The notes under the pieces: generated by a model | Told to the model about the DNA's origin: nothing | Seen by the model: only the letters and a program-made list of their open reading frames with translations | The model's database searches: none | NCBI RefSeq assembly: GCF_022385335.1 | Contig: NZ_CP092431.1 | Location: 5,766,001 to 5,830,000, forward strand | Source of the DNA: Streptomyces deccanensis | GTDB taxonomy: Bacteria > Actinomycetota > Actinomycetes > Streptomycetales > Streptomycetaceae | Reading direction: 5' to 3' | Length of the DNA: 64,000 nucleotides | Part shown: in pieces, positions 1 to 64,000 of the stretch | Position numbering within the stretch: the stretch's first letter is position 1 | How the letters are laid out: the number at the start of each line of letters is the position of its first letter | Position numbers and translations under genes: made by a program

Positions 1-258
1 GGCGACACGGTGCTCTCGCTCACGGCGGACGGTCCGCTCGAAGGCGGCGGCACGTACCACTGCGTGTTCGAGGCGGCGCTGACGGACGAACCGGACGACG
101 ACGGTCCGCTCAGCATCGGCCCCTCCACCGTCACCACCGGCGAACCGGCCGAGTCCTGTTCCCCCGGCGCCGCCACCACCGTCACCCTCCTGCCCGACGG
201 CCAACTCCGCCGCGTAGACACGGCGGGCAAGTCGGTGACGTACGCGAAGGCCGACTGA
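1..258 (+). CDS. C-terminal end of a larger protein, possibly a Ser/Thr kinase sensor domain
   Basis: The reading frame is open from the first base and stops at TGA 256-258, so this is the last 85 codons of a gene that starts outside the window. The visible residues are acidic and Ser/Thr/Gly-rich (for example GGGTYHCVFEAAL, with cysteines in YHC and ESC) and look like an extracytoplasmic beta-rich domain. No catalytic motif is visible. In related Streptomyces a Ser/Thr protein kinase lies at this place beside the PstS-like gene; that identity is inferred from context only. The stop codon lies inside a 17-bp tandem repeat. Confidence 0.45.
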   Translation, partial: GDTVLSLTADGPLEGGGTYHCVFEAALTDEPDDDGPLSIGPSTVTTGEPAESCSPGAATTVTLLPDGQLRRVDTAGKSVTYAKAD

Positions 259-300
259 CCGAACGGGCCGACTGACCGAACGGGCCGACTGACCGAACGG
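250..300. repeat. 17-bp tandem repeat over a stop codon
   Basis: Three exact head-to-tail copies of GCCGACTGACCGAACGG (250-266, 267-283, 284-300) are followed by a partial fourth. The repeat begins inside the last codons of the upstream gene and carries its stop. It looks like recent slippage and shows no hairpin strong enough to call a terminator. Confidence 0.8.
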
Positions 301-483
301 GCCGACGGAGCGGGCGGCGCCGATTGAGCGGCCGTGCGGGTGGCGTGTTCGACCGGGGCCGCCCGGCGAACTTCCGCTGAACTTCCGGCGCCGTACCCGG
401 ATTGTCCGCGCCCCGTTCCCGCCCCCGGCCGTACCGTGTCCCCGCTTGACTGCGGAGCGTGAGGCTCGGGGGAGTGGCTCGGG

Positions 484-2064
484 ATGCAGGAGTGGCTGAG
501 CGCGGAGAACGTGGTGGCGGTGGCGACCGCCGTGGCCGGTGTCGTGGCGTCGGCCGTGATGGTCTGGTACGAGCGCAGGGTGCCGAGGCGCAAGCGGATC
601 GGCTACCGGGTGCAGATGGACAACCCCATAGGCCACGACGTGCGTTCGGGGCGGGCCAATGTCCGGCTCGGGCTGTTCGACGAGGCCCCGGACATGTCCG
701 ACGCCACCCTGGTGCTGCTGCGCGTCGAGAACGACGGCTCCCAGAGCATCGCCGACAACGACTACACCGGACGTGAACTGCACGGCCTCACCGCCGTGTT
801 CAGCGGCCGCGTCATCCGGGGAGTCTCGGTCACCCAGCCGCCCGGCACCGACCACCTGATGGACCACTTCACCCCGGCCGCCGGCTTCGGCTACCGCGAC
901 GGCGTCCTCCGCATCCCCCGCGTCCCCCTCAACCGGGGCGACCACTTCAAGCTGCTCGTGCTCCTCTCCGGCGGGGACGTCGACAGCCCGATCCGGCTCA
1001 TCGGCGGCATCCGGGACGGCGAGGTGCACCCCAACCGCAGCGCGACGCCCGACGAGAAGCCGCCGTTGTTCAGCCGCGCGGCCCGGCTGATCACCGTCAT
1101 GCTGACGCTGTGCGTGATCGCCCTGGCCGCGATCGTCGTCGTACGGGACGACACCCCGCCGCCCATCGAGTGCGCGACGGGCGAGCTGACGCTCACCGGG
1201 TCGACCGCGTTCGCGCCGGTGCTGCGCGGGCTCGCGGAGGAGTACGAGAAGGACTGCGAGGGCGCCGAGATCCGGGTGGACGCGCGGGGGAGTTCGGCGG
1301 GTGTGAACGAACTCGCCGCGCTGGGCGCCGAGTCGAAGAAGGGCTCATCGGCGGTCATCGCGTTCTCCGACGGCCCGAGCACGAGCGCCGATCCCGAACT
1401 GATCGGCCACCGGGTCGCGTTGTCCGTCTTCACCCTGGTCGTGAACGACGGCATCCGTCCCCGTGGAGGCAGCCTGACGATCGATGACGTACGGCGCGTC
1501 TACCGGGGCGAGATCACCCGCTGGAGACAGTTGGACCCCTCCCTCCCCGACATCCCCGTCGTCCTCGTCAGCCGGGACGCCGACTCCGGTACCCGCCAGG
1601 TGTTCCAGCGGACCGTGCTGGGCGGCTGGGAGCAGGTCGCCAGCACCTCGCTCGACTGCCGCCGGGACGACCTCTCGACCGCCCGCGTCCCCCGCTGCGA
1701 GCTCGACTCCACCGAGCAGGTGCTCACCAAGGTCGCCGCGCTCCCCGGCGCCATCGGCTACAGCGAACTCAACCTCACGACCCGCCGCCCCGGCCTGCGC
1801 CGCCTCGCCCTCGACGGCCACACCGCCTCCGTCGAGGCCCTGGAGAAGGGCGACGCCACCTACCCGTACTACGGCGCCGAGTACGCCTACACCTACCGGC
1901 GCCCCCCGGCCAACTCCCTCGCCGACAGCTTCCTCGCCCACATCCGCCGCGGCACCGCCCAGAGCGTCATCCGCAACCACGGCCACGTCCCGTGCGAGAC
2001 GGCGACGGGTGCGCGGCTCTGCGACGAGCGGGCGCGGGAGGACTCGGGGGCACGGGCTTCGTAG
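484..2064 (+). CDS. Membrane-anchored PstS-like substrate-binding domain protein
   Basis: A 526-aa protein. An N-terminal hydrophobic segment (about residues 9-28) is followed by a cytoplasm-sized domain. A second membrane segment lies at about 200-222 ([19 protein letters not shown]). From about 236 to 510 there is a periplasmic phosphate-binding-like domain: it opens with [20 protein letters not shown] and has the RGSSAG and [13 protein letters not shown] turns seen in PstS. Unlike true PstS it has no lipoprotein signal and is tethered by an internal segment, so a sensing role is more likely than transport. No pstCAB genes are nearby. The start is ATG at 484, about 10 bases after a GGGGGAG stretch. 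Confidence 0.75.
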
Positions 2065-2090
2065 GCGGCCGCGGGTCGTTCGTGGTTGCT

Positions 2091-2186
2091 CGCGCAGTTC
2101 CCCGCGCCCCTAAAAGCTCCAGGCCCTGCGGGCCTGGAAAAGCTGGGGCGCAGCCCCGCTTTTCCAGGGGCGCGGGGAACTGCGCG
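2091..2186. repeat. Nested intergenic inverted repeat bounded by a 20-bp element
   Basis: CGCGCAGTTCCCCGCGCCCC at 2091-2110 is repeated perfectly inverted at 2167-2186. Between them are a smaller hairpin (CCAGGCCCTGCGGGCCTGG, 2119-2137) and a GGGGC-GCA-GCCCC stem. It lies just after the PstS-like gene and before a converging gene, so it can act as a two-way terminator. The same 20-mer recurs at 19006, 25342, 29375 and 29618. Confidence 0.85.
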
Positions 2187-2276
2187 ACCAGCCCCCACCG
2201 GACGGACGCTTGGGGGTTAAAGGGGCGCAGCCCCTGTTGGATGGGACGGGTAGGGGCGGCGGGGGCGCAAAACCCC

Positions 2277-3044
2277 CTACCGAGGCTCCGGCGGCCGCTG
2301 CCGAGGCATGTTCGGCCGAGCCCCCGGAGGCAACGGCACCCGCCCGTTCCCCACCCCCTCCGGCCGAGCCCCGGATCCCCCCACCCGCAACCCCACCGGC
2401 GCCGCCCCCGCCCGAAACTCCACCATCCAGTCCGCCGTCTCGGCCCGCACCAACTCCGTGATGTCCTCGGAGAACCGCCGCAGCACCCCGAGGCACCGCT
2501 CCGCGGCCTCCCCGGCCGTCCCCTCCGCCGGCCCCAGCACCTCACGCGCACTCTCGGACGCCCAGTCGAACCGCAGCACCTGCAGCCGCCGCTGCACCGC
2601 CTGGGCCGTGGCGACGTCCCGCATCCACCCGGAGGTGACACCGAAGAACCGATCCACCGCCACGCACGCCACACAGGACAGCAGCGCGAGATACCCCCAG
2701 GGGGCCACCCCGCCCACCGCCCCGGTGAGGTCGAGCAACGGCAGCGCGGCCCCGACGAGCGCCCCCGTCGCCGCCCCGACCCGCAGAACCCGGGCCGCGA
2801 GCCGTTTCCACACGCGGTCCGTGAGATACCACGCGGCGGTCTCCAGCGCCGCCCGCTCGACCCAGTGGTACAGCTCCTCCAGCCGCTCCGCCGGCGCCCC
2901 CCAGTCCCCCTGCGGGAACGGCCGCCCGGCCAGATCCCCCACCCACGGTCCGGTCGCCGTCGTCCACGGCTCCGCCCACAGCCCGGACCCCTCACCCCGC
3001 CCGTCCTGGGGTCCCCCCTCGGGCTGCATCTCCGGCTGGCTCAC
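2277..3044 (-). CDS. SLATT-like two-TM protein
   Basis: A 255-aa protein read from GTG at 3044 with GGGAG upstream. After a Pro/Gly-rich head come an amphipathic helix ([21 protein letters not shown]) and two hydrophobic segments (about residues 90-112 and 117-133) separated by a short loop. Then comes [18 protein letters not shown] and a helical tail. The order helix-2TM-D(R/K)FFG-helix matches SLATT proteins, the two-TM family found with SMODS and SLOG genes in conflict systems and also as stand-alone genes. No nucleotide sensor sits beside it, so any effector role is inferred from the family. The C-terminal 40 residues are low-complexity. Confidence 0.6.
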
Positions 3045-3323
3045 CCGGCACTCCCTACGTACGTACGGCGCTCACGCACCACCCTGACGCGGCCGGACCC
3101 TTCCTACCGCCCAATGGGTGGCGAAGATGGTGTTTTCGCCGCTTATCCCCTGGAAGATGCCCTTGATCGGATATACGAATCCCCGGCCGACTCACTCGAA
3201 AGAGTGGCGCGGCAGAGGCCGTGCCGACCACGTAGGCTCGTTGCGACCGCAAGAACGTCCACGGGGGCGTCCGTAGAACCGTCCCCGAGGACCTCCGCAA
3301 GTACTCGTGCGAGGGAGCTGAAC

Positions 3324-3671
3324 GTGATCCCCGGTGGTGGCCAGCCCAACATGCAGCAGCTGCTCCAGCAGGCCCAGAAGATGCAGCAGGACCTGGCGAG
3401 GGCGCAGGAGGAGCTCGCGCACACGGAGGTCGACGGTCAGGCGGGCGGCGGCCTGGTGCAGGCCACCGTCAACGGCTCCGGCGAACTGCGCGCCCTGAAG
3501 ATCGACCCCAAGGCGGTGGACCCGGAGGACACCGAGACCCTCGCCGACCTGATCGTCGCGGCCGTCCAGGCGGCCAACGAGAACGCCCAGACCCTCCAGC
3601 AGCAGAAACTGGGCCCCCTCGCCCAGGGCCTCGGCGGCGGTGGCATGGGCATCCCGGGCCTGCCCTTCTGA
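3324..3671 (+). CDS. YbaB/EbfC family nucleoid-associated protein
   Basis: A 115-aa protein from GTG 3324, preceded by GAGGGAG. It begins with an N-terminal coiled stretch rich in Gln ([19 protein letters not shown]). It has the family core, with [18 protein letters not shown] followed by [21 protein letters not shown] and a Gly-rich tail. Members are dimeric DNA-binding proteins of about 105-115 aa and nearly always precede recR, as here. A much longer frame runs upstream of 3324, but that part is non-coding by content and would overlap the opposite-strand SLATT gene. Confidence 0.93.
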
Positions 3672-3807
3672 CCCCGCTCCCTCCGCAACCCCCTCCGGAC
3701 TCCTCCGCAACCCCGAGCGAGCCCATCCGTGCCCGGTACCGCCTTCCTCGGAGCGGCGGCGGCCGACTACGGTACGTACTGAAAGACACCAGGAAGGACG
3801 GCAGTCC

Positions 3808-4407
3808 GTGTACGAAGGCGTGGTCCAGGACCTCATCGACGAGCTGGGGCGGCTGCCCGGCGTCGGTCCCAAGAGCGCGCAGCGGATCGCCTTCCACATC
3901 CTGCAGGCGGAGCCCACGGACGTACGGCGGCTCGCGCAGGCCCTCCTTGAAGTGAAGGCGAAGGTCCGTTTCTGCGCGACCTGCGGCAACGTGGCGCAGG
4001 AGGAGCTGTGCAACATCTGCCGCGACCCGCGCCGCGACCCGTCCGTCATCTGCGTCGTCGAGGAGCCGAAGGACGTCGTCGCGATCGAGCGCACCCGCGA
4101 GTTCCGGGGCAAGTACCACGTCCTCGGCGGCGCGATCAGCCCGATCGAGGGCGTCGGCCCCGACGACCTGCGCATACGGGAGCTGCTGGCCCGCCTGGCC
4201 GACGGCACGGTCACCGAGCTGATCCTCGCCACGGACCCGAACCTGGAGGGCGAGGCCACGGCCACGTACCTCGCCCGCATGATCAAACCCATGGGCCTCA
4301 AGGTCACCCGCCTGGCCAGCGGCCTCCCGGTGGGCGGCGACCTGGAATACGCGGACGAGGTGACCCTCGGCCGCGCCTTCGAGGGGAGACGATTGCTGGA
4401 TGTCTGA
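3808..4407 (+). CDS. recR: Recombination protein RecR
   Basis: A 199-aa protein, the usual RecR length. A helix-hairpin-helix ([17 protein letters not shown]) is followed by a four-cysteine zinc finger (C-x2-C at FCATCGN and C-x2-C at LCNICRD). Then comes a Toprim domain with [12 protein letters not shown] and [18 protein letters not shown]. RecR works with RecF and RecO to load RecA at gaps and ends. The start GTG 3808 fits the conserved N-terminus [18 protein letters not shown], with AGGAAGGA upstream. The 3' end overlaps the next gene by 8 bases. Confidence 0.96.
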
Positions 4408-5065
4408 CGCCACGCTGCACGCGACGGACCTGAACCCGGACGACTTCGCGGTCCAGATCGCGGACCAGATCGAGAGCTTCCTGGTCGCCGTCACCGAGGT
4501 CGCCAAGGGTGACGAGCCGGACTCGGCCGTCCCCTTCCTCCTGCTGGAGGTCTCCCAGCTGCTGCTGGCGGGCGGTCGCCTCGGCGCGCACGAGGACATC
4601 GTGCCGGACGAGCGTTACGAGCCCGACCCGGGTTTCGAGCCGGACGTGGACGAGCTGCGCGAACGCCTCGCCGTGATGCTCGACCCGGTCGACGTCTACT
4701 CCGAGGTCTTCGACCCGTACGAGCCCCGCAAGGCGCCGGTCCCGGCCCGGATCTCCGACGACCTCGCCGACGTCATCGCCGACCTGCGCCACGGCATGGT
4801 CCACTACCGCGCGGGCCGCACCACCGAGGCCCTGTGGTGGTGGCAGTTCTCCTACTTCTCCAACTGGGGCTCCACCGCCTCGGCGACCCTCCGGGCCCTC
4901 CAGTCCCTCGTCGCCCACGTCCGCCTCAACCAGCCCCTCGCCGAACTGGACGGCCTCGACACCGACCAGGAACTGATGGGCGACGAGACCCTGGAGTTCG
5001 AGGCGGGCCAGGTCATGGCGGAGGAGATCGCGGGGCCGCTGGGGCTGGGCAGGAAGGTCAAGTAG
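4400..5065 (+). CDS. DUF5063 domain protein
   Basis: A 221-aa soluble acidic protein starting at ATG 4400, inside the recR 3' end (8-base overlap), so it is translationally coupled to recR. It has the conserved block [20 protein letters not shown] and [12 protein letters not shown] of the DUF5063 family. That family follows recR in many Streptomyces, but its function is unknown. No metal or nucleotide motif stands out. The co-conservation with ybaB-recR suggests a link to DNA repair or nucleoid upkeep; this is inference only. Confidence 0.85.
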
Positions 5066-5334
5066 CCGGACCCTCCGGACGAGCGAGGCGAGGCGAGGCG
5101 AGACCAGGCGAGGGGCAGCGCGGGGCGGGGTTCACGGCGGGCGCGAGAGCCGGACGTGAGCACGTCCCACGCCCCTCCCACCGCACGCCCCCTCCCACCG
5201 CACGCACGCCCCCACCGACCGCTTGCCCGCTCGATCGCGCCGTTCGCGGGGAGTTCTCGGCCCTGGGCGAGGATGATCCGGCGGTATCCGATGATGGCGC
5301 TCCGTACGCCGCCAGTGCCCGCCACAATGCCCCC

Positions 5335-5769
5335 ATGACACTGAAACCATGGGCATGGGCCGGTCTCGCGGTTGCCGGCGCGGGCGTGGTCACGCTGGTC
5401 GGGTTCGCCTTCGTCGATCTGGGCTCGGCCGATCAGATCGCGAGTGTGGCCGGCGGGTCCGCGGGCGTGTTCGGCCTCGCCCTCGCCGCCATCGCCCAAT
5501 TCGGCGGCTCATCCCTGCCTCCGGCCCCGCCGGCCCCCGCCCCGGGCACCCCCGCCGTCGGCGTGACCGCCTCGGGGCAGGGCGCGATCGCGGCCGGAGG
5601 CAGCATCGGCTCGGCCTCCACAGGCGGTACGACTCCGCCGCCGCGGACCCCGCCCAGCACCACCCCACCCTCCTCCGGCACCACTGGTCCGAGGGGGAAC
5701 GTGACCGCCTCCGGGCCCGGTTCCATCGCGGCGGGCGGAGACATCGGCTCGGCGTCGACAGGCTCCTGA
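5335..5769 (+). CDS. Small two-TM protein with two copies of a glycine-rich ASG-IAAGG motif
   Basis: A 144-aa protein from ATG 5335. Two hydrophobic segments (about residues 7-29 and 36-58) are followed by a Pro-rich linker. The cytoplasm- or exterior-facing tail has two near-identical motifs, VTASGQGAIAAGGSIGSAST (77-96) and VTASGPGSIAAGGDIGSAST (123-142). The second motif ends the protein. A related stretch (ASGERAVAAGRDIRQVATGD) opens the NB-ARC protein at 11281. Such short motifs, shared between a STAND ATPase and a membrane protein, resemble receptor-effector adaptor motifs, but that is inference. No enzyme domain is visible. Confidence 0.7.
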   Translation: MTLKPWAWAGLAVAGAGVVTLVGFAFVDLGSADQIASVAGGSAGVFGLALAAIAQFGGSSLPPAPPAPAPGTPAVGVTASGQGAIAAGGSIGSASTGGTTPPPRTPPSTTPPSSGTTGPRGNVTASGPGSIAAGGDIGSASTGS

Positions 5770-5980
5770 CCGGCGTCAAAAGACCTTCAACCTGCGTCGG
5801 CAGGCCCGTGATCGGGGCGGACCCCGGGGTGCTGCAGGGATGGCAACCGGCCCGTTCACCGGTAGCGTGTGACCCGGCTGTGGAAGCCGTGGAGGTCGCG
5901 ACCCCACCCCTGGGTGAGGCCCACCTGCCGGTCCCCGTGCACGGCCCGCCCGCCCCCCGACCAGGAACCGGACCAATGAC

Positions 5981-6916
5981 GTGACCGATCTCCTGCTCCT
6001 TCTCGTCGCCGTGGCTCTGACCGCCGCCGTGCTGGGCCCCCGCGCCCTGGTGAAGTCCGTGTGGCCCGAGCGGGAACCCGTGGTCGCGCTGTGGGCGTGG
6101 CAGTGCCTGGTGGCGGCGGCCCTGCTGAGCTGTCTCGCGGCGCTCGTGCTCGGGGCGGCGGCGGTGTTCGAGACGGTGCGTACGCACGCCTTCGCGCCCG
6201 CGCCCCCGGCCGTGACCGCCGCGTACGACCTCACGGCGGCCCCGCCCTGGACGGCCGTACTGACGCTGGCGCTGGCCTGCGGGGCGGCGTGGAGCGGCGC
6301 GATGCTGGCGCGGGAGCTGGTCGAGGCCCGGCGCCGACGGCAGCTGCGCCGCGCGCATCTGCGGGAACGCGCCCCCGACCTCCCGGCCGGGCTGCCGCAG
6401 GCGAACGGGCCACTGCTGGTCCTGGAGGACGAGTACCCGGACGCGTGGCTCATGCCGGGTGCCCCGCCCCAACTGGTCGTCACCACCGGCGCGTTGGCCA
6501 AGCTGAGCGACCGTCAGCTGGACGCCGTGCTCGCCCATGAACTCGGCCACGCCCGCGCCCGCCACGACTGGCTGCTGCACCTCTCCACCGCCCTCGCCAC
6601 GGGCTTCCCGCGCATCCCCCTCTTCGCCCACTTCGCCGACCAGACCCACCGCCTGGTCGAACTCGCCGCCGACGACACGGCGTCGCGCCGCTGCGGTCAC
6701 CTCACCACCGCTCTGGCCCTCATCGAACTCAACCAGCACCGGGGCGTGTTGAGCTGCTCCAACACCCGCCGCCTGCTGGGTGACCGGGTGGAGCGCCTGC
6801 TGGAACCCCCGCCCCGCCTGGACCGCACCCGCCGCGCGGCCACCACGACCGCGGCCGCGCTCCTCGCCCTCCTCCCACTCCTCATCGCCTTCGCCCCGGC
6901 GCTGGGGACGCTGTAG
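5981..6916 (+). CDS. M56 (BlaR1-like) membrane metalloprotease
   Basis: A 311-aa protein from GTG 5981. Two N-terminal membrane segments (about 1-20 and 38-62) and a third (about 92-110) precede a zinc protease domain. The HExxH motif is AHELGH (H186, E187, H190), and the downstream acidic ligand lies in LVELAADDTA. A last membrane segment closes the protein (LLALLPLLIAFAPAL). M56 proteins of the BlaR1/MecR1 type cleave a BlaI-type repressor, but no BlaI/MecI gene and no penicillin sensor domain are present here. Substrate and signal are unknown. It converges with the hydrolase gene at 6949. Confidence 0.85.
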   Translation: MTDLLLLLVAVALTAAVLGPRALVKSVWPEREPVVALWAWQCLVAAALLSCLAALVLGAAAVFETVRTHAFAPAPPAVTAAYDLTAAPPWTAVLTLALACGAAWSGAMLARELVEARRRRQLRRAHLRERAPDLPAGLPQANGPLLVLEDEYPDAWLMPGAPPQLVVTTGALAKLSDRQLDAVLAHELGHARARHDWLLHLSTALATGFPRIPLFAHFADQTHRLVELAADDTASRRCGHLTTALALIELNQHRGVLSCSNTRRLLGDRVERLLEPPPRLDRTRRAATTTAAALLALLPLLIAFAPALGTL

Positions 6917-6975
6917 CCGTCCGACGAGCCGTCCGATCAGCCGTCCGACTATCCGTCCGACTGGTCGGCCGACTG
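6916..6975. repeat. 12-bp imperfect tandem repeat between convergent genes
   Basis: Five units of about GCCGTCCGACGA (6916, 6928, 6940, 6952, 6964) fill the junction of the protease and the hydrolase. The hydrolase stop codon (6949-6951) falls inside the third unit, so repeat length can change the hydrolase C-terminus (SADQSDG). Confidence 0.75.
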
Positions 6976-7806
6976 TTCCTGCAGGAAATCCATCAGTACG
7001 GCGGTGAGTTCGGCGGGGGTGTCCTCCTGGACGAGGTGCCCCGCGCCCGAGATCGGCTCGAACCGCGCCCCCGGGATACGGTCGGCCAGTTCGCGCCCCT
7101 TCGCCAGCGGGATCCAGCCGTCGTCCTCGCCCCAGCACACCAGCGCCGGGATGCCGATCTGGCCGTACCGGTCCTGGATCTCGTCGGTGTGGGCCTGGTT
7201 CGCCTGGGCGATCTGCCGGTAGAAGGCGGGCTGCCCGTGTTCGCCGAGCCACGGCTCGACGAGCCGGTCGAGGACGGTGGGGTGCAGCCCGGGCCCGCTG
7301 GCGGAGCTGACGTACTCCCGCACGAGGGCCCGGTGCAGCGCGGGCGGCAGCTGCTCGAACACCTCCGCGTGCCGGCCGAGCAGCCGGAAGGAGGGTGAGC
7401 CCCACGGGGCGAGCGCCACGGGGTCGACGAGGGCGAGCGCGCGGTAGCGCGCCCCGTGCAGCAGATGGGCGCGCAGGGACACGGCCCCGCCGAAGTCGTG
7501 CGCGACCACGAAGGGCTCGTCCAGCCCCCAGTGCGCCAGCAGCTCGGCGAAGACCCGTCCCTGCGCGGCCAGGGACACGTCCTGACCGGTGTGCATGTCC
7601 GACTCGCCGTACCCGGGCATGTCCCACACGAACACCTGATAACGGTCGGTGTCGGCCAGCGCCTGCGCGATGCCGCGCCAGACGTAGGAGGAGAAGGGGG
7701 TGCCGTGGCAGAGCACGACCGGTTCCTGCCCGGCCTCCCCGATCGTGCCCCACCGCACGGCCCCCGACGCACTACGGAAAGTCTCAGTCAGCAGCACTTC
7801 GCTCAT
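6949..7806 (-). CDS. Alpha/beta hydrolase of the haloalkane dehalogenase/epoxide hydrolase type
   Basis: A 285-aa protein starting at ATG 7806. The oxyanion motif HGTPFSSYVW lies at about 34-43. The nucleophile elbow is VVAHDFGGAVS with Asp104, not Ser, as in haloalkane dehalogenases and epoxide hydrolases. The acid lies in CWGEDDGWIP and the catalytic His in GAGHLVQEDTP. A cap domain sits between. The natural substrate cannot be told from sequence. The start overlaps the end of the upstream gene on the same strand by 23 bases, so the two are probably cotranscribed. Confidence 0.85.
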   Translation of the reverse strand: MSEVLLTETFRSASGAVRWGTIGEAGQEPVVLCHGTPFSSYVWRGIAQALADTDRYQVFVWDMPGYGESDMHTGQDVSLAAQGRVFAELLAHWGLDEPFVVAHDFGGAVSLRAHLLHGARYRALALVDPVALAPWGSPSFRLLGRHAEVFEQLPPALHRALVREYVSSASGPGLHPTVLDRLVEPWLGEHGQPAFYRQIAQANQAHTDEIQDRYGQIGIPALVCWGEDDGWIPLAKGRELADRIPGARFEPISGAGHLVQEDTPAELTAVLMDFLQEQSADQSDG

Positions 7807-8230
7807 GGCTGTCGGTTACCCCACGGAATGCCGTCGTCACAGCGGTGAGCAACGACTCCGGTTCGACGTACGGAACTTGGGGCGTCGGCTCGGAGTACCA
7901 GCGCAGCGGATACGTGTTGCCGTCGAGGGCGGGGATGCCGACGTACGTCACCCTGCGCATGTTCGTCGAGTCCAGCCCGAACCGCTGCACCCCTGGCAGC
8001 CACGCGTGCCTGTGCACCGTCCCCGGCCGCAGCAGGAAGTACACCCACCGGAACCCGGCCTGTTCCAGCACGACCGGCCCGGCGTCCCCGTCGGTCACCT
8101 CGACCAGCCTGTCCGCGACCAGCTCCCCGCGCTCGCCTTCGATCCGTACGGCGTCGAAGTGCACGCCGATCACGCGCAGCCGGTGTCCCGACACCGGTAC
8201 CCACGAGGGCCGGTGCATTGCGTTCGTCAT
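7784..8230 (-). CDS. Conserved Streptomyces protein of unknown function
   Basis: A 148-aa soluble protein with ATG at 8230 (a GTG two codons earlier at 8236 is also possible). Visible blocks are GPVVLEQAGFRWVYFLLRPGT and VTYVGIPALDGNTYPLRWYSEP, which are beta-rich with many aromatics and no catalytic motif that I recognise. It ends within the hydrolase gene (23-base overlap) and is divergent from the XRE regulator at 8315. A 20-bp inverted repeat lies between them. I assign no function; control by the divergent regulator is likely from position only. Confidence 0.7.
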   Translation of the reverse strand: MTNAMHRPSWVPVSGHRLRVIGVHFDAVRIEGERGELVADRLVEVTDGDAGPVVLEQAGFRWVYFLLRPGTVHRHAWLPGVQRFGLDSTNMRRVTYVGIPALDGNTYPLRWYSEPTPQVPYVEPESLLTAVTTAFRGVTDSHERSAAD

Positions 8231-8277
8231 GGTCACACGGTGGCGATGCGCGGGCTACGCTCGGTAGTGACTGAGGT

Positions 8278-8297
8278 GATACACGCCGGTGTGTATC
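8278..8297. promoter_or_regulatory. Inverted repeat between divergent genes, likely operator
   Basis: GATACAC and GTGTATC are perfect 7-bp arms separated by six bases, 18 bases before the GTG start of the XRE regulator and 47 bases before the opposite gene. The placement suits autoregulation by the XRE protein. Confidence 0.5.
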
Positions 8298-8314
8298 GGT
8301 CGGAGGTGCGCGCG

Positions 8315-9127
8315 GTGTCAGCCCAGTACAACTCCCCCTCGCCGGTGGCCTGGCGCTACGGCGGCAACCAGATGAAGCGCTGGCGCACGAAGGCGAACGT
8401 GAGCCGCGAGCAGCTGGCCGAGGCCGCGAACTACTCGCCGGACACGATCAAGTCGATGGAGCAGGGGGTAAGGATGCCGACCCCGCGGGTGCTGGATGTG
8501 GCGGACGAGCTGTGTGGGGCGCAGGGGCTGCTGAGCGCAGCCAAGGAGTACTTGCAGCGGGAGAAGTTCCCGGCGCGGGCTCAGGACTTCATGGAGCGCG
8601 AACGGGAGGCGATCAGCTTCTGGTCGTACGAGACCACGTACGTGCCTGGGCTGTTGCAGACGACGGGATATGCGCGGGCGCTGATCGAGAACCACGTCCC
8701 GGCGCTGGACGAGGAGACGGTGGAGGCGCGGGTCGCGGCTCGCATGGACCGGCAAGCCATCCTCACCGACCGAAGGCCTCCCGTGAGCATGAGCTTCGTC
8801 ATCTACGAGGCGGCCCTGCGCGGCACGCAGGTCGACGCGGAGCAGTTGCACCGCCTGTTGGAGGCAGCCCGTCTGCGCAACGTGGCGTTGCAAGTGCTCC
8901 CGTTCGAACGAGCCATCTCCGTAGGGCTCATGGGACCGATGGTGTTGTTGGAGACTCACGACCACGAGCGATTCGCGTTCTCAGAAGGTCCGTTCGCCAG
9001 CGAGCTGTCGGCCGATCCCGGTGTTGTCAGCCGCGCAACCGAGCGACTTAGCATGATCCGCGCCCAGGCCCTCAGTCCCGCTGAATCGGCCCGTTTCATC
9101 GAGCGGATGGTGGATCGCCATGAGTGA
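8315..9127 (+). CDS. XRE-family regulator with DUF5753 domain
   Basis: A 270-aa protein. The N-terminal helix-turn-helix spans about residues 20-75 (SREQLAEAANYSPDTIKSME). The C-terminal DUF5753 ligand-binding-like domain has WSYETTYVPGLLQTTGYARA and ARMDRQAIL, followed by VLPFERA. The family is very abundant in Streptomyces and is usually paired with a DUF397 gene, as here (8-base overlap). Members influence development and antibiotic production. The start GTG 8315 is chosen because CGGAGG lies 8 bases upstream. Confidence 0.92.
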   Translation: MSAQYNSPSPVAWRYGGNQMKRWRTKANVSREQLAEAANYSPDTIKSMEQGVRMPTPRVLDVADELCGAQGLLSAAKEYLQREKFPARAQDFMEREREAISFWSYETTYVPGLLQTTGYARALIENHVPALDEETVEARVAARMDRQAILTDRRPPVSMSFVIYEAALRGTQVDAEQLHRLLEAARLRNVALQVLPFERAISVGLMGPMVLLETHDHERFAFSEGPFASELSADPGVVSRATERLSMIRAQALSPAESARFIERMVDRHE

Positions 9128-9311
9128 CCAGCTGCAGTGGTTCAAGTCGAGTCACAGCGACTCGGAGGGCGGGAACTGCGTCGAAGTCGCTTTCCAGCGT
9201 CAACAGTTGACTGTCTGGATACGCGACACGAAGAACCCCACCGGCCCGACTCTCACCCTCCCCGCCCCCGCCTGGGCCGCCTTCATCGCCGCAGGTCAGC
9301 CCGGAGCTTGA
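9120..9311 (+). CDS. DUF397 domain protein
   Basis: A 63-aa protein. It has the family signature WFKSSHSDSEGGNCVEVA near the N-terminus, then VWIRDTKNP and a Trp-containing end (PAWAAFIAAG). DUF397 proteins are small partners encoded directly after XRE/DUF5753 regulators and are thought to bind and modulate them. The ATG lies inside the regulator's last codons, which indicates coupled translation. Confidence 0.93.
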   Translation: MSDQLQWFKSSHSDSEGGNCVEVAFQRQQLTVWIRDTKNPTGPTLTLPAPAWAAFIAAGQPGA

Positions 9312-9524
9312 GCCCCGGGACCCGAGCTCTTCCAAAAGGGTGACGTTCCGTGATCGACTCGCTTCGGAACGTAAAGCCGCTCTAGGTTCGCGGCATCTGA
9401 CCACATAGATCGGCCCCGGCCGGTGCGCCAACACCAGTGCCAGGGCCTAGACCTACGGATCGAAAGCGACTCGATCGTGGCTTACGCCCAGCCTAGTGCT
9501 GCCCTGCCTTCCCCGTCCCACCCG

Positions 9525-10550
9525 ATGGCCAAGACGGGTTACGGAAAACGCTCCGTGGGTGACGAAGACCCGTACGCGGACCCGAACTTCGCACACCTGA
9601 GCCCCCGCGACGCCGAGATCGCCGTCTTCATCGACCACCTTGAGGACGGCCACGCCATGGGCCACAAGGTGATCGCGGCAGAACACCCTCACTACGGCCA
9701 GCAAGCCGTGCGTACGTCGGCGGGCCGCCTCGTGCGCGCCGGGCATCTGCGCTGGATCAAGGAGCACATCACCATCGAGGAAGGCTCCATGCGGTGGGTG
9801 ACGCGGACGTACTGGTCGCGCACGCCCAGGTCCGTGGAGTGGTGGGCGGAGTTCGCGCGGAAGCGCGACGGCAGGGACGTGACGGAGCACTACCAGTCGG
9901 GGCTGGCCCGGGTCGAGGAGGGCGAGCCCGCCGACGAGATGACGGAAGAGCCGACCTCGACCCTGACCCCGGCCCCGACTCCGAGTACCGCCCCGAGCCC
10001 GGCTCCGGGGGACGCGCCCAGCACCGCGTACCAGACCCTCGCCGACATCCGTTCCGTCGATCCCCGTATGCCGCTGTCCGAAGCCGATTGCCACTCCCTC
10101 GAATCCCTGGTCACGCAGTGGCTGTCGCGGGGTGCGACGCCGCAGGACGTCACCACGGCGCTGACCGACGGGTTGCCGTCGGAAGTCACCAACCCGGGCG
10201 GATTCGCCCGCAAACGATTGGAGCAGAAGATGCCCCCGACCCCGTCGCCGCGTCCCAAGAAGGCCAAGCTGCGACAGAAGGCGGCCCGGCGCGCTCATGT
10301 GACCCGCGTGATCATGGCCTGTGGTCTCTGCGACGCGGACGAGCGGACCGTCGAGATCGTGCACGGGCTGTGCCCCGAGTGTCTTGCCGAGATCGAGGCG
10401 GACGGGCCGATGCCGTTGCACACGCCGGTCCCGGACACCTTCCTCCCCGCCCCGCGTGCCGGTGGCCTGCCCGGCGCCGACGAGGTCGTGGACGTCACGG
10501 CCCGGGTGGACGAGCTGCGCCGGGCGGGCCGTCTGGGGCGCTGGAAGTGA
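9525..10550 (+). CDS. Winged-helix-like Streptomyces protein with a CxxC...CxxC knuckle
   Basis: A 341-aa protein from ATG 9525. An N-terminal winged-helix-like domain (LSPRDAEIAVFIDHLEDGHAM, then VRTSAGRLVRAGHLRWIKE) ends with WVTRTYWSRT. A Thr/Pro linker and a helical domain follow. Near the C-terminus is a zinc-knuckle pattern (ACGLCDADERTVEIVHGLC with PEC: C-x2-C and C-x2-C). The family is common in Streptomyces. DNA binding is inferred from the wing-like fold, and the target is unknown. No Shine-Dalgarno sequence is obvious before 9525, and upstream in-frame GTG codons exist (the frame opens at 9423), so the start is uncertain. Confidence 0.75.
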   Translation: MAKTGYGKRSVGDEDPYADPNFAHLSPRDAEIAVFIDHLEDGHAMGHKVIAAEHPHYGQQAVRTSAGRLVRAGHLRWIKEHITIEEGSMRWVTRTYWSRTPRSVEWWAEFARKRDGRDVTEHYQSGLARVEEGEPADEMTEEPTSTLTPAPTPSTAPSPAPGDAPSTAYQTLADIRSVDPRMPLSEADCHSLESLVTQWLSRGATPQDVTTALTDGLPSEVTNPGGFARKRLEQKMPPTPSPRPKKAKLRQKAARRAHVTRVIMACGLCDADERTVEIVHGLCPECLAEIEADGPMPLHTPVPDTFLPAPRAGGLPGADEVVDVTARVDELRRAGRLGRWK

Positions 10551-10650
10551 TGCCCCGGAGGGATCTCGCCGGCGACCCGGCGGACGGGAGGGGCGTATGA
10601 GCGTCCAGGACGTGCCGGTCAGGGCACCATGGAGTCGAGGAGGCGACGCC

Positions 10651-11229
10651 ATGACCCCCAGGACCGAGCACCGGCCGCAGATGTCCGTCGAGGAGTTCGA
10701 GGAACTGGAGCGCCATGCCCCGGAGACCGTGTGGCTGGAGTTCATCAACGGAAAGGTCGTGGTCAAGCCCATGGCGGACGGCAACCATCGCGAGATGATC
10801 GCGTGGCTGCAACGGGTGTGCATGCAGCATCGCCCTGACCTGTGGCTCCACGCGGAGAGCGGGCTGAAGACGGAGCGTTACCGCAAGGGGCGTGCTCGCG
10901 CGGACGGCGTTCTCGTGCCGGTGGGTGGTCTCAAAGGGCATGGGGAGTGGTCGGAGAGCGCCGGTGCCCTGATGGCGGTGGAGGTCACGTCGTACGACTC
11001 CGACACGAACCAGCGGGACAGGATCGAGAAGCCCGACGGCTACGCCGCCGCGGGCATCCCCGTCTACCTCCTCATCGACCGCGACGACGGCACGGTCGTC
11101 GTGTTCAACCAGCCGGAGGGCGGGCGCTACCGGCACGAGGAGAAGTTCGCCTTCGGCGCCACGGTCAAGCTGCCCGACCCGGTGAACATCACCTTGGACA
11201 CCGAGCACCTCAAGGAGTACGTGGACTGA
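10651..11229 (+). CDS. Uma2 family (DUF820) putative nuclease
   Basis: A 192-aa protein from ATG 10651, chosen because GAGGAGG lies 7 bases upstream. An in-frame ATG at 10597 would add 18 residues. It has the Uma2 pattern of a PD-(D/E)XK-like fold: SVEEFEELERH and WLEFINGKVVVKP at the start, RADGVLVPVG carrying the metal-binding Asp, and LMAVEVTSYDSD with the Glu. It ends with YAAAGIPVYLLIDRDDGTV. The family is widespread in Streptomyces and cyanobacteria in many paralogues; nuclease activity is predicted, not proven. The STAND gene follows 51 bases downstream. Confidence 0.85.
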   Translation: MTPRTEHRPQMSVEEFEELERHAPETVWLEFINGKVVVKPMADGNHREMIAWLQRVCMQHRPDLWLHAESGLKTERYRKGRARADGVLVPVGGLKGHGEWSESAGALMAVEVTSYDSDTNQRDRIEKPDGYAAAGIPVYLLIDRDDGTVVVFNQPEGGRYRHEEKFAFGATVKLPDPVNITLDTEHLKEYVD

Positions 11230-11280
11230 CCGCCTCCCCGCCATGATGGGACTCACGGTCGTGCGGGAGGGGGACGAACG

Positions 11281-13353
11281 GTGAGAGGCGCGTCGGCGGG
11301 GGACGAGGCGTCCGGCGGGCCTTCGGTGGAGGCGTCCGGGGAGCGGGCCGTCGCGGCAGGACGGGATATCCGGCAGGTGGCCACCGGTGATTTCGCCACC
11401 CAGGTCCAGGTCGAACAGGGCACCGTACTGCCCGCCGAGGCGCTCACGGTCGGGGATGTGACGTGGCCCGTGAGATATCTGCCTGGGCGGACCGGGCATT
11501 TCGTGGGGCGGGAGCGTGAACTCGCGCTGTTGGACGAGGCGTTCGAGGCGCCCGGCGGGGTCGTGGTGCACGCCGTGCACGGCCTCGGCGGGGTCGGGAA
11601 GTCGACGCTGGCGGCACGGTGGGCCGCCGGACGGGGCGCCGACGTCAACCCCGTCTGGTGGATCGGCGCCGAGTCCCGGGCCCAACTGGACGCGGGGCTC
11701 GCCGATCTCGGCCGGGCCCTGACACCCGCGCTGGCCGGCACCCTCCCCGAGGCGGCCCTCCGGGAACGTACGCTCCAGTGGCTCTCCGCCCACGACGGCT
11801 GGCTCCTCGTCCTGGACAACGTCGACGACCCCGCCGACATCGAACCCCTGCTCGCGAGGGCGGCGAACGGCCGGTTCCTTGTCACCACCCGGCGGGGAAG
11901 CGCGAGTTGGCGCGGGATCGCGCACACCCTGGATCTGGATGTCCTCGCACGCGACGAAGCCGTCGAACTGTTCACGACGATCTACGACGGTCCGACGGAC
12001 GGTGTCGAAGAACTCTGCGCCGAGCTGGGGCGGCTGCCCCTGGCCATCGACCAGGCCGCCGCGTACTGCCGCGAGGCGTGTGTCTCCCCGCGCGAGTATC
12101 TCGGTCTGGTCACACGCTGTCCGGCCGACATGTACGCCGTGGGCGCGGAGGGCGGTGACGCGGAGCGGACGGTCGCGAGGGTGTGGCAGATCACCCTGGA
12201 CCGGCTGGCCGACACCCGTGCCGCCAAGGGCATCCTGCGGACGATCGCCTGGTGTGGGCAGGACATCCCGCGGGCCTATCTGAACGGGCTCGCTGATCCC
12301 GTCGAGCTGACCGAAGGCCTGCGGCGACTCGCCGCCTACAGCATGATCAGGCTGCATGGTGACCTGATCTCCGTCCATCGTCTGGTCCAGGCGGTGTCCC
12401 GCTCCGCGGAGCCCGAGCATGCCATGGGCATCCGCAACTTCGTCGTCCGGTTGCTTCAGCGGGTACGGCCGAAGGACACGATCTGGGGCGAGGCGGCACA
12501 AGTCTGGGTCACGCACGTCGAGGCGATGGCGAGTTATGCGTCACCGGGCTCAGAAACCGAGGAACTGGCCATGCTCTTCATGCATGCCGGGGCGCATCTG
12601 GCGAGGACCGATCCGCTGCGCGCCACGGCGTTGGGCGAGCGAGGCGCCACCATCCTGGAGCGTCATGGGACGGACGACTTCGAGGCCGCCCGCACCGTCC
12701 GTCATACCAAGATTCTGGCGCACCTGATGAGTGGTGAGCACGGGCAGGCCGTTCCGATGCTGGAGCAGGATCTCGGGAACGCCGTCGACCAGTTCGGCGC
12801 GAGTGACGTACGTGCGCTGAGACTGCGTGACGCGCTCGTGCTCGCGCTGTCGGAAGTGGACTCCGCCAAGGCAGAAGCGCTGGCCCGTGAGAACGTCGAG
12901 TTGGGTGCGTCGGCGCTGGCTTCCGACGACCCCATGCTGTTCCGCCTTCGACTGAGGCTGACCATGCTGACCTGTACGGCTCCGGATCCTTCCGCGGTCG
13001 AGGCACTGCTCGCCGAAGCCGCCGAGGTGCTGGACGAAGACGACCCCGATGTCTCGTTCCTCGAACGGTGGCGTCTCCGTACGCTGCTGGCCGCCGGAGA
13101 AGGAGCGGGCGCCCTTGAACTGGCAGAGCGACTGGTTGTGTCGCATCGGAAAGTCCTGGGTGGTCTGGACCCCGTCACCTTGGACCTCCGGGTGGTGCAC
13201 GTCAACCTCGTGTCGCACGTCGGCGAGAAGACCCGCGCGATGAAGCTGTTCTCGGAGCTCATGGAAGAGTGCCTGGAGGCCGCAGAAGGTGATCGGCAGG
13301 ATGGGCGCCCGCTTCAGTACGCAATGGAGCGTTTTGGCATGATCAAGAAGTGA
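11281..13353 (+). CDS. NB-ARC (STAND) ATPase with TPR-like C-terminus and glycine-rich N-terminal motif
   Basis: A 690-aa protein from GTG 11281 behind GGGAGGGGGA. Residues about 18-40 hold a glycine-rich motif (ASGERAVAAGRDIRQVATGD) that resembles the repeats in the small membrane protein at 5335. VGRERE at about 75 precedes the P-loop GLGGVGKST (101-109). WLLVLDNVDD is Walker B, FLVTTRR the sensor, and RLPLAIDQAAAYC the conserved GLPLA-type box. Residues about 400-690 are helical repeats of TPR type. The architecture is that of bacterial NLR-like proteins used in signalling or phage defence. No catalytic effector is fused, so an effector would have to act in trans. Confidence 0.85.
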   Translation: MRGASAGDEASGGPSVEASGERAVAAGRDIRQVATGDFATQVQVEQGTVLPAEALTVGDVTWPVRYLPGRTGHFVGRERELALLDEAFEAPGGVVVHAVHGLGGVGKSTLAARWAAGRGADVNPVWWIGAESRAQLDAGLADLGRALTPALAGTLPEAALRERTLQWLSAHDGWLLVLDNVDDPADIEPLLARAANGRFLVTTRRGSASWRGIAHTLDLDVLARDEAVELFTTIYDGPTDGVEELCAELGRLPLAIDQAAAYCREACVSPREYLGLVTRCPADMYAVGAEGGDAERTVARVWQITLDRLADTRAAKGILRTIAWCGQDIPRAYLNGLADPVELTEGLRRLAAYSMIRLHGDLISVHRLVQAVSRSAEPEHAMGIRNFVVRLLQRVRPKDTIWGEAAQVWVTHVEAMASYASPGSETEELAMLFMHAGAHLARTDPLRATALGERGATILERHGTDDFEAARTVRHTKILAHLMSGEHGQAVPMLEQDLGNAVDQFGASDVRALRLRDALVLALSEVDSAKAEALARENVELGASALASDDPMLFRLRLRLTMLTCTAPDPSAVEALLAEAAEVLDEDDPDVSFLERWRLRTLLAAGEGAGALELAERLVVSHRKVLGGLDPVTLDLRVVHVNLVSHVGEKTRAMKLFSELMEECLEAAEGDRQDGRPLQYAMERFGMIKK

Positions 13354-13505
13354 TCGCCTGGTCTCTCTCCGTGAATTGTCCGCTCCTTGCACCGGCCCTG
13401 TACGTCCGCTGCACAGCCCCTAACCGGCGTCGCGCGAATCTTGAGTCACTTCCACCGCACAGGAAGCGGAGGCAGTAACACCCCACACTCGCACGGGAGA
13501 TCGCG

Positions 13506-14006
13506 ATGACCCGCAAGAACCGGATACGCGCCGCCATCGTCACCGCCACCGCTCTGGTCACCGCCGGCACGGTCACCGCCGGTGTCAGCATGGCCGGGGC
13601 CGAGGCCGCGCCGAAGAAGCCCTCCAAGAAGGAGATCGCGGCGCTCTTCGACGGCTGGAACAAGGCGCTGCAGACCGGCAGTTCCAAGAAGGTCGCGGAC
13701 CGGTACGCGAAGGACGCGGTCCTCCTGCCGACCGTCTCCAACAAGATCCGCACGGACCGCGCGGGCCTCGTCGACTACTTCGACCACTTCCTGAAGAACA
13801 AGCCGGTCGGCACGAAGACCAAGACGATCATCAACGTCCTGGACAGCAACTCCGCGATCGACACGGGCTCGTACTACTTCATCCTCACCGACCCGAAGAC
13901 CGGCGAGAAGAAGCGCGTCGACGCCCGCTACACCTACGAGTACGAGAAGCGGAACGGCGTGTGGAAGATCGTGAACCACCACTCGTCGGCGATGCCCGAG
14001 GGCTGA
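13506..14006 (+). CDS. Secreted SnoaL/DUF4440-like protein
   Basis: A 166-aa protein from ATG 13506 with GGGAGATCGCG upstream. A signal peptide (MTRKNRIRAAIVTATALVTA, cleavage near AEA-AP at about 35) precedes a cystatin-like NTF2/SnoaL fold. That fold has ALFDGWNKALQTG, VADRYAKDAVLLPTVSNKI and YEKRNGVWKIVNHHSSAMP. Similar domains occur in the CaMKII association domain family and in SgcJ-type proteins. The function of exported versions is unknown. It is monocistronic and converges with the histidine kinase gene. Confidence 0.85.
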   Translation: MTRKNRIRAAIVTATALVTAGTVTAGVSMAGAEAAPKKPSKKEIAALFDGWNKALQTGSSKKVADRYAKDAVLLPTVSNKIRTDRAGLVDYFDHFLKNKPVGTKTKTIINVLDSNSAIDTGSYYFILTDPKTGEKKRVDARYTYEYEKRNGVWKIVNHHSSAMPEG

Positions 14007-14085
14007 TCAGCAGCCATCCCCAGTCGTGGCTGGGCCACACCCCCCGGCCCAGCCACCCCGAGGCCGGCTGAGCCATCCCCCCGGC

Positions 14086-15474
14086 TCAGCCACCCCCGTG
14101 CCGCGCCGCGCGCAGCGTGAGCGCGACGCACAACCCGCCCCCGGGCGCGTCCTTGAGGGCCACGGTCCCGTTGTCGTCGGTGACGAGTTGCTTGACGACG
14201 GCGAGGCCGAGGCCCGACCCGGACTTCCCGGTGAGGCCCTGACCGCGCCAGAAGCGGTCGAAGGCGCGGGACTTCTCGGCGTCCGACATACCGGGCCCCT
14301 CGTCCAGCACCGACAGCACCACCTCGTCGCCCCGGGTCTCCACCGAGACCGTGATCGTCGCACCGTCCGGCGAGACCTCCAGGGCGTTGGAGAGCACGTT
14401 GTCCAGGACCTGGTCCAGATGACCGGGACTGGCCAGCACAAGCGGCCGGCCGTCGGCACTCCCCCTGAGCGTGATGGTGACTCCGCGCTCGTCGGCGGCC
14501 GGTCTCCACACATCCAGGCGCTCCTGGATGACGTCCCGCAGGGACAGCGGTTCCGCCGCCGTCACCTTCGCCTCGGCCCGCGCCAGCACCAGCAGACCGT
14601 TGACCAGCCGGCTCATCCGGACCACCTCGGCGGTCGCCTGCTCCACGTCCTCCCGGACGAATTCGTCGTCCACCCCGTCCGCGATGTTGTCCAGCGACAG
14701 CCGCAACGCCGTGAGAGGCGTGCGGAGTTGGTGGGAGGCGTCGGCGACGAAGATGCGCTGCGAGGCGATCAGCGTGTCCAGCCGTTCGCCCGCCTGGTTC
14801 AGCGTGCGCGCCAGGGTCTGCGTCTCCTGGGGACCGGTGACAGGGGAGCGGGCCGTCAGGTCGCCGTCGCTCATCTTGCTCGCCATCTCGTTGAGCTGGC
14901 GGAGCGGGGCGGTCAGACGTCGGGCGGCGAAGACGCCGATGCCCGCGGCGGCCAGGAGCACCAGGACGGCCAGCGCCGCCCGGAAGCCCCAGATCGTCCA
15001 GAGGCGGTAGGTGAGATGGTCGGTCGAGAACACGATCCGTACGGCGCCGACGACCTTGTCCGTCTCCGTCTTCCCGTCCGCCGAGCGCTCGAACGCGGGG
15101 ACGGTGACCACCAGGTTCTCGCCCCAGATGAAGTCGGAGCCCCAGTCGACGGTGATCTCGCCGCGCTCCAGGGCCCTGGCCAGCGCCGCGTCCGCCGTCG
15201 GTTCCTTCAGCCTGTCCGGCGCACACCTGTCGGTCGCGGTGACCTCGACCTTCTCCTCGTCGGCCGGGTAAGCCCCGGCCAGCTGCGCCAACGCCTCGCA
15301 GGAGGCGGTGTCGCCCACACCCAGCAGCCGGGCCATCGTCTTGGCCTCGCGCTGGACGGCCTCGCTGGTGTCGTCCCGCAGTTGGTCCGTGAGCGTGAAC
15401 GCCACGGGCACGGTGAACAGGGCGATCGCCACAGCCACGAGGAGCACGTAGCTGCGGATGAGCTGACGGATCAT
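14086..15474 (-). CDS. Sensor histidine kinase
   Basis: A 462-aa protein. TM1 spans about residues 9-28, an extracytoplasmic sensor with three cysteines spans about 30-158, and TM2 spans about 160-184. A HAMP domain follows to about 240. The H-box is FVADASHQLRTPLTALRLS (His248). The ATPase domain has NVLSNALEVSP (N-box), LDEGPGMS and GSGLGLAVVKQL. The ATG overlaps the response regulator stop by 4 bases, so the two are coupled. The signal is unknown. The cysteines in the sensor (ASCEALAQL, DRCAPD) could form a disulfide. Confidence 0.93.
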   Translation of the reverse strand: MIRQLIRSYVLLVAVAIALFTVPVAFTLTDQLRDDTSEAVQREAKTMARLLGVGDTASCEALAQLAGAYPADEEKVEVTATDRCAPDRLKEPTADAALARALERGEITVDWGSDFIWGENLVVTVPAFERSADGKTETDKVVGAVRIVFSTDHLTYRLWTIWGFRAALAVLVLLAAAGIGVFAARRLTAPLRQLNEMASKMSDGDLTARSPVTGPQETQTLARTLNQAGERLDTLIASQRIFVADASHQLRTPLTALRLSLDNIADGVDDEFVREDVEQATAEVVRMSRLVNGLLVLARAEAKVTAAEPLSLRDVIQERLDVWRPAADERGVTITLRGSADGRPLVLASPGHLDQVLDNVLSNALEVSPDGATITVSVETRGDEVVLSVLDEGPGMSDAEKSRAFDRFWRGQGLTGKSGSGLGLAVVKQLVTDDNGTVALKDAPGGGLCVALTLRAARHGGG

Positions 15475-16190
15475 GACGTGCCCGAGCCCTCACTGCCGAC
15501 GGCACCCGCGCCCTCGTTCACGATGAGCCGGAACCCCACTCCCCGCACCGCCTCGATGGTGATCGCCCCGGCGAGCTTGCGCCGCAGCGCGGCCACATGG
15601 ACGTCGAGCGTCTTCGTCGGGCCGAACCAGTTCGCGTCCCAGACCGCCTCCATGATCTGCTCCCGCGACATCAGGGCGCCGGGCTCCTCGGTGAGGAAGG
15701 CGAGGAGGTCGTACTCCTTGGGCGCGAGCGCCACCTCCGTACCGTCGAGGTGGACGCGCGCGGCCTTGCGGTCGACGGTCAGGTGGGGGCCGTAGCGGTC
15801 GGGGCCGGCCGGGGGCGCGTCGGCGGCGCGCGGCTGGACGCGGCGCATCACCGCCCTTATCCGGGCGATCACCTCGCGGACGCCGAACGGCTTGGAGACG
15901 TAGTCGTCGGCGCCCAGCTCCAGGCCGACCACCCGGTCCGTCTCGTCGCTGCGGGCGCTGATCACGATGATCGGCACCTGGCTGCGGTCCCGCAGCGCCT
16001 TGCAGACGTCGAGGCCGTCGGTGTCGGGCAGCCCGAGGTCCAGGAGGACGACGTCGTACGGGCCGTCGTACGACAGCGCCGCCCCGCCCGTGTTGACCCA
16101 CTGCACCTCGAAGCCGTATCGCAGGAGTCCTCGTCGCAGGGACTCGGCGACCGGCTCGTCGTCTTCCACCAGAAGTACGCGCACGGCCAT
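15471..16190 (-). CDS. OmpR-family response regulator
   Basis: A 239-aa protein from ATG 16190. The receiver domain begins MAVRVLLVEDDEPVAESLRR; the phospho-acceptor is Asp51 in VVLLDLGLPDTDG, and the conserved Lys lies in DDYVSKPFG. The C-terminal winged helix ends with TLDVHVAALRRKL and VRGVGFRL. It is the first gene of the two-gene operon with the kinase. A longer open frame continues upstream of 16190, but homology to receivers begins here. Confidence 0.94.
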   Translation of the reverse strand: MAVRVLLVEDDEPVAESLRRGLLRYGFEVQWVNTGGAALSYDGPYDVVLLDLGLPDTDGLDVCKALRDRSQVPIIVISARSDETDRVVGLELGADDYVSKPFGVREVIARIRAVMRRVQPRAADAPPAGPDRYGPHLTVDRKAARVHLDGTEVALAPKEYDLLAFLTEEPGALMSREQIMEAVWDANWFGPTKTLDVHVAALRRKLAGAITIEAVRGVGFRLIVNEGAGAVGSEGSGTS

Positions 16191-16515
16191 GACCTTAGTG
16201 CTTGAAAGTTGGGGTTCCGTCGCCGCGGGGCCCCACGGTGTGACCCCAGGCACTTTTGGGCGTCCGCGCCGACTGTTCGGCGGCGACCTGGGCAGGGACG
16301 TTCCCGGAGCGGTCGAGGGTCCGCGGTGAGAAGCCGGGTGAAACCGGTGGAACGCCCGGAGAAAACCCAGGTGATCAAAGGGTGAGCGGGACATCTCACC
16401 ATGCGGTACCAGGGAAGCGATATTCGACCGCTCGATAGACTGAGCCGACCGCCGCAGCACGTGTGAGCGCGTGCGCATGTGCGGATAAGGGACTGAAACG
16501 GAGCGAGGAGCGCAC
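16191..16515. other. Divergent intergenic region before ask
   Basis: The 325 bases between the response regulator and ask must carry both promoters. GGAGCGAGGAGCGCAC just before ask is its ribosome binding site. I see no riboswitch-like structure and no convincing operator. Confidence 0.4.
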
Positions 16516-17796
16516 GTGGGCCTTGTCGTGCAGAAGTACGGAGGCTCCTCCGTAGCCGATGCCGAGGGCATCAAGCGCGTCGCCAAGCGGATCGTGGAAG
16601 CGAAGAAGAACGGCCACCAGGTGGTCGTCGTCGTTTCCGCGATGGGCGACACGACGGACGAGCTGATCGATCTCGCCGAGCAGGTGTCACCCATGCCTGC
16701 CGGGCGTGAGTTCGACATGCTGCTGACCGCCGGAGAGCGTATCTCCATGGCGCTGCTGGCCATGGCGATCAAAAACCTGGGCCACGAGGCCCAGTCGTTC
16801 ACCGGCAGCCAGGCAGGCGTCATCACCGACTCGGTCCACAACAAAGCCCGGATCATCGACGTCACGCCCGGCCGCATCCGGACCGCGCTGGACGAGGGCA
16901 ACATCGCCATCGTCGCCGGTTTCCAGGGTGTCAGCGCGGACAAGAAGGACATCACCACCCTCGGCCGCGGCGGGTCGGACACGACCGCCGTCGCGCTGGC
17001 CGCCGCGCTGGACGCCGAGGTCTGTGAGATCTACACCGACGTCGACGGCGTCTTCACCGCCGACCCGCGGGTCGTGAAGAAGGCCCGGAAGATCGACTGG
17101 ATCTCCTCCGAGGACATGCTCGAACTGGCGTCGTCCGGTTCGAAGGTGCTGCTGCACCGCTGCGTCGAGTACGCCCGCCGCTACAACATCCCGATCCACG
17201 TCCGCTCGTCCTTCTCCGGACTGCCGGGCACCTGGGTCAGCAACGAGAAGCCAGAGTCGCAAGGGGACCACAAGGTGGAGCACGCCATCATCTCCGGAGT
17301 CGCCCACGACGTCTCCGAGGCCAAGGTCACGGTCGTCGGCGTCCCGGACAAGCCGGGCGAGGCCGCCGCGATCTTCCGCGCCATCGCGGACGCCGAGGTC
17401 AACATCGACATGGTGGTGCAGAACGTCTCCGCCGTGACGACCGGCCTGACGGACATCTCCTTCACCCTCCCCAAGACCGAGGGCCGCAAGGCCATCGACG
17501 CCCTGGAGAAGAACAAGGCCGGCATCGGCTTCGACTCGCTGCGCTACGACGACCAGATCGGCAAGATCTCCCTGGTCGGCGCGGGGATGAAGACCAACCC
17601 GGGCGTCACCGCCTCCTTCTTCGAGGCGCTGTCCAACGCGGGGGTGAACATCGAGCTGATCTCGACCTCCGAGATCCGTATCTCGGTCGTCACCCGCGCC
17701 GACGACGTCCCCGAGGCCGTGCGCGCCGTGCACACCGCCTTCGGGCTCGACTCCGACAGCGACGAGGCCGTCGTCTACGGGGGTACCGGGCGCTGA
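16516..17796 (+). CDS. ask: Aspartokinase
   Basis: A 426-aa protein from GTG 16516. It begins with the aspartokinase signature [19 protein letters not shown]. It continues with the kinase domain ([47 protein letters not shown]) to about residue 245 and two ACT domains to the end ([20 protein letters not shown] and [16 protein letters not shown]). It makes aspartyl phosphate for lysine, methionine, threonine and diaminopimelate. The ACT domains are the site of feedback control by lysine and threonine in relatives. asd follows 31 bases downstream. An internal start at 17275 would give a separate beta chain. Confidence 0.96.
17261..17277 (+). promoter_or_regulatory. Internal ribosome binding site and GTG start for the aspartokinase beta subunit
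   Basis: AAGGGG at 17261-17266 lies 8 bases before an in-frame GTG at 17275. The predicted product is 173 aa and starts [20 protein letters not shown], the same place as the known internal start of corynebacterial lysC beta. It would be the ACT-only regulatory chain of an alpha2beta2 enzyme. Confidence 0.7.
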
Positions 17797-17827
17797 TGGC
17801 CCTCATCCACGGTGGCGGCGGTCGTTG

Positions 17828-18904
17828 ATGGCTGTCGATGCCGGGCGCGCCGGCAGGCCGACGCTGGCGGTCGTGGGCGCGACCGGGGCCGTCGGCACCG
17901 TCATGCTCCAGATCCTGTCCCACCGCGCTGACATCTGGGGCGAGATCCGTCTGATCGCCTCCCCGCGCTCGGCCGGCCGCAAGCTGGCCGTGCGCGGGGA
18001 GCAGGTCGAGGTCGTCGCCCTGTCGGAGGACGCCGAGGACGTCTTCGACGGGGTCGACGTCGCGCTGTTCGACGTCCCCGACGAGGTCGCGGAGCGCTGG
18101 GCACCGATCGCCGCCGCCAAGGGCGCGGTCGTGGTGGACAACTCGGGCGCCTTCCGGATGGACCCGGAGGTGCCCCTCGTCGTCCCCGAGGTCAACCCGC
18201 ACACCGCCCGCAACCGGCCGCGCGGGATCATCGCCAACCCGCACTGCACGACCCTCTCCATGATCGTGGCGCTCGGCGCGCTGCACGCCGAGTTCGGGCT
18301 GCGCTCGCTGGTGGCCTCCTCGTACCAGGCCGTCAGCGGCGCGGGGCGGGCCGGCGTGGACACCCTGCGCCGGCAGATCTCCCTGGTCGCCGGTACGGAA
18401 CTGGGGACCACCCCCGGTGACGTACGGCGGGCCGTGGGCGACGACACCGGGCCGTTCCCGGAGCCGGTGGCGCTCAACGTGGTGCCGTGGGCCGGGGACC
18501 TCCGCGCGGACGGCTGGTCCTCGGAGGAGATGAAGATACGGGACGAGTCCCGCAAGATCCTCGGGCTGCCGAAGCTGCCGGTGGCCGTGACCTGCGTACG
18601 GGTGCCCGTGGTCACCGCGCACTCCCTCACGCTGCACGCCCGCTTCGAGGGCGAGGTCACCGTCGCCAAGGCGCGGGAGATCCTCGCCACCGCTCCCGGG
18701 GTCGTCCTCTACGACGATCCGGGCGCGGGGGAGTTCCCGACGCCGGCCGACGTGGTCGGGACGGACCCCACGTGGGTGGGGCGCGTACGGCGGGCCCTCG
18801 ACGATCCGACGGCCCTGGAACTCTTCGTCTGCGGCGACAACCTGCGGAAGGGCTCCGCCTTGAACGCGGTACAGGTGGCGGAGCTGGTGGTGAAGCCGGC
18901 GTAG
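17828..18904 (+). CDS. asd: Aspartate-semialdehyde dehydrogenase
   Basis: A 358-aa protein from ATG 17828; a TTG precedes it directly. The NADP-binding start is [18 protein letters not shown]. The active-site Cys lies in [22 protein letters not shown] is the substrate-binding stretch, and the catalytic His region is [17 protein letters not shown]. It reduces aspartyl phosphate, the product of the upstream ask gene, so the two form the first steps of the aspartate family pathway and are probably cotranscribed. Confidence 0.95.
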
Positions 18905-19588
18905 GGGGTGGGCGGGCGGGGGCGCCTGGGAGCTCGGGGGTTCGGGTGCGTCGGCGGGTGCCGGCCCGGTGGGGTGAAAAGCAGGGGCGCAGCCCCTGCT
19001 TTTCAGGGGCGCGGGGAACTGCGCGAGAAGCCCCACGCACCCGCACCCGACAACGCACCCGGCACCCCCCGGACCCCACCGCCTCGGCCCTTGTCAGTCG
19101 TGGCGTGTAAGTTCTTCGAGTCGGCGGCACCACGCGCGGAGGATTTCCGGCCGCGCCGCCGCAGGATTTCCGGGTTGATTCAGGCCTCCCGGTGATCGAG
19201 GATTTTTCTCCCCGTCCGCCGCAACCGAGCGGTGCGCGGGGAGCGTCTTTACCGGGCGCCCTTCGGCGGGGCTGGGCGCCAACACTTGGGGCATAGGGGA
19301 AGAGCTGGTACGCATGAGGGCGTTCGACGCGCTGTCCGGTGTTCGGTGGGCCGTACCGATGGCTGCGCGCTGCGCGCCGACGGACGCGTCCGCCGTACCG
19401 ACCCGCGCACGTTGCCTACGGACACGTGTGCGGTCCGACGCAAAAGAGATGCCTGTCTCGTACAACCCCGACGGGGGGACGCGGGTCCAACAGGCGTGGC
19501 AGAGGTACTCGATTTCACCGCGGTACAGACGAGGGGCACCGCCCTCCGTCCACCCCGCCGTCCCCGCGTGCCCGGTTCGGCCGGCGGC
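18905..19588. other. Long intergenic region between asd and the ECF sigma gene
   Basis: 684 bases. The first part holds a terminator-like repeat (18976-19025). The rest has short open frames that run through the sigma start without protein-like content. One begins with ATG at 19449 but shows no family signature. The region presumably carries the sigma factor promoter and a long leader; I see no further structure. Confidence 0.4.
18976..19025. repeat. Terminator hairpin plus the recurrent 20-bp element
   Basis: GAAAAGCAGGGGC (18976-18988) and GCCCCTGCTTTTC (18992-19004) form a perfect 13-bp stem with a 3-base loop. The 20-mer GGGGCGCGGGGAACTGCGCG follows at 19006-19025. It lies about 70 bases after the asd stop and probably terminates ask-asd. 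Confidence 0.8.
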
Positions 19589-20173
19589 ATGCCGGTGATC
19601 GCGCCGATGCCCGCGGCGCGGCCGACCCGCATACCCAACCAGCGCGACGGCGCGGACGACACGTCGACGGTGCCGGCCTCCGGTACGACGGTCGACCACC
19701 TCACCGAGACGTACCGCGCCCACTACCGCTCGCTGCTCGGCCTCGCGGCGCTCCTCCTCGACGACACCGCCTCCTGCGAGGACGTCGTCCAGGAGGCGTT
19801 CATCCGCGTGCACTCGGCGCGCAAGCGGGTCCGTGACCCGGAGAAGACGCTCGCCTATCTGCGCCAGACGGTCGTGAACCTCTCGCGCTCCGCCCTGCGC
19901 CGCCGCATCCTCGGTCTGAAGCTGCTCTCGAAGCCGATGCCCGACATGGCGAGCGCGGAGGAGGGCGCGTACGACCAGTTGGAGCGCGACTCCCTCATCA
20001 AGGCGATGAAGGGGCTCCAGCGGCGGCAGCGCGAGGTCCTCGTGCTGCGCTACTTCGCCGACATGACCGAGGCCCAGGTCGCCGAGACGCTCGGCATATC
20101 GCTGGGTTCGGTGAAGGCGTACGGCTCCCGGGGCATCGCGGCACTGCGCGTCGCCATGGAGGCGCCCGCATGA
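19589..20173 (+). CDS. ECF-type RNA polymerase sigma factor
   Basis: A 194-aa protein from ATG 19589. Region 2 has YRAHYRSLLGLAALLLDDTA, CEDVVQEAFIRVH and PEKTLAYLRQTVVNLSRS. Region 4 is LQRRQREVLVLRYFADMTEA with QVAETLGISLGSVKAYGSRG. An earlier in-frame start would add over 100 residues without sigma content. Its stop overlaps the ATG of the next gene (ATGA), which encodes a single-TM protein that may be its anti-sigma partner. Confidence 0.9.
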   Translation: MPVIAPMPAARPTRIPNQRDGADDTSTVPASGTTVDHLTETYRAHYRSLLGLAALLLDDTASCEDVVQEAFIRVHSARKRVRDPEKTLAYLRQTVVNLSRSALRRRILGLKLLSKPMPDMASAEEGAYDQLERDSLIKAMKGLQRRQREVLVLRYFADMTEAQVAETLGISLGSVKAYGSRGIAALRVAMEAPA

Positions 20174-21651
20174 GCACGCACGGCAGCAACGACGGACCCG
20201 ACAGGCACGACGGGCCCGAAAGCCACGACGGACCCGACAGGCGCGACGCTCGGGGCGGCCGGGACGAGCTCGGTGCCCGGAGGCGGGCTTCCTGGGGGCG
20301 CCGGGACGATGACGAAGGCGCGGAAGAGCGCGGTCGGGACGGGCGCGTCGGGGGGCGCGGGCTCGAGGAGCACGAAGAAACGCAATCGCACGCTGGGAAC
20401 GGAACTGTGAATCACGGCCCCGAAGAACAAGGCCCCCACCCCGAGGGCCAGGATCTCGAAGGCCACGCTCCGCAGGACTCGGCGGAGGCGCACTCGGCCG
20501 ACCCGGACACGGGCGACACGAGTACGAGCCTCTCGGCATCGACGAGTACGAGCCTCTCGGCACCGATTGGCCTGACAGCGAAGGTGCCGGCGCTGAACGG
20601 CGCCGCGCGCAAGGGCGCCGAGCTGAACGGCTCCGGAGCGAAGGGCATCGGCGGGTTCGACTCCGACGAGCTGGTGCTGCGCAATCTGCTGCACCAGGCG
20701 GTGTCCGAGATCGAGCCCAGGGACGGCACCCTGGAGCACCTGCGGCGGGCGGTACCGGCGCGGCGGACCCGCAAGCGCCAGGCCGTCGTCGGCATGGCCG
20801 CCGCCGCGCTCTTCATCGGCACGGCGATCCCGGCCCTCGTGCACGTCTCCAACTCCAACGGCTCCGACGTCAACCCCTCGATCATGGGCAACGGCTCGCA
20901 CAAGCAGGAGACCGCGGGCCAGTCCAAGGGACAGACCGGCGGGAACGGGCCGTCGGGGGGCTCCTCCGGCGGGTCCAAGGAGTCCGGCAAGAGCAAGGAC
21001 AAGCACAAGGGCGACAAGGGCAAGGGCCAGAGCAGCAGCTCCACGGGCGGCACCCAGGCGACGCCGACGGCCGCCGCCACCACGCTGTGCACGGCGGCCC
21101 AGCTCGGCGGGGGAGGGAGCATCGGCGCGCCGGACTCGGGCGGAGCCGTCTACGGCTCGTTCCGCGTCTCCAACATCTCCGGCACGAGCTGTACGGTCAC
21201 CGGCGGGGGCGCGGTGAGCGCCACCCCGCAGGGTGCCGCGGACGGGTCGAAGATCACCGTGGCGACCCATGTCGCCGGTGACGCGGCGGTGGGCCTGCCC
21301 GACCCCTCGCTGTCCCTGACCCAGCTGGTGCTGGAGCCGGGAGCGGCCTACGAGGTGCGGTTCGCGTGGGTGCCGTCGGAGCCCTGCCCGACCTCCGGCG
21401 GGACGACCGGCGGAGGCACCGGCGGCACGGATCCGTCACCGGACCCGACGCCCACGGGCGAGGCGACCCCCGGCACCACGACCGACGGCTCCAACACCGT
21501 CTCCACCCAGCTCTTCACCGAGGACGGCGTCGTCGACGGCAGCGTCCTCGTCTCCCACACCACCGAGGGCGGCATCGCGAGCTTCACCACAGCCGTCTCC
21601 AACGCCTGCGCCGGCGTCATCTACCGAACGGGCCTGCTGGCAGCCACCTGA
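20170..21651 (+). CDS. Single-TM protein coupled to the ECF sigma factor, DUF4232-like exterior domain
   Basis: A 493-aa protein whose ATG overlaps the sigma stop by 4 bases. Residues 1-150 are highly charged and repetitive (GPDRHDGPESHDGPDRRD). A short helical segment (SDELVLRNLLHQAVSEIEP, then LEHLRRAVPARRTRKRQ) and one TM (about 212-228) follow. The exterior part is a Gly/Ser/Lys linker and a four-cysteine domain (LCTAAQLGG, TSCTVTGGG, PCPTSGG, SNACAGVI) like DUF4232. The position and topology suit an anti-sigma factor or membrane partner, but no zinc-binding anti-sigma motif is present. The low-complexity head is unusual. Confidence 0.75.
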   Translation: MSTHGSNDGPDRHDGPESHDGPDRRDARGGRDELGARRRASWGRRDDDEGAEERGRDGRVGGRGLEEHEETQSHAGNGTVNHGPEEQGPHPEGQDLEGHAPQDSAEAHSADPDTGDTSTSLSASTSTSLSAPIGLTAKVPALNGAARKGAELNGSGAKGIGGFDSDELVLRNLLHQAVSEIEPRDGTLEHLRRAVPARRTRKRQAVVGMAAAALFIGTAIPALVHVSNSNGSDVNPSIMGNGSHKQETAGQSKGQTGGNGPSGGSSGGSKESGKSKDKHKGDKGKGQSSSSTGGTQATPTAAATTLCTAAQLGGGGSIGAPDSGGAVYGSFRVSNISGTSCTVTGGGAVSATPQGAADGSKITVATHVAGDAAVGLPDPSLSLTQLVLEPGAAYEVRFAWVPSEPCPTSGGTTGGGTGGTDPSPDPTPTGEATPGTTTDGSNTVSTQLFTEDGVVDGSVLVSHTTEGGIASFTTAVSNACAGVIYRTGLLAAT

Positions 21652-21991
21652 CGAGACCCGAGGCTTCTGACGGGGGAGCGGCGAGCCCTTCCGGCGAACG
21701 GCGAGGCCTCGGGCGGTGTGGGCGGGCTCCCGGTGGGTGCGGCATGGCCTGCCGACGACCCCTGACGGGGGAGCGGTGGGCCTTTTGGACGCAGCGGGCA
21801 GGTCCTCCGGCACCCGCCTGAGGCTCGTCTCGGCGCGCGGGGGCTACGTCTCTTGCGGAGCGGTGATCCGGGCGGGGCCACGTCTCCTGTTGGAGCGGCG
21901 ACACCTCCTGCGGCCAGCCGCGTCCCCCGCGGAGCGGTGCGCGATACGCGGTGCGCGTGGGCCCGCCGGGTCTACCGCCTGGCCGTCGGCC
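21652..21991. other. Gene-free stretch with repeated ggagcgg words
   Basis: 340 bases between two convergent genes. The words TGACGGGGGAGCGG (21668, 21763) and GCGGAGCGGTG (21856, 21938) recur in degenerate form at roughly 30-100 base spacing. This looks like decayed short repeats. I see no gene or clear terminator. Confidence 0.4.
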
Positions 21992-22915
21992 CTACGGGGC
22001 CGGCTCGGTTTCGCGGGAGCGGTTCTCGGCGGTGCCGTCCTCACTGCCCCGCGGCTCGTCGGTGTCCGGTTCGGCCGTGTCGGGCAGCAGTCCCAGTTCC
22101 GCGTCGCGGATGAACTCGACCTCGCGGCGCAGCAGGCGGAACCACATGAAGACGACGAAGCCGGCGAAGACGAACCACTCCCCGGTGTAGCCGAGGTTCT
22201 GGAAGGCCTTGAGGTCGAGCCCGGTGTCCTGCGGCGCGGTCGCGGGGACGGCCTTCATACCCGAGTCGCCCTTGTCGAGGGTGATCCAGGCGTCGTACAG
22301 GTCGTCCGGCACGAGGTTCACCAGCGCCGCCGCGCTGATCGCCGAGGTCTGTCCGGCCGGCAGCCCGCCCTGGACGGGCACCCCGTTCGACCCCGGGGTC
22401 TCGGACGCCTGCAGCGAACCGGTGACGGTGACCTCGCCGGAGGGGGCCGCCGGGGCCCGGTCGGCATCCGCGGCGCCGGGCAGCCAGCCCCGGACGACCG
22501 GCAGGGCCTTGCCCTCGTCGGTGCGCAGCAGTGTGAGCACGTAGAACCCGTTCTTGCCGTCCACCTCACGGTTGGGCACGAGCAGCTGCTCGCCGTACCG
22601 CCCGCTCACCGTGGCCAGTTCGCCCGAGGTCTCCTTGTCCACCGGCAGCAGCTCGGCCAGCGGGCGCGCCGGGGCCCGGTCCGCCGGGTCGATCCGTTCG
22701 GTCGCCGCGCGGTGGTCCTGCATCCGGTCCTCGAACCGGCTCAGCTGCCACGACCCCATGAACACGCAGAACGGGATGGCGAGCAGCACGAAGACGTTGA
22801 TCCCCCACCAGCGGGGCGTCAGCAGGAACCGGTACACGCCCTCCACCGTACGGTGCCCGGGCGGGGCCCCCGGCCCCGGGGTCGCCCGCTCAGTACCGCT
22901 CGACGAGGTGCTCAC
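21992..22915 (-). CDS. SURF1-family cytochrome oxidase assembly protein
   Basis: A 307-aa protein from GTG 22915. TM1 lies at about residues 34-55 (RWWGINVFVLLAIPFCVFMG), followed by the SURF1 hallmark GSWQLSRFEDR. The exterior domain has NREVDGKNGFYVLTLL and LPVVRGWLPG. TM2 lies near 245-265 (GEWFVFAGFVVFMWFRLLRR), and a charged tail follows. SURF1 proteins help assemble heme-copper oxidase. The start overlaps the end of the upstream SnoaL-like gene by 26 bases, so they are cotranscribed. Confidence 0.92.
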   Translation of the reverse strand: MSTSSSGTERATPGPGAPPGHRTVEGVYRFLLTPRWWGINVFVLLAIPFCVFMGSWQLSRFEDRMQDHRAATERIDPADRAPARPLAELLPVDKETSGELATVSGRYGEQLLVPNREVDGKNGFYVLTLLRTDEGKALPVVRGWLPGAADADRAPAAPSGEVTVTGSLQASETPGSNGVPVQGGLPAGQTSAISAAALVNLVPDDLYDAWITLDKGDSGMKAVPATAPQDTGLDLKAFQNLGYTGEWFVFAGFVVFMWFRLLRREVEFIRDAELGLLPDTAEPDTDEPRGSEDGTAENRSRETEPAP

Positions 22916-23363
22916 GCCCGGCCGGTGGCTCGTACGGCTCGGGCCAGAAGTCGGTGACCGCGGCTATCCGGCCGTCCTCGTCGACCGTGAAGAAGGAGAT
23001 CGCGTACATCTCCTCCAGCCCCACCGTGACATGCGTCCAGCTCACCACCTGCCCCGGCTGCGCAGCCTGTCCCGGCTGCCCGGGCTGTCCCGGTTCCGCG
23101 ACGATCCGCTCCACCCGGGCGTGCCAGTCACCCGGGTACTCCCGGTTGAACTCCACGTACCGCTCCCGGCCGCGGATCCGCTCCCGCGTCTGCGGCAGCT
23201 CGTACACGACGTCCGCGGCCAGCGTCTCGGCGAACGCGGCCCAGTCCCGCCGCTCGGCGCTGGCCCAGAAACGCTCTACGGTCGCGCGGAGATCGGTCCA
23301 CGAAGCAGTCCCCGTCGTCCCCGTAGTAGTCCCCGTGGTCGTCCTTCGTGTCGTTGAGGTCAT
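22890..23363 (-). CDS. SnoaL-like / NTF2-fold protein
   Basis: A 157-aa protein from ATG 23363 (GTG at 23378 is possible). After a Thr-rich head it shows the SnoaL-like pattern DLRATVERFWASAERRDWAA with ADVVYELPQTRERIRGRERY and VEFNREYPGDWHARVERIVA. It ends with FFTVDEDGRIAAVTDFWPEP. A Gly/Gln/Pro repeat (PGQPGQPGQAAQPGQ) interrupts the fold at a loop. Function is unknown; members are isomerases, polyketide cyclases or binding proteins. It is coupled to SURF1. Confidence 0.8.
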   Translation of the reverse strand: MTSTTRRTTTGTTTGTTGTASWTDLRATVERFWASAERRDWAAFAETLAADVVYELPQTRERIRGRERYVEFNREYPGDWHARVERIVAEPGQPGQPGQAAQPGQVVSWTHVTVGLEEMYAISFFTVDEDGRIAAVTDFWPEPYEPPAGREHLVERY

Positions 23364-23483
23364 GCGGCGAGTCTGCACCCGACCACTGACAATCGGCCCG
23401 GCCGGAACCCGCGGCGGCCGAAGTTATCCACAGGCTGGGGACCTCGTCGGCGCATTGTCGTGCGGTCGGGGCAATATGGGGCC

Positions 23484-25313
23484 ATGACTGAGAGCAACGG
23501 GTCCACCCCGCAGCAGCAGAGCGGGTCCATGCCCGACTGGGAGAAGAGGTTCCGGGCACCGAGGGTGTCCCTGCCGGACTGGGCGGAGGACGCGCCGCAC
23601 CGCTCGCTGTTCGTCTCCAACGCCACGGGGACGTACGAGCTGTACGCGTGGGACCGCGCCACCGGCGAGCAGCGCCAGGCCACGAACCGGGCCAACGGCA
23701 CGACGGACGGTGTGCTCTCGCCGGACGGCGAGTGGATCTGGTGGTTCGACGACAAGGACGGGGACGAGTTCGGCGTCTGGCGGCGCCAGCCCTTCCACGG
23801 CGGCCCGGACGAGGAGGCGGTCCCGGGCCTGGAGCCGTCGTACCCGGCGGGCCTGGCCATCGGCCGCGACGGCCGTACGGCGATCGTCGGCCGCTCCACC
23901 GACGAGGACGGCTCCACGATCCATCTGTTCCGGCGGGGCGAGGCCCCCGTGGAGATCTACCGCCACCGTGAGTCGGCCGGCGTCGGAGACCTCTCGCACG
24001 ACGGTTCGCTGATCGCGATCGAACACACCGAGCACGGTGACGCCATGCACGCGGCGGTGCGTGTGCTCCGGCCGGACGGCACGACGGTCGCCGAACTCGA
24101 CGACACCAAGGGCGGCACCGTCGAGCTGGGCCTGGACGTGCTGGGCTTCGCCCCCGTCGTCGGCGACACCCGCCTGCTCGTCGGCCACCAGCGCGGCGGC
24201 CGCTGGGAGCCGCTCGTCTGGGACGTGGTCTCCGGCGAGGAGACCGACCTCGGCCTCGCCGACCGGCTGCAGGGCGACATGAGCGCCGAGTGGTATCCGG
24301 ACGGATCCGCGCTGCTGCTCGCCCACAGCTTCGAGGCCCGCGTCGAGCTCTTCCGCTACGACCTGGCGTCCCGTGCACTGGAGCGGGTGGAAACCCCGCG
24401 AGGCACGGTGTCCGGGGCCACCGCACGCCCCGACGGCAGCATCGAGTACCTGTGGTCCTCGGCCGCCGTACCGCCGGTGGTCCGCTCCACGACCGGCGAG
24501 GCGGTCCTCGACCCGCCGGGGATGAAGTCGCCCGGGTCGGTGCCGGTGGAGGACGTCTGGGTGGACACCCCCGGCGGCCGCGTCCACGCGCTCGTCCAGC
24601 GTCCGCCCGGCGTGTCCGGCCCGTACGCCACCCTGTTCGACATCCACGGCGGCCCGACCTGGCACGACAGCGACTCCTTCGCGGCGGGCCCGGCCGCCTG
24701 GCTGGACCACGGGTACGCCGTGATCCGCATCAACTACCGGGGCTCCACCGGGTACGGCCGCGCGTGGACCGACGCCCTCAAGCACCGGGTCGGCCTGATC
24801 GAGCTGGAGGACATCGCGGCGGTGCGGGAGTGGGCGGTGGACTCCGGGTTCGCCGACCCCGAGCGTCTCATCCTCACCGGCGGTTCCTGGGGCGGCTACC
24901 TCACCCTGCTGGGCCTCGGCGTCCAGCCGGACGACTGGGCGCTCGGTATCGCCGCGGTGCCCGTCGCGGACTACGTCACGGCGTACCACGACGAGATGGA
25001 GGCGCTCAAGGCGATGGACCGCACGCTCCTCGGCGGCACGCCCGAGGAGGTCCCCGAGCGCTTCGAGGCCTCGTCGCCGCTGACCTACGTCGACGCGGTG
25101 AAGGCCCCGGTCTACATCTCCGCCGGTGTCAACGACCCCCGCTGCCCCATCCGCCAGATCGACAACTACGTCGACCGTCTCGCCGCCCGCTCCGCCGTCC
25201 ACGAGGTCTACCGCTACGACGCCGGCCACGGCTCCCTGGTCGTCGACGAACGCATCAAACAACTCCGCCTGGAACTCGACTTCGCCGAACGCCACCTGGG
25301 AGGCCGCCCCTGA
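23484..25313 (+). CDS. S9 (prolyl oligopeptidase) family serine peptidase
   Basis: A 609-aa protein from ATG 23484. Residues about 30-370 form a beta-propeller with repeated SPDGEW- and YPDGSALLL-type blades. The alpha/beta hydrolase domain has DIHGGPTWHDSDSF, INYRGSTGYGR and the catalytic Ser468 in GGSWGGYLTLLG. The Asp lies in GVNDPRCPIRQ and the His in YDAGHGSLV. There is no signal peptide, so it is cytoplasmic and probably degrades short peptides. Confidence 0.93.
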   Translation: MTESNGSTPQQQSGSMPDWEKRFRAPRVSLPDWAEDAPHRSLFVSNATGTYELYAWDRATGEQRQATNRANGTTDGVLSPDGEWIWWFDDKDGDEFGVWRRQPFHGGPDEEAVPGLEPSYPAGLAIGRDGRTAIVGRSTDEDGSTIHLFRRGEAPVEIYRHRESAGVGDLSHDGSLIAIEHTEHGDAMHAAVRVLRPDGTTVAELDDTKGGTVELGLDVLGFAPVVGDTRLLVGHQRGGRWEPLVWDVVSGEETDLGLADRLQGDMSAEWYPDGSALLLAHSFEARVELFRYDLASRALERVETPRGTVSGATARPDGSIEYLWSSAAVPPVVRSTTGEAVLDPPGMKSPGSVPVEDVWVDTPGGRVHALVQRPPGVSGPYATLFDIHGGPTWHDSDSFAAGPAAWLDHGYAVIRINYRGSTGYGRAWTDALKHRVGLIELEDIAAVREWAVDSGFADPERLILTGGSWGGYLTLLGLGVQPDDWALGIAAVPVADYVTAYHDEMEALKAMDRTLLGGTPEEVPERFEASSPLTYVDAVKAPVYISAGVNDPRCPIRQIDNYVDRLAARSAVHEVYRYDAGHGSLVVDERIKQLRLELDFAERHLGGRP

Positions 25314-25341
25314 GACCGCCGACGCACCCCCGCGCCCGTAA

Positions 25342-25455
25342 GGGGCGCGGGGAACTGCGCGAGAACCCCCGCGCACCCGCACCCGACGACGCACCCCAGG
25401 GGGTCGAAGGGGCGCAGCCCCTGGGATGAGACGGGTAGGGGCGGCGGGGGCGAGA
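25342..25455. repeat. Recurrent 20-bp element plus GGGGCGCAGCCCC hairpin
   Basis: GGGGCGCGGGGAACTGCGCG occurs at 25342-25361, 29 bases after the peptidase stop. Further along are AAGGGGCGCAGCCCC and a GGGTAGGGGCGGCGGGGGCG tail that also follows the copy near 2250. It lies between convergent genes. Confidence 0.75.
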
Positions 25456-25472
25456 ACCAGGACGGAACCACC

Positions 25473-26108
25473 TCAGGCCGCCACCAACACGCCCTCCTCA
25501 CACGCCCCTTCCGCAGCCGTCAGCAACCCCACGAGCGTGGTCCGTGCCCGTGCCACTCGTGACCGCACCGTCCCGACGGGGCACCCGATCAGCTCCGCCG
25601 CGTCCTCGTACGACAGCCCCAGCATCTGTGTGAGGACGAACGCCTCACGCCGTTCCTCCGGCAGCGCGCCCAGCAGATCGGTGAGCGCGATGCCGTCGTC
25701 GAAGCCGGGCAGTCCGCGCGGCTGGGCGTGCTCGACGGCCAGCCGCCAGTCCGGTACGTCGGACAACCGGGGCCGGGCCGCCGCGTACCGGAAGCTGTCG
25801 GTGACCGCCCGGCGGGCGATGGACAGCAGCCACGTACGGGCGGAGCAGCGGCCCTCGAACCGGTGCAGGCTGCCGAGGGCCCGCAGGAACGTGTCCTGCG
25901 CGAGGTCGTCCACGGCCTGCGGGTCCGCGCAGAGGTGGGCGACGAACCGCTGGACGTCTCGGTGGAGCGCGCCGACGAACCGTTCGACGGCCTCCGGGTC
26001 GCCACCTCGGGCGGCGAGCGCCCAGGCGGTTATGGACTCGTCGGTCGTGGACCGGGAGGGCCGGGAGGCTCGCGGGATCGACGCGGGCGGGGGAGTAAGG
26101 GTGATCAC
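25473..26108 (-). CDS. ECF sigma factor
   Basis: A 211-aa protein from GTG 26108, with AGAAGGA 6 bases before it. Region 2 is FVGALHRDVQRFVAHLCADP with AVDDLAQDTFLRALGSLHRF and ARTWLLSIARRAVTDSFRY. Region 4 is LPEERREAFVLTQMLGLSYE with DAAELIGCPVGTVRSRVARA. A membrane protein rich in Met and His is encoded 241 bases upstream on the same strand. A metal-stress link is possible but inferred. No anti-sigma gene is visible directly downstream. Confidence 0.9.
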   Translation of the reverse strand: MITLTPPPASIPRASRPSRSTTDESITAWALAARGGDPEAVERFVGALHRDVQRFVAHLCADPQAVDDLAQDTFLRALGSLHRFEGRCSARTWLLSIARRAVTDSFRYAAARPRLSDVPDWRLAVEHAQPRGLPGFDDGIALTDLLGALPEERREAFVLTQMLGLSYEDAAELIGCPVGTVRSRVARARTTLVGLLTAAEGACEEGVLVAA

Positions 26109-26349
26109 CTGGTGTCCTTCTCGGGTCGTCCGGGACCAGGACCGTCCGTCGACGCGGGCACGTGGTGCCGTTCTGCGTGCAGGGCCGCGCAGGCATGCGT
26201 GCGAGGCCGTGCGGACGTGCGCGATGCGTGGGAACGCGTCCGGTTGGTCCGGCGGGGATGGGAAGCCGGCCGTACGGCACGCGGGTGGCGGCGTACGGCC
26301 GAAGCCCGGGGAGCGAGCCGTGGTGGCTGCCCCGGGGCACCGGCTGTCG

Positions 26350-27069
26350 TCAGCTGACAGCGGTCCCGGCGGGCGGACCCCGAGAGGTGATCGCATGGAC
26401 GAGAACGAGTGAACGGAGCGCGCGGTCAGTACGGCCGCGCCGTACCCGGGGGCGCGGTCGCTCCGCCGCCACGGGCAGCGCGAGCGACAACCGCAGCGGT
26501 GCGGCCAGCCAGCCGGCCACGGCCCGCAGCAGGGCGAAGGCGGCGCGCTCGCCGTGCGCCAGCCAGAGACCGCACAGCAGCGCGGCCAGCAGATGCGCGG
26601 CGAACATGCCGGACGAGGACGCGGACGCGAATGTGCCGTCCAGGAGGTAACCGGTGAGGTCCCCATGGTCCATGTGACCGGCAGGGCCCATGTGGACGGT
26701 GTGATTCATGTGGGCGGAGCCCATGTCCATGGCACCGCTGCTCGAGCCGCCCATGGCACCGCTCACGGAGGCCGTGCCCCCCGAGGCCGTGCTCGCGGAG
26801 GCCGGCGGCTGTGCCAGTGGCTGTGCCAGTTCGAAGCCCCAGTGGAGGGCCGTCTGCGCGGCGACCACCACGGAGGTGATCAGCGGGAGGCCGCGCTCGC
26901 GCCCGGCCAGGCACCAGCCGACCGCACCGGTCGCGGCGATCCCGACGACCAGGGCCCACCAGGGGACATGACCACCGGACATCAGCACGTGGCCCAGGGC
27001 CGCGAGCAGCACACAGACGGCCGCGAACATCGCGGCGCGCGTCGTGCGCGTCCCCCACCCTGCGGTCAT
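26350..27069 (-). CDS. Met/His-rich polytopic membrane protein, possible copper-related
   Basis: A 239-aa protein from ATG 27069 (ATG 27087 is also possible). TM segments lie at about 10-28, 34-52 and 58-78. An exterior loop is very rich in Met and His (AMDMGSAHMNHTVHMGPAGH, then MDHGD), the kind of sequence that binds Cu(I). TMs follow at about 160-180 and 185-200, then a basic cytoplasmic tail. I cannot name the family. The neighbouring ECF sigma gene on the same strand may be in the same regulon. Confidence 0.7.
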   Translation of the reverse strand: MTAGWGTRTTRAAMFAAVCVLLAALGHVLMSGGHVPWWALVVGIAATGAVGWCLAGRERGLPLITSVVVAAQTALHWGFELAQPLAQPPASASTASGGTASVSGAMGGSSSGAMDMGSAHMNHTVHMGPAGHMDHGDLTGYLLDGTFASASSSGMFAAHLLAALLCGLWLAHGERAAFALLRAVAGWLAAPLRLSLALPVAAERPRPRVRRGRTDRALRSLVLVHAITSRGPPAGTAVS

Positions 27070-27157
27070 GGCGCCCCATCCTCGCATCCGGACACCGCCG
27101 TCATCCCGTCCCTCTTGAGTACGGATGTCCACCCGTCGTCGCACTCACACCGGCAAG

Positions 27158-27173
27158 TGTGATCCGGATCACT
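27158..27173. promoter_or_regulatory. Crp/Fnr-type palindrome TGTGA-N6-TCACT
   Basis: TGTGATCCGGATCACT contains a perfect 14-bp palindrome with the spacing of Crp-family sites. It lies between the divergent genes at 27069 and 27188. A near copy is at 33090. Confidence 0.45.
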
Positions 27174-27187
27174 GAGGAACCGGACGC

Positions 27188-29332
27188 GTGCATGAGGCAG
27201 TCTTCTGCCTCGTGGGGAGCCCTTCGCAGCACAACAGCCGTATAGGTCCGGGCCGACAGCCGGGTCCTGCCGACCCCGGCGCGCACATGGTCGTCTGCGG
27301 CGACGACGGGCTGGCGCACCGGCTCGCCGCCGAACTGCGGACCGTGTACCGGGAGCAGGTGACCCTCGTCGTGCCGCCCACCGCGAGGATCGCCCAGCGG
27401 CCGGTCGTCGGGCGCGCCCGCACCGCCGCCGCGCTCCTCGACCGGGTGACGGCGGTCGTCAACAGGGCGGCGGGCAACGGAGATCCGGCCCCCGGCGACC
27501 GGACCGGCGACCGGACCGGCGACCGCACCGGCGGGACCGGGGCGCGGACCGGCGGCGGAACCGGAGAGCGGGGCGACCGGGGCGAAAGAGGCGACCGGGG
27601 CGGCGGCAGGAACAGCCCCCGGGACGGCGGTGAACGGGTCCTGGAGGCCGGGGAGGCCACCGAGGCGGTGCTCGCCGAGGCCGGTGTGGAGCGGGCCGCC
27701 GCGCTGGCCCTGGTGTACGACGACGACGAGACCAACATCCGCGCGGCCCTCACCGCCCGCCGCCTCAACCCGCGCCTGCGCCTCGTCCTGCGGCTCTACA
27801 ACCGCCGGTTGGGTCAGCACATCGAGGAACTCCTCGACCAGGCCTCGGCGTTGGCGACGGGAGGCGCCGCCGCCGACGGGGTCGACGGTTTCGGCGCCTC
27901 GACGACCGTCCTGTCCGACGCCGACACGGCCGCACCCGCGCTGGCGGCGACCGCCGTGGCCGGCACCAGCAAGGTCGTCCAGACGGACGGGCTGATGCTC
28001 AGGGCCGTGGAGCGCCCGCCGGGCCGGGCGGGTCAGGGCGCGGCAGGCCAGGGTTCCGGGGGTCAGGGCTCCGGAGGCCTGTGCACCCTCGCGCTGCTGT
28101 CGGCCACCACCAACGACCCCGCCGGAACCGAGGGTTCCGAGGGCAGCGGGGAACGCGGCCCCCAACTCCTGCCCGACGAACGGGCGGTGGCGGAGGCCAC
28201 CGGGCGCGGCACCGTCGTCCTGGACACCGTGCGCTACGCGGGACCCGCGCTGCCGCCCGGCCGGTCCGGCGGCGGGCCGCTCGGGGCTTTCGGATCGCTG
28301 CTCTCGCGGCGGCTGCGGTGGTCCCTCGCGGGGATAATCGGGTGCGTGTTCGCCCTGGCTGTCGCCCAGATGGTGATCACCGGGGAGCATCCGCTCCAGG
28401 CGACGTACGCCACCCTCCTCGACCTCTTCGGCATCGCCGACCCCGCGACCGACCAGAGCGACTCGCGGCAGATCCTCCAACTCCTCTCCGGCCTCATGGG
28501 CTTACTCCTGCTGCCCGTGCTCCTGGCCGCCGTCCTGGAGGCCCTCGGCACGTTCCGCAGCGGCACCGCCCTGCGCAAGCCGCCGCGTGGCCTGTCCGGG
28601 CACGTCGTCCTCCTCGGCCTCGGCAAGATCGGCACCCGGGTGCTCGCCCGCCTGCGCGACCTGCACATCCCGGTCGTCTGCGTCGAAGAGGACCCCGAGG
28701 CACGCGGTCTGGCCGAAGCCCGGCGGCTACGGGTGCCGGTCATCCTCGGCGACGTGACCCAGGAGGGCGTCCTGGAGGCCGCCAAGATCCACCGTGCCCA
28801 CGCCCTCCTCGCGGTCACCAGCTCCGACACGACGAACCTCGAAGCCGGCCTGTACGCCCGTTCCGTACGCCCCGACCTGCGCGTCGTCCTGCGTCTGTAC
28901 GACGACGACTTCGCCACGGCCGTCTACCGCACCCTGCGCGCCGCGCACCCCGGCGCCCTGACGCGCAGCCGCAGCGTCACCCACCTCGCCGCGCCCGCGT
29001 TCGCCGGCGCGATGATGGGGCGCCAGATCCTGGGCGCGATCCCCGTCGAGCGCCGCGTGCTCCTTTTCGCGGCCGTGGAGGTACGAGGACACCGGCGCCT
29101 GGAGGGGCGGACCGTCGCGGAGGCGTTCCGGGCGGGGGCGTGGCGTGTGCTGGCCCTCGACACGGGGGCGTCCGGAGAACCGGGTCCGGAACGGACGCCC
29201 GGGCCGCCGCCGGGTTCGGGACTGATCTGGGACCTCCCACCCACGTACGTCCTCCGAGCCGAGGACCGCGTGGTGCTGGCGGCGACGAGGCGGGGGCTGG
29301 CGGAGCTGCTGGGACGACGGGCGGGGGCGTAG
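27188..29332 (+). CDS. Double RCK_N (TrkA-N) ion-channel-like protein
   Basis: A 714-aa protein. The first NAD-binding domain (MVVCGDDGLAHRLAAELRTV) is split by a Gly/Arg/Asp-rich repeat (DRTGDRTGDRTGG). It resumes with ALALVYDDDETNIRAALTAR. Two membrane segments (about 377-398 and 438-458) flank a pore-like helix (HPLQATYATLLDLFGIADPA). The second RCK domain has GHVVLLGLGKIGTRVLARLR and LLAVTSSDTTNLEAGLYARS. The plan RCK-2TM-RCK resembles putative potassium-channel regulators, but there is no TVGYG filter. The start at GTG 27188 lies only 15 bases after the palindrome; ATG 27287 (MVVCGDDG) is a strong alternative. Confidence 0.8.
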   Translation: MHEAVFCLVGSPSQHNSRIGPGRQPGPADPGAHMVVCGDDGLAHRLAAELRTVYREQVTLVVPPTARIAQRPVVGRARTAAALLDRVTAVVNRAAGNGDPAPGDRTGDRTGDRTGGTGARTGGGTGERGDRGERGDRGGGRNSPRDGGERVLEAGEATEAVLAEAGVERAAALALVYDDDETNIRAALTARRLNPRLRLVLRLYNRRLGQHIEELLDQASALATGGAAADGVDGFGASTTVLSDADTAAPALAATAVAGTSKVVQTDGLMLRAVERPPGRAGQGAAGQGSGGQGSGGLCTLALLSATTNDPAGTEGSEGSGERGPQLLPDERAVAEATGRGTVVLDTVRYAGPALPPGRSGGGPLGAFGSLLSRRLRWSLAGIIGCVFALAVAQMVITGEHPLQATYATLLDLFGIADPATDQSDSRQILQLLSGLMGLLLLPVLLAAVLEALGTFRSGTALRKPPRGLSGHVVLLGLGKIGTRVLARLRDLHIPVVCVEEDPEARGLAEARRLRVPVILGDVTQEGVLEAAKIHRAHALLAVTSSDTTNLEAGLYARSVRPDLRVVLRLYDDDFATAVYRTLRAAHPGALTRSRSVTHLAAPAFAGAMMGRQILGAIPVERRVLLFAAVEVRGHRRLEGRTVAEAFRAGAWRVLALDTGASGEPGPERTPGPPPGSGLIWDLPPTYVLRAEDRVVLAATRRGLAELLGRRAGA

Positions 29333-29374
29333 GTTCTTTGGCCGTCGGTCGGCTGCGGGCCCGGTGGGGCTTCT

Positions 29375-29637
29375 CGCGCAGTTCCCCGCGCCCCTGAAAA
29401 GCAGGGGCTGCGCCCCGAGCTTTTCAGGCCCACGGGACCGTGGTCTTCCAGGCCCACGGGACCGTGGTCTTCCAGGCCCACGGGACCGTGGTCTTCCAGG
29501 CCCACGGGACCGTGGTCTTCCAGGCCCACGGGACCGTGGTCTTCCAGGCCCACGGGACCGTGGTCTTCCAGGCCCGCGGGACCCTGGTCTTTTAGGCCCG
29601 CAGGGCCTGGTCTTTGAGGGGCGCGGGGAACTGCGCG
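29375..29637. repeat. Eight-unit 24-bp hairpin array framed by the 20-bp inverted element
   Basis: The outer arms are CGCGCAGTTCCCCGCGCCCC (29375-29394) and its inverse (29618-29637). Inside are eight head-to-tail 24-bp units from 29426 to 29617. The first six are identical, and the last two are degenerate. Each unit contains the palindrome CCACGG-GA-CCGTGG and the word TCTTCC. The array separates two converging genes and is probably a chain of terminator-like hairpins. It fills the whole 332-base gap, and I see no gene in it. Confidence 0.9.
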
Positions 29638-29664
29638 AGAAGCCCCACCGGCCCGCAGCCGACC

Positions 29665-30813
29665 TCACTCGCAGGCAACCCCGTGCACATCCCACGCCGG
29701 AAACGGATCATCAAGGGCGCCGCACCCCACCTCGTCCCCCTCCACCAGACACCCGGCGAGAGCCCCCCGCAACGCATCCCCCCGCAACCCGGTCCCGATG
29801 AACACCAACTCCTGCGCGAACGGCGCCTCCTCATCCTGCGCCGCCGTAGGTTCGAAGCGAGCCACCGACCCCGCCTGGGACCACAGCCCGACGACCCCCG
29901 GCCGCCCGGCGAGCGTGAAGAACCCCTTGGACCGCAGCACCTGCCCGAACGCACCGCTGTCGAGCCCCTCGGTCACGAACTCCCACAACCGCCCGGGATG
30001 AAAGGGCCGTTCGGCGCGGAAGACCGTAGACGAGATGCCGTACTCCTCGGTCTCCGGCACATGCTCCCCGTTCAGCTCCCGCACCCACCCCGGCGCCTGC
30101 TGGGCCCGTTCGAGATCGAACGCCGCCGTGCCGAGCACGTCCTGGACCCGCACCCGCCCATGGCTGACCGGCACGATCCGCGCCGCCGGGTTGAGCCGGG
30201 CCAGGGTCGCCGCGAGCCGCTCGGCGGTCGCCGTGTCGACGAGGTCGAGCTTGTTCAGCACGATCACGTCGGCGAACTCCACCTGGTCCATGAGCAGATC
30301 GCTCACGGTGCGCTCGTCGTCCTCGTACTGGTCGAGCCCCCGCGCCACCAGTTCGTCCCCGCCCGCGAGCTCCGGCAGGAAGTTCACCGCGTCGACGACC
30401 GTGACCATCGTGTCGAGCCGGGCGAGATCCCCGAGCGTGGCCCCGTCGTCCCGCGCGAAGGCGAAGGTCGCCGCGACGGGCATCGGTTCGGAGATCCCGG
30501 AGCTCTCGATCAGCAGATAGTCGAAACGCCCCTCGCGCGCGAGCCGGTCCACCTCCTCCAGCAGATCGTCGCGCAGGGTGCAGCAGATGCACCCGTTGGT
30601 CATCTCGACGAGCCGCTCCTCGGTGCGGGACAGCGCCGCCTCGCCCCCGCGCACGAGCGCGGCGTCGATGTTGACCTCGCTCATGTCGTTGACGATCACC
30701 GCCACCCGCAACCCCTCACGGTTGCCGAGGACATGGTTGAGCAGGGTGGTCTTGCCCGCGCCGAGGAACCCGGACAGGACGGTGACGGGCAGCCGCTCCC
30801 GGAGCGTGGTCAC
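29665..30813 (-). CDS. COG0523 (CobW/ZigA-like) GTPase metallochaperone
   Basis: A 382-aa protein from ATG 30813. It begins with [20 protein letters not shown] (P-loop GFLGAGKT, 15-22). The metal motif is GCICC (Cys75, 77, 78), and the G4 motif is VLNKLDLVD. The C-terminal CobW domain ends after [20 protein letters not shown]. Members of this subgroup move zinc to client proteins when zinc is scarce. It lies 4 bases after a zinc-free L32 gene on the same strand, and a Zur-like box precedes the pair; together these point to zinc-limitation control. Confidence 0.92.
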
Positions 30814-30817
30814 GGCC

Positions 30818-30988
30818 TCAGCCCTCGGGGTGGATGAGCCCGCGCTCGTACGCCTTCAGCAGCCGCTGCGGTACGAGGTGCGTGGTGCCGTCGACGGTGA
30901 ACGGCACCAACTGCGGTGTGCTCGCCTTCCACTGGGCGCGACGGTGCCGGGTGTTGCTGCGGGACATCTTCCGCTTGGGTACGGCCAT
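30818..30988 (-). CDS. rpmF: Ribosomal protein L32, cysteine-free paralogue
   Basis: A 56-aa protein from ATG 30988. It begins [20 protein letters not shown], the L32 signature. The four cysteines of the zinc form are missing; the region reads [20 protein letters not shown]. Cysteine-free L32 replaces the zinc protein on ribosomes during zinc starvation and frees zinc. The stop is 4 bases before the COG0523 start, so the two form an operon. Confidence 0.93.
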
Positions 30989-31027
30989 GGGGTCCTCCTC
31001 CACAGGGTGATGGACCGGAACGCTACA

Positions 31028-31048
31028 TGAAAATGGATCCCATTACTA
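31028..31048. promoter_or_regulatory. Zur-box-like palindrome
   Basis: The arms TGAAAATGG (31028-31036) and CCATTACTA (31040-31048) flank ATC. The AATGG-ATC-CCATT core is perfect. It is AT-rich against its surroundings and resembles Streptomyces Zur sites (TGAAAATG...CATTTTCA). It lies 40 bases before rpmF and upstream of the divergent permease, so it could control both directions. Confidence 0.65.
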
Positions 31049-31157
31049 AAAATGCGGCCCAGGGGCCGTGAGCAACCCCGGCCCGGGCGCCGTATGGGAG
31101 GAAAGGGTCGAACAGGCCCGCTCAGCGCAGCCGTTCCCTACGGAGGTACCGTCCCCC

Positions 31158-32141
31158 GTGGCCACAACCAAGGAAGAAGCCCCCCACCGCGGGCGGCATC
31201 TCGACCCACCCCTCCTGCTCACCATGCTGCTGGTCCTCGCGGTGGTGGCGCAGGCCCCGCTGCGGGGCCTGCTGTCCGCGCCCGTGACGCAGAGCTGGAT
31301 GACCGTGTTCGTCGCGGTGGTCGTTCAGGCGCTGCCGTTCCTGGTCATCGGGGTGCTGCTGTCGGCGGCCATCGCGGTGTTCGTGCCCGCGTCGTTCTTC
31401 GTCCGCGCGCTGCCGAAGCGGCCCGCCCTCGCGGTACCGGCGGCGGGCGCGGCCGGGGTGGTGCTGCCGGGCTGTGAGTGCGCCTCCGTGCCGGTCGCGG
31501 GCGCCCTCGTGCGCCGGGGTGTGACGCCCGCGGCGGCGCTGGCCTTCCTCCTCTCCGCCCCCGCGATCAACCCGATCGTGCTGACCGCGACCGCCGTGGC
31601 TTTCCCCGGCAACCCCGAGATGGTGCTGGCCAGGCTGGTGGCGAGCCTGCTGGTGGCCTGCGCGATGGGCTGGCTGTGGCTACGACTGGGCCGCGGCGAG
31701 TGGATGCGCCCGCCGGAGCGGCCGTCCTACGAGGGCCAGGGCAAGGGCGCGGCCTTCTGGGGCTCGGTGCGGCACGACGTGATGCACGCGGGCGGGTTCC
31801 TGGTCGTCGGCGCGATGGCGGCGGCCACGCTCAAGGCGGTCGTCCCGGCGACCTGGCTGAACGCCGCCGCCGACAACCCGGTGATCGCGATCCTCGCCCT
31901 CGCCGTCCTGGCCGTACTGCTGTCGATCTGTTCGGAGGCGGACGCGTTCGTGGCGGCCTCCCTGACGCAGTTCTCCCTGACCTCCCGGCTGGCCTTCCTG
32001 GTCGTCGGTCCGATGATCGACCTGAAACTCTTCGCCATGCAGACCGCCACCTTCGGCCGCGCCTTCGCGCTCCGCTTCGCCCCCGCCACCTTCGCCCTCG
32101 CGATCCTGGTGTCGGCCCTCGTCGGGGCGGTGCTGCTGTGA
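31158..32141 (+). CDS. YraQ/DUF318 family permease
   Basis: A 327-aa protein from GTG 31158, with GGAGG 11 bases upstream; an in-frame GTG at 31068 would add 30 residues. It has about eight TM segments. The family motif VVLPGCECASVPVAGALVRR carries a C-x-C, and FLLSAPAINPIVLTATAVAF and ICSEADAFVAASL follow. DUF318 permeases move small or metal-bound solutes, with ArsP the best known. It overlaps the next gene by 4 bases (GTGA). The context suggests a role in metal balance, probably zinc, but that is inference. Confidence 0.85.
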   Translation: MATTKEEAPHRGRHLDPPLLLTMLLVLAVVAQAPLRGLLSAPVTQSWMTVFVAVVVQALPFLVIGVLLSAAIAVFVPASFFVRALPKRPALAVPAAGAAGVVLPGCECASVPVAGALVRRGVTPAAALAFLLSAPAINPIVLTATAVAFPGNPEMVLARLVASLLVACAMGWLWLRLGRGEWMRPPERPSYEGQGKGAAFWGSVRHDVMHAGGFLVVGAMAAATLKAVVPATWLNAAADNPVIAILALAVLAVLLSICSEADAFVAASLTQFSLTSRLAFLVVGPMIDLKLFAMQTATFGRAFALRFAPATFALAILVSALVGAVLL

Positions 32142-32941
32142 ACCGCCAGGCCCAGACCGTCGTCCTCTTCCTCACCGGCGGAGCCCTGCTGCACGCCGGC
32201 TTCACCGACCTCTACCTCCGCTACGTCAAGGCCGGCCTGCGCCCCCTCCTCATCGGCGCGGGCCTCGTCCTCATCACCGCCGCCGTCGCCACGCTCTGGT
32301 ACGAACGCCGGGCGCGCCACCAGGAGCGCCGGGCCGAGCCACACGCCCCCGCCGACGCACCGGAAGCGCCTGCCGACGCACCGCACGCCCATGCCGACGA
32401 GCCGCACGCCCCTACTGAGGAACACCCCCACCGCGAACCCCGGGTCTCCTGGCTGCTCGTCCTCCCGCTGCTCGCCCTCGTCCTGGTCGCCCCGCCCGCC
32501 GCCGGTTCCTACACCGCGATGCGCACCGGCACGGCCCTCCAGGAACAGCCCTGGGGCTATCCGAAGCTCCCCGCCGACGGCACCCTCCGCCTGAGCGTCG
32601 CCGACTACGCGGGCCGCGCGGTCTACGACGAGGGACGCGCCCTCGCGGGCCGCCCGCTCAAGGTCACGGGCTTCCTCGCCTTCGACGACTCCGGCACGCC
32701 GTACCTGGTCCGCATGGCCCTCAACTGCTGTGCCGCGGACGCCCAGCCCGTCAAGATCGCCCTCACCGGCGAACTCCCGGCCGTGCTCCAGCCGGACACC
32801 TGGATCGAGGTCACCGGCACCTACACGCCGAAGCGGACCGAGGACCCCCTCAACGGCACGGCCGTCCCCTACCTCAGGGTCACCGCGACCAAGCCGGTGA
32901 AGGCGCCGCAGGACCCGTACGACGAGGCCTGGAACGGCTGA
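32138..32941 (+). CDS. TIGR03943 family membrane protein (YcgQ-like)
   Basis: A 267-aa protein from GTG 32138, coupled to the permease. Two N-terminal TM segments precede a His/Ala/Pro-rich linker (PHAHADEPHAPTEEHPHRE), a likely metal-binding stretch. A third TM (WLLVLPLLALVLVAPPAAGS) precedes an exterior domain with VTGFLAFDDSGTPYLVRMAL and NCCAADAQPVKIALTG, which carries a Cys-Cys pair. DUF318 permease plus TIGR03943 is a conserved gene pair in Gram-positive bacteria. A terminator follows. Confidence 0.88.
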   Translation: MNRQAQTVVLFLTGGALLHAGFTDLYLRYVKAGLRPLLIGAGLVLITAAVATLWYERRARHQERRAEPHAPADAPEAPADAPHAHADEPHAPTEEHPHREPRVSWLLVLPLLALVLVAPPAAGSYTAMRTGTALQEQPWGYPKLPADGTLRLSVADYAGRAVYDEGRALAGRPLKVTGFLAFDDSGTPYLVRMALNCCAADAQPVKIALTGELPAVLQPDTWIEVTGTYTPKRTEDPLNGTAVPYLRVTATKPVKAPQDPYDEAWNG

Positions 32942-32985
32942 GACGGGGGAGGGGCGGCGGGCGAAGGCCCGGAGGGCATGAAAGG

Positions 32986-33025
32986 GCCCGGTCGCTGGCG
33001 ACGGGGGATGCACCAGCGACCGGGC
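32986..33025 (+). terminator. Strong stem-loop after the permease operon
   Basis: GCCCGGTCGCTGG and CCAGCGACCGGGC are perfect 13-bp arms with a 14-base loop, 45 bases after the stop of the TIGR03943 gene. There is no long T-run, as is usual in Streptomyces. Confidence 0.8.
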
Positions 33026-33089
33026 TATGGCCAAGGCTAACAAGGCTGTTCGCGGGACGGGAGCCGACTGGTCGATAGCGTTGACAAGT

Positions 33090-33105
33090 TGTGATCGGGA
33101 TCACG
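33090..33105. promoter_or_regulatory. Orphan Crp-like palindrome behind a TTGACA box
   Basis: TGTGATCGGGATCACG has perfect GTGATC/GATCAC arms and differs little from the site at 27158. TTGACA stands just before it at 33081-33086. It sits between the 3' ends of two converging genes, where no start codon uses it. Confidence 0.35.
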
Positions 33106-33198
33106 CGGGCTCACGGGCCCGTCCACCTCGCCCCCGGTCCCGCGCGGATGGCCGGAACCGACCGGGGACCAGCCGCGAACGCCCTGCTCAGCGGCCTG

Positions 33199-36100
33199 TC
33201 AGGCACCCTCGCACGGCGGCTCGTACGACAGCCGCGGCAAGTACTCGTCCCACTTCTCCCGCGTGAGCACCCCGCGCGTCGTCGAGCAGATGTGCCGTAC
33301 GGCGTCGTCGACATCGAGATTCCACAGCCGTACGGTGTCGGCGCCGCTGGAGACCCCGAGCATGTCGCTGTCCGGGCTGAAGGACAGGAACTGGCCCGTC
33401 TTGGCGTTGGGGCTCATCGCCCGGCCGATGGGGGAGGCCTCGGCGGGGCGGGACACGTCCCAGAGGTGGACGGTGCTGTCGTTGCCGCCGCTGGCCAGGG
33501 TCTCGCCGTCCGGGCTGAAGGTCAGCGAGACGACCGTCTCGGTGTGGCCGACGAGCGGGGCGCCCAGGCGTGTCGCCTCGCGCGGGTCGGAGACGTCCCA
33601 GAGCCGGACCGTGTCGTCGCCACCGCCGCTGGCCAGCGTCCGGCCGTCCGGGCTGTAGACGAGGTCGCTGACCGCGCCGCGGTGAGCGGTGAGCGGCCCG
33701 TCGAGACGCCGGGACCGGGCCGGGTCCGCCACGTCCCAGAGCCGGATGGTGCCGTCCGCGCTGCCGCTGGCGAGCGTCCGGCCGTCCGGGCTGAAGACCA
33801 GGGCGAGGATGTAGCCCTTGTGCCCGGTGAGGGGCTTACCGAGCGGGACGACCCGGGAGGGGTCGCGGACGTCCCACAACTGCACGTCGTGATCGCCGTA
33901 GGAGGTCGCCAGGACCCGCCCGTCCGGGCTGTACGCCTGCGCGTCCGTGTACCGGATCCGCAGCGGCAGCGGCGACCCCCGCAGGACCGGGCGGGCCGGG
34001 TCGCTGACGTCCCACAGATACAGCGCCCGGTTCCCGGCCACGATCGAGAGGATGCGCCCGTCGGGGGAGAACGACAGGGAACGGTTGCCGCTGTCCTTGA
34101 GCGTGAACGCCTTCCCCAGCAGCACGGGACGGCCGGGCTCCGCCACGTTCCACAGCCGGATCCGCCCGTCCCGCCCGGCCGTGGCCAGCACCCGCCCGTC
34201 CGGCCGGAACACCCCGTTCCGGCCGACCATGTCCGAGGTCGGCACCGACCACAGCCGCACCTTGCTGTCGCCGCTGCCGGTGGCGAGGGTCCGGCCGTCC
34301 GGGCTGAACCCCAGGGCGAACATCTCCCCGCTCGCCCCGGCCAGCGGCTCGCCGACCTGCGACGGGTAGGCGGGGTCCGCCACGTTCCACAGACTCGCCG
34401 TGCTGTCCGCGCTGGCGGCGGCGAGCGTGCTGCCGTCCGGGCTGAAGGCCACGGACCAGATGGGGCCCGTGTGCCCGGTGAGCGGCGCGCCCAGCGCACG
34501 CGCCCGGCGCGGCTCGGCCACGTCCCAGAGCCGGACGGTGTTGTCCGAACTACCGCTGGCCAGCGTCCGCCCGTCGGGACTGAAGGCCAGCGAGTGCACC
34601 AGGCTCGTATGGCCCTTGAGTACGGGGCCCACCGCGCGTGGCGCACGCGGATCGGCCACGTCCCACAGCCGGATCGTGTTGTCGTCGCCCCCGGTCGCCA
34701 GCGTCTTCCCGTCGGGCCCGAACGCGACGGCGCGTACGGGAGCGCTGTGCCCGGTGAGCGGCGCGCCGAGCTCCGTCACGTGCGCCGGGTCGCTCACGTC
34801 CCACAGCCGTACGGTGCGGTCCTCGCCCACGGACGCCAGCGTCCTCCCGTCCGGACTGAAGGCGATCAGGAAGATCGTGCCGTCGTGCCCCTCCAGTGGT
34901 GCGCCCAGCGCGCGCGGCGCACGCGGGTCCCGCACGTCCCACATACGGATCGTGCCGTCGTCGCCGGCGCTGGCGAGCGTACGGCCGTCCGGCGCGAAGA
35001 CGGCGCTGCTCACCCAACTGGTGTGCCCGGTGAGGGGCCTGCCCAGGGCCTTGGCCCGGGACGGGTCCGCCACGTCCCACAGCCGTACGGAACGGTCGTA
35101 GCTGGCGGTGGCCAGATACTTCCCGTCGGGGCTGAAGGAGGTGAGGTAGACGGCACCGCCGTGGCCGAGCAGCGGGGTGGCCAGGGGCGCGTTGACGATG
35201 GAGACGAGCCGGTTGCCGGTGCCCTCGTCGTCGGGCCGAAGATCGTGCGCCACCAGGTCGAGCTGGGCCGACAGCGACGGATCCGAGTACTGGACCCGGT
35301 CGGCCTGGGCGAGAACCTGCTCGAACACCGCGTCGTTGCGCTGCTGCCAGGCGACCACCGCCGAGCCGACAGCCACCAGGGCGAACGCCACCAGCGCCGC
35401 CACGGCACTCCGCCGGATCCGCACGGTACGCCGACGCAGCCGGACGGAGGCGGCCAGGAACTCCACGGCGCTACGGGTGAGGAAGATGCCGCCGGGGGCG
35501 TCGGGGACGGTGGGGTCTCCGGGGGCGCCGCTGGAGTTCTTGGAGCCGCCGGTGCCGTTCTTTCCCTGGGCGCCGCCCTTCGCCGCCGCTTCTCCGGGGC
35601 CTCGCTTGCCGCCGGTACTCCCGGCGTCCACGGTGGACTTGGCCCAGGTGTGCGCCTGTTCGAGCCGCGAACCCCGGTAGAGCAGCGAGGAATCGCGCCC
35701 GGAGTCCTCCCAGGCGCGGCCGTCCTCCTCCAACCGCTGCCGCAGCAGATGGTCGTTGCGGCCCTCGTCGATCCACCCGCGCAGGCGCGGCCAGGCGTGC
35801 AGCAGCGCCTCATGGGTGATCTCCACGGTCTCCGCGTCCAGCGTCAGCAGCCGGGCGCGGGCCATCGCCTCCAGCGACTCCTCGGTCTTGGCCGGGTCCG
35901 CCGAGCCGTCCGCGAGCTGCCGCCGGGTGCCACGGCGCCGGGTGGCCTGGGTGTCCTCGCCCAGCCGGACCAGCCGCAGCAACAGCAGCCGCGCCGCCGA
36001 ACGAGCCGCCGGGTCCAGCCCCGACCAGGCCCGCTCGGCGGTGGCCGCCACCGCGCCCTGGATACCGCCGGCCGCCCGATAACCGGCCAGCGTCAACCGG

Positions 36101-37638
36101 CCCGCCTTCCGCCGCTGCCATGTCACGAGCAGGGCGTGCGACAGCAACGGCAGTACGCCCGCGTCGTGCGCCCCGCGCGGCCCGTCGGCGCTCACCTCGC
36201 GCACGATCAGCTCCGCCAGCCCCGGTTCCAGCTCCAGCCCCACGGCCTTGGCCGGGCCGGTCACCGCCTCCCGCAACTCCGCCGTGGTCAACGGCCCCAG
36301 CACCATGTGCCGGTGCTGGAGGGCGTCCGCGAGTTCCGGATAGCCGAGGCACTGTTCGTAGAAGTCGGCCCGCACACCCAGTACGACGACCACGGGCGCC
36401 GACCCGCCCCCCGCCCCCGGCGTGCACGCCGCACTGAGCACCTGCACGAACGTCCGCCGGTCGGCCTCGTCGGAGGAGAGCGTGAAGGTTTCTTCGAACT
36501 GGTCGACGATCAGGACGGGGCGGGCGGGGGTGGAAGTGGGGTCAGGGATGGAGGTGGGGTCGAGGGTGGAGGTGGGGGCGAGGTCTGGGGTGGGCGTGGG
36601 GGGCGGGGTGCCCTGGGGCATGCCGCCGTCGACTTGGGCGGAGCTGTCCCTGAGGGCGTCCCTGACGGTGCTGCCGGAGCCGCTGCTGCTGTCCCCGGCC
36701 GTGCTACCCCCGGTTATGTCACCCCCGCTGCCGCCGCCCGTGGTCCCGCCGCCGTGGCGTTCGCTCAAGCGTCGCCGTGCCCACGCCGCGAAGGCCTCCC
36801 GTACGGCCTCGGCGAACATCGGCGTGCCGGGCTCGTACGCGGCGGACACGACCTGCCGCAGCTCGGGTATGTGACGGGTCAGCTCGCCGACCGGATCGGC
36901 CCCCGGCACGAGTTGGAGCACCTCGCCGCCCCTCCGCACAGCGGCAGGCCCCGCGCTCCCGGGCCTCGCGCTCCCCTGGCCGCTGTCGACTGCCAGGGCG
37001 CCGCTGCGCAGGGCGGGCACGAGCCCGGCATTGAGCAGGGAGGACTTCCCGGCGCCCGAGGCACCCACGAGCATGACCAGGCCGCCGGTGCGCCCCGCAG
37101 CGCGCAACTGCTCGACGAGCGCGTCGGTGCTCCGCTCCCGCCCGAAGAACCAGCGGGCGTCCTGCTGTCGGTACGAGGCCAGCCCCCGGTAGGGGCAGAC
37201 GCCACCGGGGAGGGGCGACCCCTCGCCGGGAGGTTGCTCGTCCATGGCGGCGCCGGCGGCCGCGGCCGCCGAGGCACCGGACGCGGTGTCCGCCGGGCGC
37301 TCCCCGGCGGGATCGGCCAAGGCCCGTTCCCAGAGCCGCTGCCACTGGGCCATGTCGTACAGCCCCTTGGACACCGGAACGGGCCGCGACCGCCGGGCCT
37401 CGGGGATCAGCACCTGCAGGACGGCGGCGAGGGCGGCGAACTGCGCGGGCACGTTCCGGGCCCGTCGCCAGTCACTGATCCGCTGGGCCGAGACCCGCAC
37501 GGGGCGCCCGCGCTCATCGACCCGCTGGAGCCGGACGACCGACTCGGAGACGCTCTTGAGGGGAGGATTGCCCGCTTCCTTGTACAGCAGCGCGAGACGT
37601 TCCGCGAAGGCCGTGCGTGCCTCTGAGCCGTGACTCAA
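33199..37638 (-). CDS. nSTAND1 NTPase with N-terminal HTH and 14 WD40 repeats
   Basis: A 1479-aa protein. Residues 1-85 form a helix-turn-helix-like domain (RVSAQRISDWRRARNVPAQF). CPYRGLASYRQQDARWFFGR leads into the nSTAND1 ATPase, with P-loop GASGAGKSS (191-199). A Thr/Pro/Gly repeat (PTPTPDLAPTSTLDPTSIPD) is inserted, and Walker B is VLIVDQFEETF. One TM lies near 770 (AVAALVAFALVAVGSAVVAW). Then come 14 WD40 blades (SPDGRTLASGS...RLWDV), enough for two seven-bladed propellers. Such proteins sense a ligand through the propellers and signal through the N-terminus, but here there is no enzyme effector. The TM between ATPase and propellers puts the blades possibly outside the membrane. Confidence 0.9.
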   Translation of the reverse strand: MSHGSEARTAFAERLALLYKEAGNPPLKSVSESVVRLQRVDERGRPVRVSAQRISDWRRARNVPAQFAALAAVLQVLIPEARRSRPVPVSKGLYDMAQWQRLWERALADPAGERPADTASGASAAAAAGAAMDEQPPGEGSPLPGGVCPYRGLASYRQQDARWFFGRERSTDALVEQLRAAGRTGGLVMLVGASGAGKSSLLNAGLVPALRSGALAVDSGQGSARPGSAGPAAVRRGGEVLQLVPGADPVGELTRHIPELRQVVSAAYEPGTPMFAEAVREAFAAWARRRLSERHGGGTTGGGSGGDITGGSTAGDSSSGSGSTVRDALRDSSAQVDGGMPQGTPPPTPTPDLAPTSTLDPTSIPDPTSTPARPVLIVDQFEETFTLSSDEADRRTFVQVLSAACTPGAGGGSAPVVVVLGVRADFYEQCLGYPELADALQHRHMVLGPLTTAELREAVTGPAKAVGLELEPGLAELIVREVSADGPRGAHDAGVLPLLSHALLVTWQRRKAGRLTLAGYRAAGGIQGAVAATAERAWSGLDPAARSAARLLLLRLVRLGEDTQATRRRGTRRQLADGSADPAKTEESLEAMARARLLTLDAETVEITHEALLHAWPRLRGWIDEGRNDHLLRQRLEEDGRAWEDSGRDSSLLYRGSRLEQAHTWAKSTVDAGSTGGKRGPGEAAAKGGAQGKNGTGGSKNSSGAPGDPTVPDAPGGIFLTRSAVEFLAASVRLRRRTVRIRRSAVAALVAFALVAVGSAVVAWQQRNDAVFEQVLAQADRVQYSDPSLSAQLDLVAHDLRPDDEGTGNRLVSIVNAPLATPLLGHGGAVYLTSFSPDGKYLATASYDRSVRLWDVADPSRAKALGRPLTGHTSWVSSAVFAPDGRTLASAGDDGTIRMWDVRDPRAPRALGAPLEGHDGTIFLIAFSPDGRTLASVGEDRTVRLWDVSDPAHVTELGAPLTGHSAPVRAVAFGPDGKTLATGGDDNTIRLWDVADPRAPRAVGPVLKGHTSLVHSLAFSPDGRTLASGSSDNTVRLWDVAEPRRARALGAPLTGHTGPIWSVAFSPDGSTLAAASADSTASLWNVADPAYPSQVGEPLAGASGEMFALGFSPDGRTLATGSGDSKVRLWSVPTSDMVGRNGVFRPDGRVLATAGRDGRIRLWNVAEPGRPVLLGKAFTLKDSGNRSLSFSPDGRILSIVAGNRALYLWDVSDPARPVLRGSPLPLRIRYTDAQAYSPDGRVLATSYGDHDVQLWDVRDPSRVVPLGKPLTGHKGYILALVFSPDGRTLASGSADGTIRLWDVADPARSRRLDGPLTAHRGAVSDLVYSPDGRTLASGGGDDTVRLWDVSDPREATRLGAPLVGHTETVVSLTFSPDGETLASGGNDSTVHLWDVSRPAEASPIGRAMSPNAKTGQFLSFSPDSDMLGVSSGADTVRLWNLDVDDAVRHICSTTRGVLTREKWDEYLPRLSYEPPCEGA

Positions 37639-38231
37639 GGCGTCTACCCCTTACTTTCCCCCGCTACGTGGACATCCGGACCGGAAAACTCGCCTTGCTG
37701 TTCTGACCTGCGGAAATGCCGTCACCGGACACCGGAGCCCTCCTCTCCCACCACCCCCGACTGGCAGGATCAGGCCCAAGCCGCCCACGCCGGTGCACGG
37801 CCCTCAGGCCTACCGGCGTAGCGCCCGCAAATCCGATCCATCATGCCGCACCCTTCCGGCCACCCTCAGCGACGCCCCCAGCCACAACCCCCTCGATCCA
37901 CGTCCCCAAGCGCGGATCGACACCCCCGCATCGTTCGGCACCGGTCCCCACGTGGGGAGGGACCGGTGCCGAACGAAGCGGCATCAAGACACAGTCGCGG
38001 AATCGAGCCATACCGGATGCGCCAGGGAAGCGGAACGGGTTCCAGGGCGGCCGGGCCCACCCCCACGGACCCCGGCCACCCGGCGGAGTTGCCGGCCCAC
38101 CTCTTCCAGGACGCAACCCGAGCGGAGATCGCCGTCCTGGCCGCCACGCGCGACCAGAACCGGCCGACGACCCCACCCCCTCCCTCCCCACCTGGGAACC
38201 GCGGACGGCTCAACCACTGTCGTGTCCTGTC
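37639..38231. other. 593-base region without a convincing gene
   Basis: It lies between the divergent nSTAND1 gene and a small membrane protein. Open frames cross it, but their content is Pro/Arg/Ser-rich and looks non-coding. The one strong structure is the 18-bp stem-loop at 37931-37976. Confidence 0.4.
37931..37976. terminator. Near-perfect 18-bp stem-loop
   Basis: TCGTTCGGCACCGGTCCC (37931-37948) pairs fully with GGGACCGGTGCCGAACGA (37959-37976) around a 10-base loop. No gene ends here on the plus strand, so it may end an unseen transcript or a small RNA. Confidence 0.55.
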
Positions 38232-38642
38232 GTGCAGACAGCTGAGCCGAGATCCACCTCCTGCCTCCCCTGGGCGGCCTCCGCATTCCTCGGAGCCACG
38301 ATGGGCGGCGTCGCCTGGTCACTGACCGTCTGGGCACGCGCGTACTGCGACGCGGGCTACGACGCAGGCGGACGCTTCGAACTCAACTTCCTGCTCCCTC
38401 TCATGCTGGGAGCCGAGACAGTCGTGGGCCTCGCGACGTGGGCCATCGGCCGACGCCTGTCGCTCCACGCGCCAAGGCTGGTCCGCGCCGTACTGCCGAC
38501 GCTGCTGGTGGTCATCGCGACGACAGCCCTGGCCTGGTGGCTCTTCGCCACCCGAGGAACGCTGGACGGCTACCCCGGCGACTCGGGCCTCTGCCCCCCG
38601 AGCAACATCCCACCCCAATGGCCCACCTGGCTCCCCGCCTGA
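38232..38642 (+). CDS. Small membrane protein of unknown function
   Basis: A 136-aa protein; GTG 38232 is chosen as the first plausible start before the hydrophobic part. Three TM segments are visible: SAFLGATMGGVAWSLTVWAR, LNFLLPLMLGAETVVGLATW and AVLPTLLVVIATTALAWWLF. No family is recognised. The tail (SGLCPPSNIPPQWPTWLPA) is short and exterior or cytoplasmic. The next small gene overlaps its 3' end in another frame. Confidence 0.6.
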   Translation: MQTAEPRSTSCLPWAASAFLGATMGGVAWSLTVWARAYCDAGYDAGGRFELNFLLPLMLGAETVVGLATWAIGRRLSLHAPRLVRAVLPTLLVVIATTALAWWLFATRGTLDGYPGDSGLCPPSNIPPQWPTWLPA

Positions 38643-38881
38643 CCACCAACAGACCCAGCCGATCTCGAGAACCGCCAAAGGCCCTGAACGGCCTGCAGCG
38701 GAAGGCCAGTCGGCTGGACAGCCTCCTCAACGAGTGGGATCCGATTGGCGTCGCTGATCAAGTCCATGACGAGTACGACTGCCTCATCACTCCCCTCCTC
38801 ACCCGCCTGCACGCGGGAGCCGGGCCAGCAGCGATTAGCGAGTTCCTGGCGCACACAAATCAGGGCCAGCTACTCACCTGA
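38618..38881 (+). CDS. Small protein with a DPIGV...DEYDCL motif
   Basis: An 87-aa protein from ATG 38618, overlapping the previous gene by 25 bases. The core LDSLLNEWDPIGVADQVHDE followed by YDCLITPLLTRLHAGAG and ISEFLAHTN matches a small Streptomyces family with the pattern WDPIGV, DEYDCL, PLL and L-x-x-GA. It may be an immunity-like protein, but I cannot name it with certainty. Its stop lies within the palindrome next to attL, 27 bases outside the mobile element. Confidence 0.55.
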   Translation: MAHLAPRLTTNRPSRSREPPKALNGLQRKASRLDSLLNEWDPIGVADQVHDEYDCLITPLLTRLHAGAGPAAISEFLAHTNQGQLLT

Positions 38882-38896
38882 GTAGCTGGCCCTGAT
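38859..38896. terminator. Chromosomal palindrome next to attL, probable original tRNA-Pro terminator
   Basis: Perfect 18-bp arms (ATCAGGGCCAGCTACTCA and its inverse) with a 2-base loop end 11 bases before the left att repeat. Before integration it would have lain just after the tRNA-Pro 3' end on the minus strand. Confidence 0.7.
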
Positions 38897-38907
38897 CTGG
38901 TGTTTCG

Positions 38908-38953
38908 GCTGTCGGGGTGGCGGGATTTGAACCCACGACCTCTTCGTCCCGAA
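38908..38953 (-). repeat. Left attachment site: 3' fragment of tRNA-Pro
   Basis: 46 bases identical to 60790-60835. It holds the acceptor 3' strand, the T arm and the 3' part of the anticodon arm. Beyond 38953 the match to the tRNA stops, so this copy is non-functional. Confidence 0.95.
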
Positions 38954-39051
38954 GCAACTTGGTTGGTCGTCTGGCCTTGGGCTGGTGTGCTGCTCACCTG
39001 CGCCGATCGTCCGCTGACGTCCGCGCTCGTCCGTGGTTGTTCGCTGGCGTT

Positions 39052-39063
39052 GTCACGCAGTTA
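39052..39063. repeat. Candidate integrase arm site, cut by IS630
   Basis: GTCACGCAGTTA also occurs, doubled, at 60717-60740 near the other end. The last two bases here (TA) are the IS630 target. Across the IS the sequence goes on with GACACGCACCCT, which resembles a second copy. Confidence 0.5.
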
Positions 39064-40145
39064 CTGACGTTGTCGCCGTGATGTCGCCAAGGTGAGGCCG
39101 GTTTCGGCGAGGCATCCGTTGATGAGGTTGCTGCGGTACTGGATCTGGCGGAGGCCGTGTCGGAGCGTGCTGATGAGGTGGTCGGGGTCGGTGAAGGCGG
39201 TGTTGACCTGGCTGCTGCGTCGCAGCAGGGACCAGATGCCCTCGACGGGGTTGAGGTCGGGTGCGTAGGCCGGCAGGAAGTAGCAGGTGATCCAGTCGTG
39301 GGTGTGGATGAACTGCCGCAGTCGGCGGTCCTTGTGGACGTTGAGGTTGTCCCACACGAGCACGATGGGTGCGCCGAGCTGCTGGTGTGCGGCGATGAGC
39401 AGGTCGCGGTAGTCGGTCCAGGTGAAGCTGCGTCTGCCGCCGCGTTTGTGATCGAGATGCCGCTTGGGCCGGTAGATCAGCCGTGAGCGTTCGCCGTGTT
39501 TGTAGCAGGCCAGAGCGGCGATGGAGAAGCGGCGCTGGGAGCGTGCCCGGACCCGGATGACGGGTGTGCGTCCGCGCCGGGCCCAGGTCCGTGCGGTGGG
39601 CGGCGTCATCGAGAAGCCGGCTTCGTCTTCGAAGCACAGCCAGGCGTCGAGCGCCGCCACGGACCTTCCACCTGAGGCCAGGTCTCCTTCACCCAGCCCG
39701 CCACGGCCTCCTCGTCGCGCTCGATGGCTCGGCGGGCCGGGACCTGGTGGCTGAAGCCGTGCCGGTGCAGCATCTGCGCGATCGCCGAGAGCGTCATGCT
39801 CTTGTGGAAGCGGCGCCCGATCAGCGTCTTGATCCGCGCCAGCGTCCACGTCTGGTCCGGCCAGCCGTGCGCGACCGGCCCCCTGGCGAGCTCTTGCTCG
39901 AGCACGGTGAACAGGGCCTCACTCAGCTTGGGCCGTGACACCGGCCCGGCAGAGCGCAGCCCCTCGGTGCCGACGTCGTGCCAGGCTCGGCGCCAGCGCT
40001 GCACCGAGCGCACACTCACCCGTAAGTCCTTGGCGACCTCCGCGTTGGAGGCACCCGCAGCGAATCGCTCCGCGGCCTCCAACCGGATCCGCTCGCGGAA
40101 CGTCTGCCGTTCAGGCGTCAGCCCACCACCCTGCGGATATCTCAC
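39061..40145 (-). pseudogene. IS630 transposase in two frames
   Basis: The first frame (40145-39606) gives the helix-turn-helix half: SNAEVAKDLRVSVRSVQRWR and the region with GWPDQTWTLARIKTLIGRRF, to WVKETWPQVEG. The second frame (to 39061) gives the DDE half: CFEDEAGFSMTP, VLVWDNLNVHKD and LPAYAPDLNPVEGIWSLLRR with the catalytic Glu. The join near 39670 needs a -1 shift (CCG|TGG to GTG GCG GCG). It may be programmed, as the same break seems common among Streptomyces relatives, or a deletion. The TAA stop uses the duplicated TA. Confidence 0.8.
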
Positions 40146-40210
40146 ACAACAGGCATACCGCGACGATCACACATCGTCAGCCCTCAACGACATCACGCCA
40201 CAAAGGTCAG
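39064..40210 (-). mobile_element. IS630-family insertion sequence
   Basis: The ends read inward as CTGAC...GTGATGTCG on both sides (18 of 23 bases match) and are flanked by TA at 39062-39063 and 40211-40212, the target duplication typical of IS630. It is 1147 bp long and contains only the transposase gene in two frames. Confidence 0.85.
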
Positions 40211-40465
40211 TAGACACGCACCCTGTGCGGCTTCCAGGGTGCAGGCTCAGGCACGTCAGCTGAGTTCTACGGGGCTTGGGCATAGTGCGTCCAGTGTCGG
40301 ATCCAATCGGGTGGCCTGCGGCCGTCGCTCGCTACGACTGTCGCTAGCCGTAGTCACCGGTCGCCACTGAGTGGCCTCGGACGGCCCAGGGATGGCCCAG
40401 AGACAGCGTGAGATAACGCGCTATGCAGAGAGGAGGCTGGGTGGCGATCCCAGCTGGCCTTAGAG

Positions 40466-43069
40466 CTAGCTGGATCGGCCACTCAACATTTCACGTAGTG
40501 CTGCCCTCATCTCTCGTTCGCTTTCTTTCAGTCCGATTCCACGAAATATTCGAATGGATTCCTCGTAGTAGATCTGTGCTTGGTCGATGTCTCCTGACAT
40601 CCACTCTGCAGCCCCTAGCAAGCCGAGTGAATTAGCCTCGAAATGATGATGTGAGGTACGTCGAAAGAAGCGGCGTGCTCGATGTAGGGAGTCTCGCGCA
40701 TCCTCAATTTTTCCGGATTTCAGTTGCGTATGCCCCAAGTTCATGTAGTTGAGATGGATTCCCGCTTCGTCCTGCACTTCTCTGTAAGCAGTAAATGCCT
40801 TCTGGAAACACTCTTCGGACTTCTCTTGCTGGCCTAGCTGGCTAAGCGCTACCCCCAGCCCGGCATGTGCAGATGCTTCCTGTCTCCGGTTTCCCGAGGC
40901 GCGATGGTATGGAATGGATGCGCTGAGAGCTGCCGCTGCCTGGTGCAAGAGGCCGGATTCGCGGTATGCGGAGCCAAGGTTGGTTAGCGATGCTCCGATG
41001 TCGTTTGGGTCTCGATTCTCTCTCGAGAGTTTCACGGCGTCAATCAAGATCGGAATAGCTGCTCTGGGGCTGATATGTTGGCGAACTGCCGCACCCAGGC
41101 TGACTGTTGCGTCGCATTGCCCATCCAAGAAGCGGATCCGTTCCGCAATTGCGGCTGCTTTTCTGAGAGTTCGAATGGCATCTTCCAGCTTGCCTTGGGA
41201 GGTGAGGTTGATTCCAACGTTATTGAGAGCCCTAACCTGCCGTTCGGCGTCACGCTCTTTCCGTGCCGCCTCGTAGGCGATCTGCGCCGATTGAAGACCT
41301 TCGGTGATGCGCCCCCTTAGGTCGAGATAGACGATGAGGTGCATCGAAAGGGAATACGCGTGTTCGGTTAGATCGGCATCGCGAGCGAACCGTGCTGAAG
41401 CCTGCAAATTTGCGCACTCTAGGTCCAGCCAACTCAGGGCTTCGATAATTGACTGGAACTGTGGCGGGTTCCCCTCGGGGGTGCCGCGCAGTGTGAGGTC
41501 TGCATTTAGTGAAGCCTGGCAGTACATATCGGCTAGGCGACTGAAGGCCTGTTGGCGATCTCTGGCAGGCACCGTTGCTTCGCATTGCTCGGCAGCGAAT
41601 AGATACACAAGGTCGTGCATCCGCCATCGTGAGACAACGGAGCTGCGGGAGATGAGGCTGGCCTGACTGAGCCGGCGCAGGAGCGAGCGAGCCTGTGGGA
41701 CAGATACTCCGAGGACTGCCGAGGCAGCCTGTTCCGACATCTCGCTGCCCGGGTGGATGGAGAGTCGGCAGAAGGGGTCCCTCATAGCGCAGTCGAGGCG
41801 AGCGAGCGAGACCTGAAGGGCTGCCCGTACAGCGGTGTCCCCAAAGTGCAGGACATCGAGTCGGCTCTTCTCTTCCCTCAGTTCTGCCAGTAGCTCGTCG
41901 GTCGTGAGATCGACGTCGTCTCTTAGAATTGCTGCCGAGATGCTGAGCGCCAACGGAAGATGGCCACACAGTGTGCACAGATCATGGATCGGGTCGGGGG
42001 CGTGGAGGCGCTGGTCCTCAGATCCCAAGATCTGAGTGAGCAGGACGTTTGACTCCTCCGGGCTGAGACAGTCGAGGTTGATCGTCTCGATCCCTTCGAG
42101 CACTCCCAACCTGCTGCGAGAGGTCAATACCACGCCATGGGTTTGTGCCCTGGGGAGCAACTCGGCGACTTGAGAGAGTTCGGCTACGTTGTCGAACACC
42201 ATCAACACCGGGTTGTCAGAGGCGTCGAGGGCGTCGAGCGTTCGATGGTAGAGCGCAGCCTGGCCTTCTGCGGTACGTGGGATCTCGTCACCCGGTACGC
42301 CGAGAACTGACAGGAGAGGTCCGTACGCGATCCCGGGACTAGCCATGCGCGTGCGGTGCGCCGAGAACCCGTGCATGTCTGCGACGATCACGCCGCCAGA
42401 GAACTCTGCAGACACATCGTGGTGCCTGACCACTTGGTCCACCAAGGACGTCTTGCCGACGCCGGCCATGCCTGAGACCAGGACTCGACGTCCCATGGTG
42501 GTCAGCGTGTCCCTGATCGCCTGTTGCTCCCGCTTCCGGCCTACGAAGCGGGGCGAGGCACCGGAGGTTCCTGACAGTCGAGTGACCTGCAGTGACGCCT
42601 CGTCGATGCGTCGTTGTGACCGAGCTTCAACGAACTTATGGGTCAAGGCCAGGAACGACTGGGTGGTGTCCTCGTTCAGTTCCTGTTCCCGCGGCACAGC
42701 GATCCAGCTGGGCGCCTCCTCAGAGGACTCCAGACACTCTGTGAGGTTCGCCCAGAACAGCTGCTTTGTTGCTACGTCGAACACGACGCCCAGGACGGTC
42801 AACAGGCCGTTTTTCCAGTCGTTCGCATGACCCTCGACAGGGATAGCGTAATGATGCGCACGCTTGTACTTATTGCCGCTCTTCACCTGGATGGTGATCG
42901 CGACACCGGTTCGCTCGCCGTCCTTGGTGAGCATGACGAACAGGTCTTCCCCGTAGTCGTTGCCGCCGTCGATCTCTTGGACGATCTGATCGTGGTCTTC
43001 GAGGAGCGCGCGTAGAGCATTTACCCCCGCCCGTTCGATCCTTCTGCTCTGGGTGACCCTTCCCGACAC
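40466..43069 (-). CDS. DUF4365 nuclease-like - NB-ARC - TPR protein (NLR-like)
   Basis: An 867-aa protein from GTG 43069 behind GGGGGAA. Residues 1-150 form a DUF4365 restriction-endonuclease-like domain: EIDGGNDYGEDLFVML supplies Asp38 or Asp42, and TIQVKSG supplies the Q-x-K (61-63). FVGRKREQQAI leads to the P-loop GMAGVGKTS (200-208), then VLMVFDNV, GVVLTSRSRL and CGHLPLALSIS, which are the NB-ARC motifs. After a winged-helix part, residues about 520-860 are TPR repeats (ALNNVGINLTSQGKLEDAIR). The layout nuclease-sensor ATPase-TPR is that of NLR-type anti-phage proteins. It is cargo of the AICE. Confidence 0.88.
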   Translation of the reverse strand: MSGRVTQSRRIERAGVNALRALLEDHDQIVQEIDGGNDYGEDLFVMLTKDGERTGVAITIQVKSGNKYKRAHHYAIPVEGHANDWKNGLLTVLGVVFDVATKQLFWANLTECLESSEEAPSWIAVPREQELNEDTTQSFLALTHKFVEARSQRRIDEASLQVTRLSGTSGASPRFVGRKREQQAIRDTLTTMGRRVLVSGMAGVGKTSLVDQVVRHHDVSAEFSGGVIVADMHGFSAHRTRMASPGIAYGPLLSVLGVPGDEIPRTAEGQAALYHRTLDALDASDNPVLMVFDNVAELSQVAELLPRAQTHGVVLTSRSRLGVLEGIETINLDCLSPEESNVLLTQILGSEDQRLHAPDPIHDLCTLCGHLPLALSISAAILRDDVDLTTDELLAELREEKSRLDVLHFGDTAVRAALQVSLARLDCAMRDPFCRLSIHPGSEMSEQAASAVLGVSVPQARSLLRRLSQASLISRSSVVSRWRMHDLVYLFAAEQCEATVPARDRQQAFSRLADMYCQASLNADLTLRGTPEGNPPQFQSIIEALSWLDLECANLQASARFARDADLTEHAYSLSMHLIVYLDLRGRITEGLQSAQIAYEAARKERDAERQVRALNNVGINLTSQGKLEDAIRTLRKAAAIAERIRFLDGQCDATVSLGAAVRQHISPRAAIPILIDAVKLSRENRDPNDIGASLTNLGSAYRESGLLHQAAAALSASIPYHRASGNRRQEASAHAGLGVALSQLGQQEKSEECFQKAFTAYREVQDEAGIHLNYMNLGHTQLKSGKIEDARDSLHRARRFFRRTSHHHFEANSLGLLGAAEWMSGDIDQAQIYYEESIRIFRGIGLKESEREMRAALREMLSGRSS

Positions 43070-43151
43070 CGTTCCCCCAAGTCATTGGCCAGCCGGTAGC
43101 TCGATCTTCGGCGAGGCTATCGGTGGCTTGGTCACGCTGTCCGAGCTGGAG

Positions 43152-43195
43152 TGCCCCCGGCAGGATTCGAACCTGCGCGCACGGCTCCGGAGGCC
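43152..43195 (-). tRNA. 3' fragment of tRNA-Arg(CCG), att-site remnant
   Basis: Read on the minus strand it has the anticodon loop CTCCGGA, 3' stem GCCGT, T arm GCAGG-TTCGAAT-CCTGC, acceptor CGGGGGC and discriminator A. The match to a tRNA stops at about position 29, so the 5' half is missing and it cannot work. Such fragments mark integration sites of elements that use tRNA-Arg. Confidence 0.65.
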
Positions 43196-43206
43196 CCTTG
43201 GGTCTC

Positions 43207-43225
43207 AGAAGCTGTTGTCTTTTCG
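43207..43225. repeat. 19-bp inverted repeat, left copy
   Basis: AGAAGCTGTTGTCTTTTCG is the exact inverse of 44856-44874. The pair brackets the frameshifted gene at 43320 and the IS5 transposase. Similarity ends sharply on the inner side. Confidence 0.8.
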
Positions 43226-43319
43226 GACGTGATCGACGTGTTTCCGCTGGTCGGGGATAGCAGTGGTGATTCCGTGGGAGTCGTGGCCTGCCGGATCGTC
43301 GCTCCCCGGGAGGTCATGG

Positions 43320-43858
43320 ATGCCGTCAGTCGTCGGACTGCTGGAACAGCACGAGCTCGCTGCTCGCCGTCGAGTCGACGGGCTGCGGGAACAGGCCGAC
43401 CGCATCCAGGCCGAACTGGCCGCGGCCGAGCGGGAATGGCAGGAGTGGGCGATTGCCCGCAAGCGGGTCGGCACGGTGCTGGCTCCGGACGGCGACAACA
43501 CCGTCGGCACGGAGGTCACTGACGATCCGCGGGATGCGGACGCGCCGCCGGACCCCGGGGATGCGGCGAAGCCGAAGTCGCAGGTGCCGGTGTGGCGCCA
43601 GGGACTGGCCTGGTCGGTGCTGTCCGTGGACTACCAGCGCATCCTCACGGCGCTCGCGGACCGGAACCGGCTCCATCAAGGGCCGCTGACCTGCCAGGAA
43701 ATGGCCGCTATGTTCGGCATGGACGTGGTGCTCGAGCACGGGTGGAGGCACTGCGCTCGAAAGCGAAACGCCTGGTCGCCCGCGGCTGGCTGGCCGAGCG
43801 GCAGCCGGGCCGGTTCACCCTCGCCCAGGGTGTGGCCGGGCAAGGCGGCGCGTCATGA
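43320..43858 (+). pseudogene. Frameshifted Streptomyces gene of unknown function
   Basis: ATG 43320 lies behind GGGAGG. The first frame reads MPSVVGLLEQHELAARRRVD, AAEREWQEWAIARKRVGTVL and GPLTCQEMAAMFGMDVV. The rest is in another frame: RVEALRSKAKRLVARGWLAE, then RQPGRFTLAQGVAGQGGAS and stop. About two extra bases at 43731-43735 break the frame. The family (coiled N-terminus, winged-helix-like end) is common in Streptomyces next to insertion sequences. It overlaps the transposase 3' end. Confidence 0.7.
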
Positions 43859-44607
43859 GCAGGGTCATCGACCAGTAGACCATCGCCTCCGCGCTGGCGG
43901 TGCGCCGCTCGAAGTCGCGCACCAGACGGCGGCTTCGCATCAGGTGGGCGAAGAGGCGCTCGACGATCCACCGCTTGGGCAGCACCACGAAGCCGCGCAT
44001 GTCATCGCTGCGTTTTACGATCGCCAGGACCAGGGCGAACGTGGCCAGGCCGTACTCGACGAGGCCGCCGGTGTAGCCGCCGTCGGCCCAGACCAGTTCC
44101 AGCCGGTGGTGCACGTCGGCGACCTGTCCGAGCAGAACCTGGGCGGCGATGCGGTCGCCGGTGTCCGCGGCCGTGACCATCACGCCCAACAGCAGGCCGA
44201 GCGTGTCGACCACGACATGCCGCTTGCGGCCGTTGATCAGTTTGCCGCCGTCGAAGCCGCGGCTGTCCGATCCGACGACGGCGTCCGCTTTGACGGACTG
44301 CGAGTCGATCACTGCGGCCGTCGGCTGCGCGTCCCGCCCCAGCTCCTCGCGGACCCTCGCACGCAACCGGTCGTGGAACTCCTTGACCAGCAAGTTGTCC
44401 CGCCAGCGGCGGAAGAATGCGTAGATGCGGTCCCACGGCGGGAAGTCGGCGGGCATCGCGCGCCACTTGATCCCGTTGTCCACGAGATACCGGATCGCAT
44501 CGAGCATGGCCCGGTGGCAATACCCCTCCGGCTAGGCCGCCCCGGCCGCGCATCCAGCCCGGCACCGGCAGCAGCGGGCGGATGACGGCCCACTCCCCGT
44601 CCGTCAT
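43815..44607 (-). pseudogene. IS5-family transposase, frameshifted
   Basis: From ATG 44607 the first frame reads MTDGEWAVIRPLLPVPGWMR then GRGG. After an extra base at about 44534 the second frame continues AMLDAIRYLVDNGIKWRAMP, FPPWDRIYAFFRRWRD, AVIDSQSVKADAVVGSDSRG (DDE Asp), VWADGGYTGG (Asp) and RWIVERLFAHLMRSRR (Glu). It is intact apart from the shift. Exact IS ends are not clear: the C-terminal residues (RPHPGRG) run into the neighbouring gene's antisense. Confidence 0.75.
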
Positions 44608-45060
44608 GTCCGTCGGGTAGCGAGGCTGTCGCGTCCCGTTGTCGGAGGCATTTCCGAACCGGTGAGCCAGGCAGTCACACTCCCAGGTGACCACGCTGGA
44701 CTGCCCCGCCATCGGCACGCAAGACTGTTGCACCAGGGCCTCCTGTTGCTCGGTGATTCGACACCAACGAGCTGTTCAGGAGGCCCTGTCCGTATGCGCC
44801 CAGCGCCCCCCGACCACCCGATCGGGACTCCCGTTCGACGCGCATCTCTCAAGATCGAAAAGACAACAGCTTCTCAGGTAATGCGCCTGGTCAAGGCCTC
44901 GCAGGTGCTCGTTCGACTGTGGTCCGTCCACAGATAGTCCACAGACCCTGCCCACCGAGAGGAGTGGAGCGAAACGGGCGGTTGCTGCACTTCGCTGTGT
45001 ACAGCAGGTGCGAGGACGGCGGAGAGACGAAGCGAACGACGCCGCGCGTGCTGCCGGTCT
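44608..45060. other. Gene-free stretch with a long hairpin
   Basis: About 450 bases after the transposase start. CAGGGCCTCCTG (44734) and CAGGAGGCCCTG (44777) are perfect arms, with a second GCTCG/CGAGC stem nested inside. The right copy of the 19-bp inverted repeat is at 44856-44874. I see no gene. Confidence 0.45.
44856..44874. repeat. 19-bp inverted repeat, right copy
   Basis: CGAAAAGACAACAGCTTCT, the exact inverse of 43207-43225. The next bases outward (CAGG against GAGA) remain partly alike. Confidence 0.8.
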
Positions 45061-45693
45061 TCAACTGCCGTCGGCTGGGTCTTGCCAGTGCCAGGGCACC
45101 ACTGGAGGCAGCCAAGGAGCGCCGCCGCTCCGGTCCAGCACTGGCGCCTCGCAGTCATCCGGCAAGGGGCTGCCGTCGATCACGGCCTCAAGAGTGAACT
45201 GGACGTAGCGCAGGTACCCGCGTACGTCGCGAATTTGGCGCTCGCGGTTGTCTTGGCCGATGCCCCTCCACCCGACGTCGAAGGACAGCCGCACGAGAGT
45301 CCTGTACCGGGCGCGAACGTGATCGTCTCCTATAGAGAGAAGGTCGGTCTGCATGCCTTGACGGACCGAGTCGAGGGCGGCCGCACAACGCTCACGAGCG
45401 TGAAGGCTCAACCGAGGTTCTTCAAGGGACAGGTCCGGCAGTGATGGTAGCCATGCGTAAAGCTCTGCGAGACGTTCCAAGAGCCGCTGTGCAGCTTCGG
45501 CAGAGCGCTGCTGTATCCATTGGCGGCGAGCTAACGCGGTGTTGGCAGCTTCCTGAGAAGCAGCGAGCTGAGCTTGGGCCTCGATGGCCCTTGCGGTTTG
45601 CCAGCGCGCGACGTGCACGGTGATGGCTCCGCCGGCCAACGTCCCTATCAGTGCACTGGCCGTTTGGCCCACAAGATTCCCCCAGTTGCTCAT
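45061..45693 (-). CDS. Membrane-anchored protein of unknown function
   Basis: A 210-aa protein from ATG 45693. One N-terminal TM (about 4-26, NLVGQTASALIGTLAGGAIT) is followed by a long helical, probably coiled-coil region (RAIEAQAQLAASQEAANTAL and QQRSAEAAQRLLERLAELYA). A mixed domain ends VPWHWQDPADGS. Proteins of this plan are common in Streptomyces plasmids and islands, but no function is known. It stands alone between IS debris and the small genes at 46 kb. Confidence 0.65.
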   Translation of the reverse strand: MSNWGNLVGQTASALIGTLAGGAITVHVARWQTARAIEAQAQLAASQEAANTALARRQWIQQRSAEAAQRLLERLAELYAWLPSLPDLSLEEPRLSLHARERCAAALDSVRQGMQTDLLSIGDDHVRARYRTLVRLSFDVGWRGIGQDNRERQIRDVRGYLRYVQFTLEAVIDGSPLPDDCEAPVLDRSGGAPWLPPVVPWHWQDPADGS

Positions 45694-46018
45694 GCTTGCA
45701 ATCTTGGGCCACCTACGTGCGACTCAAACTCGCGCCGCCCAGGGGGCTTCGATTGGGGCAAGGGGTTGCCGTTGCGAAGGGCGCGCTCTCAGCTTGGGAA
45801 GCTTGGGTTTTCTGTCGGCAGTTGCTGCGTCGGCCTGCGGCGTAGCGCCCCTGGGGCCTGACCTGGCTGGCGCTCTGGTCCCCGTCATTCCCCATGGTTC
45901 CCTGCACGATCTGGCACGGTTCTGGCACGACCTCTTCGTCCACTTCTAGGAGTACGGGGCGGTGCCTGGCCGGTACGATGCGCAGGCTGAGCAGTGTCCA
46001 TGCGGTGGGGGAGGGACA

Positions 46019-46381
46019 GTGAGGATCAAGGATCCGGAGTACCCGGCAGCGGTCGAAGCGGCCGTGGAGATCCTGCGGAAGCGTGCCCGGCAGGGACAGA
46101 CCATCACGTACGGGGAGCTGAGCGCCGAGTTGGCGGCACAGGGCTTCGACTCCGTCCCGCCTCACCGCGGAGTCATGACCTACCTGCTCAAGGATGTCTG
46201 CCTCCACCGCAACGAAGACGGACGAGCAGCGATGCTCTCGGCGATCGTGGTGAACAAGGCCAGCCGGGAGCCATCCGACCAGTTCTCTGGCCTTGCCCGA
46301 AGTCTGCCCTTCTCCCGGTCGGCCAACTGGAGCTGGTGGGACGAGCAACAGCAGGTGTTCGCTCAGTACCGCGAGGAATGA
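46019..46381 (+). CDS. Small conserved protein of unknown function
   Basis: A 120-aa protein from GTG 46019, chosen for GGGGAGGGAC directly upstream. Blocks visible are AAVEILRKRARQGQTITYGE, LKDVCLHRNEDGRAAMLSAI and SREPSDQFSGLARSLPFSR. The pattern TITYGELSAEL recalls winged-helix starts in alkyltransferase-like proteins, but the Pro-Cys-His-Arg motif is missing. Similar proteins occur widely in Streptomyces. It may be regulatory; I do not assign a role. Confidence 0.65.
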   Translation: MRIKDPEYPAAVEAAVEILRKRARQGQTITYGELSAELAAQGFDSVPPHRGVMTYLLKDVCLHRNEDGRAAMLSAIVVNKASREPSDQFSGLARSLPFSRSANWSWWDEQQQVFAQYREE

Positions 46382-46556
46382 CATCGGTCCTCGACACCCG
46401 CTTTAGGAGTTCGATCACTGCGTGGCACTGCCGCGGAGTCGCCTGGCCACGCTGGCCGTGCCAGGCCGCCTGGGAGTGCTGGCGTCCGGCGCCGTTGATG
46501 TCACTTGTAGATGTCAGAACGGGGCCACCGCGTGTGCTCGCTGACACGATGGTCCC

Positions 46557-46871
46557 GTGGTTGACCTGGAGCGCATCCAAGCAGAGACCGTGGCGTACTT
46601 CCGAGCACTCGATGAAGCCGCCACCCAGCGGCACCACTTCCGCCACGCTGACGCGGAGGGCGGCTTCTGGTACATCGAGGCCGTACCCGACCGCGGCGAG
46701 TTGATCGTCATCAAGCAAGCCGAGCTGACTTCGGCCGGCCAGCTCTACCGGTACAGCTGGGAGCACCTGGAGGACGAACACGGCGGCCTGACAGACCAAG
46801 CGATCGACCCTGAAGAGGATCCGCTGAAGGCCATCTCGGCTGAGGAGTTCCAGCGGGTGTGGACGCGGTGA
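46557..46871 (+). CDS. Small acidic protein of unknown function
   Basis: A 104-aa protein from GTG 46557. It is acidic and aromatic-rich (EAVPDRGELIVIKQAELTSA and LYRYSWEHLEDEHGGLTDQA), with no TM, cysteine motif or known domain. It follows the previous gene by 175 bases. In other elements such small acidic proteins are immunity or anti-restriction factors; nothing here proves that. Confidence 0.55.
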   Translation: MVDLERIQAETVAYFRALDEAATQRHHFRHADAEGGFWYIEAVPDRGELIVIKQAELTSAGQLYRYSWEHLEDEHGGLTDQAIDPEEDPLKAISAEEFQRVWTR

Positions 46872-47615
46872 TCAAGCTGGATAACCACTTTAGGAGAGAG
46901 GCGTAGGGATCGTCACGCTGACCTGGGGCTTCGATACCTGGTCAGGCTGCCGAGAACTCGACCGCGAGACCTCCTCGTAGACCGTGGCTGACCCTTGCAT
47001 CTGGCACGGCAGTGGCACGAAGCTCGGTCGGCGAAAGTCAGCCACGACGGCGGGTGCGTCGACCGACCGGGCGCGCGTGTGCCTCGCTGTACCCCCACCG
47101 GCCTTAGCCACGCTGCCTTGTCGTCGTCCAGAGCAAGCTGCGACGGCTGGCCCGTGACTACGGCGCCTGAGCCCTCAGTTTGGGAATCTCGGGCTTCCGC
47201 CGACAGATGCTGGACTGACCTGCGGCGGAGCTGTGTTGGTGCGAACGCGATGGCCTAGCGTCGTCACCTTGCCCGAGTGGTTCTGTACCTTACGACTTCG
47301 TCCTAGATCCATCCGCTTATGCCCAGGTATGCACCTCTATGGCCTTACTGTTTGGCCGCTTGCGGACAGCGCGAAGAGCCGAGGGCGAGTGCTGAGCCCG
47401 GCACGCAAACAGAGAGCGTTCTCGTCGGCTGTGATGACCCTGGGAGCCTACAAGCTGGCTCGCATGGGCGTATAGGACCGGAACGACACTTTTCGGAACC
47501 GTTTCTGACCATTCGCGGGCTCATGGCGAGCGCTTCTAGGACGGAGTTCCCGCAAGTCGACCTGGTCGAACGACTCGCCGTTCTATGCTGAGGGTGAGCT
47601 TAGAGGGTGGGGGTT
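46872..47615. other. Gene-free region with stretches repeated from 45.8-45.9 kb
   Basis: 744 bases. 46999-47020 matches 45909-45930 at 19 of 22 bases, and 47175-47232 resembles 45788-45846. Open frames here lack coding character. The composition falls toward the AT-richer pair that follows. Confidence 0.4.
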
Positions 47616-48101
47616 ATGACTGAATCGGAGTCGAATTCACCGGAAACGGGTGCGCTTCGCGATCAGTTCGCATTGGAGCGCTACCGATACATACTGCAAC
47701 AGATCCAAGCAGTGAACGAGAATGCCCATCGATTCCTGGCCATTTACCAGACGCTCGCTACGGCGCTGGTCGGCGCGGCCCTGGCACTCTTCGTCGGTTA
47801 CCGAAAGTGGGAATTGGCGCCGGACACTGCACGGTCCGGAGTGATTGGGTTACTGGTGCTGACCACAATGGTTGCCGCGTTCACAGCGACGTTGATTGTG
47901 GTAGGGGTAACCGCTTGGCTTGACTATCGAAACGAAGAGTGCGATATAACAGATGAATTGGTAGGGCCTGGCTTCCGTAAGCGACCTCGTCCCGGCAACC
48001 TATTGCGCTGGCATGAAACCTATATAGTTCTCTTCATTATTTTTTCCGTGATATTGATGTGGGCGCTTTGCGGGCTTCTCATTCTGCCTGGAATAAAATG
48101 A
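47616..48101 (+). CDS. Three-TM protein paired with the HD/Hsp90-like gene
   Basis: A 161-aa protein from ATG 47616 (GTG 47607 is possible) after AGGGTGGGGG. A short polar head (SPETGALRDQFALERYRYIL) precedes TM1 (FLAIYQTLATALVGAALALF), TM2 (IGLLVLTTMVAAFTATLIVV) and TM3 (ETYIVLFIIFSVILMWALCG). Between TM2 and TM3 is a charged loop with DYRNEECDITDELVGPGF. The helix-2TM-loop-TM form recalls SLATT-type and other membrane effectors of conflict systems. The next gene starts 104 bases on. GC content and codon use are clearly lower than in the AICE core, so the pair was probably acquired together. Confidence 0.75.
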   Translation: MTESESNSPETGALRDQFALERYRYILQQIQAVNENAHRFLAIYQTLATALVGAALALFVGYRKWELAPDTARSGVIGLLVLTTMVAAFTATLIVVGVTAWLDYRNEECDITDELVGPGFRKRPRPGNLLRWHETYIVLFIIFSVILMWALCGLLILPGIK

Positions 48102-48204
48102 TGTAGCGAGGGGGCAATATGATGGCTGCACCTCTTCGCTTCTGAGCTGCTATCCAGATTAATGATGAAACCGGACCGGTAATCACCGAATCGGAGGTCA
48201 AGCG

Positions 48205-50910
48205 ATGAATTACGAGGAGACTCGATTTTGGAGATTCTTCAGTGAACAGACCGGGGTGCAGGCACAGAGTGAGGCGGCGCAACTTGCAGAGCAGTTCAGA
48301 AGTAGCCGCAAAAGAGCTGCACTGATCGCTGCAGAAATTAGTCGCGATTCTGCAGATCTAACACAGCACGACATATCCCATATCGACGCACTCTGGGAGT
48401 ATGCCGAGCTAGTTTGCGGACCTGAGTACGTGCTAAACCCCGCCGAGGTCTACGTCCTGGGTATTGCCTTCCTTGCGCATGATCTAGCAAATGGGATGGC
48501 GGCCATTCCAGGAGGAATTGAGCAGATAAGGGAAGACGTGCGGTGGTTGGATATCTTGACGTCAGAGTATCGGGCGGAGAATGGTTCTTATCCTTCACCC
48601 GATGAACTTGTTGAGCCGGATCCCAGGGTTGAATCCCGAGCGGTCTCGCGTTACCTCCGAGAGACGCATGCTGACTACGCTGCACGTATTCCCTTGGCTC
48701 CATACAAAGACACAGCTACCGGCGAATCATTCTATCTGCTGGAAGACGCTGAGCTACGCAACCAATATGGACACCTAGCCGGTCGCATCGCTGCGAGCCA
48801 TTGGTGGCCTTCAAAAATGTTGCGTCAGGAATTCGGTGTGAGAATTGGCGCGCGGGCGAGTATGCCTAGTTCGTGGGAAGTAGACCCTCTCGCGCTTGCG
48901 TGTATTCTCCGATGCGCAGATGCCAGTCATTTGGATTCCCGCAGGGCGCCTGCCTTCTTGCGTGCAGTACGGAGGCCAGGCGTCGCATCTATGCCGCATT
49001 GGGTTTTCCAGGACAAGCTTCAGAAGCCGCGTATCCATGATGATCGATTGTCTTACACCAGCTTGAGCCCATTTGGTCGGGATGAATCCGAAGCCTGGTG
49101 GGTTTGCCACGACGCGCTCTCAACCCTGCATCACGAACTTACCGCAGCCGATAACATTCTTTCGGACTCAGGAAGGAGTCGGTTTTCTGCGCGAGGCGTA
49201 TTAGGCATTAGTGACCTGGAGGAGCTGTCCCGGAACATTCGGACCGATGGCTGGCACCCGATCGACGCCACGATTAAGGCTACGGATGTAATTACTCTCG
49301 TCCGTCGCCTAGGGGGCGCAGAACTGTACGGTAATGATCCATCTGCTCCCATTCGTGAATTGATCAGTAATGCTACTGACGCTGTGCGGGCCAAAAAATC
49401 TCTACTCGTTGCATCCGGAGCGCGCCCCTGGGAAATTACTGGGGACGTTACCGTGTCGCTAAGTGATGACACGCACGGGACTTGGCTCCATGTTCACGAC
49501 ACAGGTCTTGGCATGTCAAAGAACGTCCTAACGAACGCGTTGCTGAACTTCGGCACGTCTTATTGGGACTCCCCTAACTCGCGACGAGATCTCCCGGGTC
49601 TTTTGTCATCTGGATTTCGCCCTACGGGACAGTATGGTATTGGTTTCTTTTCCGTATTCATGATTGGTCGCTCGGTCAACGTAATTACTCGACGCTACGA
49701 CGCTGCCGCGAGCGAGACAATGGTACTTGAGTTCGCTAACGGGCTGACCGGACGTCCCATGTTGAGGAATGCCGAAGTTCATGAGCAGCTAATGGCGGGT
49801 GGTACCGAAGTTAGAGTGCTACTAAATACGGAGCTGGCCGAAATTTTGACCGTCGATTCTAGTAGAAACGGATCCGGTCGCCCGCTGACTCTGGCGCAGT
49901 ATTGCGCTTGGCTTTGCCCTGCGTTGGATGTAAACCTCTACGTGGTGAACGAAGTTGGGGAGCGCGTTCTCGCTGTAGAGGCAGATGACTGGAAACTTCT
50001 CGAACGAGACCAGCTTATTGATCGGCTGTATGCAGACCGTAAATCAAGCGTGCGCGATAGATATAAGGAGGCGATCAATGGCGACCTGAAACCTGTTTAC
50101 TCGCCTCAGGGGGAAATGGTGGCGCGGATGGCCGTCGCTCCCACTATTAGTGTCACCGACTTCCACGAGTATCCCGACTCGGATGACGTCAGAGGAACTG
50201 AATGGCTTTCTATTGATGCTCCAGTTGTGGTCGGAGGCGTGCGCGCCAAAACAGGTTTGCAAGGTTTTGCAGGTCTCGTAGTTGGTACGACGCTCCGGGC
50301 AGCACGCGATGTTGCGATTCCCGTTATATCTGCACAAGATTTTTCTACTTGGGCCACCGAGCAGGCTAAGCTGTGGCATCCTTCATGGGATCACCAAATT
50401 CAAAACACCAGCGCTAGTTTGGTGTCGCTTCATGCTGAGCCGGGAAACATGCCAGTAGCTGAAACGGTAGCCGGTGAGGTGACATATGAAAAACTGGTAG
50501 AACACTGCGAAAGACTTTCTCGCGTTATTCTGTTGCAAGATGCCGCCTGGTCTAATTACTGCAGACGGAATGCAGGTCAGCACAGCCTTCGAGAAAACGT
50601 TATCCTTATGGATCCAGGATACGCCTCGGTCTTGAGTGGAGGTCGTGGCCCATACAATGGGCGCGATTTTGTTTTTTACGATTGGGCTGGACACTTTCGC
50701 AATGAAAATGTTGTAGCATCGAACTCGATGGCAGGCGTCATTATTCGAGCTGTAGCTCAAGCATGGAATATCGATGAAGTGGAACTCCACTCAATCTATA
50801 CTCGGCGAGAAGACGACGACAGGCAAATCGAGGATGTCGGGGTAAGTGAAGAGGGTGGCATTACCAAGAATGTGAGACTCTCGGTTGTGGCAGTTTTCTC
50901 GCGAGAATAG
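48205..50910 (+). CDS. HD-CE-like hydrolase fused to an Hsp90-like (GHKL) ATPase
   Basis: A 901-aa protein from ATG 48205. The N-terminal HD-type domain shows HDISH (55-59), FLAHDLANG (His92, Asp93), GHLAGRIAASHWW and LRCADASHLD, the metal-binding set of HD phosphohydrolases. A GHKL ATPase follows: IRELISNATDAV (Glu385, Asn389, Asp392), VHDTGLGMS (Asp432), GQYGIGFFSVFMIG (475 on) and GGTEVRVLL. The 300-residue tail has no domain that I know. Proteins joining HD and Hsp90-like modules are predicted in bacterial conflict systems. All catalytic residues are present, so it is likely active. Its lower GC marks recent arrival. Confidence 0.85.
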   Translation: MNYEETRFWRFFSEQTGVQAQSEAAQLAEQFRSSRKRAALIAAEISRDSADLTQHDISHIDALWEYAELVCGPEYVLNPAEVYVLGIAFLAHDLANGMAAIPGGIEQIREDVRWLDILTSEYRAENGSYPSPDELVEPDPRVESRAVSRYLRETHADYAARIPLAPYKDTATGESFYLLEDAELRNQYGHLAGRIAASHWWPSKMLRQEFGVRIGARASMPSSWEVDPLALACILRCADASHLDSRRAPAFLRAVRRPGVASMPHWVFQDKLQKPRIHDDRLSYTSLSPFGRDESEAWWVCHDALSTLHHELTAADNILSDSGRSRFSARGVLGISDLEELSRNIRTDGWHPIDATIKATDVITLVRRLGGAELYGNDPSAPIRELISNATDAVRAKKSLLVASGARPWEITGDVTVSLSDDTHGTWLHVHDTGLGMSKNVLTNALLNFGTSYWDSPNSRRDLPGLLSSGFRPTGQYGIGFFSVFMIGRSVNVITRRYDAAASETMVLEFANGLTGRPMLRNAEVHEQLMAGGTEVRVLLNTELAEILTVDSSRNGSGRPLTLAQYCAWLCPALDVNLYVVNEVGERVLAVEADDWKLLERDQLIDRLYADRKSSVRDRYKEAINGDLKPVYSPQGEMVARMAVAPTISVTDFHEYPDSDDVRGTEWLSIDAPVVVGGVRAKTGLQGFAGLVVGTTLRAARDVAIPVISAQDFSTWATEQAKLWHPSWDHQIQNTSASLVSLHAEPGNMPVAETVAGEVTYEKLVEHCERLSRVILLQDAAWSNYCRRNAGQHSLRENVILMDPGYASVLSGGRGPYNGRDFVFYDWAGHFRNENVVASNSMAGVIIRAVAQAWNIDEVELHSIYTRREDDDRQIEDVGVSEEGGITKNVRLSVVAVFSRE

Positions 50911-51271
50911 TCGATAAACGGGGGTCAATAGGTCCTACGCATCTATTGCTGTAGGCGGACCATCTTTTCAGTGTCACGCCACCTGCTGTCATCTTCGAGA
51001 CCCCGGCTGACAGAGTCCCTCCCGCGATGATGCAGCCTCGTTATGGCGTCAGGCGGCTGATTGCCATGAGTGCGGCGCGGGCGCCGGCCGGGCTGGAGCG
51101 GGGCGGAGACTGGAGCGCAGGCCCGGCCGGGGGCCGGGCCGCGCGCGGGGAGCGGAGCGAGCCGCCTTGAACCAGTAGAGAAAGTTTGAATCACACGCTA
51201 CTGGCGGCTAGTTGATCTTGGTCGGGGCTCCTGCGCTGGATGCTGGGCCCTCGTGGTGTAGAACCCTGGGT
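50911..51271. other. Junction between cargo and AICE core
   Basis: 361 bases in which composition switches back to high GC. From 51058 to 51165 there are GC-rich inverted segments (GGCCGGGC, CCCGGCCGGGGGCCGGG). They may fold as a terminator for the Hsp90-like gene. I see no gene. Confidence 0.4.
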
Positions 51272-52123
51272 ATGGGGAGTGAGCGGCGAGAGCGGATGGC
51301 TGCGCTTGGGGCGCGTCTTCGTGCCTTGCGGGCGGATGCCGGTCTGACGGGTGCAGTTTTGGCGCAGCGAGCCGGTGTTGGGCAACCAACGGTGTCCAAG
51401 GTCGAGACCGGGCGGATGGTCCCCAGCTCCGATGTCCTCGACCGGCTCTCCCGGGCCCTGGGGCTCGACGAGCCGACCTCGGGTGAGGTGCGGGAGCTCC
51501 TGGCCGCTGTGGAAGCGGCAGTTGACACGGCTCCGCATGCCGAGCCGGATGCGCTTGCCGGTGCCGTCCTGGATGGTGCGATCCGCGGGGCCCAGCTCGT
51601 GCGGTCGTTTCAGTGTGTGGTGCTGCCGGCCATGCTTCAGAGTGCCGAGTACGCCCGTCACGTCTTCGCGAGTGCTCCCGATGCTGACCCCGAGTCCGTC
51701 GGCCGCGCCGTCGCCGCCCGGGTGGAGCGGCAGAGCGTTCTCTACGAGCCGGGACGTGAGTCCGTATTCGTCGTAACCGAGGGCGTGTTGCGGACCTGGC
51801 CCGGAACCCCGTCGCTCATGCTCGCCCAGCTTGACCGTCTGCTCGCTGTCGAGAGTCTGACCACCGTGCAGCTCGGAGTCATCCCGTGGGATCGGCCGGT
51901 GCCGGTCATGCCTCGGCATGGCTTCACTCTGTGCGACCGGAGTGCGGTCGTCGTGGAGGCGTTCCGGGATGAGCGGGTCTCGCACGATGCGGATGAAGTC
52001 GCCTCGTACGAGGAAGTGTTCGGGTCCTTCGAGGGTGCGGCCGTCTTCGGTGGTGAGATGCGGGAACTGCTGTTGCGGGTGATGAAGGAGTTTCGCGGTC
52101 TGGCGGACGCCGTCACTCCATAG
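51272..52123 (+). CDS. XRE-family regulator with DUF5753 domain, AICE core
   Basis: A 283-aa protein from ATG 51272. HTH: LGARLRALRADAGLTGAVLA and GVGQPTVSKVETGRM. DUF5753: VRSFQCVVLPAMLQSAEYAR, AARVERQSVLYE and LGVIPWDRPVPV. It opens the right half of the element and precedes the RsbW-like gene by 93 bases. It is a good candidate for the repressor of the CTAG-centred palindromes found ahead of the next genes, but this is inference from position. Confidence 0.9.
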   Translation: MGSERRERMAALGARLRALRADAGLTGAVLAQRAGVGQPTVSKVETGRMVPSSDVLDRLSRALGLDEPTSGEVRELLAAVEAAVDTAPHAEPDALAGAVLDGAIRGAQLVRSFQCVVLPAMLQSAEYARHVFASAPDADPESVGRAVAARVERQSVLYEPGRESVFVVTEGVLRTWPGTPSLMLAQLDRLLAVESLTTVQLGVIPWDRPVPVMPRHGFTLCDRSAVVVEAFRDERVSHDADEVASYEEVFGSFEGAAVFGGEMRELLLRVMKEFRGLADAVTP

Positions 52124-52186
52124 AGGAATAATTCCTATTGATGCCTTGGTTGTTGGTTCGCTTGGGGAATACTCTGCCTCCTGTGC

Positions 52187-52204
52187 TGTCTAGCCCTCTA
52201 GACA
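52187..52204. promoter_or_regulatory. CTAG palindrome 1
   Basis: TGTCTAG-CCCT-CTAGACA, perfect 7-bp arms, 12 bases before the ATG of the RsbW-like gene; it touches that gene's AAGGAG. Confidence 0.75.
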
Positions 52205-52216
52205 AGGAGTCTTCCC

Positions 52217-52606
52217 ATGTTCACCAAGTGGTGCCGCGCCTTCCCCGGACTGCCGGATCAGGTAGTCGAAGCTCGTCACTTCGTCGCCGCCCTCCTCCAG
52301 GAACGGGGCGTCGCCGATGACGCCGTCCTGGTCGTGAGCGAACTGGCGACCAATGCCGTCCGGCACACCCTCAGCGGCTCGGCAGGCGGCTGGTTCCTCG
52401 TGGTCGTGGCCTTCCGGGCGGACGGCGTGCGACTCGAAGTGGTCGACCAGGGCGGCGACAACGTCCCCGAAGTGTGCGACGTGGTCAGTCAAGACAACGG
52501 CGGTCGCGGCTTGTGGCTCGTCTCGGCCTGCGCAAAGGACTGGGGCGTGAAGGATGTCCCGAGCGGGCGCGCCGTGTGGGCCGACCTGGTCGGGGACGGT
52601 GCCTGA
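52217..52606 (+). CDS. RsbW-like ATP-binding (HATPase) protein
   Basis: A 129-aa protein from ATG 52217 with AAGGAG upstream. N-box SELATNAVRHT, G1-like EVVDQGGDNVPEV and the G2-type NGGRGLWLVSACA are those of anti-sigma/kinase proteins of the RsbW/SpoIIAB family. Streptomyces has many orphan copies. Here it sits in an AICE with an HTH protein and a PP2C-like protein, which suggests a phosphorylation switch. The palindrome over its ribosome binding site suggests tight repression. Confidence 0.88.
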   Translation: MFTKWCRAFPGLPDQVVEARHFVAALLQERGVADDAVLVVSELATNAVRHTLSGSAGGWFLVVVAFRADGVRLEVVDQGGDNVPEVCDVVSQDNGGRGLWLVSACAKDWGVKDVPSGRAVWADLVGDGA

Positions 52607-52737
52607 TGGGAGTCGGCCTGGCTCCCGCCGTCCGCTGCCTCGTTGGTGGTGGCGGGTGAGCCCTCGGGGTGTCCCTCGGCGCAGATCCGGCTTCTACGTG
52701 ATCGGCGCTCTCTCGGGCCGTCTGCTTCCGCCTTTTC

Positions 52738-52755
52738 TGTCTAGGGGCCTAGACT
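52738..52755. promoter_or_regulatory. CTAG palindrome 2
   Basis: TGTCTAG-GGGC-CTAGACT, one mismatch at the outer base, 27 bases before the ATG of the HTH gene. Confidence 0.7.
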
Positions 52756-52781
52756 TCGGAGGAGTCCTAGGAGGTGAAGGC

Positions 52782-53633
52782 ATGTCGGACGAGTTGCGGC
52801 GGATCATGTCGATTGATGATCCGTACCTGCTCCTGCGTGAGGTCACGACCCGGTTGGCAGACGCTCAGCAGGAGGTGACAGAGCTGGCGCGGCTTCGCCG
52901 GCGCGTGGTTCAGGACCTCCATGCGCAAGGGCTCTCGTACGCGCAGATCGCCGAGAAGGCTGGCCTGAGCCGTGGTCGGATTCACCAGATCCGTCACACG
53001 GGCCCGGCCCCCGAAGGTGCCTTCTTCGGTGCGGGCACCGTCACGGTGGTCACTCCGCTGCGGGCGGACGACGTGAAGAAGCGCACGGTCGTCGCGATGG
53101 ACGACATGAACTCGGGCAAGCGTCTTGAGGACCTGGCGAAGTCGTACAGCCTCGATGTGGCCACCGGCAACGTGCTCGTGAGCGGTGAGGTCAACCTCAA
53201 CCGGGACGGTCTGATCGTTGTCTGTGGTCCGGGTATGTCCGAGGACATGCGCGAGCTGTACGCCCAAGACCCGGTTCTCAGCTGGCAGCACGAGGACGGC
53301 GAACCCTGGACGCTCCTGGACCGGCGAACTGGCACCGTTCACCGCTCCGGGCAGGACGGTGATCCGGCTCGACCGCACGACGTGGGATACCTTGGCCGGC
53401 TGCCCCGCCCGGACGGCAAGGGGTCGGTGCTCGCCATCGCCGGTATCCACACCCAAGGCTCCCTCGGGGCTGTCCAGTTGCTGGCGTCGGATCTCAATGC
53501 CCTGTGGGGGCAGGTGGGGGAGCGCCGGTTCTCCACGCTGGTCGGAGTCGAGTACGACCCCGAGACCAGCGAGCCGCAGTCCGTAGAGCTGGTCTGCCCG
53601 CTGTACCTGCACGACGAGGAGAGCGGGGCGTGA
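52782..53633 (+). CDS. Sigma-like HTH protein with an unknown C-terminal domain
   Basis: A 283-aa protein from ATG 52782 with AGGAGG upstream. A coiled N-terminus (VTTRLADAQQEVTELARLRR) precedes a sigma-region-4-like HTH (GLSYAQIAEKAGLSRGRIHQ). The C-terminal 200 residues hold LIVVCGPGMSEDMRELYAQD, WTLLDRRTGTVHRSGQDGD, GYLGRLPRPDGKG and IAGIHTQGSLGAVQLLASD. I do not recognise this domain; it looks like a Rossmann-type sensor fold. Its GTGA end overlaps the PP2C-like gene, so they are coupled. Confidence 0.78.
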   Translation: MSDELRRIMSIDDPYLLLREVTTRLADAQQEVTELARLRRRVVQDLHAQGLSYAQIAEKAGLSRGRIHQIRHTGPAPEGAFFGAGTVTVVTPLRADDVKKRTVVAMDDMNSGKRLEDLAKSYSLDVATGNVLVSGEVNLNRDGLIVVCGPGMSEDMRELYAQDPVLSWQHEDGEPWTLLDRRTGTVHRSGQDGDPARPHDVGYLGRLPRPDGKGSVLAIAGIHTQGSLGAVQLLASDLNALWGQVGERRFSTLVGVEYDPETSEPQSVELVCPLYLHDEESGA

Positions 53634-54451
53634 GAGTCGCCCTCGGCTCCCTCCCCTCCGAACCAGGCCAGGAGAACGAGGACTTCGCCGCCGTCGCTCC
53701 CGGTGCTGCCGTCCTCCTCGACGGAGCCGGGGTGGCGGGGGCGGAGACCGGATGCGTGCACAGCATCGCGTGGTTCTCCGGGACCCTGGGCGCGCTGTTG
53801 CTGCGAGCCGTCACCGCGGATCCGCGCCGCCCCCTCGCCGACTGCTTGGCCGACTCCATCGCCTCGGTTCGAGCCCTGCACGGCGACAGCTGCGACCTGA
53901 CCTACCGGGCGAGTCCGACCAGCACGGTCGTGGCGGTCCGGGCCGGTGACAAGGAGCTTGAGTACCTGGTCCTGGGTGACTCCTCCCTGCTGCTCGACGA
54001 GAAGGGCGGGGGCTGCACGGTCGTCACTGACCGGCGCCTGGACGAGGTCGGCAAGTCCCTTCGGGGCCCGGTCGACGCACATCCCACCGGCTCACCCGAG
54101 CACGCTGCCGCACTGGCCGAGTACCGCGACACGCTGACCGGTCTACGTAACCGCCCGGGCGGCTTCTGGATCGCCGGCCCCGACCCCCAGGCGGCTGAGC
54201 ACGCACTGACCGGGTCCGTGCCGCTCGACTCCCTCGCCTCCGTGAGTCTGCTGAGCGACGGGGCCACGCGACTCGTGGACCGCTTCGAACTCGCCGACTG
54301 GGCAACCGTGTTGGACATCCTCAACACGTCAGGGACGGACGAGTTGATTCGCAGGGTCCGGGACGCTGAGGCCGGGGACCCGCACGGTCGGCGCTGGCCG
54401 CGTGGCAAGGCTCAGGACGATGCGACGGCCCTTCACTGGGTGCTGACGTAG
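53630..54451 (+). CDS. PP2C-like phosphatase-fold protein
   Basis: A 273-aa protein from GTG 53630, overlapping the previous gene by 4 bases. PP2C-type landmarks are SEPGQENEDFAAV at the start (the usual N/D-E-D), AVLLDGAGV (DG-G/A), LVLGDSSLLL (GDS) and SLLSDGATRLVD (SDG), with DDATALHWVL at the end (DD). These Asp residues bind metal in PP2C and SpoIIE phosphatases. The protein would counter a kinase such as the RsbW-like product. Targets are unknown. Confidence 0.8.
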   Translation: MRVALGSLPSEPGQENEDFAAVAPGAAVLLDGAGVAGAETGCVHSIAWFSGTLGALLLRAVTADPRRPLADCLADSIASVRALHGDSCDLTYRASPTSTVVAVRAGDKELEYLVLGDSSLLLDEKGGGCTVVTDRRLDEVGKSLRGPVDAHPTGSPEHAAALAEYRDTLTGLRNRPGGFWIAGPDPQAAEHALTGSVPLDSLASVSLLSDGATRLVDRFELADWATVLDILNTSGTDELIRRVRDAEAGDPHGRRWPRGKAQDDATALHWVLT

Positions 54452-54484
54452 GGCCGTTCGGGTCCGGTCGCAACCCTCCTCGTA

Positions 54485-54580
54485 TACCCCCCTAGACAGA
54501 TGATGGATCGTCGGGCTACCGTTGGCGTCAACCCCCCTAGACAGTTCGGGTGGGTTAGCCCCTTGCTGTCTAGGGGGGTA
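54485..54580. promoter_or_regulatory. Cluster of three CTAG half-palindromes
   Basis: TACCCCCCTAGACA at 54485-54498, AACCCCCCTAGACA at 54530-54543 and the exact inverse TGTCTAGGGGGGTA at 54567-54580. They fill the gap before the SCO3933-family gene and probably form a multi-site operator. Confidence 0.75.
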
Positions 54581-54634
54581 TCCAGACCGGTTCGGCGTCG
54601 AGGAAGGCGCCACCAACCAAGTGAGGTTCAAAGA

Positions 54635-54982
54635 ATGCGTGTCATCCCCGTCGATACTTCCGCCGCGACGCTGCTGGTCACCAAGCTGCCCGAGACCAAG
54701 GTCAAGGACCGCCAGACCGGTGAGATCGCCATGGACCCGGTGACCAACGCCCGGCTCATGGTGCTGGAGCTGGTGTTCATCGCGTCGGGCGGTTCCGACA
54801 TGATCAAGGTGACGGTGCCTGAGCCGGGCATCGGTGAGGGTCTGGTCATGGGCGCCCCGGTCGTCCTGTCCGGCCTGGTGGCCCGGCCCTGGGAGAGCGA
54901 GTTCGGCGGCCGCGCCCGCCACGGCATCGCCTACCGGGCCGACGCCGTCATGGTCAACGCTCCGGCTTCGGTGCAGGGCTGA
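54635..54982 (+). CDS. SCO3933-family regulatory protein
   Basis: A 115-aa protein from ATG 54635. It has the family pattern KVKDRQTGEIAMDPVTNARL and LSGLVARPWESEFGGRARHG with IAYRADAV. The gene precedes the FtsK-type translocase in many AICEs, including the S. coelicolor element from which it is named, and is taken to regulate transfer or replication. The start is 5 bases after a short AAAGA stretch with no strong Shine-Dalgarno. The operator cluster lies 54 bases upstream. Confidence 0.85.
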   Translation: MRVIPVDTSAATLLVTKLPETKVKDRQTGEIAMDPVTNARLMVLELVFIASGGSDMIKVTVPEPGIGEGLVMGAPVVLSGLVARPWESEFGGRARHGIAYRADAVMVNAPASVQG

Positions 54983-54987
54983 ACGCC

Positions 54988-56355
54988 ATGACCGATTCCG
55001 TCTGGACACTGATCCTGGTGCTGCTGGCACTGGCCGCGCTGCTCATAATGCGTCGACGGACGCCGGTCCTGTTCTGGTGGCTCATCGGGTACCCGGTCAT
55101 CGCCCTGCGCGTGCTCACCTCGTACCGGGCGACCATGGACGCCTGCGGCCTGACGGTTCCGGCTTCGGCCGTCCGTCGGGCCACGGCCCGGATGATCGGG
55201 CGGGAAGCGGCCCCGGTGCCGCCCCGGCGGTCGCTTCCACGTCCTACCGGGTCCGGCCTCGTGATGCAGTTGCGCATGGCGGCCGGGCAGGCGCCCGAAG
55301 ACTTCACCGCCTCGGCCGACCGGCTACGGCATGCCTGGGGTGCGCACGCCGTGCACATCCGCCCCACCAAGCCGGGACGGCTCGAACTGCGCCTGATCGG
55401 CTGGGACGTGCTCTCCGACGTACGCCCTGCCCGCCGCTGGCGGGGGAGTGGACCGCTCACCCTCCCGCTGGCGCTGCGTGAAGACGGGCACTGGCACGTA
55501 CGGGACTTCCGCACCGTGCCGCACGAACTGATCCTCGGTGCCACGCAGTCCGGCAAGTCCGTGTACCTGCGCAACCTGCTGTGCGGACTGGCCCGGCAAC
55601 CGGTCGCCCTCGTCGGCATCGACTGCAAGTGGGGTGTCGAACTGGCGCCGTTCGCGCCCCGGCTGTCGGCCCTCGCCGACACCTCGGACCGTGCGAACGA
55701 CATCCTTGACGCTCTGCTGGAGGAGATGGAGGCGCGGTTCCGGCTTATTGGCCTGTCGAGCGTGGCCGGTCCTGACGCCGTGCTCACCTCCGACGTGTGG
55801 GGGCTGCCGGACGAAGTGCGGCCGGTGCCGGTCGTGGTCGTCGTCGACGAGGTCGCGGAACTCTTCCTCGCCGCGAGCCGCGACGACGAGAAACGACGCG
55901 ACGCCATGGTCACCAAGCTCATCCGCCTCGCCCAGCTCGGCCGCGCGGCCGGCATCTACCTGGAAGTCTGCGGGCAGCGCTTCGGCTCCGAACTCGGCAA
56001 GGGCGCCACCATGCTCCGCGCTCAGCTCACCGGCCGTGTCTGTCACCGCGTCAACGACGAGACTTCGGCGAACATGGCGCTCGCTGACATCGCCCCCGAA
56101 GCGGCCTTGGCCGCCACGTCCATCCCGGCCGAACGCCCCGGCATCGCGGTTGTCGGCGACGCCTCCGGCGGCTGGTCCCGCGTCCGCTCTCCCCACCTCA
56201 CTCTCGACGAAGCAGCGGCAATCTGCCGCGACACCTCCGGCCTCGTCCCGGACCTGCCCCGGCTCGCCGCCTTCCGGCCCGCCGTCGCGGCGACGCCCAT
56301 CGAGTCGACGCCGTCCCCCGCTACCGCACCCGCCGCACGGCCGGTCGCCGAGTAG
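54988..56355 (+). CDS. FtsK/SpoIIIE-type DNA translocase (TraSA-like)
   Basis: A 455-aa protein from ATG 54988, 5 bases after the previous stop. Two TM segments (about 4-21 and 26-45) anchor it. The motor has P-loop LGATQSGKSVYLRNLLCGL, Walker B PVVVVVDEVAELFLA and the RLAQLGRAAGIYLEVCGQRF stretch. This is the single protein that moves double-stranded AICE DNA between hyphae. The C-terminus (ATPIESTPSPATAPAARP) is Pro/Ala-rich, where relatives carry a DNA-binding winged helix; none is obvious. Confidence 0.93.
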   Translation: MTDSVWTLILVLLALAALLIMRRRTPVLFWWLIGYPVIALRVLTSYRATMDACGLTVPASAVRRATARMIGREAAPVPPRRSLPRPTGSGLVMQLRMAAGQAPEDFTASADRLRHAWGAHAVHIRPTKPGRLELRLIGWDVLSDVRPARRWRGSGPLTLPLALREDGHWHVRDFRTVPHELILGATQSGKSVYLRNLLCGLARQPVALVGIDCKWGVELAPFAPRLSALADTSDRANDILDALLEEMEARFRLIGLSSVAGPDAVLTSDVWGLPDEVRPVPVVVVVDEVAELFLAASRDDEKRRDAMVTKLIRLAQLGRAAGIYLEVCGQRFGSELGKGATMLRAQLTGRVCHRVNDETSANMALADIAPEAALAATSIPAERPGIAVVGDASGGWSRVRSPHLTLDEAAAICRDTSGLVPDLPRLAAFRPAVAATPIESTPSPATAPAARPVAE

Positions 56356-56441
56356 CCGCACTGCACCTCCCCGGTCGGCGTGACCGCCTCACGCCAAGGT
56401 CCCTACCCCTCCCATGCCGAAAACCGGAAGGAGACGAGCCG

Positions 56442-57191
56442 ATGCGCGCCCAACTGGCCCGCCTGGACGCTGTGATCATCCAAGCCGTCATCGCGGGCGC
56501 CCTGTCCTTCTCCCACCTCCACGACCTCGCCGAAGCGGCCGGGCAAGGCGGCTGGAAGGCATGGGCCTACCCCATCAGCGTTGACCTCCTCCTGGTCGCC
56601 GCCTGGCGGAAGATGCGCGAACAACAGCGGGACGGACAACCGGCCGGGGCCCCACGCCTGTGGTTCCTCGTCGCCCTCGCCGCATCCCTCGGCGCCAACG
56701 TCGCCACCGCCGGACTCCTTGACCTCGACCACGTCCCCGCCTGGCTCCGCGTCGTCGTCGCGGGCTGGCCGGCCGTCGCCTTCTTCGGCGGGACGCTCCT
56801 CGCCCACACCCCCAACCACCCCCAGGAAGCACCAGCGGCCCCGACCTCGTCGACGAGAGGCCCGCACGACGAACCGCCCTCCGCTCCGGCCGCTGTCGAC
56901 ATGGCAGACCGAGACGCGCTCCCGGAACCGTCGACAGTCCCGGCCCCCACGCCCGCCCCTGAGCCCACAACCAAGGAACCGGCCACAACGGCCGAACCGG
57001 TTGACCCCACCCTCGACCGCGCCCCGACACCCGTACCCGCCGTCGCGCTGCCTCCCGCCCTCGTCGACCGCGTCCGCGTCCTGGCCGACGAACACCACTC
57101 GGCCACCGGCCACCCGCCCGACCCCGACGCCGTACGCGCCCGACTCGGCCTGCCCCCGTCCATGACGGCATCCGTCGCCGCCCACCTCTGA
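56442..57191 (+). CDS. DUF2637 membrane protein (Spd-type)
   Basis: A 249-aa protein from ATG 56442 with GGAAGGAGA upstream. Four TM segments fill residues 8-120: AVIIQAVIAGALSFSHLHDL, AYPISVDLLLVAAW, LWFLVALAASLGANVATAGL and VVVAGWPAVAFFGGTLLA. The C-terminal half is Pro/Glu/Thr-rich with a helical end (RVRVLADEHHSATGHPPDPD) that may bind DNA. DUF2637 proteins accompany AICE translocases and take part in intramycelial spread. Confidence 0.9.
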   Translation: MRAQLARLDAVIIQAVIAGALSFSHLHDLAEAAGQGGWKAWAYPISVDLLLVAAWRKMREQQRDGQPAGAPRLWFLVALAASLGANVATAGLLDLDHVPAWLRVVVAGWPAVAFFGGTLLAHTPNHPQEAPAAPTSSTRGPHDEPPSAPAAVDMADRDALPEPSTVPAPTPAPEPTTKEPATTAEPVDPTLDRAPTPVPAVALPPALVDRVRVLADEHHSATGHPPDPDAVRARLGLPPSMTASVAAHL

Positions 57192-57205
57192 CGAAGGGAC
57201 CCGCC

Positions 57206-57385
57206 ATGAATCGCCGCTTCCGCAACGTCCGCCGTATCGGCCCCGTGAACGTCGCCTCCTTCGTCGAGCGCGGCAAGAACCGCCACCTGGCCGCCTGCAC
57301 CGCGCCCCGCTGCGACTTCTCCGCCGAGTACGACTCCCGCGCCGCCGCCGAACTCGCCGCCCGCACCCACCGTTGCTCGCCCTGA
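57206..57385 (+). CDS. Mobile element transfer protein (SpdA-like)
   Basis: A 59-aa basic protein from ATG 57206 with GAAGGGA upstream. It reads MNRRFRNVRRIGPVNVASFV, then a cysteine pattern ACTAPRCDFSAEYDSR with a C-terminal HRC, possibly a small zinc site. The length and context (between DUF2637 and further Spd genes) match the short transfer proteins of AICEs. Confidence 0.85.
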   Translation: MNRRFRNVRRIGPVNVASFVERGKNRHLAACTAPRCDFSAEYDSRAAAELAARTHRCSP

Positions 57386-57405
57386 CCCGACAGGAGACCA
57401 ACCCT

Positions 57406-57561
57406 ATGGACGTACCGCTCTGGCTCGCCCTGCTCTGCGTCGGGGTCCTGGGCGTCAAGCTCATCCGCCCGCCCTGGTGGCTCATCGCCGTGCTGCTCCT
57501 CGGCGGCTACCTCATCGCAGACAGCCTCCTCGCCCCCGTCATCAACTCCCTCGTCAAGTAA
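57406..57561 (+). CDS. Small Spd membrane protein
   Basis: A 51-aa protein from ATG 57406, 20 bases after the previous stop, with AGGAGA upstream. It has two closely spaced hydrophobic segments (WLALLCVGVLGVKLI and WWLIAVLLLGGYLIADSLL). Such tiny proteins lie in the spread clusters of AICEs and Streptomyces plasmids and are thought to act with the translocase at septal membranes. Confidence 0.78.
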   Translation: MDVPLWLALLCVGVLGVKLIRPPWWLIAVLLLGGYLIADSLLAPVINSLVK

Positions 57562-57580
57562 CCGAGAAGGAGACCCGCTC

Positions 57581-57889
57581 ATGTTCCAGCCGAAGATCCC
57601 GACCATGCCTCAGCCGACGGGCCTGGTCACCTCGCCCGCAGTCGTCGAGCCGGCCACCGTCACCTCCGCCGCCCATGTCCCGCAGCTGGCTCCCGCCGCC
57701 GCTCCGGCCCCCTCCCGGCCCGCTATCCAGCTCACCCCCGGGACCGCACTCGCCCTCGTCGGCGGCGGTACCGCCGTGGTCCTGGTCGTCGGCGCGGTCC
57801 TCGTCTCCATGCTCCTCGCCGTCGCCGTCACGGCCACCTCGACCGCGGTCTGTGCCGTCGTCATCCGCTCGCTCCTCACCCGCCGCTGA
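57581..57889 (+). CDS. SpdD-like membrane protein
   Basis: A 102-aa protein from ATG 57581 with AAGGAGA upstream. A Pro/Ala-rich head (about 1-48) is followed by TM segments (ALALVGGGTAVVLVVGAVLV and AVAVTATSTAVCAVVIRSLL) and a basic end. This matches SpdD-type spread proteins found between transfer genes and rep in AICEs. Confidence 0.82.
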   Translation: MFQPKIPTMPQPTGLVTSPAVVEPATVTSAAHVPQLAPAAAPAPSRPAIQLTPGTALALVGGGTAVVLVVGAVLVSMLLAVAVTATSTAVCAVVIRSLLTRR

Positions 57890-57924
57890 CTCAACGGCTC
57901 CACCTGCGTTCAGCCTGCCCACGC

Positions 57925-57941
57925 TGTCTAGCCCCCTGGAC
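57925..57941. promoter_or_regulatory. CTAG palindrome, degenerate copy before rep
   Basis: TGTCTAG-CCCC-CTGGAC: the left arm is perfect, the right arm has one change. It lies 55 bases before the rep start. Confidence 0.55.
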
Positions 57942-57995
57942 GGTGTGGGCGGTGGGCGCGCATAACCCTCGTCACCTGGCAGGAGGAACCCGCAT

Positions 57996-59344
57996 ATGCA
58001 CCCCCCGGCTCCCCTCGGAGCCATCCGCCACCTGGCCTCCCTCGCCCGATACGGCGACCTCGGCGCCTACGCACGACAGATCCAGCGCCTCGGCGGCTGC
58101 GAGCGGCCCGTACGGATGGAGGGTCACCGGCTCGACGTCCACGCCGCCACGGGCGAGATTGTCCGGGAGATCACCGACTCGGACCTTCCGGCCGGACAGC
58201 TCCTCATCCGCTGCAACAACCGCCGGGCCACCCGGTGCGCCACCTGTGCCGAGAGGTGTACCGCAAGGACACGTTCCACCTCGTCACGGCCGGACTGAGC
58301 GGCGGCAAGGGCATCGGCCCCGCCGTCGCCCAACACCCCCGCGTCTTCGCCACCTTCACCGCCCCCTCCTTCGGCCCCGTGCACAACCGCCCCGGCGGCG
58401 GCCGGTGCCGCTGCGGCCGACTCCACTCCGACGACGACCCCGCACTCGGCACACCCCTCGACCCCGACCGCTACGACTACCGCGCCGCCGTCCTCTGGAA
58501 CGCCCACGCCGGAGCCCTCTGGGCCCGCTTCACCACCTACCTGCGCCAACAACTCGCCGCCCGCGCGGGCCTCACCCGCTCGGAACTCCGCGACAGCCTC
58601 AAGGTCTCGTACGCCAAGGTCGCCGAGTACCAGCAACGCGGCGCCGTCCACTTCCACGCCGTCATCCGCCTCGACGGCCCCGAGGGCGCCGAAGACACCC
58701 CACCCGCCTGGGCCACGACCGAACTCCTCACCGACGCAATCCGCACGGCGGCCCGCCTCGCCGAGACCCCTGGGCCGGTCCTCGACGGACACACCTACGC
58801 CTTCTGCTTCGGCAAACAGCTCGACATCCGCCCCATTCGCTCAGCCGACTTCGCGGGTACCTCAGAACTCTCCAGCCGCGCCGTCGCCTCGTACATCGCG
58901 AAGTACGCGACCAAGGGCGCCGAAACGGCCGGCACCCTCGACCGCCCCATTCGCAACCCGATCACCGACCTGATCGGCTCCGGCGTCACCGACCACGCCC
59001 GACAGCTCATCCTCACCTGCTGGCACCTCGGCGCACGCCCGGAACTCGAAGAGCTGCGCCTGCGCAAGTGGGCCCACATGCTCGGCTTCCGCGGCCACTT
59101 CTCCACCAAGTCCCGCGCTTACTCCGTCACCCTCGGCGCCCTCCGTCAGGAACGCGCCGACCACAACGAAGCCCTCACCCGCGCACGCGCTGCCGAAGCA
59201 GGCCACCCGCTCCCCGACCCGGACACGGTTCTCGTCCTCTCGCACTGGCGGTTCGCCGGCACTGGCCTCACTGATGCGGAAGCCCTCTTCGCGTCTTCAC
59301 GTCCCATTTCCCTCGACGTACAAGGAGATCCCGACCATGCGTGA
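57996..59344 (+). pseudogene. RepSA-type replication initiator with a frameshift
   Basis: ATG 57996 follows AGGAGGA. The first 86 residues end LIRCNNRRATRCATCAE, then the frame runs into a false end at 58298. The rest lies in another frame: VYRKDTFHLVTAGLSGGKGI, RGAVHFHAVIRLDG (HUH motif H-F-H) and VASYIAKYATKG (the Tyr/Lys motif). The length is 1349 bases, which is 3n+2, and GAGAG at 58251-58255 looks like a GA duplication of an original GAG. Repaired, the protein would be about 448 aa, the family's size. Unless it is a sequencing error, the element cannot replicate alone. Confidence 0.85.
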
Positions 59345-59519
59345 TGACGAACTCCTCACCGTCGCTGAGGTGATGGCCCGTCTGAGACTCGGGCGGTCCA
59401 AGGTGTACGACCTCATCCGTACGCGTCGGCTCCCCTCGGTGACCATCGGCCGGTGTCGGCGTATCCCTGCCTCCGCTCTGGGCGCTTTCATCGAGGGACA
59501 GATGGAGCGTGCGGCCTGA
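59337..59519 (+). CDS. Excisionase (Xis), MerR-like HTH
   Basis: A 60-aa protein from ATG 59337 with AAGGAGA upstream, overlapping the rep end by 8 bases. Winged-helix excisionase pattern: LLTVAEVMARLRLGRSKVYD, then LIRTRRLPSVTIGRCRRIPA. It directs the integrase toward excision. It is coupled to int by a TGATG junction. Confidence 0.93.
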   Translation: MRDDELLTVAEVMARLRLGRSKVYDLIRTRRLPSVTIGRCRRIPASALGAFIEGQMERAA

Positions 59520-60688
59520 TGTCCAAGCGTCGAAGCCGTGGTGACGGCGGCCTGCACTGGGACGAGAAGCGGCACCGGTGGATCGCTACGGCGAACCTCG
59601 GTTTCGATCCGAGCGGCAAGCGGATCGTCAAGCGGGGGAGTGGCAAGACCAAGACTGAGGCGAAGAACAAGCTCAAGGAGGTGTTGCGGGACCATGAGGA
59701 CGGTCTCGCGATCGCGCCCACCAACTACACGGTCAAGGACGCCGTGACGGACTGGCTCACGTACGGCCTAGTGGACGTCGACCCCAGCACGGTCGAGACC
59801 TGCACGTTCCTGAGCCAGAAGCACGTCATCCCGTCGCTCGGGGCCCGCAAGCTCCGTGACCTCAGCGCGGAGGACGTAGACCGCTGGCTTGCCACCAAGG
59901 CGAAGACCCTCAGCACGCGTACCCTCCAGTCGCTCCACTCTTGCCTGAACCGCGCGGTCAAACGGGCCATGGCGCGAGACAAGGTGAAGCGCAACGTCGT
60001 CGAACTCTGCTCGGTCCCCCAGGGGCAGGCGGGACGTCCGTCCAAGGCGCTCACCTTCGCTCAGGCAGAGGCTGTGCTCAAGGGCGCCGAAGGAACCTCG
60101 ATGTACGCGTACATCGTCCTCGCCCTGTTGACCGGTGCCCGCACCGAGGAGCTGCGGGCCCTCACCTGGGATCACGTCTTCCTGAAAGGACGTCCCGAAG
60201 CCAACCCGCCGCAGCCTCCGCACATCGCCGTATGGCGCTCGGTCCGGCGGACCGGGGACACCAAGACCCGGAAGTCCCGGCGCACGCTCGCCCTGCCGGC
60301 GCGCTGCGTCGAAGCCCTCTGGCAGCAATTCGAAGATCAGGGCTGGGACCGGCTCGCCGCTGACGAGAAGTGGGAGGAACACGGACTCGTCTTCTCCTCG
60401 GCCGTCGGCAAGCCCCTCGACGCGGCCAACGTCCGCCGCGCCTTCCGCCAGGCGCTCAAGGGCATCGACGGGGTCAACGCCGACGAGTGGACACCTCGGG
60501 AGCTCCGGCACAGCTTCGTGTCCCTGCTCTCCGACCGGGGCGTCCCGCTGGAGGAGATCTCGCGGCTCGTCGGGCACTCAGGTACCGCCGTCACCGAGGA
60601 GGTCTACCGTAAGCAGATCCGGCCCGTGATCCAGACTGGCGCCGTGGTCATGGACGGCATCTTTGGAGCCGCCTCGCCGGCGTCGTAG
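59519..60688 (+). CDS. int: Tyrosine integrase of the AICE
   Basis: A 389-aa protein from ATG 59519. The N-terminal AP2-like arm-binding domain (RRSRGDGGLHWDEKRHRWIA) precedes a SAM-like core-binding domain (about 70-165). The catalytic residues are Arg in LLTGARTEELRAL, His-x-x-Arg in RELRHSFVS, His in LVGHSGTAVTEEV and the nucleophile Tyr in EEVYRKQIRP. The gene lies 101 bases from the right att repeat, as usual for AICEs. It looks intact. Confidence 0.95.
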   Translation: MSKRRSRGDGGLHWDEKRHRWIATANLGFDPSGKRIVKRGSGKTKTEAKNKLKEVLRDHEDGLAIAPTNYTVKDAVTDWLTYGLVDVDPSTVETCTFLSQKHVIPSLGARKLRDLSAEDVDRWLATKAKTLSTRTLQSLHSCLNRAVKRAMARDKVKRNVVELCSVPQGQAGRPSKALTFAQAEAVLKGAEGTSMYAYIVLALLTGARTEELRALTWDHVFLKGRPEANPPQPPHIAVWRSVRRTGDTKTRKSRRTLALPARCVEALWQQFEDQGWDRLAADEKWEEHGLVFSSAVGKPLDAANVRRAFRQALKGIDGVNADEWTPRELRHSFVSLLSDRGVPLEEISRLVGHSGTAVTEEVYRKQIRPVIQTGAVVMDGIFGAASPAS

Positions 60689-60716
60689 GCACGCGGCAAG
60701 CACTCACGGATCGATA

Positions 60717-60740
60717 GTCACGCAGTTAGTCACGCAGTAA
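60717..60740. repeat. Tandem 12-bp candidate integrase arm sites
   Basis: GTCACGCAGTTA (60717-60728) and GTCACGCAGTAA (60729-60740) stand head to tail between int and the right att repeat. A copy lies at 39052 near the left end. Confidence 0.55.
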
Positions 60741-60741
60741 C

Positions 60742-60779
60742 GTCAGAGGCTCCTAGGAAATTTCCTAGGAGCCTCTGAC
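60742..60779. terminator. 38-bp perfect palindrome beside attR, likely tRNA-Pro/int terminator
   Basis: Two 19-bp arms with no loop (GTCAGAGGCTCCTAGGAAA and its inverse). It ends 10 bases before the tRNA 3' half. It sits where the tRNA-Pro transcript ends and also follows int, so it can serve both strands. Confidence 0.75.
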
Positions 60780-60789
60780 CTGCTACTTA

Positions 60790-60835
60790 GCTGTCGGGGT
60801 GGCGGGATTTGAACCCACGACCTCTTCGTCCCGAA
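60790..60835 (-). repeat. Right attachment site within tRNA-Pro
   Basis: 46 bases identical to 38908-38953, covering the 3' half of the intact tRNA-Pro gene. Confidence 0.95.
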
Positions 60836-60867
60836 CGAAGCGCGCTGCCAAGCTGCGCTACACCCCG
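60794..60867 (-). tRNA. tRNA-Pro(CGG)
   Basis: 74 bases on the minus strand. Acceptor CGGGGTG pairs with CACCCCG, discriminator A. The anticodon arm is CTTCG-TTCGGGA-CGAAG, giving anticodon CGG. The T arm contains GGGTTCAAATCCC. No CCA is encoded. The element's right end restores its 3' half, so the gene stays functional. Confidence 0.96.
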
Positions 60868-60896
60868 ATTGTCGCTGCTTGTCGCGGCGACGTCGT

Positions 60897-61730
60897 TTAC
60901 TTTAGCCCACCGGTGGCCGGAGACGAAATCCGGTTTTCGGGGTGGCGGTCAGGGCGGTCGGGGCGTCCTCGGCGGGGGTGTACCGGGTCGGGGCGGAGGT
61001 GGTCGACGACGACGATGAGGAGGGCGACGGCGCAGAAGGCGAGGCCCAGGAGGAGGGTGTTGCCGAGGGCGCCCCTGTAGCCGTGGCGGTCGACGTCCAG
61101 GAACGGGTAGAGGTACGGGGCCGGCCAGTCGGTGGTCACCAGGGCCGCACGGCCGAGCGTGCACGCCAGGTACACCATCGGGTAGAGCAGCCAGGACGCC
61201 GCCTGGATCAGGCGCGGCGGGGACGGGCGGGTCAGCAGCAGCCAGTCTGCCACCACCGCGAGCGGGACCACCGTGTGGAAGGCGAGGTTGGTCAGGGCCA
61301 GCCAGCCGGTGGGGGTGACCGGGGAGCCCGTCGACGTCATCGTCATGGAGAACGTCACCGGGTCGTTCGCCAGGAGCACGTGGTACACCGACGCCGTGAT
61401 CACGGCGTAGAGGACCGTGCCGCCCGTCACCGCGGAGGGCAGGGGGCGGCGGGCCGACCAGTCGCGGCGGGCCGAGGCGGCGAAGACCAGCGCGACCAGG
61501 ACCGTGCTCTGGACCGCGAAGTGGCTGAGCGCGCGCAGCGGGCTGCCCAGCACCATCTCGGTCACCACGGCCGCGGCCGCCGCCAGTGCGACCAGGGCGC
61601 GGTACGTCCCCGCGAGGGGGCGTCGTGACGGTGCCACCACAGCCGTCGCGGGGACGACGGACGTCACCGGAGCGGGCATGCCCGAGATCGCGGGCAGGTC
61701 GGGGATGTCCCTGGGTATCGGTGCGGTCAT
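60897..61730 (-). CDS. Pr6Pr family membrane protein
   Basis: A 277-aa protein from ATG 61730. Six or so TM segments from about residue 42 to 245, with FAVQSTVLVALVFAASARRD, GTVLYAVITASVYHVLLAND, LAFHTVVPLAVVADWLLL and YPMVYLACTLGRAALVTTDW followed by PAPYLYPFLDV. These match the Pr6Pr (FAR-17a/AIG1-like) family. Eukaryotic relatives hydrolyse fatty-acid esters of hydroxy fatty acids; the bacterial role is unknown. It has Pro/Arg-rich termini. Confidence 0.88.
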   Translation of the reverse strand: MTAPIPRDIPDLPAISGMPAPVTSVVPATAVVAPSRRPLAGTYRALVALAAAAAVVTEMVLGSPLRALSHFAVQSTVLVALVFAASARRDWSARRPLPSAVTGGTVLYAVITASVYHVLLANDPVTFSMTMTSTGSPVTPTGWLALTNLAFHTVVPLAVVADWLLLTRPSPPRLIQAASWLLYPMVYLACTLGRAALVTTDWPAPYLYPFLDVDRHGYRGALGNTLLLGLAFCAVALLIVVVDHLRPDPVHPRRGRPDRPDRHPENRISSPATGGLK

Positions 61731-61860
61731 GCGCTCACGCTAAGTCGACCGGACCAAACGGGCTATCCGGGGCGATCCGTACGGGTGGCGTCAGGTGCGG
61801 AGGTGTTCGGCACGTCAGGCCCCGACCGGCGGTCCCTTTGCTGTGCGACTCAGGCCCGGC

Positions 61861-62790
61861 CTACCCCTCCCGTCCCACCAACGTCAGCAGCGAAGCCTCC
61901 GGCGGACACGCGAACCTCACCGGGGTGTAGCGGTTCGTGCCGCAGCCGGCGGAGACGTGCATGTAGGCGGTGTGTCCGTCGGCCGTGTGGGTGGAGAGAC
62001 CCTTGACGCGGTCCGTGTCGAGATCGCAGTTGGTGACGAGGGCGCCGTAGAAGGGGACGCAGAGCTGTCCGCCGTGGGTGTGGCCGGCGAGGATGAGGGG
62101 GTATCCGTCGGCGGTGAAGGCGTCGAGGCTGCGGAGGTAGGGGGCGTGGACGACGCCGAGGGAGAGGTCGGCGGAGTCCGACGGACCACCGGCCACCCGC
62201 GCGTACCGGTCCCGCTTGATGTGCGGGTCGTCCAGGCCGGTCAGCTCGACCGACATGCCCTCGATCTTCAGCGTGCCGCGGGTGTTGGTGAGGTTGAGCC
62301 AGCCCGCCCCGTCGAAGCCGTCCCGCAGGTCCTCCCACGGGTTGTGGATGGCGCCCACCACCGGCTTGTTGCCGTTCAGACCGTGTCGGCCCTGGACCTT
62401 CTCCAGGAGGTAGCGCGCGGGGTTGCGCAGCTTAGGGCCGTAGTAGTCGTTGGAGCCGAAGACGTAGGCGCCGGGGAACTCCATCAGCGGGCCCAGCGCG
62501 TCCAGCACCTCGGGGACGCCCTCGGGGTCGGAGAGGTTGTCCCCGGTGTTGATCACGAAGTCGGGGCGCAGCCCGGCCAGGGACCGCAGCCAACGCTGCT
62601 TCTTGCGCTGCCCGCTCACCATGTGGATGTCGGACACCTGGAGTATGCGCAGCGGCCGCATGCCCGGTGGCAGCACCGGCACCGTCACCCGCCGCAGTCG
62701 GAAGGAGCGGGCCTCGAAACCCGCCGCGTACACCACACCGGCGGCACCGACCGCCGCGATCCCCAGAGGTACTCCGTATCGCGCTCGCAT
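61861..62790 (-). CDS. Metallophosphoesterase
   Basis: A 309-aa protein from ATG 62790. An N-terminal TM (YGVPLGIAAVGAAGVVYAAG) is followed by the calcineurin-like metal motifs: QVSDIHMVSG (D-x-H), INTGDNLSD (GD), GSNDYYGP (GN-like, with D) and AGHTHGGQLCVP (GH-x-H). The family YkuE/PhoD-like hydrolyses phosphoesters outside the membrane. The GNHD motif reads GSND here, a known variation. It is divergent from the YqeY gene. Confidence 0.93.
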   Translation of the reverse strand: MRARYGVPLGIAAVGAAGVVYAAGFEARSFRLRRVTVPVLPPGMRPLRILQVSDIHMVSGQRKKQRWLRSLAGLRPDFVINTGDNLSDPEGVPEVLDALGPLMEFPGAYVFGSNDYYGPKLRNPARYLLEKVQGRHGLNGNKPVVGAIHNPWEDLRDGFDGAGWLNLTNTRGTLKIEGMSVELTGLDDPHIKRDRYARVAGGPSDSADLSLGVVHAPYLRSLDAFTADGYPLILAGHTHGGQLCVPFYGALVTNCDLDTDRVKGLSTHTADGHTAYMHVSAGCGTNRYTPVRFACPPEASLLTLVGREG

Positions 62791-62831
62791 GTGTCCATCG
62801 TGTCAGACACCGCCGAGCCCGAGCGCCCGCC

Positions 62832-62892
62832 TGTGGATAACCTCGCCCACCACCGCCGAGTGTCACCGATCGTCAACTCGCCCTGTGGACAA
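62832..62892. promoter_or_regulatory. Two DnaA-box-like sites between divergent genes
   Basis: TGTGGATAA (62832-62840) and TGTGGACAA (62884-62892, the preferred Streptomyces DnaA box) face the same way 52 bases apart. They are far too few for an origin. Confidence 0.35.
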
Positions 62893-62976
62893 CCCACTCC
62901 GGCTACCGCACCCGATCCGCACACACCAGCGAAAACGAGGCGCGCTTCTCGCGCCACACCTGCGACAATCGACGCC

Positions 62977-63444
62977 ATGACCACGCTCAAGTCGAAGCTG
63001 CAGGAAGACCTCAACGCCGCCATCAAGGAGCGCGACGAGCTCCGCTCCTCGACGCTCCGGCTGACCCTCACCGCGATCACGAAGGAAGAGGTCGCGGGCA
63101 AGGAGAAGCGTGAGCTCTCCGACGACGAGGTGCTCAAGGTGATCACCAAGGAGGCGAAGAAGCGCCGTGAGGCCGCCGAGGCCTTCGCCCAGGGTGGTCG
63201 GACCGAGTCGGCCGAGCGGGAGAAGGCGGAGGGCGAGCTGCTCGCCGAGTACCTGCCCAAGCAGCTGTCCGACGAGGAGCTGCGGCAGATCGTCGTCCAA
63301 GCCGTCGAGGAGGTGCGGGCCGCCGGTGCCGAAGGGCCGCGCGCGATGGGCCAGGTCATGAAGATCGTCAACCCGAAGGTGGCCGGGCTCGCCGAGGGCG
63401 GCCGCGTCGCCGCCATCGTCAAGCAGCAGCTCGCGGGCGGCTGA
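62977..63444 (+). CDS. GatB/YqeY domain protein
   Basis: A 155-aa protein from ATG 62977. The YqeY pattern is complete: TLKSKLQEDLNAAIKERDEL, STLRLTLTAITKEEVAGKEK, EKAEGELLAEYLPKQLSDEE and MGQVMKIVNPKVAGLAEGGR with VAAIVKQQL. The domain is shared with the tRNA-binding tail of GatB amidotransferase. Stand-alone versions are common, and their role is not settled. No strong Shine-Dalgarno is visible. Confidence 0.94.
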   Translation: MTTLKSKLQEDLNAAIKERDELRSSTLRLTLTAITKEEVAGKEKRELSDDEVLKVITKEAKKRREAAEAFAQGGRTESAEREKAEGELLAEYLPKQLSDEELRQIVVQAVEEVRAAGAEGPRAMGQVMKIVNPKVAGLAEGGRVAAIVKQQLAGG

Positions 63445-63676
63445 TCACCTTACCGGCTCACGCCGGCCCGCCGGTTACAACGGTCGGGCCCGCCGACATC
63501 CCGTCGGGCCCGCCGGGTCTGCTAACTCCCGCCCGCCTCACCGGCGTCCGTCGCTTCTTCCGGCGCCTGCTCGGCCTTCCGGCGTTCGCCCAATCCTCCG
63601 GCGTCCGCTCGACCCTCCAGCGTCCGCCCGACCCACCGGCGCTCGGTCGGCCCCACCCGGCCCTCTGGCTCAGGCT

Positions 63677-63826
63677 GACCGCCCGGGCCACCAGCCTGCT
63701 CCGGTCGACCGCCCGGGCCACCAGCCTGCTCCGGTCGACCGCCCGGGCCACCAGCCTGCTCCGGTCGACCGCCCGGGCCACCAGCCTGCTCCGGTCGACC
63801 GCCCGGCCCACCGGCCCCCTCCGGCC
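63677..63826. repeat. 30-bp tandem repeat in a gene-free tail region
   Basis: Five units of 30 bases (63677, 63707, 63737, 63767, 63797), each starting GACCGCCCGGGCC; the first four are identical and the fifth is degenerate. The whole stretch 63445-63918 lacks a convincing gene: the frames over the repeat give only reiterated Arg/Gly/Trp-rich peptides. Confidence 0.8.
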
Positions 63827-63918
63827 GACCCCCTCAGCCCACCGGAACCGTGGGCAGCGCCCCCGCCCACCCGGCCCGGCCCAAGGCGCTTCCTCCAGCC
63901 CACCCCACACACACGACA

Positions 63919-63957
63919 GCGGTGGGTGCGCCCCTTCCTCAGGGACGCCCCCACCGC
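63919..63957 (-). terminator. Stem-loop after a minus-strand gene
   Basis: The arms 63919-63935 and 63941-63957 pair except for two mismatches around TCCTC. It lies 9 bases past the stop at 63967 and would end that transcript. Confidence 0.6.
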
Positions 63958-63966
63958 CGTTTCTGC

Positions 63967-64000
63967 CTACCCGTTCACCACCACGGCCGTCAGCTGACCC
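63967..64000 (-). CDS. Last codons of a minus-strand gene
   Basis: On the minus strand the sequence reads GQLTAVVVNG then TAG at 63969-63967, followed by a terminator-like hairpin. A penicillin-binding protein gene often follows yqeY in Streptomyces, but ten codons cannot identify it. Confidence 0.3.
   Translation of the reverse strand, partial: GQLTAVVVNG

Follow-up and report, generated by a model that had tools for sequence, protein, structure and literature searches.

A 161-aa three-TM protein and an HD-CE/Hsp90-like ATPase as a candidate two-gene conflict module on a Streptomyces integrative element

What might a small membrane protein do beside a protein that joins an HD hydrolase domain to an Hsp90-like ATPase? 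The question is raised by two neighboring genes in the window, that is, the whole stretch of 64,000 nucleotides of Streptomyces deccanensis DNA that was analyzed. The genes, and the domains of the larger product, are the following:

47616..48101, plus strand: 161-aa three-TM (3-TM) protein, ATG-started ORF in a frame open from 47607
48205..50910, plus strand: 901-aa HD-CE + Hsp90-like ATPase protein (ORF; PF24391 and PF13589)
48355..49143, plus strand: HD-CE hydrolase domain, residues 51-313, with metal-type residues H55, D56, H59, H92, D93, H155, H199, and D239
49276..50772, plus strand: Hsp90 N-domain ATPase and middle-like domain, residues 358-856 (predicted structure)

A preliminary description of this DNA had reported a three-TM protein followed by a large protein with complete HD and GHKL sites, and the ORFs, motifs, and Pfam assignments agree with it. 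Our findings suggest that the pair is probably a two-gene conflict module, most likely anti-phage and cell-sacrificing, in which an Hsp90 clamp would sense the trigger and control both an HD hydrolase and a membrane effector. The direct support comes from the domains, active-site conservation, genetic linkage, partner exchange, the host element, and defense neighbors at some loci.

The N-terminal part of the large protein (residues 51-313) belongs to HD-CE (PF24391; E 4e-47, 161.5 bits against a cut-off of 27), and residues 383-510 match HATPase_c_3 (PF13589; E 3e-9, above the cut-off). The HD motifs are HDISH (H55, D56, H59), FLAHDLANG (H92, D93), and CADASHLD (D239), while the ATP site comprises ELISNATDAV (E385, N389, D392), HDTGLGMS (D432, G434, G436), and GQYGIG (G478, G480). 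All of these motif residues are invariant in an alignment of 27 sequences including the query (27/27), as is the full set of eight HD-type metal/catalytic residues. R701, an arginine in 25/27 aligned sequences, is a candidate for the catalytic arginine of the middle domain. The earlier reading of two linked genes with conflict-type domains and a membrane partner is supported.

Structure prediction, proposed in the preliminary description for the 300-residue tail, gave a model (pLDDT 85, pTM 0.78) whose residues 358-856 match the Hsp90 N+M fold in structure comparison, and in which the tail looks Hsp90-middle-like. HHalign against two HtpG proteins returned 99.2% probability over 201 columns, with the profile alignment ending at residue 579. 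Among the structure matches listed, all end by model residue 877 at the latest and none represents an Hsp90 C-terminal dimerization domain; against the curated NCBIfam HtpG model, the protein scores 56.7 bits, below the cut-off of 371. Its closest named relatives among the protein database matches listed are from Streptomyces. The PADLOC profile for UG24, a defense reverse transcriptase, matches a related large protein (L036) at residues 74-249, its HD-CE part, with E 3e-5.

The small protein has three hydrophobic segments at about residues 41-61, 73-99, and 135-157, and its gene lies 103 bp from the large gene on the same strand. Alignments and the structure model (pLDDT 84) place the family hallmark, ERY...WxDYRxEE...R...WxE, mostly on the predicted cytosolic side, and the fold matches are generic helical bundles. 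Searches of Pfam, NCBIfam, and PADLOC gave no name or model for this family: no Pfam family exceeded its cut-off, no SLATT family appeared among the Pfam matches up to E 1, and the scores fell short for 8xMP (PF24838; 16.2 bits, cut-off 30), DUF2157 (27.1, cut-off 32.4), and the PADLOC model of Pycsar PycTM (12 bits, E only 0.048); Pfam showed no cyclase family among six neighboring proteins. For the two window proteins, the best PADLOC match was no better than E 0.04, and TmtA of Tiamat reached 9.5 bits (E 0.055) across only 25 residues.

The linkage of the two genes is near-perfect within Streptomyces. Among 392 genomes, searched at E <= 1e-30 for the large protein and E <= 1e-10 for the 3-TM protein, the large gene occurs in 10 and the 3-TM gene in 11, and all ten genomes with the large gene carry the 3-TM gene as its neighbor. 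Under independence, such an overlap would have a probability of 5e-19, a figure that overstates the case, since the genomes share ancestry. The 3-TM gene of the eleventh genome (G031), like a second copy in G217, stands beside an HD-CE/Hsp90 protein of 1022-1030 aa, which scored below the threshold of the first search. Thus 12/12 3-TM genes adjoin an HD-CE/Hsp90 gene, one of them truncated, and none was found away from such a gene in the 392 genomes at E <= 1e-10. A scan of named genomes for close relatives confirmed a single further pair, in Streptomyces sp. AcH 505. Damage is seen at 2/13 loci: in G009 both genes are broken and the large one is cut down to its HD part, and in G217:C70 the 3-TM gene has an in-frame stop and the large protein is 798 aa long.

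A family-wide count of PF24391 in 295 Streptomyces genomes, which found it in 55, shows that the membrane partner can differ. Strong matches (E <= 1.1e-47) were obtained at 12 loci, spread over 11 genomes, in frames 801-1131 aa long; the broken G009 copy reaches 4.9e-31. At all 12, the large gene has a gene for a small membrane protein as its neighbor. This is the 3-TM gene at ten, including G217:C70 with its stop, and at the other two (G293, G147) a SLATT_2 gene lies directly downstream. As a correction to the preliminary description, then, the large gene is not tied to this one membrane protein. Weaker matches fall mostly in frames of 1300-2300 aa. The two that were opened (L126, L127) encode a caspase, iHD-CE, a weak Hsp90-like domain, and wHTH-HSP90_Na-assoc. 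Each is followed by a related 2-TM protein, either immediately or with one short ORF in between.

The SLATT_2 assignments come from Pfam (8e-30 and 3e-26) and NCBIfam (1e-38 at L124 and 1.5e-44 at L085), and SLATT_2 also adjoins the large gene in one further actinobacterium. Large proteins accompanied by the 3-TM protein (L032, L036) share 54-57% identity over about 1015 residues with those accompanied by SLATT_2 (L124, L125), and the L085 large protein is 52-53% identical to this group. None of the large genes examined has both membrane genes beside it. Since related large proteins adjoin SLATT_2 instead, the 3-TM protein appears, judging from these comparisons, to take the place of a SLATT partner. 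SLATT_2 has been predicted to form pores, and SLATT proteins are predicted effectors, not antitoxins.

Outside Streptomyces, the co-occurrence expected for such a pair weakens. The large protein was detected in 3/396 phylum-wide and 3/345 class-wide genomes, counting the window's own (E <= 1e-30, two candidates scored per genome). At E <= 1e-3, the protein database lists 478 sequences related to the 3-TM protein and at least 772 related to the large one, all without gene context. Both genes occur together in Nonomuraea, on a Pantoea plasmid, located from the 3-TM side alone, and at 2/14 loci of a viral collection (L044, L055). A 3-TM profile built from actinobacteria only matches the Pantoea, L044, and L055 proteins at E 1e-21, 5e-14, and 1e-11, respectively, values calculated for our own set of six-frame segments. 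The other 12/14 viral-collection loci, which include two near-identical sets and some short contigs, gave no 3-TM match in the stretch examined; nor did a Zymomonas plasmid, a Priestia plasmid relative, or G455 and G799, whose large genes are each split into two frames. G1041 has SLATT_2 and no 3-TM match; L053 carries a 247-aa 3-TM gene to which the profile gives no match; and G688, a contig of 3.8 kb, was left out of the partner judgement. The preliminary description had named a mostly single large gene as evidence against its idea, and that is partly the situation outside the genus. The large gene is often without the 3-TM gene there, and the strict pair is therefore lineage-specific. Many relatives of the large protein show neither a 3-TM nor a SLATT_2 match in the stretch examined, which implies that the membrane protein is sometimes dispensable.

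The two proteins also diverge at different rates. Across 11 Streptomyces loci, mean identity is 75% for the 3-TM protein and 44% for the large protein, with the former higher in 55/55 pairings. Compared with the window, seven partners of 895-915 aa (AcH 505, at 80% identity, was left out) show 39-43% identity in the HD domain, 41-44% in the ATPase, and 22-25% in the middle region, which is the most variable part within the 900-aa kind of large protein. In two partners of 1022-1030 aa, the middle region is not the lowest (29 and 24%, against 22 and 24% for HD). At L044 and L055, the ranking of the two proteins is reversed, with 26 and 23% identity for the 3-TM protein against 38 and 31% for the large protein. 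A variable middle region with a slowly changing membrane partner would fit a sensor and a host-facing effector, and other explanations of these identities are possible; the two longer partners and the L044 and L055 loci speak against that fit.

These observations can be assembled into a mechanism for the proposed conflict module. The large cytosolic protein would act as a sensor-switch, its Hsp90-like N+middle clamp recognizing, through the variable middle region, a protein made or altered by a phage, which is the presumed trigger. The clamp would use ATP for a change of shape that turns on or releases the HD-CE domain, the direction of control being our assumption, and HD-CE would be a metal-dependent phosphohydrolase acting on a putative nucleotide substrate. 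The 3-TM protein, whose conserved motifs of charged and aromatic residues lie chiefly on the predicted cytosolic side, would be the partner of the large protein at the membrane. Its most likely role is that of an effector, disturbing the membrane, perhaps by forming pores, when engaged by the large protein or by a nucleotide product. It would thereby fill the role that SLATT may have beside related large proteins. A more specific version we hold only tentatively: a class of bacterial immune receptors in which the sensing of infection would be done by the Hsp90 N+middle clamp. Capture of a phage protein as client by the variable middle domain would activate the nucleotide hydrolase in an ATP-dependent manner, the hydrolase would open an exchangeable membrane effector, and the 3-TM protein would represent an unnamed family of pore-forming effectors. 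The effector position in this version corresponds to the 3-TM protein here and to SLATT_2 or another 2-TM protein elsewhere.

Less likely than the main reading is that the HD-CE domain does the killing, for example as a dNTPase or nuclease, and that the 3-TM protein restrains or anchors it in the manner of an antitoxin. The invariance of the eight HD residues is in keeping with this possibility, as are the large proteins that have no 3-TM or SLATT_2 neighbor in the stretch examined, and in the Streptomyces sample the 3-TM gene was always accompanied by the large gene (12/12). A precedent is offered by Clover, where the passages of the report that deal with its HD dNTPase describe it as toxic without the accessory partner and its HD mutation as abolishing defense (PMC12265719). 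A restraint, however, should accompany the toxin everywhere, yet many loci show none, and the protein exchanged for it, SLATT, is a predicted effector.

The pair lies inside an element bounded by 46-bp repeats:

38908..38953, no strand: left attachment repeat, 46 bp, exact match to the right repeat
60790..60835, no strand: right attachment repeat, the 3' half of tRNA-Pro (60793-60867, minus strand)
59453..60688, plus strand: tyrosine integrase of the element (PF00589, 1.7e-18)
54988..56355, plus strand: FtsK/SpoIIIE-type transfer protein of the element (PF01580, 2.1e-32)
40466..43069, minus strand: DUF4365 + NB-ARC + TPR protein (STAND type), candidate second defense gene of the same element
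43815-44507: IS5-type DDE transposase ORF

The repeats delimit 21.9 kb containing the integrase and the FtsK-type protein, and by these two genes and the tRNA attachment repeats, the host is an actinomycete integrative and conjugative element. The cargo position given in the preliminary description stands with respect to this element; of the IS scars mentioned there, one was looked at, the IS5-type transposase ORF. GC content is 0.531 in the pair, 0.667 elsewhere in the element, and 0.717 in the part of the window beyond the element, which bears out the AT-richness noted for the pair. A query that joins the two outer flanks (344 positions, junction near 171) has an unbroken 91% match over its positions 68-275 in G022, a related genome, which is what an empty site should give. 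In several genomes, a further short flank match lies 2-70 kb away from the first, a hint that the site also receives other elements.

Defense genes occur near several related loci. PADLOC was applied to ten genes: eight neighbors from five loci, a SLATT_2 partner, and a SLATT-like window gene. All ten had been selected by eye, with no background set as a control. PADLOC identified Gabija GajA (1e-102) and GajB (6e-39) on the Pantoea plasmid, HmaC near L124 (4e-246), TIR-NLR on the Zymomonas plasmid (6e-44), HNH (2e-14) and PDC-S27 (3e-16) near L031, and, weakly, AbiEii near L028 (5e-5), with nothing for the remaining 3/10 genes. In viral-collection contigs, a phage repressor lies beside or near the large gene at L046, L047, and L055, and an integrase at L054 and L055, with an integrase fragment in L047. 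Island carriage is not universal: at L027, L030, and L033, the pair adjoins a putative metG, identified by eye, and has host-like third-position GC (0.88-0.89), and therefore not all copies are island-borne.

These chromosomal copies, together with the Hsp90 fold of the model, are in keeping with a stress or protein-quality module, in which an Hsp90-like chaperone with a nucleotide-hydrolase output would watch over the membrane by way of the 3-TM protein and have no role against phage. We regard this as improbable, given the patchy presence in 10/392 Streptomyces genomes, the carriage on the integrative element, plasmids, and viral-collection contigs, the defense neighbors at some loci, and the SLATT exchange. 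That the two genes merely travel on the same elements and are functionally unconnected is very improbable: gene order is the same in most close copies, as shared descent alone would give, but the pair stays intact in L044, L055, and L058, where identity is down to 23-30% for the 3-TM protein and 21-38% for the large one, and its order or orientation varies between plasmid, viral contig, and chromosome loci, with the 3-TM gene downstream and overlapping by 4 bp in Nonomuraea and orientation changed with linkage kept at L034, L044, L055, and L058.

The preliminary description knew of no named system with exactly this pair. Our literature search likewise found no account of an HD-CE/Hsp90 + 3-TM pair and no experimental work on HD-CE, but the HD domain belongs to a named Pfam family. 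Because the HD-CE, Hsp90-like, and SLATT parts are already named, the kind of system is known computationally; what looks new is the 3-TM family as a SLATT equivalent, together with the Hsp90 N+M architecture. The locus connects a membrane protein family that has no name with HD-CE, a domain that has one, and SLATT occupies the partner position in close relatives. It also suggests that Hsp90-type client recognition may serve immune sensing in bacteria.

Among known systems, the nearest are the HD-CE + Hsp90-like proteins beside SLATT_2 (PF18183; L124, L125, L085), which have the same domain order and an adjoining membrane gene; the window differs in a 3-TM partner of another family and a large protein of about 900 aa, whose HD and ATPase domains share 22-32% identity with those of the 1022-1030-aa kind as represented by L032 and L036. 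Like the window, the proteins of 1650-1700 aa (L126, L127) combine HD-CE-type and Hsp90-like domains with a small membrane gene nearby, but they add a caspase, iHD-CE (PF24401, where we guess that "i" stands for "inactive"), and wHTH (PF24410), and their 2-TM partner is of another family. SLATT effectors (SLATT_1, SLATT_2) are likewise small membrane proteins beside a nucleotide-type enzyme in conflict systems, with 2 TM segments rather than 3 and no significant sequence match to the 3-TM protein. Clover (CloA HD dNTPase and CloB nucleotidyltransferase) is also a two-gene defense system, with an HD dNTPase restrained by the product of its partner (PMC12265719). Its partner is a nucleotidyltransferase, and the sections of that report describing the system name no Hsp90 domain or membrane protein; in the window, Pfam detected no nucleotidyltransferase family in eight proteins (the pair and six neighbors). 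VcSduA, a Shedu protein with an N-terminal GHKL ATPase, also unites such an ATPase with an effector enzyme, both being required for defense, but the enzyme is a PD-(D/E)xK nuclease and the relevant sections of the report mention no membrane partner (PMC12137116). Finally, HtpG/Hsp90 chaperones share with the large protein the N-domain ATP site and, in the model, the middle-domain fold, whereas the large protein carries an HD domain in front.

The pair is preceded by a gene for a 104-aa protein, whose homologue stands upstream of the HD-CE/Hsp90-like large gene paired with SLATT_2 in a same-genus locus (L124), the two proteins being 82% identical. A Pfam scan matched no family. The genes considered here, in window positions unless a locus is named, are as follows.

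46557-46871, +, 104-aa protein, upstream of the pair
L124 7134-7445, -, homologue of the 104-aa protein, preceding the large gene of the SLATT type
2280-3041, -, SLATT_2-like protein, lying close to a recR-like ORF
40466-43069, -, DUF4365 + NB-ARC + TPR protein, within the integrative element that carries the pair
33199-37638, -, nSTAND1 + WD40 repeat protein (1479 aa), immediately beyond the element's left attachment site
L050 3939-4880, +, 313-aa gene, immediately 5' of the large gene on a viral-collection contig

The SLATT_2-like protein matches the L124 SLATT_2 partner at 33% (E 4e-30 with a profile from three sequences), and a search of the genome bearing it found no second HD-CE gene. 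From a by-eye reading of a motif, we take the L050 gene to be putatively cyclase-like.

The DUF4365 + NB-ARC + TPR gene is a candidate STAND-type defence gene. The tRNA-Pro attachment site (60790-60835) is a possible insertion hot spot of integrative elements, since many related genomes carry a second short attachment-sequence match 2-70 kb from the tRNA-Pro match.

Across the genus, an HD-CE profile search commonly returned HD-CE-type matches in long frames. Two such loci (L126 and L127) encode proteins of about 1650-1700 aa combining caspase, iHD-CE, Hsp90-like and wHTH domains, each neighboured by a gene for a 2-TM protein.
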